DNA from: a virus | Length of the DNA: 24,370 bases | Virus record (IMG/VR): IMGVR_UViG_3300023184_000501 | Span: 1-24,370 of that record | Direction: 5' to 3' (one strand) | Shown: in pieces, positions 1 to 24,370 of the stretch | Numbering within the stretch: position 1 is the stretch's first letter | How the letters are laid out: the number at the start of each line of letters is the position of its first letter | Translations under genes and position numbers: made by a program | The notes under the pieces: model-generated | Database searches by the model: none | The model's input: the letters and a program-made list of their open reading frames with translations, nothing else | Told to the model about the DNA's origin: nothing

Positions 1-66
1 GCTGTTGAGAGCAGCGCATTCCTCTGGACCCGGCACACCTTGGCGGCAGGGGGTTGGCATGGATGA
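1..66 (+). CDS. 3' end of an unidentified gene (partial, cut by window edge)
   Basis: Reading frame 1 is open from the first base and ends at a TGA at 64-66, giving 21 residues that end TLAAGGWHG. The next gene starts at 59 inside it, an 8-base overlap of the kind seen elsewhere in this window, which is why I read it as the end of a real gene. No family can be recognised from so short a tail. Frame 2 is also open to the edge, so an N-terminal extension of the next gene is the alternative. Confidence 0.35.
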   Translation, partial: AVESSAFLWTRHTLAAGGWHG

Positions 67-181
67 CAACGACGATTACGAACTTGCAAGCCTGATTTTC
101 GGCATTGCAATCACGTTGCTGATCCTGTTTGCCTTGGTTGGCATTGCGGGGCTGGCTGGCTTTATCTGGGGAATGCTATGA
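59..181 (+). CDS. Small single-span membrane protein, 40 aa
   Basis: The ATG at 59 follows a purine-rich AGGGGG about 5 bases upstream. The 40-residue product has an acidic N-terminus (MDDNDDYE) followed by one long hydrophobic stretch (about residues 10-38) rich in Leu, Ile, Ala and Gly, which predicts a single membrane helix. The stop TGA at 179-181 overlaps the next start as ATGA, indicating translational coupling to the 114-residue gene. No family is recognised. It lies upstream of small non-structural genes, not in the lysis cassette, so I would not call it a holin. The reading frame has no in-frame stop back to the window edge, so a longer form with a non-ATG start cannot be excluded. 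Confidence 0.5.
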   Translation: MDDNDDYELASLIFGIAITLLILFALVGIAGLAGFIWGML

Positions 182-522
182 CTGACCTGAGACAAGCCGC
201 GCAGCAGGCGCTGGAGGCGTTGATTGATGCCGCCAATGTGCTGTCAGCACCGATGTTTTCTAATGCTGCTGACGCCCTACGCGAAGCACTGGAAAAGTCA
301 GAGCCGCCGCCTGAATGGGAAGGCATCAACAACATCATTGCTGAATACGGGCTACAGGCAATTGATTTTGTGGCTGATTGGAAAGCAACACAGCGCCCGT
401 GGGTAGGGCTGACTGAATTCCAATTCGCTGAAATCTACAACAAATGGAATGATACCAATGGCTCAACGGCCTGGGGCTTGAATCAAGCCCTGGAAGCAAA
501 GCTGAAGGAACTTAACAAATGA
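178..522 (+). CDS. Hypothetical phage protein, 114 aa, helical N-terminus
   Basis: This gene is coupled by ATGA overlaps to the 40-residue gene before it and the 79-residue gene after it. Residues 1-41 (DLRQAAQQALEALIDAANVL, then a second ADALREALEK helix) form an amphipathic helical segment. Similar Ala/Leu-rich leaders occur at the start of many small phage proteins of unknown role. Residues 50-114 are mixed, with several Trp (W47, W68, W75, W90, W99) and a helical C-terminus ending in AKLKELNK. No catalytic motif or metal site is visible. It belongs to the rightward small-gene cluster that faces the late operon, so it is more likely an early or accessory gene than a virion gene. Function unknown. 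Confidence 0.65.
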   Translation: MTDLRQAAQQALEALIDAANVLSAPMFSNAADALREALEKSEPPPEWEGINNIIAEYGLQAIDFVADWKATQRPWVGLTEFQFAEIYNKWNDTNGSTAWGLNQALEAKLKELNK

Positions 523-758
523 CAATCACAGTACTGTCCAAACGCATCAGGGACGCCCTGGCCCAAGCGCCTGATGGCATGACCGCCAGTGAGCTGTCGT
601 TTGCGCTCGACATTGGCGCATCCCAAATCAGCAGATCACTTGCGCTCATGCCAGATGTCTACATCGACAGGTGGGTGCAGACTAGGACAAAGTTTGCTGG
701 CGTCCACTGCCTGGCGTTTGTGCCAGATGACTGCCCGTATCCTGGGCGCCAGACTTAG
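519..758 (+). CDS. Small winged-helix-like DNA-binding protein, 79 aa
   Basis: The start at 519 overlaps the previous stop as ATGA. Residues about 5-45 resemble a helix-turn-helix: a first helix (SKRIRDALAQAP), then GMTASELSFALDIGASQISR, the spacing expected of a winged-helix regulator in which the ASQISR segment would be the recognition helix. The middle is a short basic strand region, and the C-terminus is DDCPYPGRQT, a Cys-Pro tail often seen in small phage regulators of this kind. It could act as a transcriptional regulator within the early region, but no operator can be assigned. It is the last gene of the + strand cluster. Its TAG (756-758) overlaps the opposite-strand stop of the lysozyme gene. 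Confidence 0.6.
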   Translation: MTITVLSKRIRDALAQAPDGMTASELSFALDIGASQISRSLALMPDVYIDRWVQTRTKFAGVHCLAFVPDDCPYPGRQT

Positions 759-1231
759 GACAGAAACAGCGCCCGTTCGTCATTTCGGCGCTTGACCAGG
801 CCAGGCAGTACTTTGCCACCGCCCTTTGTAAACTTCAAGAATTCGTCGGCAGCTTCTTGCGTCTCGCCCCGAAGCATCTTTGAACGGAGGGTGCTTCGCT
901 GTACGCCCCCAAGACCCAGATTAAAAGCAAAGCTGACAAGAGCATCGTTTTGACCTTGGGTAAGCACCACAGGAAAAAGTCGGGCGACCCCAACCTCAAA
1001 TCGCTGGAGATCAAAAGCAAGGGTTCCATCTACTTCGTCGCTCGAAAAAGTACGGTTGTCATGCGGCTCCAGCGGAAAAGCATCCCTCTGATCCAGTGGT
1101 AAACGACCTTGATTTGGGTAAAGAACATGGCCTACTCCTACAGTCCAGAGCCGCGCTGGGCAACGGTACGGCTTGTATCGCACACCTTCGTGATGCTTGA
1201 TCATCTCCTTGCAGCGGTCGGAGACCTTCAA
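755..1231 (-). CDS. Endolysin, T4-type lysozyme (GH24)
   Basis: This 158-residue muramidase would cut the MurNAc-GlcNAc bond of peptidoglycan at the end of infection. The fold signature is at the N-terminus: HHEG with candidate catalytic Glu15, then YKPYRCPARLWTVGVGH. Glu15, Cys24 and Thr30 match the spacing of the T4 lysozyme triad Glu11-Asp20-Thr26, with Cys in the Asp position, a known variant in the family. The middle region (TQGQNDALVSFAFNLG, about residues 92-107) is the usual conserved GH24 segment, and the C-terminus has the typical GLVKRRNDE. There is no signal peptide or SAR segment, so export should depend on the holin. It overlaps the holin gene as ATGA (1228-1231). Length is normal for the family. 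Confidence 0.93.
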   Translation of the reverse strand: MKVSDRCKEMIKHHEGVRYKPYRCPARLWTVGVGHVLYPNQGRLPLDQRDAFPLEPHDNRTFSSDEVDGTLAFDLQRFEVGVARLFPVVLTQGQNDALVSFAFNLGLGGVQRSTLRSKMLRGETQEAADEFLKFTKGGGKVLPGLVKRRNDERALFLS

Positions 1232-1719
1232 TCCTTGCCACCTTTAAATGCCCGTCCACCGAAGTGGAAGCTGATGATGCTGGCAAAGATGATCTGTGTG
1301 TCAGCGTCCCACAATTTTGCAATAAGCACATCAAAGGCAATGTCCCGATGCCATGCGTAGACAAACCCGCCGATTTCCACAAAGGCAAACAACAGGAAGA
1401 AACCGTAGGTCAGCACCGGCCTGACACCAGATCGCAGGTTGACCATCCACTGTGATGCCCCCTGACCTATGGCTATGTCGTGCGCGTACAGCGCAGCCCG
1501 TTCTGATGCCTCTGCTTCGATGGCCTGACCTTCGACTTTGATCTCCTCCACCCGTTGCGCGGCTTCAAAGCCTGCCTTGCGTAGCTCAAGCTCACGCTCG
1601 ATCTGCAACTGGGCCATTGCCATCTCATGCTTCTTGTCTGCCTTGTCTTGGAAGAAACCCAGCAGCTTGGGCAGGCCGCCAGCGAGGAAGCTAATCAGAG
1701 TTGAGAGCAGGGTTAGCAT
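1228..1719 (-). CDS. Holin-like protein (GTA_holin_3TM type)
   Basis: The 163-residue protein has a hydrophobic N-terminus (about residues 2-23), a charged coiled-coil middle (about 28-75, rich in Glu, Ala and Lys), then two membrane helices at about 102-122 and 141-157. The conserved C-terminal features NLRSGVRPVLTYGFF, LWDADTQ and FHFGGRAF match what I recall of the 3-TM holin family of gene transfer agents and phages (Pfam GTA_holin_3TM). Its place directly before the lysozyme, with an ATGA overlap, supports a role in releasing the signal-less endolysin across the inner membrane. The start lies two bases after the previous stop and is preceded by AAGG. Pore formation itself is inferred. 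Confidence 0.85.
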   Translation of the reverse strand: MLTLLSTLISFLAGGLPKLLGFFQDKADKKHEMAMAQLQIERELELRKAGFEAAQRVEEIKVEGQAIEAEASERAALYAHDIAIGQGASQWMVNLRSGVRPVLTYGFFLLFAFVEIGGFVYAWHRDIAFDVLIAKLWDADTQIIFASIISFHFGGRAFKGGKD

Positions 1720-1721
1720 GG

Positions 1722-2177
1722 TTAGCCTTTAAGATCAAAACTTAAATTAGCATGGCGAGGATACTGCACCACTCGCTCACCCTCTGGGCATTTGTACTTG
1801 ATCGTCGCCAGCAGTGTGGCTGTGCCAGGTGCAATCTTTTCTTTTCTGACCATCGTCAATTGGTACGAAAAAGTATCAATCTGTGGCCCTGCTGGGCCGC
1901 TAAACTTGCTTGCTGTTGTCGTTGCTTCATGCACCATGCCCGATGCGTCACGGATGCTTGGCGTGAAACTTTCCACTGAACAGTCATCACGCTTTTTGAT
2001 ACGGGCAACTGTCACATTGATAGGCTGTCCGGTTGCTGCTGTGATTTTAAAATGCTCTGGTGACCACTCAAGGATGGCTCGGTCAAACCAACCAAATTTG
2101 TCTGCCAAGGTGTAACCGCCGCCAATGGCTGCAATGCTTGCGGCAACGGCTCCTATGGCTTTGGTAAGGTCAATCAT
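1722..2177 (-). CDS. Membrane-anchored protein of unknown function, 151 aa
   Basis: An N-terminal hydrophobic segment (about residues 6-25, AIGAVAASIAAIGGGYTLAD) is followed by a soluble, strand-rich domain with two conserved-looking Cys: one in KKRDDCSVE (about residue 66) and one in KYKCPEGER (about residue 130). These could form a disulfide if the domain faces the periplasm. Similar proteins with ILEWSPEHF and KCPEGE segments recur, in my memory, beside lysis genes of aquatic phages, without a known function. It is ATGA-coupled to the 50-residue membrane protein upstream and sits two bases before the holin gene. A role in lysis or in the cell envelope is inferred from position only. Confidence 0.7.
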   Translation of the reverse strand: MIDLTKAIGAVAASIAAIGGGYTLADKFGWFDRAILEWSPEHFKITAATGQPINVTVARIKKRDDCSVESFTPSIRDASGMVHEATTTASKFSGPAGPQIDTFSYQLTMVRKEKIAPGTATLLATIKYKCPEGERVVQYPRHANLSFDLKG

Positions 2178-2326
2178 TTGTCTTTCCTGTTAAAAATCTC
2201 AAACAAACTCTTCACCTTTTCTTCCAACACGGCAATTTTGATATCCATTTTTGCCAGCACGATAATCAGCGTTATGAGCGCCAGCAGCATGGGCCAGCCC
2301 TTTGCCAGCGCCTCGAAGAATTCCAT
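2174..2326 (-). CDS. Small membrane protein with coiled-coil tail, 50 aa
   Basis: The ATG at 2326 shares its A with the TAA of the upstream 82-residue gene (TAATG), and its TGA (2174-2176) overlaps the next ATG, so the frame is locked between two real genes. The product begins MEFFEALAKGWPMLLALITL. It has one membrane helix (about residues 11-26) followed by a charged helix with heptad-like spacing (MDIKIAVLEEKVKSLFEIF). This one-helix-plus-coil plan matches the neighbouring 82-residue protein, so the two may pair. A holin or antiholin-like or holin-partner role is possible, but nothing in the sequence proves it. Confidence 0.65.
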   Translation of the reverse strand: MEFFEALAKGWPMLLALITLIIVLAKMDIKIAVLEEKVKSLFEIFNRKDK

Positions 2327-2574
2327 TACTTGCTGCCACGCTCAATCAACCTGTCTAGCTTGGCGTCCATGCGCTCAAGTTGCGCTCGCTGTTGCAGCGT
2401 GGCATCACGCTGGGCCAGCAACTGCGTCTCAACGATTGTCAGCCGCTGTTCAATCTTACTGACGTAGGCAAGCACCGCGCCGATCAGCAACAAAGTGCTG
2501 ATGACATGGGTTAGCTGGATTTCTTTTTTAAGATGCCAGCGTTCCGCTTTGCCATCGGAAAGTAAATCTGGCAT
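2326..2574 (-). CDS. Single-span membrane protein with periplasmic-type coiled coil, 82 aa
   Basis: A charged N-terminus (residues 1-20, AERWHLKKEIQ) is followed by one membrane helix (about 22-41, THVISTLLLIGAVLAYVSKI) and a long amphipathic helix to the end (IEQRLTIVETQLL, later MDAKLDRLIERG). By the positive-inside rule the N-terminus should be cytoplasmic and the coil outside. That is the topology of an inner-membrane spanin subunit, but it is much shorter than Rz and no lipoprotein partner gene was found. It may equally be a holin-associated protein. The gene starts just after the stop of the 117-residue structural-type gene and overlaps the next start by one base. Confidence 0.7.
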   Translation of the reverse strand: MPDLLSDGKAERWHLKKEIQLTHVISTLLLIGAVLAYVSKIEQRLTIVETQLLAQRDATLQQRAQLERMDAKLDRLIERGSK

Positions 2575-2575
2575 C

Positions 2576-2929
2576 TCAAAGCCCTTGGCCTGGCGTGATG
2601 TAGACGGTAGCCGCTGCGCTGGACAGGCCGCTGAAGTAGGTATTTGCGTTGAAGCGCAGAATCTCTACAGCACCAGGGACCAGCACGATGGCTCCAGTTG
2701 GGTTGCCAGCAGTCGGTGCCACAGCTGCTGCCGTAGCCTCTGCAGCGCCCATTGCAGTGCCCAGGAACACGGTCGTGGTGCCTGCGTTGATGAAGCGGTA
2801 CTGGCCTGCATTCTGCGGGTCAAACTTTTCATAAACAGGCGCTTGAATGCCAGTTGGCGCTGATGTGGTTGCTGCTACCACGATGGTCTTGCCAAGGGGT
2901 GTAAAAGCGATTTGTGAGTTTGTGGACAT
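2576..2929 (-). CDS. Small virion-type beta protein, 117 aa
   Basis: The start at 2929 (MSTNSQIAFTPLGKTIVV) is chosen because AGGAG lies 7 bases upstream; the frame is open further upstream but that stretch is antisense-like and overlaps another gene. The product is rich in Ala, Thr, Val and Gly with regular strand spacing and no long helix. It ends in SSAAATVYITPGQGL. In composition and in ending with a short strand after an Ala/Thr-rich region it resembles the two ~111-residue proteins encoded at 12570-13251. A decoration or fibre-accessory role is plausible; I recognise no named family. It lies between the tailspike and the lysis genes. Confidence 0.72.
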   Translation of the reverse strand: MSTNSQIAFTPLGKTIVVAATTSAPTGIQAPVYEKFDPQNAGQYRFINAGTTTVFLGTAMGAAEATAAAVAPTAGNPTGAIVLVPGAVEILRFNANTYFSGLSSAAATVYITPGQGL

Positions 2930-2930
2930 G

Positions 2931-3176
2931 TCAGACTCCTTGTGCAGCTTGTGCCGCCTTATAAGCCGCCACCACAGCCGCCGTATGCGTTGCCTTGCAG
3001 ATAGCTTGGACACGGACATCCTCGGCGCTGTAGTCATCGCCGGGGGCAACGACATGGCGGTGGAACTTGCTACTAATTTCAATGCCATCTTCTTTGATAG
3101 CGGTTTTGGTGCGAACTTGAATGCAGCCGTTTTCAATGACTTCAATCAGATCGACAGATGTAATTTTTTCCAACAT
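2931..3176 (-). CDS. Small conserved phage protein beside the tailspike, 81 aa
   Basis: The ATG at 3176 is preceded by AAGGAA at a spacing of 7. The protein starts MLEKITSVDLIEVIENGCIQ and has a two-part look: strand-rich residues 1-45, including HRHVVAPGDDYS, then a helical C-terminus (VQAICKATHTAAVVAAYKAA). I recall close look-alikes next to tail-fibre genes in many aquatic phages, always without a function. The Asp-Asp-Tyr-Ser segment and the two His of HRH could suggest a binding site, but no enzyme motif is complete. Its stop lies within the ribosome binding region of the next gene, so the two are probably translated together. Confidence 0.75.
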   Translation of the reverse strand: MLEKITSVDLIEVIENGCIQVRTKTAIKEDGIEISSKFHRHVVAPGDDYSAEDVRVQAICKATHTAAVVAAYKAAQAAQGV

Positions 3177-3209
3177 ATTATTTCCTTGTTTCCAGCCTGA
3201 CCATCCAGT

Positions 3210-3238
3210 CAGACATTAAGTCTGGTGGGCCGCACCAG
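3210..3238. other. Two overlapping inverted repeats in the only sizeable intergenic gap
   Basis: CAGAC (3210-3214) pairs with GTCTG (3220-3224) around ATTAA. CTGGTG (3222-3227) pairs with CACCAG (3233-3238) around a 5-base loop. The two stems share bases 3222-3224, so only one can form at a time. They lie just after the tailspike stop on the - strand transcript. No run of T follows either stem, so an intrinsic terminator is not supported. RNA processing or attenuation is possible but unproven. Confidence 0.3.
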
Positions 3239-3255
3239 TACGGTTAAACAGTTTT

Positions 3256-5205
3256 TTACAAAAGTGGCAAAACAGAAACCGTTGTGTTGTTTAAAGACAT
3301 AACAGATTCAATTTCAAAATAAACAGAACAATTCACATTTGATGTAACTTGCAAAGTTCTTGCATACAAACCAACAATTCCAGAAGCAATTGACCAAGTT
3401 AATGCAATATCGGTAAGCGATCCCGTGTGGGCGGCAATTGCATTTACTACCGTTATGGCTGAACTACAAATTTGGTTGTTGTCAGACCAAGCTGCGGTAA
3501 AAATAAATTCTCCACCAGCAGTTGCCGTGTCAGTTGTTGAATTGTTGTAATACGCTGACCATTTAACCTTGTAATAACCTTGGGTAAATTCTTGGCAAAA
3601 CAAAGAAACACTTGTAAGAGTTGCAGCAGTCAAATTTTTTGACCCGCGCCACATTACATCCGCGCCCTTAGTAGATGCAATTCTAGAAATATTAAGTTGC
3701 TCCGCGCCGCCAACTACGTTGTTCTGAACTTGGGCTACAAGTTGGCTACCATAAACAATCTTGTTGGTAGTTCCATCATTGGTTGCACTGACTGTGTTGT
3801 TTTTAATTCTGACAATTGAATTTACAGTATTTTCAACTTTTACGCTTTCATTTCCAAGCGTTGTTAAGAATGCGCTGTTGTCTGATATGTCAACAGTTTT
3901 ATTTCCTGTTTTAACAGAGAACAATGGGCCACCGCAAGAGTTGGCGATAACGTTATTGTTTATGATTTGACAATATCCAGCATTTCCCACGGCTAATGGG
4001 TCGTAAGGCGTTACCGCAATCCCGTAAGAAGTCAAATTACCAAGCGAGACGATGTTTCCCTCAATATTGGCAATCATTTCGTTGGCGTTTGTGTTGCTCT
4101 CAACAAAAATTCCAAAATCTGCTGCGCCTCCTCGCACTGTATTTTTAGTTACGTTAACTAAAGTGCGTTCGCTTGTTTGGTCTTGTACATAAATTGGAAG
4201 AATTTCAGTTAATCCAGTTTTGTAGATATTTTTCAGAACGTTTCCAATGATCGTGACATTTGGAAGCATTGAAGCTGCGTTGTCAACTAGATATACAGAA
4301 ATGCCTTTATAAAAATCATAAGGCGCTGCCAAAACAGTGCTTGGATCGCACTCAACATAGTTGTTGGCAATCAGAATGTCGCTGACTTTGGTTGTTGTGT
4401 TCTCGTAAAAAATGCCATGCAGCCGATCTTGAATACACACATTATCTGTGCAGACAACACCAAAGCCATCATGGAAATCAATACCTTTGCGATAGTTGCG
4501 GTAAGTGTGGTTTTCCGTGACTAACAAATCTTCGTTAAAGCCGCCAGTGTTTGCTGAAAATCCATACCCTGTGCCACCATCCAAAACATCTCCGTTGTAC
4601 TCAAGTTGGCAACCACGAATCGTAAATGCTTTTTGGTAGTCAGCATAGCACCCCGATTGCATATTGTTATGCAAGTAACATTCTTCGATACTATTTCGCA
4701 AAGACAATGCTGGTGCTGTGCTTATGAATTGCACACCAGTACAGTTAAAGCCAGTTACTTCTATTCTGCGAACAAGTGTGTCATTGCAGTCTTTTATAAA
4801 TAGCCCCGAAACCACGCCAAAATAAGGCGACCCTGGAACATAGTATGTGCCTGTGTAAACAAGCGAAAAATCTTCATACCGCGCACCATCAATGCCTTCA
4901 AGCACAATGGCACATTCAGACCCATCATAAACTGGTGAGGGCATTGGTTGCTCTTTGGTGTAAGTGATAGTGGTAATACCTATACCGTCCCCAACGATGC
5001 CGCCAATAGTTGCAGGTGCAACCACTTGATTGTCTAATTTGACGCTGCCTGTTGGCACATATAACAGTTTGCCACCAGTACAAGCATTAAGAGCCAATTG
5101 AAAAGCAGCAGATGAATCTGCTACTCCCGTCATGTCAACACCATAATCTTTTGCATTGATAGCTGCGCTATCAATCATCGAAAAAGTGACTTTAGTCAGT
5201 GACAT
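3256..5205 (-). CDS. Tailspike-like protein with pectate-lyase-type beta-helix
   Basis: The 649-residue protein opens with INAKDYGVDMTGVADSSAAF (about residues 16-35), then a TGGKLLYVPTGSVKL segment. This is the classic start of pectate-lyase-superfamily tailspikes, which bind and often cut surface polysaccharide. Residues about 80-510 show many short Asn/Val/Ile-rich rungs (for example IIGNVLKNIYKTG and IANNYVECD) expected of a right-handed parallel beta-helix. Residues about 525-649 look like a separate strand-rich C-terminal domain, possibly for trimerisation. No head-binding domain precedes the helix; that domain is encoded separately at 6315-6800. AAGGGA overlapping the previous stop serves as the ribosome site. 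The gene is visibly AT-richer than the head genes. The substrate and catalytic residues cannot be named. Confidence 0.85.
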   Translation of the reverse strand: MSLTKVTFSMIDSAAINAKDYGVDMTGVADSSAAFQLALNACTGGKLLYVPTGSVKLDNQVVAPATIGGIVGDGIGITTITYTKEQPMPSPVYDGSECAIVLEGIDGARYEDFSLVYTGTYYVPGSPYFGVVSGLFIKDCNDTLVRRIEVTGFNCTGVQFISTAPALSLRNSIEECYLHNNMQSGCYADYQKAFTIRGCQLEYNGDVLDGGTGYGFSANTGGFNEDLLVTENHTYRNYRKGIDFHDGFGVVCTDNVCIQDRLHGIFYENTTTKVSDILIANNYVECDPSTVLAAPYDFYKGISVYLVDNAASMLPNVTIIGNVLKNIYKTGLTEILPIYVQDQTSERTLVNVTKNTVRGGAADFGIFVESNTNANEMIANIEGNIVSLGNLTSYGIAVTPYDPLAVGNAGYCQIINNNVIANSCGGPLFSVKTGNKTVDISDNSAFLTTLGNESVKVENTVNSIVRIKNNTVSATNDGTTNKIVYGSQLVAQVQNNVVGGAEQLNISRIASTKGADVMWRGSKNLTAATLTSVSLFCQEFTQGYYKVKWSAYYNNSTTDTATAGGEFIFTAAWSDNNQICSSAITVVNAIAAHTGSLTDIALTWSIASGIVGLYARTLQVTSNVNCSVYFEIESVMSLNNTTVSVLPLL

Positions 5206-5214
5206 ATTTATCCC

Positions 5215-6303
5215 TTAAACTTGGTATGTTGCGCTGAAGTAAATTGCAACAGTTGCACCAATTGCACCAACGGCATTAACTTGGCTTGAGAAAGCATCAA
5301 CGCTTCCACCAGCACTTAACGTGCCGTTAAAATAAACCCCTGCGGTATCTGATGCAACAGCATACGGTAAACCGCCACAAATCGCACCCGCTGAAGTACA
5401 CGCAATAGAAGTTGCCCCGTCAACTTTTCCTCTTATGGTTACTAATCTACCCACTTTGGTGTACGTCCCATTTGAAGTAAATGCACCAACAACAGTAAGC
5501 CCTGCGCCCTGTGATGGTGTCCAGGTACCTTCTTCATAGTCAGCCAACAACTCACTAGTCATGCCAGCAGGATGGCTTGTTATGGAAAAATCAATGCCTT
5601 TGCCTGATGTGCCAATGATTAAATTGCCGTTGTCTATCCGAATATCACCGCCAACAACATCCAATTTTGCTGTTGGGCCAACTGTGCCAACACCAACACG
5701 GCTGTTTGTTGCATCTGTGCAAAACAAGTTAGCGTCTGTGTCGCCTTCAATTCGCACGTTAAAAATAGCACCAATTTCGTTTATCACCAAATTGGTCGTG
5801 CCGATAATCATCTTCTCGGTAGATGCGCCAGCCGTTGCAGTCTCAAAGTGAATCTGGCCCTGTTCGGTAGTTGAGGTCGGGCTGAGAATGGAGCCGTGAA
5901 TCAGTGCATACTGCTGCTTATTGCCTGCGCTGTCTTGGCCGTTGAACTCAATCTCGCCAATTGTGTCGGACGCTGCGGGGCTGGCTGAGTTGCGATACAA
6001 GTCAAGCAGTGGGCCAGCCGTTGCCCCAGCGTCTGTGCTGTTGAGGGTTACATTAGAAAAGTTGCCATCGCTGCCACCTTCAACCCGCTGCCAGACCGCG
6101 CCGTTATAGACGATCCAGTCGCCTGCACCGAAGAACAACAAGATGCCGTCAAATGTCTGTGTGCCTGCGGTGCTGACCACATAGTAGTCACCCTTTGCGC
6201 CAGTGCCATCTGCAAGCGTTGGCGTGTTGGTGCTGGCATTCCACGTGCCCTTGTAGTTCAGCGCACCAATGGCGTTGGTGATGGATGAGACTGTTTTTAG
6301 CAT
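5215..6303 (-). CDS. Tail fibre protein, 362 aa
   Basis: Residues about 14-78 contain LNYKGTWNASTNTPTL, GDYYVVSTAGT and GDWIVYNGAVWQRVEGG, a Trp-rich repeatable module like carbohydrate-binding modules found in many phage fibres. Residues about 80-240 are strand-rich and include TNSRVGVGTVGPTAKLDVVG, a phrase typical of fibre shafts. The C-terminal part has DYEEGTWTPS and GTYTKVGRLVTIRG, a common fibre tip domain, ending in IYFSATYQV. No S74 intramolecular chaperone is present. The gene follows the head-binding adaptor by 11 bases with AGGAG, and precedes the beta-helix spike by 9 bases. It probably forms part of the host-recognition apparatus attached through the adaptor. Confidence 0.82.
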   Translation of the reverse strand: MLKTVSSITNAIGALNYKGTWNASTNTPTLADGTGAKGDYYVVSTAGTQTFDGILLFFGAGDWIVYNGAVWQRVEGGSDGNFSNVTLNSTDAGATAGPLLDLYRNSASPAASDTIGEIEFNGQDSAGNKQQYALIHGSILSPTSTTEQGQIHFETATAGASTEKMIIGTTNLVINEIGAIFNVRIEGDTDANLFCTDATNSRVGVGTVGPTAKLDVVGGDIRIDNGNLIIGTSGKGIDFSITSHPAGMTSELLADYEEGTWTPSQGAGLTVVGAFTSNGTYTKVGRLVTIRGKVDGATSIACTSAGAICGGLPYAVASDTAGVYFNGTLSAGGSVDAFSSQVNAVGAIGATVAIYFSATYQV

Positions 6304-6314
6304 TCTTGTTCTCC

Positions 6315-6800
6315 TTAGAACACAAATTCAATAATCGAAGTGTAGGGCGGCGCCTGGCTGAATGTCACATTACCGCCAGCATATGTGTAAGTGTTCTGAT
6401 TCTGGTATACGCCATTGATGAAAATAGCCGAGGGCACAAACGACACAGGGAAAATTGTCTGCACGCCATCGCCAGTGGCATCACTTACCACAGCGCCGCC
6501 GCTGAAAGCATTGTCGTTCAGCGAGGTGTAGACCACGCTGCCTTTGGCATCAAGCACCTGAATGCTGTAGTCGGTGGTGGTGTAGAACCGTGTTGGCGTG
6601 CCCTGGTAGACCGGATAACCGCCCAAGGTGCGGATGGGCTGCACAGCAGGGATGGCCAGTGCTGAGTCCCAGTAGACCGCAATTTGGTTAACCTGGGGGC
6701 TTAGGTTGGCTGTGCCGATCCAGATGTAGCCATCGTCCAGCGGCTGGCCGTCAGCGCCAGCGAATGCTGGGTATGGCGGTCTGATTGAGAGTGCGGACAT
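6315..6800 (-). CDS. Tailspike head-binding adaptor, 161 aa
   Basis: Residues 1-95 resemble the P22 tailspike (gp9) N-terminal head-binding domain. Key parts are DGYIWIGTANLSP (P22 has KIYIGKIDTDP), QIAVYWDSA, QPIRTLGGYPVYQG and the TDYSIQVLDAKG region. Residues about 103-161 form a second small strand domain (DGVQTIFPVSFVPSAIFING, then VYQNQNTYTYAGG) of a kind common in phage fibres. In P22 the head-binding domain is fused to the enzymatic beta-helix; here the protein ends after the small domain and two separate receptor-binding genes follow. I infer that it attaches to the tail hub and carries the fibre and/or spike. The start overlaps the previous stop by one base (TAATG). Confidence 0.85.
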   Translation of the reverse strand: MSALSIRPPYPAFAGADGQPLDDGYIWIGTANLSPQVNQIAVYWDSALAIPAVQPIRTLGGYPVYQGTPTRFYTTTDYSIQVLDAKGSVVYTSLNDNAFSGGAVVSDATGDGVQTIFPVSFVPSAIFINGVYQNQNTYTYAGGNVTFSQAPPYTSIIEFVF

Positions 6801-9172
6801 TACTGGTTCTCCTGGGTGGATTGTCGGCCTGTTTGGATTCCTGTTTGGATTACAGATGTTAAACGCTTGAGCAATGCAGCTTCCTCTTTGCTTCCTGTAG
6901 CGGTCTGTGGTATTTTAATCAGCAAGTTGCGAATTGGTGCTGATTCATAAATTCGAGCAGCTACTCCTACGCTACCAGCTGCTCCAAGTGTTGCAAGGAA
7001 CCCAAGCAAGCCACCGCCAAAAAAGCTGGACAGTGCCGCAGCACTGACGGGAATTGCGGCTTGCACGCCTGTGGGTGGTGCTGCTGCGGCCTCAGATGCG
7101 CGTTTGGTGATGTTGAGCACCCTGGTGAGTCCTTCAATTTGTTTTAGGTCATCACCATTAAAAAACACGCCCACAGATGTGCCAAGACGTTTGACTTCAT
7201 TGGCAAATTTGTCTGGTGATACAACAGTTCCTTCAGCTACGTCTGCCGTTGCTTTTTCTGCTGCGCGAGCAAGAATTGCAGCTCTGGCGCTTTCGCGTCC
7301 TGCTGGAGTTAGGCTTGCATAAAGTTGCCTTACTTCGCTGGGTTTTTTGCTAAAAAGCATGTTGGCAATTACTTCTGGTGTCTCATCACCACGCCTGAGC
7401 ACTGATTTCAATGTGCTCATGTCAAGTTCACCAGCCAGATCAGACAATCGTTTGTTCGCCACTTTATACTTTGTCACATCACGGCGTTCACCAACTTGAG
7501 TGATAAACGCTTCCATATCTTGCTTGAGTGGTTTGTAAATGCTGGACAAGGCTTTTTCACCAATGCCACGAACAGATGCCAATTCTGGAGCCTTAAAACT
7601 TTCTCCGATTTGTTTGCGCAGTGTTTCAACATTGATCAAATTCTGATCTTGCAATGCAGCTTTCCAGTCGGTCAAGCGCTCAATAATTGGCGCAACTTCT
7701 TGAGTTTTTAGTCCTTCCAGTTTGGCAATTTGATCATCAATAGCTTGCACTGTTTTGGTCATTGGCACTGTGCCAGTCTCGCCAAGACGTTCAATAACTT
7801 CTGTCTTCAAGCCGGTGTATTTTGTAAGATCAGCACCACGTTTGGTTGCCAAGTCCTTCATCACATCGTCCGCTGCTCTGGCAGCATCATCGGCTCCAAA
7901 TTCGCGCAACACATTACGCACAGCCTCAATGCGCTCTGTCTGTTGAGCCTGACGTATGCCACCAGTTCCTGCGCCTGGAATACGCTCGCCAATGGTTTGC
8001 AACCATTTCGACGCAAAGGTGCGGGGTGGCACCACATCGCTGGTCATGAGAGTAATGCCTGCTTGCCTTGCGGCCTCAATGTCGGATGGCAATTGCCTTG
8101 CTCCCGCAACGGGTGGCGCTGCAGGCGGTACAGGTGGCGCTGCTGTTGGCACTTGTGTTTCAAAGGTTGGCTCAACCCGTGGCGCTGCAGGAGCAGGGGC
8201 AGGACGCGCCATAACCCTCTGTGCGCCGCCTTTGACTGCTTGGACTACTGGTGGAACCACTCGCTGAATAATCTGCCCTGCTGGGCCTAGAGCGCCTGCC
8301 AATGCCACTTCACCAACGTCTGCCAGACCCGTGCCACCGCCTGTTGCCGCTTGGCTGGCTTCGATGGCTGTTTGAGTTGCGCCAGCCTTCATGATTGCGC
8401 CAGGAATAGTGGCTGCTCGGCCAGCGGGTGTGAATGCTGCTGCTGTTGCTGCCCCGCGTGGAATATCTCGTGCGGTCAAACCTGGCTCAATAACGTATTC
8501 TTTGCCATCTGTCGGTGAGCGTAAAAATACGGTGCCTTGTTGGTCTAACCGATAAGTCAAGCCAGGGAAGTTAGCAGCAAAAATCTTGGCACGCTCTTCA
8601 GAGCCAGCCATCAACCCGCCGAGTGCCGCCTTCAGCAAGCCAAAAGACATTTGGTTGGCTTCTGGCATATCGTAGATTGTTCGCTTTTCAGCAAGTGCCG
8701 CAGCAACTTCTGGAGATGCAGCACGCCTACTACCTGTCACAGACTCAACCAAGCCCTCAAAGAAACCCAACTGTGGTGGCTTGACAGGGGTTGCAGGGGT
8801 TTGTGATGCCAGCCATGCCTCTGGTGAAACTGGGGCCGATGCTGGGGCTGCTGCCGGGGCTGCTGCCGGGGCAGAGGCTGCGGAAATTGATGGTAAGGCA
8901 CCAATGTCTACATTGACGCCCTTGCGAGCCAATTCTTTGACGATTGCGACAACATCACCTGCCGCCCTAGGATTGCCAGCTTGCTGTTGGCCTTGAGCCT
9001 TTTGCAATTCTTGCATCAGGATGGGAATGGCCTCTTGATCTCGGGCAGCCTGCTCGGTTGGCGTCACTCGTGCCCCTGGCATCCCAGGTGCTGCTACAGG
9101 CGCGGCAGGAGCTGCTACAGGCGCAGCAGGTGCTACCTGAGTCTGTGATGCCAGCCACTCTTCTGGGCTCAT
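6800..9172 (-). CDS. Large ejection-type protein (gp16-like position), 790 aa
   Basis: The start at 9172 gives an ATGA overlap with the previous gene and begins MSPEEWLASQT; an upstream TTG-type start at 9208 is less likely. A near copy of this opening, SPEAWLASQT, recurs at about residue 116 after an Ala/Pro-rich linker. The rest is Ala-rich and helical, with long charged coils in the C-terminal half (for example KTVQAIDDQIAKLEG) and a Gly/Ala hydrophobic stretch near residue 720 (SSFFGGGLLGFLATLGAAG) that could insert in a membrane. As the third and largest of three consecutive such genes between tail hub and tailspike, it matches the place of P22 gp16, a protein injected with the DNA. Sequence identity to gp16 is not claimed. 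Confidence 0.75.
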   Translation of the reverse strand: MSPEEWLASQTQVAPAAPVAAPAAPVAAPGMPGARVTPTEQAARDQEAIPILMQELQKAQGQQQAGNPRAAGDVVAIVKELARKGVNVDIGALPSISAASAPAAAPAAAPASAPVSPEAWLASQTPATPVKPPQLGFFEGLVESVTGSRRAASPEVAAALAEKRTIYDMPEANQMSFGLLKAALGGLMAGSEERAKIFAANFPGLTYRLDQQGTVFLRSPTDGKEYVIEPGLTARDIPRGAATAAAFTPAGRAATIPGAIMKAGATQTAIEASQAATGGGTGLADVGEVALAGALGPAGQIIQRVVPPVVQAVKGGAQRVMARPAPAPAAPRVEPTFETQVPTAAPPVPPAAPPVAGARQLPSDIEAARQAGITLMTSDVVPPRTFASKWLQTIGERIPGAGTGGIRQAQQTERIEAVRNVLREFGADDAARAADDVMKDLATKRGADLTKYTGLKTEVIERLGETGTVPMTKTVQAIDDQIAKLEGLKTQEVAPIIERLTDWKAALQDQNLINVETLRKQIGESFKAPELASVRGIGEKALSSIYKPLKQDMEAFITQVGERRDVTKYKVANKRLSDLAGELDMSTLKSVLRRGDETPEVIANMLFSKKPSEVRQLYASLTPAGRESARAAILARAAEKATADVAEGTVVSPDKFANEVKRLGTSVGVFFNGDDLKQIEGLTRVLNITKRASEAAAAPPTGVQAAIPVSAAALSSFFGGGLLGFLATLGAAGSVGVAARIYESAPIRNLLIKIPQTATGSKEEAALLKRLTSVIQTGIQTGRQSTQENQ

Positions 9173-10770
9173 TGCATGACCCCTTGGGCTTTGAGGTAGT
9201 CTCTCCATTGCGTATCAGTGAAACCAGGTGGCCGTGTGTAAGTCTGTCCTCCCACGGTTGCGCTGGTTGGTAATGGTGGCGCTTCTTGACCAAACACGTT
9301 TTCAGGATTGAGCTTGTAATTCTTGACCACTATGCCAAGCGCCTTCTTGTCGTCTACTGCTTTTTTCTGTGCAGCGTCCAAATATTGCTTGGCCAGATTG
9401 ACATACTCTTGGCGCTGGTTTGAGTTCAGTGAAAACAGTTGGCCGCTTTGGAATTTTTGAGCTTGGTTAGCAAGACGATCAAAAAGCCCAGCGGTGTCAC
9501 GCGCCGTTGCGAATTCAGTCTCACGCACCACTGAGCCTGGATCAAGCATCTTCATAAATCCAGTGATTAACGCAATGTCACCTGGGCCTGTTTTGGCTTT
9601 GGCAGACAATTCGATGTTGGAGAAAGTAGACCCCAGTTCGCCATAAACCTTGGTGCGGCCTTGATATTCCTTGCGTAGCTTTTCTTCCTGCTCAAATTTC
9701 TTGGCTGGATCAAGATCACCATTCTCAAGCGCTGCTATTTCCAGAACAATCTTGGCTGTCTCTTGACCAAGTTTCTTGGTTGTTGCCAATGCCTGATTTG
9801 TCTGTGCGGTTGTCAGACCAAGAGTTGCGGCTTTTGCCTTTAAGTCTGCTATTGCAACTTGAGGTGCAAATTGTGCTTCAATACGCGCTTTTTCTGCTTC
9901 TGCTGTTGCACGTTTTGCATCAGCTGCTGCTTTTTCTGCCGCATTGGTGGCGGTAGCCTGAGCCGTAATTGCATCGGCAATGCCTTTATCTGCTTTTGCC
10001 CTTGCCTCAATCAATTCGCTTGGTGCTTTTGCCACTCTCCTGGATTCTTCACCCTCACTTGCAGCAGTTAATGCCCTTTCCTTTGCAACCTGTGCAGAAC
10101 GTAAATCTGCCTCTGCTAGTAACCGAGAAGGGGTATCTGCTGCTTCGGCTACTTTTTTCTGTGCATCCGCTACAGCTGCACTTGCATCGGCCACGGCTTT
10201 GTCCAGTGTTGGTTTTGCCAGTCCAGCAGCTCTACTTTCTCCACCTAATTTAATTGCATTCTCAATTACTTTTTCACCACCTGGAATTTGCGAGATGGTG
10301 AAGCCAAAGTAATTTTCAGTTGCTTGCGGATTTTCTTTGGCCACATCACGCCATGTCTCCAAAAACTTGGCGCCAGCTTCGTCACCTGAGTTGCGCTTAG
10401 CATCAATTTGTTGGTCCATCAGACTAATGGCAATCCCTGGCTTGTTAGACTTAAACGCTGAAAACACCCGACTGGCTTGGTCAAGTGCTGTTTTCTGACG
10501 TTCGCTATCCAACATGCCAAAGCTCTCACGCACAGCCTTAGCCTGCGTTTCAGGCAGCATCATGGACAGGTTTGCGTAATCAGCAGCAGTGGCCTTTGGG
10601 CTTTGCAGCTTAGCAAACCCTGCTTGGATCAGCTTCTGCTGTTCTGCTTGCCGAACTTGCTGCTGCTGTTTGAATTGCGCGTCTTGGATGCTTGTGCCAG
10701 CTTGGAAAGCACTCAAGAATGCTTGTGTTGGGTCGGCAATTTGAACGCCGTAGTCAATAGGTGCTGGCAT
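9169..10770 (-). CDS. Ejection-type coiled-coil protein (gp20-like position), 533 aa
   Basis: The N-terminus (MPAPIDYGVQIADPTQAFLS) is typical of phage internal proteins that follow the gp7-like gene. Residues about 25-50 are Gln-rich, 60-180 helical, and 188-350 a long Ala/Lys/Glu coiled coil (AVADAQKKVAEAA, AEKAAADAKRATAEAEKAR). The C-terminus holds TYTRPPGFTDTQW and KAQGVMQ, a short motif frequent at the ends of such proteins. P22 gp20 (471 aa) sits in the same place and is ejected with the genome. Overlaps of one base (TAATG) with the previous gene and 4 bases (ATGA) with the next make the three a tightly coupled set. Role inferred from order, composition and size. Confidence 0.75.
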   Translation of the reverse strand: MPAPIDYGVQIADPTQAFLSAFQAGTSIQDAQFKQQQQVRQAEQQKLIQAGFAKLQSPKATAADYANLSMMLPETQAKAVRESFGMLDSERQKTALDQASRVFSAFKSNKPGIAISLMDQQIDAKRNSGDEAGAKFLETWRDVAKENPQATENYFGFTISQIPGGEKVIENAIKLGGESRAAGLAKPTLDKAVADASAAVADAQKKVAEAADTPSRLLAEADLRSAQVAKERALTAASEGEESRRVAKAPSELIEARAKADKGIADAITAQATATNAAEKAAADAKRATAEAEKARIEAQFAPQVAIADLKAKAATLGLTTAQTNQALATTKKLGQETAKIVLEIAALENGDLDPAKKFEQEEKLRKEYQGRTKVYGELGSTFSNIELSAKAKTGPGDIALITGFMKMLDPGSVVRETEFATARDTAGLFDRLANQAQKFQSGQLFSLNSNQRQEYVNLAKQYLDAAQKKAVDDKKALGIVVKNYKLNPENVFGQEAPPLPTSATVGGQTYTRPPGFTDTQWRDYLKAQGVMQ

Positions 10771-11633
10771 TAGAATTTACCTCCTAGGCCACTGTAAATA
10801 CCAAGGCCACTGGCAAGTGCCGTTGGGAATGCGCCATATGCCCTGCCTTGGGCAATAGCGCCGCCAGCCTGAGCTGCTCCTTGTTCTCCAAGAAGTTTGG
10901 CTATGTTTGTGCCTTCTGCTCCATAAATATTGCCAATATTGGTTCCTGCTGTTGTTCCAGCGGAGCCAACACCAGCCGCAGATGCTTGGCCAATGCGAGC
11001 CAGTTCGCCTGTAGCGCCCATGCCTGCTGTGGCCAGATTCTGAGCAACTGTGCCGCCTGTTGCCGCCAAACCGCCCAATTGACCATATTGTTTTTCAATC
11101 AAGTTTGACAGCAAGGCTGGCCGAAACTGGCCAAGTGCGGCTTGAATGTTGCCACCACGCAGACCGCCTGTGGCTGATGCACGCTGTAGCAAGGATTCTT
11201 CTCCCTGCTGGGCCAGGGCTTTGAATTGCTCGCCGCCACTGATGCGTTGAATGGCCGCACGTTCTGCCTCTGGACCTCTAAGCCCAAGCAAGGCTTGCTG
11301 TTGCTCAAGTGCTGGTGCGCCGGCCTGTGCGTATTGTTGGAGTGTTGGCAATGCTCCTGCGCCAGCAGCTTGGTAGGGTGCATAAGCCCCAAGCGCTCCT
11401 CCTCCAGCAGCAACAAATGGCTGCAGTATTTTTTGCACTGCATCAAATTGCCTGCGCTGTTCATCAATGGCAAGTTGCGATGAAGCGCCTTGTTGAGCAA
11501 TTCCTTTTTCGGCCGCTGCGCCTTGTATTTCCGCCGCTTTGCTGGCAGCATTGCTTTGCATAAAGCCCGAGACAATCGTCGCGCCACCGACTGCAATGGC
11601 ACCCAGGGCTGCTGCTGATAATCCGAATGTCAT
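10770..11633 (-). CDS. Ejection / DNA transfer-type protein (gp7-like position), 287 aa
   Basis: Residues 4-25 form a hydrophobic Ala/Gly helix (ALGAIAVGGATIVSGF). Residues 60-200 contain a pattern I recall from phage internal or DNA-transfer proteins: RRQFDAVQKILQPFVAAGGG, QQQALLGLRGPEAE, FKALAQQGEESLLQ, ASATGGLRGGN and QFRPALLSNLIEKQYG. The C-terminal third is Gly/Ala-rich and low in charge. It is the first and smallest of three consecutive ejection-type genes, like P22 gp7 (229 aa). The ATG overlaps the cupin gene's stop as ATGA. It would be packaged inside the head and released into the periplasm or membrane on infection; that is inferred from the P22 model. Confidence 0.8.
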   Translation of the reverse strand: MTFGLSAAALGAIAVGGATIVSGFMQSNAASKAAEIQGAAAEKGIAQQGASSQLAIDEQRRQFDAVQKILQPFVAAGGGALGAYAPYQAAGAGALPTLQQYAQAGAPALEQQQALLGLRGPEAERAAIQRISGGEQFKALAQQGEESLLQRASATGGLRGGNIQAALGQFRPALLSNLIEKQYGQLGGLAATGGTVAQNLATAGMGATGELARIGQASAAGVGSAGTTAGTNIGNIYGAEGTNIAKLLGEQGAAQAGGAIAQGRAYGAFPTALASGLGIYSGLGGKF

Positions 11634-12082
11634 GTTGATTCCTCCAATTGCGCAGGTTGCACAGCCTCAAGAGACGGTGCTGGCGCTGGAATGGTGAACA
11701 AGTCCCACAGGGCTTGCGGGTTTTTCTCGTTGGTCGGGTTGGCGTGGAATGTGGTTATTTCAACATCAGTCAAAGCAATGCCAGCGCGTTTGGTGCCAAT
11801 TTTGGAAATGCTCATGTCGCCTGGACCAAGACGCTGTGGGCCAGTGTCTGTGCTGACAATCAAATCGCCTTTGCGCACCAGGAAGAACGATTCTTCTCGA
11901 TGGACTGCTCCGGTCAGGACGGTGCCGGCCGGGATGTGCATTGTGCGAGCGTACAGGCCAGCGCAGAAAGCGTGGTCAATCGGCAACGGCACCTGGGGCA
12001 GCTTGAGCAGCTCACCTTCTAAGAGGTAGATGGGCATGTGCTCGGCTGGCACGCCAGCTTCCAAAACCGCAACATGACTCAT
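11630..12082 (-). CDS. Cupin-fold protein in the virion operon, 150 aa
   Basis: I choose the ATG at 12082 (MSHVAVLEAG) because AGGAG lies 7 bases upstream; a GTG start at 12181 would add 33 low-complexity residues and overlap the previous gene by 20 bases. Residues about 48-113 follow the cupin pattern: PAGTVLTGAVHREESFFLVR with His61 and Glu64, then KGDLIV and RLGPGDM. The second cupin motif lacks the usual His-plus-Asn set, since GTKRAG replaces the His-bearing loop, although His113 is near. Metal binding is therefore doubtful and the fold may be structural. The C-terminus is Pro/Ala/Glu-rich and disordered-looking. It lies between a Cys-rich gene and the ejection genes. The biochemical role is unknown. 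Confidence 0.75.
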   Translation of the reverse strand: MSHVAVLEAGVPAEHMPIYLLEGELLKLPQVPLPIDHAFCAGLYARTMHIPAGTVLTGAVHREESFFLVRKGDLIVSTDTGPQRLGPGDMSISKIGTKRAGIALTDVEITTFHANPTNEKNPQALWDLFTIPAPAPSLEAVQPAQLEEST

Positions 12083-12161
12083 CGAGAACTCCTGTTCAGG
12101 GTGAGCTACTGGCGGCTCGGACGGCTCAGTGCTGGCTATTTTCCCACATTTCAGCATTTGG

Positions 12162-12560
12162 TCAATCCATTTCAGATTCACGATCTTCCCACGCCTGGCA
12201 AACCCGCATATCGTTGCAGATGAAGTTCAGCTTCTCGCAGTGGCCACGGTAGCCAGCGCCCTGGTCGTAACTGGCCATCGGGATGCGCTCAATCCGCACT
12301 TGGGTCATAAAGCTGTTGTCGTAGTACTCGCAATTTGAGCAGTGCTTGCGCCGTGCGTCTTTGGCATCGCACTGCATTGCCTCGGCCAGGGATTCATAAA
12401 ACTCAGGGTTGGCCTTTGGCTCGTTGGTCGGCACCTCTGGACCGTAGTGCCAATCTTTCACAGCAATGGCATAGTTCTTCTTGTTCTCAGACGATGTGAT
12501 AAACCCTTCGTCCATCGGCAGGCCAGCAAAGCCTCTGGGAATCATCATAAATTGTTTCAT
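12162..12560 (-). CDS. Cys-rich protein with a putative metal or Fe-S site, 132 aa
   Basis: Six Cys lie at 64, 74, 77, 108, 115 and 121. The second half reads RKHCSNCEYYDN ... GHCEKLNFICNDMRVCQAWE, so a CxxC is followed about 30 residues later by C-x6-C-x5-C. I have seen this layout in small phage proteins compared to high-potential iron-sulfur proteins, but zinc is equally possible. The N-terminus (MKQFMMIPRGFAGLPMDEGF) has no signal peptide, and residues 25-60 contain aromatic and Pro residues without known motifs. AAGG precedes the ATG, 9 bases after the previous stop. Its place among tail-completion genes hints at a virion role. The function is not known to me. Confidence 0.75.
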   Translation of the reverse strand: MKQFMMIPRGFAGLPMDEGFITSSENKKNYAIAVKDWHYGPEVPTNEPKANPEFYESLAEAMQCDAKDARRKHCSNCEYYDNSFMTQVRIERIPMASYDQGAGYRGHCEKLNFICNDMRVCQAWEDRESEMD

Positions 12561-12569
12561 GGCTGCCTT

Positions 12570-12905
12570 TTAAGTGATTTCGCGGCCATTGGCTCGAATG
12601 GTTAATGAAGTGGCTGCACTGGCCACGGTGCTGATAAACCCGCTTTGTTCGAGCGCCTGGCCAACCAGCTCGGGGAAGGTGTAGGTCTCATCTGGCGCAA
12701 TGGCTCTGGTGTCCACAATCAGGTTGGATGTGGCTGCACTGCCTGCTGCAGTCACCAGGTTGACGCTGATCGTCACATTGCCTGCCGTGGTGTTGGTGGC
12801 TGTGAATTTGTCAATGATGGCCTTGCAGTTGGTGGCGGTGTACTGCGTGGTCTGGGCGTTCTCGGCCTGCTTTGCTGGGATCAGCACCTTGATTGATACG
12901 GTCAT
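12570..12905 (-). CDS. Small virion-type beta protein, copy B, 111 aa
   Basis: The ATG at 12905 (MTVSIKVLIPAKQAENA) has AAGGAGA 5 to 7 bases upstream, overlapping the stop of the neighbouring copy, so I prefer it over the open extension to 12932. The product is strand-rich with Thr, Val and Ala and shares the phrase GSAATSN with copy A (12916-13251) at a similar place, followed by a strand with Asp and Ile. It ends ATSLTIRANGREIT, close to the end of copy A (TGLTITASGAEAT). The two look like tandem, diverged duplicates. Head decoration or tail-surface proteins are plausible. No family is recognised with certainty. Confidence 0.75.
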   Translation of the reverse strand: MTVSIKVLIPAKQAENAQTTQYTATNCKAIIDKFTATNTTAGNVTISVNLVTAAGSAATSNLIVDTRAIAPDETYTFPELVGQALEQSGFISTVASAATSLTIRANGREIT

Positions 12906-12915
12906 TTGATTCTCC

Positions 12916-13251
12916 TTATGTAGCTTCTGCACCGCTGGCGGTGATGGTCAGGCCAGTCGAGGCTGCTTGAATTTGGACAGTATCACCTGCATTGATGATC
13001 TGCACCCCATCGTATTGCAAAGCGTTATTTGCTGGGACGGGAATGTCGTAGATGAATGCGTTGGATGTGGCTGCCGATCCTAATGATGGCACCAAGAACA
13101 ATCGCACATTGATGGCCGCTGCCGTGGTGTTGGCAATGGTGAATTCTTTGAAGAATGTGCGAGTATCAGCTGGGACGGTGTACAGCGTGGTCACGCCTGT
13201 GGTGATGGCGGCCTGGCCCAGTTTGGTCGGTGTGATTATATCGTAAGCCAT
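12916..13251 (-). CDS. Small virion-type beta protein, copy A, 111 aa
   Basis: The product begins MAYDIITPTKLGQAAITTGV and is rich in Thr, Ala, Val and Asn with alternating strand pattern: TTLYTVPADTRTFFKEFTIA, NTTAAAINVRLFLVP, GSAATSNAFIYD, then VQIINAGDTVQIQAAST. This is the pattern of an immunoglobulin-like or jelly-roll sandwich of the sort used in virion surface proteins. The start overlaps the previous gene by 16 bases, with a weak CAGG 9 bases upstream. It is followed after 10 bases by a paralogue of the same length. A decoration or baseplate role is inferred from composition and neighbours. Confidence 0.75.
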   Translation of the reverse strand: MAYDIITPTKLGQAAITTGVTTLYTVPADTRTFFKEFTIANTTAAAINVRLFLVPSLGSAATSNAFIYDIPVPANNALQYDGVQIINAGDTVQIQAASTGLTITASGAEAT

Positions 13252-13658
13252 GTCAATACCTGATTTGATCGCACCCTTGCGGTTTGGTTTGCATACGGCA
13301 GGATGCCAACCACATCGTGCGCCAGCTCGATATTATTACGCACAGGCGCCAGCGCCAGCAAGTCAAGTGCTTGGGCTAAGCGCGGGATGGCATCCAATGC
13401 CTGCTGCACCTTGGCGTTGAGAACAGCGTCTTCAACTGCGGTATCTTGAGCCAGCGCACTGATCTGAGCCAGTGCATTGTTGGCATTTGCTGCCGCATTG
13501 TCTGCCTGGTACTCAAAGTCAGTGCCGATGATGACTTGTATCGTGTCAACCGTGGAAAACAGCAACTCGAACTGCCTGATCTGTTGCTGGTCGGTCAGGA
13601 ACGCCGCAAGCTGATCTCGCGTCAGATTGAGTTTGCGGGATGTTGGTGCCGTGGCCAT
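13236..13658 (-). CDS. Phage structural-region protein, 140 aa; possible needle or plug candidate
   Basis: The N-terminus carries RKLNLTRDQLAAFLTDQQQI and RQFELLFSTVD, a phrase I know from several phage tail-region proteins of unknown role. Residues about 48-105 are an Ala/Asn/Gln-rich helix with coiled-coil potential (DNAAANANNALAQISALAQD, KVQQALDAIPRLAQALDLLA). The C-terminus is shorter and mixed. It directly follows the gp10-like gene, overlapping by one base, which in P22 is the place of gp26, the trimeric tail needle. The helix content is compatible, but the protein is shorter than gp26 (233 aa) and lacks a recognisable needle N-terminus. I give the needle role low weight. Confidence 0.7.
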   Translation of the reverse strand: MATAPTSRKLNLTRDQLAAFLTDQQQIRQFELLFSTVDTIQVIIGTDFEYQADNAAANANNALAQISALAQDTAVEDAVLNAKVQQALDAIPRLAQALDLLALAPVRNNIELAHDVVGILPYANQTARVRSNQVLTWLTI

Positions 13659-15067
13659 CAGAACGCCAGTGGCTCAATCTGGGCCTCAAGACGGATGAAT
13701 GACACATGGGCATCGCTGTCGCCACGGAATCGCTGGATGCGCCAGTTGCGCATGTTGCCCTGCTGGAACCAGGCCAGGCGCTTGTTGGACCCTGTAGTGC
13801 CCACGCTGATGCTGCGCTCTTGGCTGTAAGCCTTGCCATCCACGCTGTAGCTGGTGCTGATCTGGGGGTTTGTGCCAATGGCCACGCTGCCGGTGAGACT
13901 GACCAGCTCCAGCTCGTTGAAGATGGCCCCATTGCTTTCGTTGTAAACGATCAGCGTGCCAAACTCCCAGCGCACCTGCTCGCCCCAGTGGTAGCCGGTG
14001 TCCTGCACAAAGTAGCCGATGGAGGTGGATTGCGGATCTCCAACAAGCCACTTGTCGTAGGCCCAGACGATGTTGCGTGCGCGGTACTGTGCAAAGCCTG
14101 CCAAAGTCGTGGTCAGGGTAAACCAGACCTGCTCGCCCAGTGCCTCAGATGCCGAGGCGTCATAGACCACGGTGCGGTCTGGCAGGTGGACGTAGAGGTG
14201 CTGATGCGCCTTGTCGTTGCGTGCTTCGAGCTTGACCGTGGCCAGCTGCGCCTCGGTGTAGTTCAACAGCAGGTTGTCAATCTCCTGCGTGCTGATTTTC
14301 TGGGTGGTTGCGGCTGCGCCCACGTAAATGCCGGGGGCTTCGTTGCGGCCACCGCCCAAGAAAGCAATGGACTGGATGAAGACGCAGCAGGCTTGCGTGC
14401 CGACGACACCCTTTTGGATTTGAGCGCCCTCGATGCGTGCAAAGGGAAACAGGTCGCCGCCCACGTTGTCAAACACCTCGATGGTGTTGCGGTTGAGCGC
14501 ATAGACCTCGTTTCTCAACTTGAGCAATGCCACGACCGGATCAGGATCGGCCTCTGAGCTGCCATACTTAAACGGATCAACAGCCAGCGGGTTGGTCAGC
14601 TCGGTGACGACCAGAAACTCGCCATCGGTGGTCATGAAGTAGCCGTCCACCCAGACCACATCAAGCACGATGCCTAGGTCAGGGTCTGTCACTTGCGTGA
14701 GGGTGGATGCCACTGGGTCCCAGTAGTACAGCCTGGTGCCCGATGTAATGGCCAGCAGGTCAAAGCTGTAGTCGAATGTCACCAACTGAGTCACAGGCCC
14801 ACCTACATCGCCCAAGATAGTCACAGCGCCGTTGCTGGCCACCTCGACTAGCTTGGTGCCCATGACACGGTAGCAGTCGCCTCGCCAGTTGATGCCACCA
14901 CGGTCAATGCCTGGGCCTGTGCCATTGGCCACAATGCCGTCTCCTGGGCGCAGGAATCCGTTGCTGATGCCAGACTTGATGGGCACCGGCACCATGTTGA
15001 CCGGGTAGCTGGTACGCAGCTCTGGCGTGGTGTCAGCGTAAATGCCGTTAAGGATAGGTATTTGCAT
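13658..15067 (-). CDS. Tail hub / DNA stabilisation protein, P22 gp10-like
   Basis: At 469 residues it is almost the length of P22 gp10 (472). Matching stretches include LRTSYPVNMVPVPIKSG near residues 17-33 (P22: DYLPVNMLATPKE), IQKGVVGTQAC at 217-227 (P22: VQKGIAGTYC) and HLPDRTVVYDAS at 294-305 (P22: HLPRHVLVYDASSS). In P22, gp10 hexamers close the portal-gp4 channel, hold the packaged DNA and carry the tailspikes and needle. The repeated strand pattern suits the known beta-propeller-like fold. It starts 3 bases after the small basic protein at 15071 and ends by overlapping the next gene by one base. Confidence 0.9.
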   Translation of the reverse strand: MQIPILNGIYADTTPELRTSYPVNMVPVPIKSGISNGFLRPGDGIVANGTGPGIDRGGINWRGDCYRVMGTKLVEVASNGAVTILGDVGGPVTQLVTFDYSFDLLAITSGTRLYYWDPVASTLTQVTDPDLGIVLDVVWVDGYFMTTDGEFLVVTELTNPLAVDPFKYGSSEADPDPVVALLKLRNEVYALNRNTIEVFDNVGGDLFPFARIEGAQIQKGVVGTQACCVFIQSIAFLGGGRNEAPGIYVGAAATTQKISTQEIDNLLLNYTEAQLATVKLEARNDKAHQHLYVHLPDRTVVYDASASEALGEQVWFTLTTTLAGFAQYRARNIVWAYDKWLVGDPQSTSIGYFVQDTGYHWGEQVRWEFGTLIVYNESNGAIFNELELVSLTGSVAIGTNPQISTSYSVDGKAYSQERSISVGTTGSNKRLAWFQQGNMRNWRIQRFRGDSDAHVSFIRLEAQIEPLAF

Positions 15068-15070
15068 GGC

Positions 15071-15334
15071 TTACCACTTGACCTTGTTGGCCCAGTACGC
15101 CGCACTCATCTTGCCCTTGGCAATGTTCTCAGCGTGCCTGGCTTTGAATGCTTCATTGCGCTTTGATCCGTCTGGCGAGCCTTTGACACCCTGCTGACCA
15201 AAGCGAATGGTCTTCACTTCGTCACCGGCCTTGGCCACGACAACATGGCTTTTGGTCGGATGCGATGGCGTGCGCTTGGGCTGGTTAAAGCCTTCTACGC
15301 CAGCGCGAGCCAGCCGGGTGTCTTTGGTGGCCAT
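15071..15334 (-). CDS. Small basic conserved phage protein (DUF6321-like), 87 aa
   Basis: The ATG at 15334 (MATKDTRLARAGVEGFNQPK) comes 2 bases after the stop of the previous gene. The frame is open further upstream, but that would overlap the previous gene. The protein is strongly basic: PKRTPSHPTKSHVVVAK, then TIRFGQQGVKGSPDG, then FKARHAENIAKGKMSAAYWA. The order of these three blocks is highly conserved in look-alike phage proteins I recall under a domain of unknown function (DUF6321; number from memory). The basic charge and lack of hydrophobic core suggest nucleic-acid contact or a virion-internal role, both inferred. It sits between a fibre-like gene and the gp10-like gene. Confidence 0.82.
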   Translation of the reverse strand: MATKDTRLARAGVEGFNQPKRTPSHPTKSHVVVAKAGDEVKTIRFGQQGVKGSPDGSKRNEAFKARHAENIAKGKMSAAYWANKVKW

Positions 15335-15336
15335 GA

Positions 15337-16329
15337 TTAGGCAACTACCGCACCACGGAATCCAACAACCCACCAATCAGTTCCAGCAAACTGAAGCGTT
15401 GCCGAATCTCCAACAGCATTGAAAGTGATTGTGGTTGCGCTGCCAAGGTTGGTAGGAGTCAGAATACCAGTGTCGCCGCCAGCGGCTTCTGCAACATAAA
15501 TAACTGTCTTCAGCTGGCCCTGCGCTCCATCTGCAAGGGTCAAAGCATTTCCTGCTGCTGTGGAAGTGAAAGCAGTGGCAAGGCTTGTGATATTGACAGC
15601 ACCAGGACCACTTAAAGATTGAACCGTTGCCGATGCCCCAGTGCCACCGCTTGCGACTGCTAGAGCGCCTGTTACGCCCGTTGTCAACGGCAACCCGGTG
15701 CAATTGGTAAGCGTTCCTGATGTTGGTATCCCAAGAATTGGCGTTACCAAGTTCGGGCTGGTTGCAAATACCAGCAACCCTGTGCCGGTCTCGTCCACCA
15801 TTGCGGCACGCAGATTGGCACTGGTTGGGTTGTTTAAAAAATCTTGGATTGCGGCATTAAATCCTGCAGTTTCGTTCGTGATGTTGTACCAACTATTGGT
15901 TGCCAAATAGTAGCGATACCGAACAGCAGCGCCAGCGGTAAGGGTAGAGACATTCCCAAAGATTGCAGCCGCGCCATTCAGCGCAATGGTGAACGCTGTG
16001 ATTGTTTGGGTGCTGGTTATCAGCACTTCAGTGCCATCGGGCACGCCAGTGTTCAGCGGCAGGGTAACGGTGCCGGTGGCCAGTGTGCCAGCAGGCTGGA
16101 TGAGCATCCACTGCTGCTCGGCCACAGGGGTGGGCACGGTAATGTTGAAACCTGCCCCTGGCGTGTACAGGTTGGTGGCGACAGTCGGGGCTGCGAATGA
16201 GGTTTGGAAGTAATCCAGCAGCGTGTTGACCGACATCTTGCGAGCATCGCCGTTGTTTTGATCGTACACGGGAATCTGGGCAGACCCATTGACCTGGCTG
16301 ATGCTGGCGAGTTGGTTGATGGTTGGCAT
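15337..16329 (-). CDS. Fibre- or decoration-like structural protein, 330 aa
   Basis: The start at 16329 has GAGGAG 7 bases upstream. Residues 1-45 (MPTINQLASISQVNGSAQIP, NNGDARKMSVNTLLDYFQ) match a phage fibre-type N-terminus I recall from other genomes. Residues 50-150 are strand-rich. Residues 155-240 contain INNLxx-type helical spacers and ILGIPTSGTLTNCTG with LAVASGGTGAS, a Gly/Thr-rich repeat phrase typical of fibre proteins. The C-terminus (TLQFAGTDWWVVGFRGAVVA) is a compact strand segment. P22 has no such gene between gp4 and gp10. It may be a head fibre, a decoration protein or a second adhesin. Function inferred from composition. Confidence 0.75.
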   Translation of the reverse strand: MPTINQLASISQVNGSAQIPVYDQNNGDARKMSVNTLLDYFQTSFAAPTVATNLYTPGAGFNITVPTPVAEQQWMLIQPAGTLATGTVTLPLNTGVPDGTEVLITSTQTITAFTIALNGAAAIFGNVSTLTAGAAVRYRYYLATNSWYNITNETAGFNAAIQDFLNNPTSANLRAAMVDETGTGLLVFATSPNLVTPILGIPTSGTLTNCTGLPLTTGVTGALAVASGGTGASATVQSLSGPGAVNITSLATAFTSTAAGNALTLADGAQGQLKTVIYVAEAAGGDTGILTPTNLGSATTITFNAVGDSATLQFAGTDWWVVGFRGAVVA

Positions 16330-16338
16330 GTTGGCTCC

Positions 16339-16821
16339 TCAATTGAATTCAAGTGGTCCGTCTTGACCGGCAAGGACTGGAAAGTATGGGCGGCGAATAA
16401 ATGGATCGTCGTAGACGCGCCACGGTTTGTTCCCTGACCCTGCTGGCATGGTGCCTGGGAGTTGTTGTTCAACTGGCATGGCTGCGCGGGACAGCAGGGT
16501 GTTGTACGACTCTTTGGCCGTCATCTTGGTGTCGGCCATAACCTGCTTGCCGTAGGACGGGGCCAGCTTGACGCCAAGGTTGGTGTAGATGGCCTCGTTG
16601 GAGCTGTCGGGCACGTTGGTCTGCTCGTCCAGGTCGCTGTCCTGGGGGCTGTTCGGCAGCGGGTAGCCCAAGCGGATGCCCAGAGCGTTCCAGGCTGCCA
16701 GCATGGTGTCGAGCCTGCGCAGAGCCGACTGCAGTTGCTCAGGGGTCAGATCAAAAACGTAGGATGCCAGGCCAATCTCTTCAAAAGCCTGCGTGACAAA
16801 TTGGCGCTTTGTCCATCCCAT
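16339..16821 (-). CDS. Head completion / tail accessory factor, P22 gp4-like
   Basis: This 160-residue protein has the P22 gp4 (166 aa) layout. A helical N-terminus (RQFVTQAFEEIGLAS) is followed by a second helix with SALRRLDTMLAAWNALGIRL (P22: DAVDDLEAMMAEWYQDGI), then a middle helix EAIYTNLGVKLAPSYG (P22: SAVFHNLACRIAPDY), and the C-terminal GTMPAGSGN (P22: SRMPTGSGN). In P22, twelve gp4 copies bind below the portal and start tail assembly; muralytic activity has been reported for P22 gp4, but I see no basis to claim it here. ACAGGAG precedes the ATG, one base after the previous stop. Confidence 0.9.
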   Translation of the reverse strand: MGWTKRQFVTQAFEEIGLASYVFDLTPEQLQSALRRLDTMLAAWNALGIRLGYPLPNSPQDSDLDEQTNVPDSSNEAIYTNLGVKLAPSYGKQVMADTKMTAKESYNTLLSRAAMPVEQQLPGTMPAGSGNKPWRVYDDPFIRRPYFPVLAGQDGPLEFN

Positions 16822-16822
16822 G

Positions 16823-17245
16823 TCATTCTCCTGTGGTCGGGTCGGTGAGTCTGTCTTGGATCAATTGTCCCAGTTTTTTGTCCCTTGTGCGACCATCAAA
16901 GCGAATCTTGAGTTCTGTAGCCTTGGCCTCAAGCTCAGCACGGGTTGGCGGTGCGTCCTCAATGACCGGCACTGGCACTGGCTGCTTCCAGCCCAGGGGC
17001 TTGGATGGCTTGCGCTTCTTCGTTTTTTTGGCCTTCGCCTTGATGCGCCACTCTGCAATCTTTTTGGGTGTCGTGGCCTTGTCGCCAGCGGCTGTAATGG
17101 CCTCGGCAGACGATGCGAACCAGCCGGCCGACAGTTTGGCATCAAGTTCTTCCTGCGTATTGACGCCGACAATCCGATAAGTGCCGCCGCCTGGCTTTTT
17201 GTGTGGGCCAGGGCTTTGGTAAAGCATTGCAGGGAGTTCAATCAT
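16823..17245 (-). CDS. Hypothetical protein with Lys-rich middle and HeH/LEM-like C-terminus, 140 aa
   Basis: Residues 7-50 (LYQSPGPHKKPGGGTYRIVG, then ELDAKLSAGWFASSAEAI) form a small domain that I recall at the start of several phage head-region proteins. Residues 59-84 are very Lys-rich (KIAEWRIKAKAKKTKKRK). Residues 100-133 (PTRAELEAKATELKIRFDGR, then TRDKKLGQLIQDRL) resemble the HeH/LEM-SAP type helix-extended-loop-helix, often linked to DNA contact. A DNA- or head-associated role is inferred. The ATG overlaps the previous stop as ATGA, and the gp4-like gene starts one base after its stop, so it is part of a coupled chain. Confidence 0.75.
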   Translation of the reverse strand: MIELPAMLYQSPGPHKKPGGGTYRIVGVNTQEELDAKLSAGWFASSAEAITAAGDKATTPKKIAEWRIKAKAKKTKKRKPSKPLGWKQPVPVPVIEDAPPTRAELEAKATELKIRFDGRTRDKKLGQLIQDRLTDPTTGE

Positions 17246-17400
17246 TTCTTTGGCTTTATTGGCTTGGCTGTTTTGGCAGATGCCACGAAGTCGGCTTTGC
17301 TGGGTGCGCCCTTCGAGCCAGGCTTACGCATCTTTTCCTTGCTGCCTGCTGCGATACGCTCGCGCTTGGCATTGATGTTGGCGTAGAGACCGGCTTTCAT
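17242..17400 (-). CDS. Tiny basic phage protein, 52 aa
   Basis: The product starts MKAGLYANINAKRERIAAGS and continues EKMRKPGSKGAPSKADF, with a Lys-rich end. It is locked in place by ATGA overlaps at both ends (start within 17397-17400, stop within 17242-17245). Proteins with the same MKAGLYANI opening and the KMRKPGSKGAP block are, from memory, common in the head regions of aquatic phages and have no known function. No hydrophobic core or membrane helix is present. The strong positive charge suggests contact with nucleic acid or with acidic virion proteins, which is inference. Confidence 0.8.
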   Translation of the reverse strand: MKAGLYANINAKRERIAAGSKEKMRKPGSKGAPSKADFVASAKTAKPIKPKK

Positions 17401-17567
17401 TTCATGGCCTTTGCAGGGGCTTTGCTGGGCTTTCCTGCGGCCTTGGCTGCTTTGGTGGCCACGTTCAATGCAATGGCAACGGATTGCTTTTGCGGCTTGC
17501 CGGACTTCATTTCTTTGGAAATGTTTTTGCCGATGGACTTGCTTGAATAACCTTTGGTCAGTGGCAT
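17397..17567 (-). CDS. Tiny basic phage protein (DUF6496-like), 56 aa
   Basis: The product starts MPLTKGYSSKSIGKNISKEM and has KSGKPQKQSVAIALNVATKA in the centre, ending in an Ala/Lys/Pro tail. This GKNI...GKPQKQAVAIAL pattern is a widespread small phage protein I recall as DUF6496 (number from memory), with no known function. The ATG at 17567 is preceded by CAAGG about 8 bases upstream and is the first gene after the terminator that follows the coat gene. Its stop overlaps the next ATG (ATGAAATGA). About a quarter of the residues are Lys. Confidence 0.82.
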   Translation of the reverse strand: MPLTKGYSSKSIGKNISKEMKSGKPQKQSVAIALNVATKAAKAAGKPSKAPAKAMK

Positions 17568-17580
17568 GGTGTTTTCCTTG

Positions 17581-17608
17581 TAATGAAAGAAGGGGCCGAA
17601 GCCCCTTC
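17581..17608 (-). terminator. Intrinsic terminator after the coat gene
   Basis: On the - strand the sequence reads GAAGGGGC-TTCG-GCCCCTTC followed by TTTCATTA: a perfect 8-base-pair stem (17589-17608) closed by a UUCG tetraloop, then a short T-rich tract. It lies 11 bases after the coat stop and 14 bases before the next start. This is a strong stem with a weak T tract, so partial termination is likely, which would leave coat mRNA more abundant than the downstream genes. Confidence 0.75.
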
Positions 17609-17619
17609 CCTCAATTCAA

Positions 17620-18888
17620 TTATTGGTTGAACAAAAGTATTCCGCTCATTTCTGGTTGTTTATTTACAACACCGAAGAGCGTGTCGAGACGGTACTTGAT
17701 GACCATGCTGTCGATGTCGTAGAACTTCTGCATCACCAGCTCCACGCCCTGGTCGGTGCTTGCACGCATCACTGCGGTGCCAGCATCGGCAGGAATGGCG
17801 TAGCGGCCAGGCAGGATTTCCAGCGCATCTTTCTGCCAGAACACGTTGATCGACGCAGCACCGGTGTTGAGCCAGTTGATTGGCGCAGCACTGGCAGCAG
17901 CGGTGATTTCGCAGTTTTGATACTGGATTTCAGCATCAGTCGGTGCGGTAACAGCCGAGATGATCGGAGGGCTGATCACCATCTGAGTGCCGTTGGTGAT
18001 GCTGATGACACGGAATGTCTTCAGTTCGCCGGTGGACTCTTTGGTAATCTGATGCACTGAGTCAATGCCATCAATCGTAAACGCATCGCCAGCAACAATG
18101 CCAGTCGTGTTGGACACGGTAACAGTCTCGTAGCGGTTGTCCACGTTGATCTGGCCACCCACGGATGTGGAGGTAGCCTCAGGCACGTACTGAGCCTGCG
18201 CGGTCGTGGTGTTGATCGTAGTGGTTCCACCAGCAGCCGCAGCAATGCGGTTTGCGTAGTCGAATTTGTACGTGTCAAACCCTGCGACCATTCCGACGAA
18301 GTTGCGCTCGTAGGCTTTGTCAGACTTAGCGTTGCCAAACGAACGGCTGGCTTGCGACAGGTTACCGGCCAGACCGTTGTAGTCGCGGCTGGACAGACCC
18401 AGGAAGCGGTCATAGTCAGGCACGCCTTGCTCGTTCATGATGGTATCGCACAGGGCAATGTCATCATAGTCACCGGCAGCAGCAGCAACCGGAACGACCA
18501 GCGTGCCTTGGGCGGCTGCGGTGTTCATGATGGCCACATTGATGTCGGATGCGAGCTTCTGCTTGGCTGACTCGCCCAGACGACCTTCTTGCAACGCATC
18601 GCGCAGATCGAGGGTAGTCATGGTCCAAGGCACAGTCTTGCTGAAACCAATGGTGCTTGGCACAGACAACTGGGTCATGTTTTTGTAGCTGATCGCATTG
18701 CCTGGTGTGCTCGTAATCGACTGTGCGATGTAGGGCATCGGACGCCAGATGGTGTCGTTGGTCCTGGCCATCTCGGTCTGATTTGTGTTGTAAATCGACA
18801 CGTGACGCGACAGAACCAGCAAGTCCTGGAAACCTTCGAGGATGTCTTCGAACGCTACGCGCTCTTCTTTTGAAAATGCATTTGCCAT
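17620..18888 (-). CDS. Major capsid protein, P22 coat-like
   Basis: The 422-residue protein is close in length to P22 gp5 (430). Clear matches are VAGFDTYKF at 201-209 (P22: VAGFDDVL), INVDNRYETVTVSNTTGIVA at 247-266 (P22: VNVDNRFATVTLSATTGM), RVISITNGTQMVISPP at 293-308 and INVFWQKDALEI at 347-358 (P22: TNVFWADDAIRI). Residues about 225-345 correspond to the P22 insertion domain that stabilises the HK97-fold subunit. The N-terminal helix (SKEERVAFEDILEGFQDLLV) suits the N-arm. AGGAG precedes the ATG. It follows the scaffold gene by 22 bases and is followed by a terminator, as expected of the most abundant virion protein. Confidence 0.95.
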   Translation of the reverse strand: MANAFSKEERVAFEDILEGFQDLLVLSRHVSIYNTNQTEMARTNDTIWRPMPYIAQSITSTPGNAISYKNMTQLSVPSTIGFSKTVPWTMTTLDLRDALQEGRLGESAKQKLASDINVAIMNTAAAQGTLVVPVAAAAGDYDDIALCDTIMNEQGVPDYDRFLGLSSRDYNGLAGNLSQASRSFGNAKSDKAYERNFVGMVAGFDTYKFDYANRIAAAAGGTTTINTTTAQAQYVPEATSTSVGGQINVDNRYETVTVSNTTGIVAGDAFTIDGIDSVHQITKESTGELKTFRVISITNGTQMVISPPIISAVTAPTDAEIQYQNCEITAAASAAPINWLNTGAASINVFWQKDALEILPGRYAIPADAGTAVMRASTDQGVELVMQKFYDIDSMVIKYRLDTLFGVVNKQPEMSGILLFNQ

Positions 18889-18910
18889 GATTGGCTCCTA
18901 AATTAAAAAA

Positions 18911-19804
18911 TCATTTGGAAGCTGCTCGCTTCTGCGCTTTGTACTGCACGACTTTCGTCATGTTGCCAGTACGCTCTGCTTCTGCTCGCAGCCGTTCTAG
19001 GGTTGAGTCCACCGCCCCAGAGGATCGTCCGGTGCCGGTCACGATACGCTCGGGGGCGGGTGCTTGCCTGCGGTTGGTAACTTTCAATTCTTTCTCCAGT
19101 TTCGCTACCGCAAAGGCAAACTTCACGGGGTCTTTGATCTCGGACAGCTCTTTGGCCTTCTTGGGATTCTTCCCGAGTGCGTAAATGACCAGCGCGGGGT
19201 TATCCGCACCTTGGAGCACCACGCCTTGCTGGGTGACAGAGAAGAGTTCCTGGGCCACGGCCTCGGCATCATCATAGTCTTTGACTCTCAGCTCAGCTCG
19301 CGCCTTGCCGTAGCCATCCAGTTTGGCTTGCCATGCTCGATTCTGATTCATAACTTCAGCTTCGTGCCTGGCGTTGGCATCGTCGGCGTGCCGTTTCCGG
19401 TCAAACCAATTTGCCAGTGCTACCTCAAATTTCTCGGCATCGTAGTCGTGTTCTTCCAGGCTTGGCTTCTTGCCCAGCACGACCGGATTGATCTCAGTCT
19501 GTGCGTTGCTTTGTAGCTTGCCGTGCAACTCACGATTTTGCCGTTGCAATTCTCGGTTCGTTTTACGCAGCTCGCGCACCCACTCTGGCGCATGAGTCTG
19601 TTCTTCGGGAGGTGGCGCTTCCTCACCAATGGATACTACAACTTCGTCTGAATCGTCTGCGTCATCTTCGGTGCCCTGGCCATCGTCCTGGTTGCCAGCG
19701 GATTGATACTCGCTAGAAGTTTTCTCAGTGCTTTGGCCTTCGTCCTCAATTACCGCAGTGTTATCGTCCTCGTTATCATCTCCAGTTACTGCCTTTTTGT
19801 TCAT
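18911..19804 (-). CDS. Scaffolding protein, P22 gp8-like
   Basis: I choose the ATG at 19804 (MNKKAVTGDDNEDD, 297 aa); a TTG at 19828 would add 8 residues. Residues 1-75 are extremely acidic (Asp/Glu-rich and disordered), residues 80-190 are coiled-coil like (RELRKTNRELQRQNRELHGK), and the C-terminal 30 residues are basic and helical (LERLRAEAERTGNMTKVVQY, then AQKRAASK). This fits the P22 scaffold, which is 303 residues long and binds coat through a basic C-terminal helix-turn-helix. Its position between portal and coat confirms the role. It guides procapsid assembly and is expected to leave before or during DNA packaging. Confidence 0.88.
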   Translation of the reverse strand: MNKKAVTGDDNEDDNTAVIEDEGQSTEKTSSEYQSAGNQDDGQGTEDDADDSDEVVVSIGEEAPPPEEQTHAPEWVRELRKTNRELQRQNRELHGKLQSNAQTEINPVVLGKKPSLEEHDYDAEKFEVALANWFDRKRHADDANARHEAEVMNQNRAWQAKLDGYGKARAELRVKDYDDAEAVAQELFSVTQQGVVLQGADNPALVIYALGKNPKKAKELSEIKDPVKFAFAVAKLEKELKVTNRRQAPAPERIVTGTGRSSGAVDSTLERLRAEAERTGNMTKVVQYKAQKRAASK

Positions 19805-19851
19805 CTTGACCCCATCAAACTCACCCAATTAGAACGGCTGGGTGGATGCCG

Positions 19852-20748
19852 TTATTTTGCTGGCGTTGCCATAAAGTTTATCAGACTTTGCTCGAATTGA
19901 AAGGTGCCATTATTGATAGCGTCCAGCAATTCCTGGCCATACTTATCAACTGCGGCTTTCTTAATAACATACTCGCCGCCCTGCAGCGCTCCATAACCAT
20001 CGTCTGGTCCAGGGGCTTGGCCCATTAGATTCTCAGCGTCTACCATACCGCCTTGGTTGAAGGCTTGGCTACCACCACCAAAACCAGCATCACCGCCGCC
20101 AAAACCGTCAGCATTTGCACCTGGTGCGTCAACGCCACCGCCATAGCCAACACCAGCGCCAGTATCAAGGCCAAGGTATCCTGATTCTGCTGCGCTTCTT
20201 GCGGTAGGTGTTGCCTCCCGAGTTTCAACTGGCGCTGGATTTAATTGCACCGCAGAACTGGGCAGAATACTGTTAAACAGAGATTCAACAAAACTATTTG
20301 CCTTTGGCGCAGTTTCACCCGCATATTGGTCGCCGTAGAGTCCAGTTGGGGTAGGCGTAGCAATATCAAAACTTTGCAAGTCTGGCGCCTGGCGCGAACC
20401 ATAGCCGCCTACCTGCAGCCCAGTAGCGGGGTCAATCCCACGGGCAATGGAAGTTTGGTCTGCAACAAAGTTTGGAAACATTGCCTGCTGCGCTTGCATA
20501 GCCATACCAACCCCAAAGGGTGCGTAGCCAATGGCTTTCTGCCCAAACTGCGTCACCGCCGCCATCGTAGGGTTGTCGCTGTAGTAAGCGGCTTTCTCAG
20601 CGTTTGACAGAGCATCCCAGCCAGGGTTTGAACTGCGCCCGTCACTACCACCACCACCTGGGATTGATTGCATGAAGTCCCTGTTGGGCTGTCGTGCGGT
20701 GAGTATCATGGCCAAGCGAGCCAGCTCGGGGAAGAATGGATCAGCCAT
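19852..20748 (-). CDS. Unrecognised head-region protein with Gly-rich linker, 298 aa
   Basis: Residues 1-30 form a helix with basic residues, then a GGGGSDGRSS linker. Residues 42-160 are mixed and contain hydrophobic GYAPFGVGMAMQAQQAMFP. Residues 195-232 are very Gly-rich (GYGGGVDAPGAN, GFGGGDAGFGGGS). The C-terminus has NQGGMVDAENL and GPDDGYGALQGGEYVIKKAA followed by VDKYGQELLDAIN. This last block is a short phage domain I recall from proteins near portals and tape measures. P22 has no gene here between portal and scaffold. The start overlaps the portal stop by 8 bases. A virion-associated role is inferred; no enzyme motif is seen. Confidence 0.72.
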   Translation of the reverse strand: MADPFFPELARLAMILTARQPNRDFMQSIPGGGGSDGRSSNPGWDALSNAEKAAYYSDNPTMAAVTQFGQKAIGYAPFGVGMAMQAQQAMFPNFVADQTSIARGIDPATGLQVGGYGSRQAPDLQSFDIATPTPTGLYGDQYAGETAPKANSFVESLFNSILPSSAVQLNPAPVETREATPTARSAAESGYLGLDTGAGVGYGGGVDAPGANADGFGGGDAGFGGGSQAFNQGGMVDAENLMGQAPGPDDGYGALQGGEYVIKKAAVDKYGQELLDAINNGTFQFEQSLINFMATPAK

Positions 20749-22780
20749 TTCGCATCATCTCCTGGATAGTCTTGGCGCTGTTGATGGCCAGGGTCTGGTC
20801 GTCGTTCTCAACCTTGCTGAGTGTCTCAATAGTCTGGGCACGTTTCAGCTCGGCGCTGGCCACGGTCTCTACCGTGTCGGCTCGGGCCTTGGCTGCTTTG
20901 GCAGTGGCTTCCTCGGCTGCGGCTTGCAGGTACATGGCCTGCGGGTCTTGCGGCTGGCCTTGCATCTCGGCCATCATTTCCTCGGCTTCCTTCTCGGTCG
21001 GCTTGACCACGCCCATACGGAGCAGCTTCTTGCGGAAGTAGGCATTGGCATCGCTGATGCCTTCTCCCTCCATGTTCATCATGGCCATTGCACTCAGCAC
21101 CTGGGCGGTCTCGGGGTCGGTGGTGATCTGCAACATGCCGGTCAGAGCGCGGACGGTTGCCTGCTTCTTGCTGCTGCTGGATGGTCCAACATCGACATTG
21201 ACCTCGAAGGATGCAGCGCTGAGGTCGTTGGCCATGACCATCTCGCCAGTTTCCTGGTTGATGGTGGGCTGCATCAGCTCGACCATGCCGACCTCGCCAG
21301 CCTGATCCACGGTCTTCATCTTGCGTTTATCTTCGACGTAGATTTCCTGCGCCATGCTCAGCCATATCTCGCCACAGCGCTTCATGCCCTTGGCAAAGTT
21401 GCTCATGTAGATGAAAGCCTGGCCATCGACTCGGGCCTGGATCATCTCAACGGCTTTGCCGCTGATGTTGCTGACCATTTTGTCAGCACCGGCTGGGTTG
21501 CCGAGTATCTCCTGCATGTCGGTCTCGGTAATCTGGAGCAGTGCAGCCATTGCTGGCGGGATTGCTGCCGACCGGGTGTAGGCCACTGGGCCGCTGATGG
21601 TTTGCTCGCCGTTTTGCCCGGTGATCGGGTTGACCAGCAGGTAGGGGTAGTCCTTGAGGTTGTCCTCGGACCACATGACCTGGTGCCCAGCCACCTGCTC
21701 GGGTGTAAGAATAGGTTTCTCGACCGACGACAGGGCGCTGATCTCGCCCAGTTTGCTGAGCTGCATGTTCTTGAGGCGCTGGGCGTCCTTGGCCAGGCGC
21801 ACGTGGCCCATGCAGCGCTCGATGTTGTCAACAAACCAGCGCTTGCCAAACACGACGACCACAGGAATGCACTTGCCGGCAATGTAGCCAGCGTCTTCCA
21901 GCACCTTGCCGCCCGACATGACGTACTTGCGGACTTTCTTGCGCTTGACCTTTTTCTGGCGCACTTCCCGACTGCCAATGGCCATCAGGGTTTCTTCCAG
22001 GGTCTCGTCATTGGCAAAGTCGGCCTGGGTGTAGCGCTCCTCGGTGCCGTCGATGGCTGCAAAGATGCGGATGGTCTCGGTCTTTTCTTCGACCTTGTAG
22101 TACTCGGCCACGAAGACCACATCAGGCGTGGCCCAGTCAAACTCGTACTGGTGGATGATCTTGGGCCAGCTTGCCGGATCGTCGCCGTAGGTGTCTTTGT
22201 AAGCCTGGCGGGTCATGCTGGTGACAACAAAGCAGAACTTGGCGTCCGACTTGTCCTGGCGCTTGGCACCCAGGTCGAAGAATACTGAGCTGTCAGCGTC
22301 GAAGATCGGCTCGATGCGGATGCGTTGCCGGTCGTCCTCGGGGTCTTCCTCATCCTCGTAGACCGTGCGCAGACGCCAGGCGCCTATGCCGCCACCGACT
22401 GCTTCCTCGAAGGCATTGTCATAGGCTTCGTCGGCCACGGATGTCTGCTCGTCGGCGCGGTACAGGCCATCGCAGACCTCGGCCAGCTTGTCATTTGCTG
22501 TGCCATCCTTGGACACATAATCGACCGTAATGCGGTTGTTTCGGTACTCGTTGATAACCCGAATGACGGACAACATGATTTTGTTGACCTCAAACTTGGG
22601 CTTGTTCTCATACTGGTTTGAGAGTGGGCCTTCCCACTGGCTGCCGCATAGAGAATAAAAGCGCCGGTCTTGCAAGCACTGCAGGCGCTCGTCACGCAGG
22701 GCGCTTTGCACATCGTCAAACTGAGCCAGCGCCTCGTCGTGCAAGTTGGCAAGGCGTTGGTCGTTGGAGAGTCGAGCCAT
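20741..22780 (-). CDS. Portal protein, P22 gp1-like
   Basis: The 679-residue protein is near the size of P22 gp1 (725). The N-terminus has a helical region (QDRRFYSLCGSQWEGPLSNQ, then KPKFEVNKIMLSVIRVINEY), typical of P22-type portals. Residues about 100-200 show VGGGIGAWRLRTVYEDEED and IRIEPIFDADSSVFFDLGAK, a conserved portal wing and stem region. The C-terminal 90 residues are a long Ala-rich helix (AAAEEATAKAAKARADTVET) that in P22 forms the barrel inside the head. Twelve copies would form the DNA channel, bound by TerL during packaging and by the gp4-like protein later. It starts 27 bases after the terL stop. Confidence 0.92.
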   Translation of the reverse strand: MARLSNDQRLANLHDEALAQFDDVQSALRDERLQCLQDRRFYSLCGSQWEGPLSNQYENKPKFEVNKIMLSVIRVINEYRNNRITVDYVSKDGTANDKLAEVCDGLYRADEQTSVADEAYDNAFEEAVGGGIGAWRLRTVYEDEEDPEDDRQRIRIEPIFDADSSVFFDLGAKRQDKSDAKFCFVVTSMTRQAYKDTYGDDPASWPKIIHQYEFDWATPDVVFVAEYYKVEEKTETIRIFAAIDGTEERYTQADFANDETLEETLMAIGSREVRQKKVKRKKVRKYVMSGGKVLEDAGYIAGKCIPVVVVFGKRWFVDNIERCMGHVRLAKDAQRLKNMQLSKLGEISALSSVEKPILTPEQVAGHQVMWSEDNLKDYPYLLVNPITGQNGEQTISGPVAYTRSAAIPPAMAALLQITETDMQEILGNPAGADKMVSNISGKAVEMIQARVDGQAFIYMSNFAKGMKRCGEIWLSMAQEIYVEDKRKMKTVDQAGEVGMVELMQPTINQETGEMVMANDLSAASFEVNVDVGPSSSSKKQATVRALTGMLQITTDPETAQVLSAMAMMNMEGEGISDANAYFRKKLLRMGVVKPTEKEAEEMMAEMQGQPQDPQAMYLQAAAEEATAKAAKARADTVETVASAELKRAQTIETLSKVENDDQTLAINSAKTIQEMMRNG

Positions 22781-22807
22781 GTTATATCCTCATTTTGGCG
22801 TATTTTC

Positions 22808-24034
22808 TCACCATTTATGCGCGGTTGGCAATGGCTTGAAAGTCGCTGGCTTTATAGCGGCCATGCGGCGCACGCCCTCGCAAGCATATCTCAAAGCGTC
22901 GATCACGTGGTTTTTCTTGTCTTCCAACACCGGCAGGATTCTCCCAGTCAGCGGGTCTTGCTTGTAACTATACAGCGTCAGTTCGTCAATTGTATGCGTG
23001 CAGCGCGGGTGTACGATCAGGTCGTAGCCCTTGAGAAACTCAATGCCCTCCTCGACCGACCTCGGGCCTTTGACTGCGGTCATTATCTTTGGAAAGCCGT
23101 TCTTCTTCATGTGGCTGATGGTCTCGGGTCTGGCTGAGTCGGCCACGATGGGCCACTTCTCGGCCTCGGGCACCTGCAAGAATAATTCGGGGGTGTTGAC
23201 GATCTCGCAGCCCACCATGTAGGCCTCATGGTCGATGTAGAGCGTGCGGCCAATGATGTGGCAGCGCACCAGGACTGTCGGGTCAATGGCAAAGCCCCAG
23301 TCAGCGCCCAGCCGGTGGATGGCGTCCCGTGGTGCCTCAAACTCCTCGATTTTCCAGTTCTTGAAGACCCTGGACTGGCTGTTGGTCAGGTAACTGCCCT
23401 GCCAAACGTGCTGGTATTTGTCGGGGTCTCGGCGCTTGTCGTACTCCATCTCGTCGCGCAGGACTTGCGGGAACCAGGGGTTATCGCTGAAGTTAACCTT
23501 GATGACCGTGGCATCCTTTGGCGGTGTCGGGCCACGCAACAAAAAATCTACCGGGTCGTTGGCCTGGCGCGGGTTCCAGGTAAACCACAGCTCAGAGTCA
23601 GGCTTGCGGATCGTCGGGCGCAGCAGGTCCAGGCTGGTCTGGCTCAGGCTCTGGGATTCCTCAACCCAGGCGCAATCGTAGCCCTCCAGCGATTTAATCG
23701 AGTCGGCGGTGTGATTCTGCATACCTTGGAAAATAATTGCGCCATCGCCCTTCCTGGACTTTATAACGGCATCCTGGACCTCGAAGTACGCACCGGCATT
23801 CATGGCCTCAATCTTGGTCTCCAGCAGCCGCTTGACGGATTGATTGAGGGACTTCTGTATCTCACGCACGCAAACGCTGCGCCGCTTCTGGTCGATGATG
23901 TGCGCCTCGATCATCAACTCTGCCATCATGTGGCTTTTGCCGCTTCCTCGGCCACCCCATGCGCCTTTGTAGCGGCTGGGGCTGAGTAACGGCAGCGCCC
24001 ACTCGGGGGTCTGGAGCTGCAGGGTTTTACCCAT
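22808..24034 (-). CDS. terL: Terminase large subunit (ATPase and nuclease)
   Basis: The 408-residue packaging motor has an N-terminal ATPase and C-terminal nuclease. Walker A is GGRGSGKS at 27-34; Walker B with catalytic acid is CAWVEE at 121-126; the coupling motif is WFTWNP at 150-155. The RNase H-like nuclease acids are Asp245 (GADWGF), Asp299 (VADSARPE) and Asp379 (HVIDALRYA). The layout and the RNase-H motif order fit the PBSX-type (Terminase_3) large subunits. It overlaps terS by 8 bases. It would cut concatemeric DNA and drive it through the portal. The short length is normal for this subfamily. Confidence 0.95.
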   Translation of the reverse strand: MGKTLQLQTPEWALPLLSPSRYKGAWGGRGSGKSHMMAELMIEAHIIDQKRRSVCVREIQKSLNQSVKRLLETKIEAMNAGAYFEVQDAVIKSRKGDGAIIFQGMQNHTADSIKSLEGYDCAWVEESQSLSQTSLDLLRPTIRKPDSELWFTWNPRQANDPVDFLLRGPTPPKDATVIKVNFSDNPWFPQVLRDEMEYDKRRDPDKYQHVWQGSYLTNSQSRVFKNWKIEEFEAPRDAIHRLGADWGFAIDPTVLVRCHIIGRTLYIDHEAYMVGCEIVNTPELFLQVPEAEKWPIVADSARPETISHMKKNGFPKIMTAVKGPRSVEEGIEFLKGYDLIVHPRCTHTIDELTLYSYKQDPLTGRILPVLEDKKNHVIDALRYACEGVRRMAAIKPATFKPLPTAHKW

Positions 24035-24370
24035 TCTTGACGATCACGCGCTCGATCTTGGCAAACTCCAGCGGGGCACCATCAGCGCCGGTCAGCTCGT
24101 GCTTCTGGGTCTCGGCCCAGCGCATCTGGGTCTTGCTCCACCAAATGGCTGCAGTCGTATCGCCTGCCATGACCTTCTGGAATAGGGTTTTCCCGACCTG
24201 GCCATTGGCCTTAGCCTTGCCGGACACCAGCTCGGTGCCAAAGTGAGCGCGGAGCGTGTCAACGTGGATGCCATTGCGTACCAAGACTGCAATCTGCTCG
24301 ATTGGCAGGCCGTAACCTGACAGCGCTTCAACCTGTTTGCGCTCGGAATCGGTGGGTTCAAAGGCTGGTC
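24027..24370 (-). CDS. terS: Terminase small subunit (5' end beyond window)
   Basis: The frame is open to the right edge, giving 113 residues without a certain start; a TTG at 24284 is internal to the fold and should not be used. The visible part begins FEPTDSERKQVEALSGYGLP, followed by IEQIAVLVRNGIHVDTLRAH, a helix-turn-helix typical of small terminases that bind the packaging site. Then come SGKAKANGQVGKTLFQKVM, TTAAIWWSKTQMRWAE and a short tail. The same word order is familiar in many phage TerS proteins. The stop overlaps the terL start region by 8 bases. Confidence 0.88.
   Translation of the reverse strand, partial: PAFEPTDSERKQVEALSGYGLPIEQIAVLVRNGIHVDTLRAHFGTELVSGKAKANGQVGKTLFQKVMAGDTTAAIWWSKTQMRWAETQKHELTGADGAPLEFAKIERVIVKNG

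Follow-up and report, generated by a model that had tools for sequence, protein, structure and literature searches.

The 161-residue protein encoded at positions 6315..6800 (minus strand) of the viral sequence analyzed here is clearly a stand-alone tail adaptor, and we consider it probable, at roughly three chances in four, that it combines a P22-type anchor with a C-terminal socket on which the nearby beta-helix spike is docked by a constant N-terminal tag. The window, namely the whole stretch of 24,370 bases that was analyzed, is a virus record of IMG/VR and belongs to a family of lake-water phages. The N-terminal P22-type head-binding domain would sit on the short tail at its P22-like hub, and the C-terminal DUF4183-like domain would form the socket that grips the spike by its tag, whose pattern is M[SA]LTKVxxSMIxGA; the anchor could then stay as it is when a spike gene with this tag is acquired, so that the tip would be swappable.

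The gene order on the minus strand is P22-like, with terminase, portal, scaffold, coat, a gp4-like adaptor, a gp10-like hub and ejection proteins; the adaptor, fibre and spike genes stand after the ejection proteins and the lysis genes come next. The adaptor gene lies directly downstream of the gene for a gp16-like ejection protein (6800..9208, minus strand; phrog_770 DNA transfer protein, E 4e-68), the end of which its start overlaps by one base. In P22, tailspike gene 9 likewise follows gene 16. The P22 gp10-like tail hub (13658..15067, minus strand; PF11134, E 7e-31; PHROG head closure Hc3, E 1e-93), which is found in 17 of the 20 longer relatives, is the expected seat of the anchor, with binding to the hub predicted, and the P22 gp4-like head-tail adaptor (16339..16821, minus strand; phrog_637 head-tail adaptor Ad3, E 2e-31) is its expected neighbor. 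(Of note, a 330-aa protein starting with MPTINQLASISQVNGSAQIPVYDQNNGDARKMS is encoded between the gp4- and gp10-like genes [15337-16329, minus strand]; it has no convincing match in Pfam or PHROG and might be a tail needle or a second fibre.) A scan of genome contigs for prophage relatives, sought as a clue to the host, found none.

Residues 1-95 of the adaptor (6516..6800, minus strand) constitute a head-binding, or virion anchor, domain of the P22/Sf6 type. PF09008 (Head_binding) matches residues 22-91 with 29.6 bits (Pfam cut-off 24), and searching the PDB with the adaptor family profile retrieves Sf6 gp14 and the head-binding domain of P22 gp9 with E values of 3e-6 to 1e-4, the matches including 1lkt, 8eb7 and 7sg7. 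When the AlphaFold model of the adaptor (mean pLDDT 84) is searched with Foldseek, the best PDB matches are again P22/Sf6 head-binding structures (1lkt, 2vky, 7sg7 and 8u1o; E 1e-4 to 1e-3, prob 1.00). A poorly ordered linker at residues 96-101 (pLDDT < 50 in the model) is followed by a single small beta domain of about 57 residues, with which the gene stops. This DUF4183-like domain (residues 103-161; 6318..6494, minus strand), the proposed socket, scores just below the Pfam cut-off for PF13799 in the window protein itself (22.8 vs 25.1), and PF13799 matches all 120 aligned adaptor relatives at E <= 0.01. Its profile also matches the K1-specific Klebsiella depolymerase 9k4a (E 6e-7, in two repeats) and, among solved structures, the "tail adaptor protein" of Klebsiella phage Kp7 (7y22_e, E 3e-5), while the whole adaptor model weakly matches CBA120 TSP4 (1-335) in Foldseek; no direct match to T4 gp10 was present among the profile and fold matches of the C-domain. 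Such profile similarity, together with the co-conservation with the spike tag presented below, makes a docking role of the C-domain probable. The adaptor contains only the PF09008 and DUF4183-like parts, with no receptor-binding or enzymatic domain of its own. Pfam, PDB profiles and the modeled fold thus bear out the earlier note, which had described a P22-type head-binding domain plus one small strand domain and then the end of the protein, with anchor and receptor-binding parts lying on separate genes: the adaptor ends at 161 aa and the spike has its own open reading frame.

The best 80 IMG/VR relatives were scanned for the state of this gene. In 79 of these 80 nearest relatives, that is, in all 79 that are readable, the adaptor is a separate gene of 160-163 aa, and in the 80th (L061) the adaptor frame is interrupted by a stop at its codon 5. 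Because these 79 relatives and a second group of phages (see below) have separate genes, the window adaptor gene is not an assembly error, and an assembly break or a frameshift producing a falsely short gene is ruled out. The window adaptor is not, therefore, an anchor and beta-helix in one chain as in P22 gp9-like tailspikes. A fused homologue does exist (BFVD A0A6J7X7Q1, 655 aa, 44% identity over 170 alignment columns), and since fused homologues exist the data give no direction to the split: the expression "split off" used previously goes too far, as either form could be ancestral. Other stand-alone anchors were also encountered. Sphingopyxis phage VSN-002 (L085, 5980-9310) encodes a protein of 200 aa in which an anchor resembling that of the window (43% over 82 residues) comes without a DUF4183-like domain; separate proteins of 157 and 753 aa follow it. 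Pseudomonas phage AH02 (L087, 5974-7952) has a stand-alone 190-aa PF09008 protein (80.9 bits) and, in the next gene, a protein of 468 aa that bears the annotation major tropism determinant, apparently pairing a P22-type anchor with an Mtd-like adhesin.

The spike is a beta-helix protein of 649 aa without an anchor of its own (3256..5205, minus strand), the gene of which is preceded by AAGGG and starts 9 bases past the end of the fibre gene. It matches PF13229 above the cut-off (39.6 bits) and PF12708 just below it (26.8 bits). Pfam finds no head-binding domain in the spike, and there is no room for one because the beta-helix family match starts already at residue 16. Residues 1-14, MSLTKVTFSMIDSA (5164..5205, minus strand), form a conserved N-terminal tag, slightly divergent in the window, which we propose as the plug. 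The tag generally reads LTKVSYS[M/L]IxGA, with a fuller form M[SA]LTKVxxS[M/L]IxGA (or a near variant), and the following NVxDYGA part of the spike start corresponds to the first turn of the beta-helix. A tagged spike gene is present downstream of the adaptor in 123 of 123 loci of both groups, these being the loci in which more than 2.5 kb follows the adaptor, leaving room for a spike. The strict pattern is found in 63/64 and 57/59 of these loci, and the remaining three have SLI for SMI; the tag always stands at the gene start and never internally (149 tag-holding loci). Past residue 60, 60 non-redundant spikes of the first group fall into 54 unrelated clusters, with 20 of 1770 pairs alike. 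This sharp border between a constant start and a variable remainder could suggest a DNA recombination linker that serves gene exchange and has no role in the protein, a reading which we regard as very improbable, given that Vibrio phages belonging to other families have related tags and that most tag codons vary freely at the third position (diversity about 0.4-0.7) with the residue kept, the Lys and Met codons being the exceptions. The silent variation around constant residues argues that the tag is kept as protein and largely rejects, for the spike start, a linker acting through DNA only. The proposal of a stand-alone adaptor with easy swapping of the tip hence gains support from the comparison as far as the spike is concerned, since a constant tag heads otherwise unrelated spikes. 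On these sequence grounds the spike is likely to dock on the adaptor; we infer the physical docking, the trimer geometry and the enzymatic activity of the spike.

A scan with the adaptor of DSL-LC05, a metagenome-assembled genome, retrieved a second group of 78 readable loci, in which the adaptors are again separate genes, of 166-171 aa. DSL-LC05 and the IMG/VR loci of this group (L096-L175) have the same three-gene set, C-domain and spike tag as the window but differ from it in having a Pam1/Pan3-type anchor and a KISAL-type fibre start. Their adaptors have no PF09008 match in Pfam; the anchor matches instead the "tailspike head-binding domain" of cyanophage Pam1 (7eeq, E 5e-15) and also the Pan3 tailspike (9vyg). 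The second group consequently has the window-type C-terminal domain joined to the known anchor type of the cyanophages Pam1 and Pan3. Alignment of the two anchor types with hhalign gave no significant match, but they may share a fold, since the fold search with the window adaptor model finds the Pan3/Pam1 head-binding structures too. Within each group the anchor and the C-domain are both about 74-81% identical, whereas between the groups the anchor is only ~20% and the C-domain 52-56% identical, a pattern indicating that something common to both groups holds the C-domain constant.

An independent pairing of tag and domain was found when the tag consensus was searched in phages, which returned 31 records, 28 of them Vibrio phages. 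The anchorless spikes of five Vibrio loci (L088, L089, L090, L092 and L095) start with TK[VT]xxRMI[DE]G followed by NVxDFGA, or close to this, and the same loci have a second, larger spike carrying a GDG..GxxQ..APPxx domain that aligns with the window C-domain. The tag is absent from all five larger spikes, three of which have a different helix-like stretch in its place, R[TS]xxxRFADVxNVKD (for example ARTFANRFADVVNVKDFGA). In the larger spike of Vibrio phage 5P1a (L090) the domain comes after a PF09008 anchor, so that this phage resembles the window in joining such an anchor to the same kind of domain and in having a second spike with a related tag; unlike in the window, its first spike is fused to the anchor, which makes the arrangement an anchor-branch rather than a stand-alone adaptor. 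A scan of IMG/VR with the 5P1a anchor found no relatives. Klebsiella phage phiBO1E was discarded as a tag carrier, as only the NVMDFGAVGDG part matched and its N-terminal peptide is different.

These distributions bear on another explanation, according to which anchorless spikes keep the tag for folding, or as the neck of the trimer, and not for docking, the spike attaching by another surface or to another protein. The location of the tag directly before the first beta-helix turn would suit such a function, as would the different stretch found at that place in three of the five larger Vibrio spikes. However, the tag is missing from all anchor-fused spikes examined, beta-helix ones included, as seen in MW202475, PfAn1 and Aeromonas phage 4_4512, where the fused spike is of P22 type, and in PBR31 and P26218, where the fused protein is of Pam1 type; moreover, the L081 spike keeps the tag although the sequence that follows has no beta-helix start, and tag and C-domain are found together with both anchor types as well as in Vibrio phages. 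We thus hold a neck or folding element to be improbable and docking on the adaptor to be the better explanation of the tag.

The fibre, of 362 aa (5215..6303, minus strand), has PHROG matches to minor-tail and tail proteins and begins 11 bases after the adaptor end, behind AAGGAG. The fibre model starts with a helix of ~14 residues, predicted at low confidence, and continues into a strand domain rich in Trp, the N-terminal half of the model as a whole being of low confidence. Residues 255-362 (5218..5541, minus strand) form a C-terminal beta-sandwich (pLDDT mostly 74-90) with weak resemblance to siphophage receptor-binding heads (Foldseek E 0.01), and might be such a head. No head-binding domain was detected in the fibre by Pfam, by the model with its low-confidence N-terminal half or by fold search, and hhalign of adaptor versus fibre gave a probability of 0.1%. 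The search for a hidden head-binding fold in spike or fibre with Pfam, fibre fold search and hhalign was therefore negative, in agreement with the earlier note; the carbohydrate-binding-like module proposed there was not confirmed, for no curated carbohydrate-binding family of Pfam matches the Trp-rich part.

The fibre starts with MLK- in 73/76 loci of the first group and with a KISAL-type sequence in 62/63 second-group loci having the fibre next; judged from these sequences, the fibre start goes with the adaptor group and not with the C-domain that both groups have in common. Four loci (L125, L130, L135 and L168) have a swapped order, with the adaptor followed by the spike and then by the fibre. 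(Eleven second-group loci that might be taken for fibreless do not form such a class: at least 4 of them have the fibre after the spike, and others are cut short.) The fibre of L060 has a hybrid N-terminus, in which the first-group start MLKTVTNSINASQI is joined to the second-group stretch ALPASTTPLAGSEVLPI, suggesting that fibre bodies are exchanged under a group-specific start. Could the adaptor then carry both fibre and spike, in a true branch of two adhesins like K1-5/SP6 gp37 with its two spikes? The adjoining genes in a single transcription unit and the conservation of fibre starts inside each group would fit, but we find it rather unlikely: the adaptor has one small C-domain per chain, whereas K1-5/SP6 gp37 has T4gp10 D2- and D3-like parts (PMC6872550), the fibre starts differ between groups despite the shared C-domain, and the position of the fibre gene varies. 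Branching of two adhesins from one anchor, as envisaged earlier, is consequently the less likely arrangement, and attachment through the C-domain of the adaptor is retained for the spike, on account of the tag, the presence of the C-domain on two anchor types and its likeness to known tail adaptors, and is less likely for the fibre.

The P22 tailspike is the textbook one-chain spike. P22 gp9 and Sf6 gp14 share with the window the homologous head-binding domain, the P22-like hub and the gene position, but combine anchor and beta-helix in one chain and have neither docking domain nor tag. Stand-alone adaptors are already known in other phages, the apparent novelty here being the P22-type anchor base. 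K1-5/SP6 gp37 is a stand-alone adaptor and KP34-viruses of group A have a truncated anchor plus depolymerase (Latka et al. 2019, PMC6872550); comparison with these systems, which the earlier note had called for, indicates that the window would fit the published scheme of anchor, T4gp10-like domain and conserved peptide (PMC6872550), with a P22-type anchor. The gp37 protein of K1-5/K1E/SP6, with spikes gp46 and gp47, is similar to the window system in being a stand-alone adaptor with a docking part and short conserved spike peptides, yet its anchor is not of P22 type, two T4gp10-like subdomains carry the two spikes, and the peptides, of 7 and 11 residues, have sequences other than the window tag (PMC6872550). 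KP34-viruses of group A likewise have a short anchor, one C-terminal docking fragment and a spike with a conserved N-terminal peptide, and the KP34-type Kp7 tail adaptor (7y22) is the one matched by the window C-domain profile; they differ in their T7 gp17-type anchor (~300 aa), distant spike gene and peptide, MALxxLV (PMC6872550). Our search of the literature, conducted mostly outside subscription papers, turned up no account of a P22-type adaptor that stands alone.

More tentatively, the two groups might follow a shared plug-and-socket standard, in which one docking domain is set on at least two very different anchors, of P22 and of Pam1/Pan3 type, and one tag, present in hundreds of aquatic phages, gives access to a common pool of spikes exchanged across lineages whose tails differ, the fibre plugging in separately by its anchor-specific start. 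Since the P22 tailspike anchor is here separate and nearly constant and the tip almost fully variable, lake phages with anchor and tip so divided would document how host range changes in nature. Searching for the tag is likewise an easy sequence-based way to recognize anchorless spikes (candidate depolymerases) in metagenomes and to match each with its adaptor. In lake phages as well as in Vibrio phages, tagged spikes are often followed by a small protein of 80-97 aa (MALKK..., ...YEHLKTLPEF...), for example in L083 (8617-8910, phrog_18037), L088 (5492-5776) and many first-group loci, which is possibly an assembly partner; after the window spike there stands a small gene of another kind (2931-3176, phrog_6228).

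Follow-up and report, generated by a model that had tools for sequence, protein, structure and literature searches.

A predicted cupin-fold protein without the canonical metal ligands occupies an exchangeable slot ahead of the first ejection gene of short-tailed phages

The cupin-fold protein encoded in a 24,370-base virus record (this whole stretch of DNA is referred to as the window) is found to fill a slot directly ahead of the first ejection gene, and this slot, referred to as the helper slot, can also be filled by proteins of unrelated folds. The relation between the cupin and this slot is new here. Whichever gene fills the slot, it is exchanged jointly with the part of the ejection gene that encodes the N-terminus, and the two are matched in type. 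On balance, we favor that the cupin is a dedicated, metal-less and non-enzymatic helper, acting in assembly as a chaperone or escort of the first ejection protein, which is encoded directly after it. The association of the cupin with the ejection protein is strong; from this association we infer that the cupin binds the N-terminus of its partner.

The structural genes of the window are on the minus strand and are arranged in the order of P22, being the terminase position, a P22-type portal gene (Pfam P22_portal, E=4e-153), the scaffold and coat positions, a gp4-like gene (P22_Tail-4), a head closure Hc3/gp10-like gene (Phage_stabilise), several small genes, the cupin gene, and then three ejection-type genes. 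The cupin gene (12082..11630, minus strand) has its ATG start codon at 12082 and its TGA stop codon at 11630, encoding 150 residues, and is preceded by an AGGAG ribosome-binding site (12089..12093, minus strand) six bases ahead of the ATG, such that the GTG start at 12181 proposed by the ORF finder is unnecessary. These limits are the same as in the original prediction, which also described a translational coupling to the ejection genes. In the sequence, the stop codon of the cupin gene and the start codon of the next gene indeed overlap in ATGA (11630..11633, minus strand); the same overlap is present in 133 of 205 cupin/gp7-like pairs elsewhere. The next gene (10770..11633, minus strand), which also has its own GGAGG, encodes the partner of the cupin, a P22 gp7-like first ejection protein (phrog_598, DNA ejection, E=7e-22). 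Its 5' end of about 25 codons (11559..11633, minus strand), encoding MTFGLSAAALGAIAVGG..., specifies an uncharged hydrophobic N-terminus and lies within the co-swapped cassette. The second ejection gene (9169..10770, minus strand) is assigned by its position, which is the P22 gp20 place, and matches phrog_13634 of unknown function, and the third (6800..9208, minus strand) is P22 gp16-like (phrog_770, DNA transfer protein, E=4e-68). On the other side of the cupin gene, a Cys-rich gene (12162..12560, minus strand) is common to relatives with a cupin, with a helical protein or with no helper, and stays in place where the adjacent helper gene is swapped or absent. Searches with its product give nothing in PHROGs or NCBIfam and nothing above the cut-off in Pfam, and its relative in MW202867 is annotated as a 'high potential iron-sulfur protein'.

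The cupin pattern noted in the original prediction is recovered at the level of both sequence and predicted structure. Cupin_2 is the sole Pfam match of the protein (E=2.5e-4, 21.1 bits, which is below the curated cut-off of 27.2). The AlphaFold2 model, built from an alignment of 61 members, has a mean pLDDT of 88.2 (94-98 across residues 31-130) and consists of one barrel with short terminal helices. When this model is compared with known structures, the Foldseek matches at E<=0.001 amount to 462 PDB chains, those listed being cupin-type barrels, and VIA finds single-domain cupins with Z up to 11.9 (rmsd 2.3, 86 aligned residues). The protein is therefore confidently predicted to have the double-stranded β-helix barrel of the cupin superfamily, and no different fold emerges from the modeling. 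This is the barrel of the TM1459-type manganese cupin, of KdgF, of DddK and of other single-domain metal cupins, to which the sequence identity is 7-22% among the matches listed; phmmer and profile searches for a direct homologue in the PDB give nothing convincing, and no enzyme with an intact site is found as an orthologue.

These metal cupins have metal sites, whereas the phage family does not have the ligand set. The ligand columns are assigned by sequence alignment to TM1459, rather than by superposition, using the residues that we take to be the TM1459 metal ligands. In the profile alignment, positions 59, 61 and 65 of the window protein fall under the TM1459 HxHxxxH motif, and residues 94-99 correspond to P-x-G-x-x-H, presumably the motif-2 pattern of cupins, with R99 replacing the histidine. 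The residues at the four ligand positions are thus A59, H61, S65 and R99. In 122 members of the family (271 before dereplication at 80%), residue 99 is Arg in 99, Gln in 14, Lys in seven, Asn in two and His in none, and histidine is present at residue 59 in 8/122, at residue 61 in 105/122 and at residue 65 in 57/122; all four ligands together occur in 0/122. Judged from these alignments, the ligand set of metal-dependent cupins (the HxH...E/H of motif 1 and the histidine of motif 2) is absent, and a metal enzyme is rejected on the counts for the motif-2 histidine and for the full set. The degraded second motif of the original prediction is clearly not peculiar to the window protein, as the absence of its histidine in 122/122 members implies that the loss of the metal site is old and family-wide rather than recent. 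The metal site appears to be gone from the whole family, yet a different set of residues is retained: R46 and G72 never vary, changes at Y44, G58 and K98 are rare, and H61 and R99 are also conserved. These residues may line the pocket of the cupin.

Phages of very different kinds have the cupin next to an ejection-type gene. The cupin is directly ahead of the first ejection gene in BA3 (Thalassomonas), X14 (Shewanella), VPMS1 (Vibrio), VvAW1 and Vibrio phage 1.003.O, and in Variovorax phage VAC_51 it lies between a tail protein and an internal virion protein, which is the place of gene 13 in T7. In 88 IMG/VR loci, picked from cupin searches, there are 82 with a downstream frame, and when considering that a single protein may match several PHROGs, the downstream gene matches phrog_598 (DNA ejection) in 54/82, phrog_418 (internal virion protein) in 8/82, phrog_21132 in 5/82 and phrog_4287 (DNA ejection) in 2/82. 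There is no constant upstream partner: 83 PHROGs are matched across the 86 upstream genes, and no single PHROG by more than five of these genes. The original prediction also raised the possibility that the cupin acts on an injected or host sugar; this finds no support, as the conserved neighbor is an ejection protein and not a sugar pathway. In Foturvirus H4/4 and in BPP-1 (Bordetella), the cupin precedes a small gene adjoining the portal (head-tail adaptor) gene, and in the BPP-1-type phages it is a GNAT-cupin pair that precedes a small gene near the portal gene, not an ejection gene. The small protein encoded after the cupin in BPP-1, Foturvirus and Acinetobacter phage MD-2021a (L082:10400-10807, L088:8306-8560 and L133:5579-6004) has the same kind of N-terminus as the ejection proteins, and in the first two its gene precedes the portal gene; by position, it could be the counterpart of T7 gp6.7 or gp7.3.

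The content of the slot is also analyzed independently of the cupin, using 177 loci fetched with four queries by the ejection gene alone, in which the gene directly upstream is classified with profiles built for this census. It is found that the slot contains a GNAT-like protein in 107 loci, a cupin in 28, a cupin-SET fusion in four (L289, with a Pfam SET match, is counted as a plain cupin), a helical protein in 26 and no helper in nine, whereas three loci are cut off. Of the GNAT-like loci, 80 are near-identical and come from the P22-type query, and their class rests on a profile built from P22 gp14 and two other loci, one of which (L278) matches Acetyltransf_3 and DUF2824, both weakly. When the loci are clustered by their ejection proteins, with a 70% identity limit that yields 32 clusters, a cupin is present in 11 clusters, a helical protein in eight, a GNAT in eight, a cupin-SET fusion in three and no helper in five, and four of the 32 clusters are of mixed helper type. 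Two separate helper genes occur in the slot in 0/177 loci. Outside the census, a GNAT hit beside the cupin is seen in 15 BPP-1-type cupin loci, which have no gp7-like hit, and a GNAT and a cupin are also side by side in MD-2021a. In a tree calculated from 80 ejection proteins after removing the first 35 residues, the helper type requires 15 changes (11 when omitting loci without a helper) versus 43 for shuffled helper labels. As nine loci have no helper, it is dispensable in some phages. In L148, L157 and L131 the upstream gene is followed by the ejection gene without a helper, and the ejection protein of L131 starts with MVWGAI.

The exchange of the slot gene is seen directly when closely related loci are aligned. 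Between the window and L146 there is an identity of 94% over 1,923 nt, which stops at the start codon of the cupin gene (12079..12082, minus strand), the upstream edge of the swap; the similarity returns (83%) 164 nt inside the ejection gene, and a helical gene lies in between in L146. In comparable breaks, the similarity returns +72 nt into the ejection gene with L134, +92 nt in the L140/L162 pair, +63 nt in the L323/L326 pair (helical versus cupin-SET) and +15 nt in the L311/L325 pair (GNAT-like versus helical), such that 5 to about 55 codons of the ejection gene are replaced per swap in the best pairs. The median for all cupin/helical pairs, including poorer alignments, is 195 nt into the ejection gene. 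The same flanks as in the swap pairs are present, without a helper, in L148 and L157. In the census of junctions, which uses ordered pairs of loci and leaves out the 80 P22-type loci, a single alignment passes through the junction in 14,082 of the 17,686 same-helper pairs with hits. For different-helper pairs there are none, although both flanks are present in 2,232, and the homology never returns earlier than 15 nt inside the ejection gene. A chimeric assembly is unlikely, as the cupin and helical versions are found on many contigs from different samples. The alignments thus show a joint exchange of the slot gene and of the N-terminus encoded after it.

The matching is apparent when the first 25 residues of the ejection proteins are compared in pairs of loci with the same or with different helpers, again with the P22-type loci left out. 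For a rest-of-protein identity of 65-75%, these residues are 82% identical with the same helper (1,895 pairs) versus 22% with different helpers (481 pairs), and for a rest-of-protein identity of 85-95% the fractions are 0.88 (406 pairs) versus 0.21 (23 pairs); at identities under 45% little of this difference is left (0.30 versus 0.26). The cupin-linked N-termini are uncharged and rich in Ala, Gly and Val. A start of the type M[SATC][WFY] is present in 81 of 102 unique cupin-linked N-termini, with five more having the motif after an N-terminal extension, versus 0/29 GNAT-linked, 0/16 helical-linked and 0/5 cupin-SET-linked unique N-termini. MP[DEN]P is the start of 15 of the 16 helical-linked N-termini and of none elsewhere, and the cupin-SET-linked proteins start with MSG, MSA or MSS. 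In Fisher tests on these classes, each unique N-terminus counts as an independent case, although the N-termini are not independent. In L196, L211, L224, L229 and L240, the start of the ejection gene is called upstream and the motif follows Cys-[NE] ('CNAWVATA'); this prefix may be a cleaved N-terminal extension or reflect a missed start.

The same rule is seen in a wider set of 264 loci with at least 250 nt downstream of the cupin. In its 241 canonical cupin loci, among which MD-2021a is counted despite its preceding GNAT and for which the automatic start choice misreads some loci (for example L293 and L224), the motif is present in 104 of 127 unique partner N-termini, whereas the gene that follows the partner has it in 4 of 129. 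The 23 N-termini without the motif are in part due to a wrong start choice and in part genuine, as for MSVV in BA3 and X14. In the loci with both a GNAT and a cupin, 15 of 16 unique partner N-termini start with M[ST]G, and partners without a match to the gp7 profile obey the same N-terminal rule. For 81 canonical cupins remaining after dereplication at 70%, the partner has Ser, Ala or Thr as residue 2 in 79 and Trp or Phe as residue 3 in 68; the starts in this set, as in the set of 130 cupins discussed below, are picked by hydrophobicity, which favors the hydropathy figures of the 81-cupin set.

When considering individual residues of the cupin, it is found in the 130 dereplicated cupins that residue 3 of the partner is non-aromatic in 17/17 cases without H61, and that H61 is kept in 94/94 cases with an aromatic residue 3. 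H61 is replaced by Ile in the BPP-1 type and by Gln or Tyr in some SET fusions, and the association with residue 3 represents few evolutionary events. In an independent-pairs tree test, which is underpowered for this sample, the N-terminal class follows the helical helper in 4.6 of 5 pairs, with none against (p=0.0625), and the cupin class in 3.3 of 4 pairs (p=0.25). For cupin residue 99 or 113 versus partner residue 3, there are one or two supported independent pairs, although the Fisher test for R99 gives p 5e-11 when phylogeny is ignored. In one supported clade, L113 (residue 113 is encoded by 11744-11746 in the window) goes with Phe or Tyr at partner residue 3 and H113 mostly with Trp. L113 occurs with Phe or Tyr only in 8/8 cases among 86 rows, but this pattern needs only two changes on the tree and is not independent evidence. 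There are also exceptions: T7 gp14 starts with MCW, though there is no cupin at that position in T7, and the ejection protein of ct76p945 starts with MVW without a helper. A strict code between helper and N-terminus is broken by T7 gp14.

The other proteins found in the slot are of different folds. The helical family that replaces the cupin is phrog_21390 (L146:2547-2990, L162, L323, L325 and L331), which shares with the cupin the slot and the co-swap with the N-terminus of the ejection protein and differs from its barrel in being all-helical, as seen in the predicted model (pLDDT 88.6). Foldseek gives no significant hit for this model (best E 1.6). VIA gives prenyl-diphosphate-synthase-type folds in all 50 matches listed (best Z 9.0, which is under the level safe for helical proteins, rmsd 3.8, 135 aligned residues), and D34-D35-x-x-D38, a DDxxD-like motif, is invariant in the alignment, which is suggestive of a prenyl-synthase-like fold. 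In the slot GNATs, using a simple pattern that we take to describe the acetyl-CoA loop, 16/107 have the pattern, nine of them probably by chance and seven in canonical form, and 91/107 do not have it. Pfam SET matches are found in 5/5 cupin-SET proteins tested (L245, L256, L289, L293 and L326). A C-terminal SET domain is fused to the cupin in the same slot in these loci and in L291 and L292, and L288, where the contig begins, probably encodes a C-terminal remnant of such a protein. In L173:4602-5444 and L259:4524-5366 the cupin has an N-terminal extension, which by eye resembles a degenerate GNAT (no Pfam match is found for that of L173), and these are possible GNAT-cupin fusions.

The slot also exists in the classical short-tailed phages, as T7 gp13 (138 residues) and P22 gp14 (151 residues), which are similar in size to the window cupin, are encoded directly ahead of T7 gene 14 and P22 gene 7, respectively. 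They belong to other Pfam families (Phage_T7_Gp13 and DUF2824) and have no cupin match, nor does the window cupin match these two families in Pfam; they are not homologous to the cupin, and P22 gp14, being DUF2824, is rejected as a candidate homologue. The notion that these two proteins are GNAT-like is partly supported by L278 with its two weak matches, to Acetyltransf_3 and DUF2824; hhalign of DUF2824 against the slot GNATs gives a probability of 2.5 and E 0.018 with alignments of only three and eight sequences. Neither T7 gp13 nor P22 gp14 is known to have a clear role. T7 gp13 is required for the entry of gp6.7 into T7 heads.

In the mechanism that we favor, the cupin would bind the freshly synthesized ejection protein at its N-terminus, which is uncharged and hydrophobic (Met-[SAT]-[WF]-...), perhaps via the pocket with H61, K98, R99 and residue 113. 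It would keep this N-terminus away from membranes and aggregates, pass the ejection protein to the growing head and then depart, being absent from the finished virion. A helper that recognizes and protects an N-terminus and is not needed later can be replaced by a protein of an unlike fold, its 5' partner sequence would travel with it, and the enzyme sites of the folds used could decay. The link between a non-enzymatic cupin and the ejection genes in the original prediction is supported, and of its interpretations (virion binding, assembly or action on a sugar) it is the assembly module that is favored here, given that the helper is swapped along with the first codons of the ejection gene and given the virion composition of a T7-like phage. 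In the list of proteins detected by mass spectrometry in the phiPsa17 virion, gp6.7, gp7.3, gp8-gp12 and gp14-gp17 are present and the homologue of gp13, the slot protein of T7, is not (PMC4517105); in the text of a paper on the T7 core structure, gp13 is mentioned zero times (PMC11784390). Among the papers searched, there is no text linking a phage cupin to ejection proteins, no virion proteome of a phage with such a cupin and no experiment placing the family on the tail or testing it in adsorption, and no phage chaperone is among the structural-library folds listed, which excludes nothing.

The virion data of phiPsa17 argue against the alternative of a cupin present in the virion in small amounts, packaged alongside the ejection proteins in the core, the portal or the tail channel and ejected or left behind, where it would be a structural adaptor for the N-terminus. 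An exchange between unrelated folds is also harder to envisage for a fixed structural part. The location of the cupin gene inside the virion operon is in agreement with such a component, the record of Shewanella phage X14 calls the homologue an 'Unknown function structural gene' (an annotation), and matched N-termini suit a structural contact equally well; we consider this alternative unlikely. Still less probable is that the cupin modifies the N-terminus of the ejection protein via a non-classical active site, as might be suggested by the strong conservation of H61, K98 and R99, by neighbors and fusions of GNAT (acetylation) and SET (methylation) types, including the five proteins with Pfam SET matches, and by the seven canonical acetyl-CoA loops. 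The motif-2 histidine and the complete ligand set are absent from all 122 relatives, most slot GNATs do not have the acetyl-CoA loop, and the four unlike folds have no common chemistry.

It is also conceivable that the co-swap reflects physical linkage alone, because the helper and ejection genes overlap and any breakpoint inside the ejection gene carries along its 5' end, so that the N-terminal signature would be due to common ancestry without a functional contact. The ATGA overlap and the tree-based tests of co-change, which are all above 0.05, fit this explanation. Against it are the absence of any breakpoint between helper and ejection gene, the persistence of the signature at residues 2 and 3 in partners without a match to the gp7 profile and in the 81 dereplicated canonical cupins, and the fact that the helical helper is accompanied by MP[DEN]P in ejection proteins of two distinct groups, and we regard it as quite improbable. 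The least credible alternative is a short tail fiber or tail adhesin, the name given in PHROGs and in several GenBank records. Over residues 18-132 of its 150, the window protein matches phrog_12032 ('short tail fiber protein', E=5.2e-29), and it also matches phrog_24280 ('tail fiber adhesin', E=1e-21), whose proteins (BA3_0007, VPMS1 MS_018 and BPP-1 bbp23) belong by profile match to the same family, although the BPP-1 type differs from the window cupin in having neither H61 nor R99 and in being paired with a GNAT; CDD PHA00672 is cited for these cupin-like proteins in the VPMS1 and VvAW1 records. For ORF43 of Ralstonia phage phiAP1, annotated as a short tail fiber with a cupin domain, one paper remarks that the assignment was not validated by experiment (PMC8703784). 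The window protein is a single cupin of 150 residues, conserved across different phage types, with no fiber domain in Pfam and no fiber-type stalk or head-binding part, and separate genes of head-binding and β-helix tailspike-like type are present in the window. The fiber and adhesin names are annotations for which no support is found here.

A more general and more tentative reading extends the favored helper role to the whole slot. Short-tailed phages may have an interchangeable helper slot of unrelated, mostly degraded enzyme folds, each reading the first residues of the ejection protein, where helper and tag would form a lock-and-key cassette that recombines as one unit. The folds of this cassette would be the cupin, the GNAT-like, the isoprenyl-synthase-like and the cupin-SET proteins, and perhaps the GNAT-cupin fusions, and the tags would be [SAT][WF] for the cupin, [ST][GA] for the BPP-1- and SET-type cupins and P[DEN]P for the helical proteins.

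Short-tailed phages must make hydrophobic ejection proteins in a cell without harm to themselves, and these proteins have to enter the head during assembly and cross the envelope afterwards. Swap-in helpers matched to N-terminal tags would turn this into a testable problem, namely which helper binds which N-terminus. The helper reading also questions the widely copied 'tail fiber' annotation, and it would show that enzyme folds can be reused without their chemistry.
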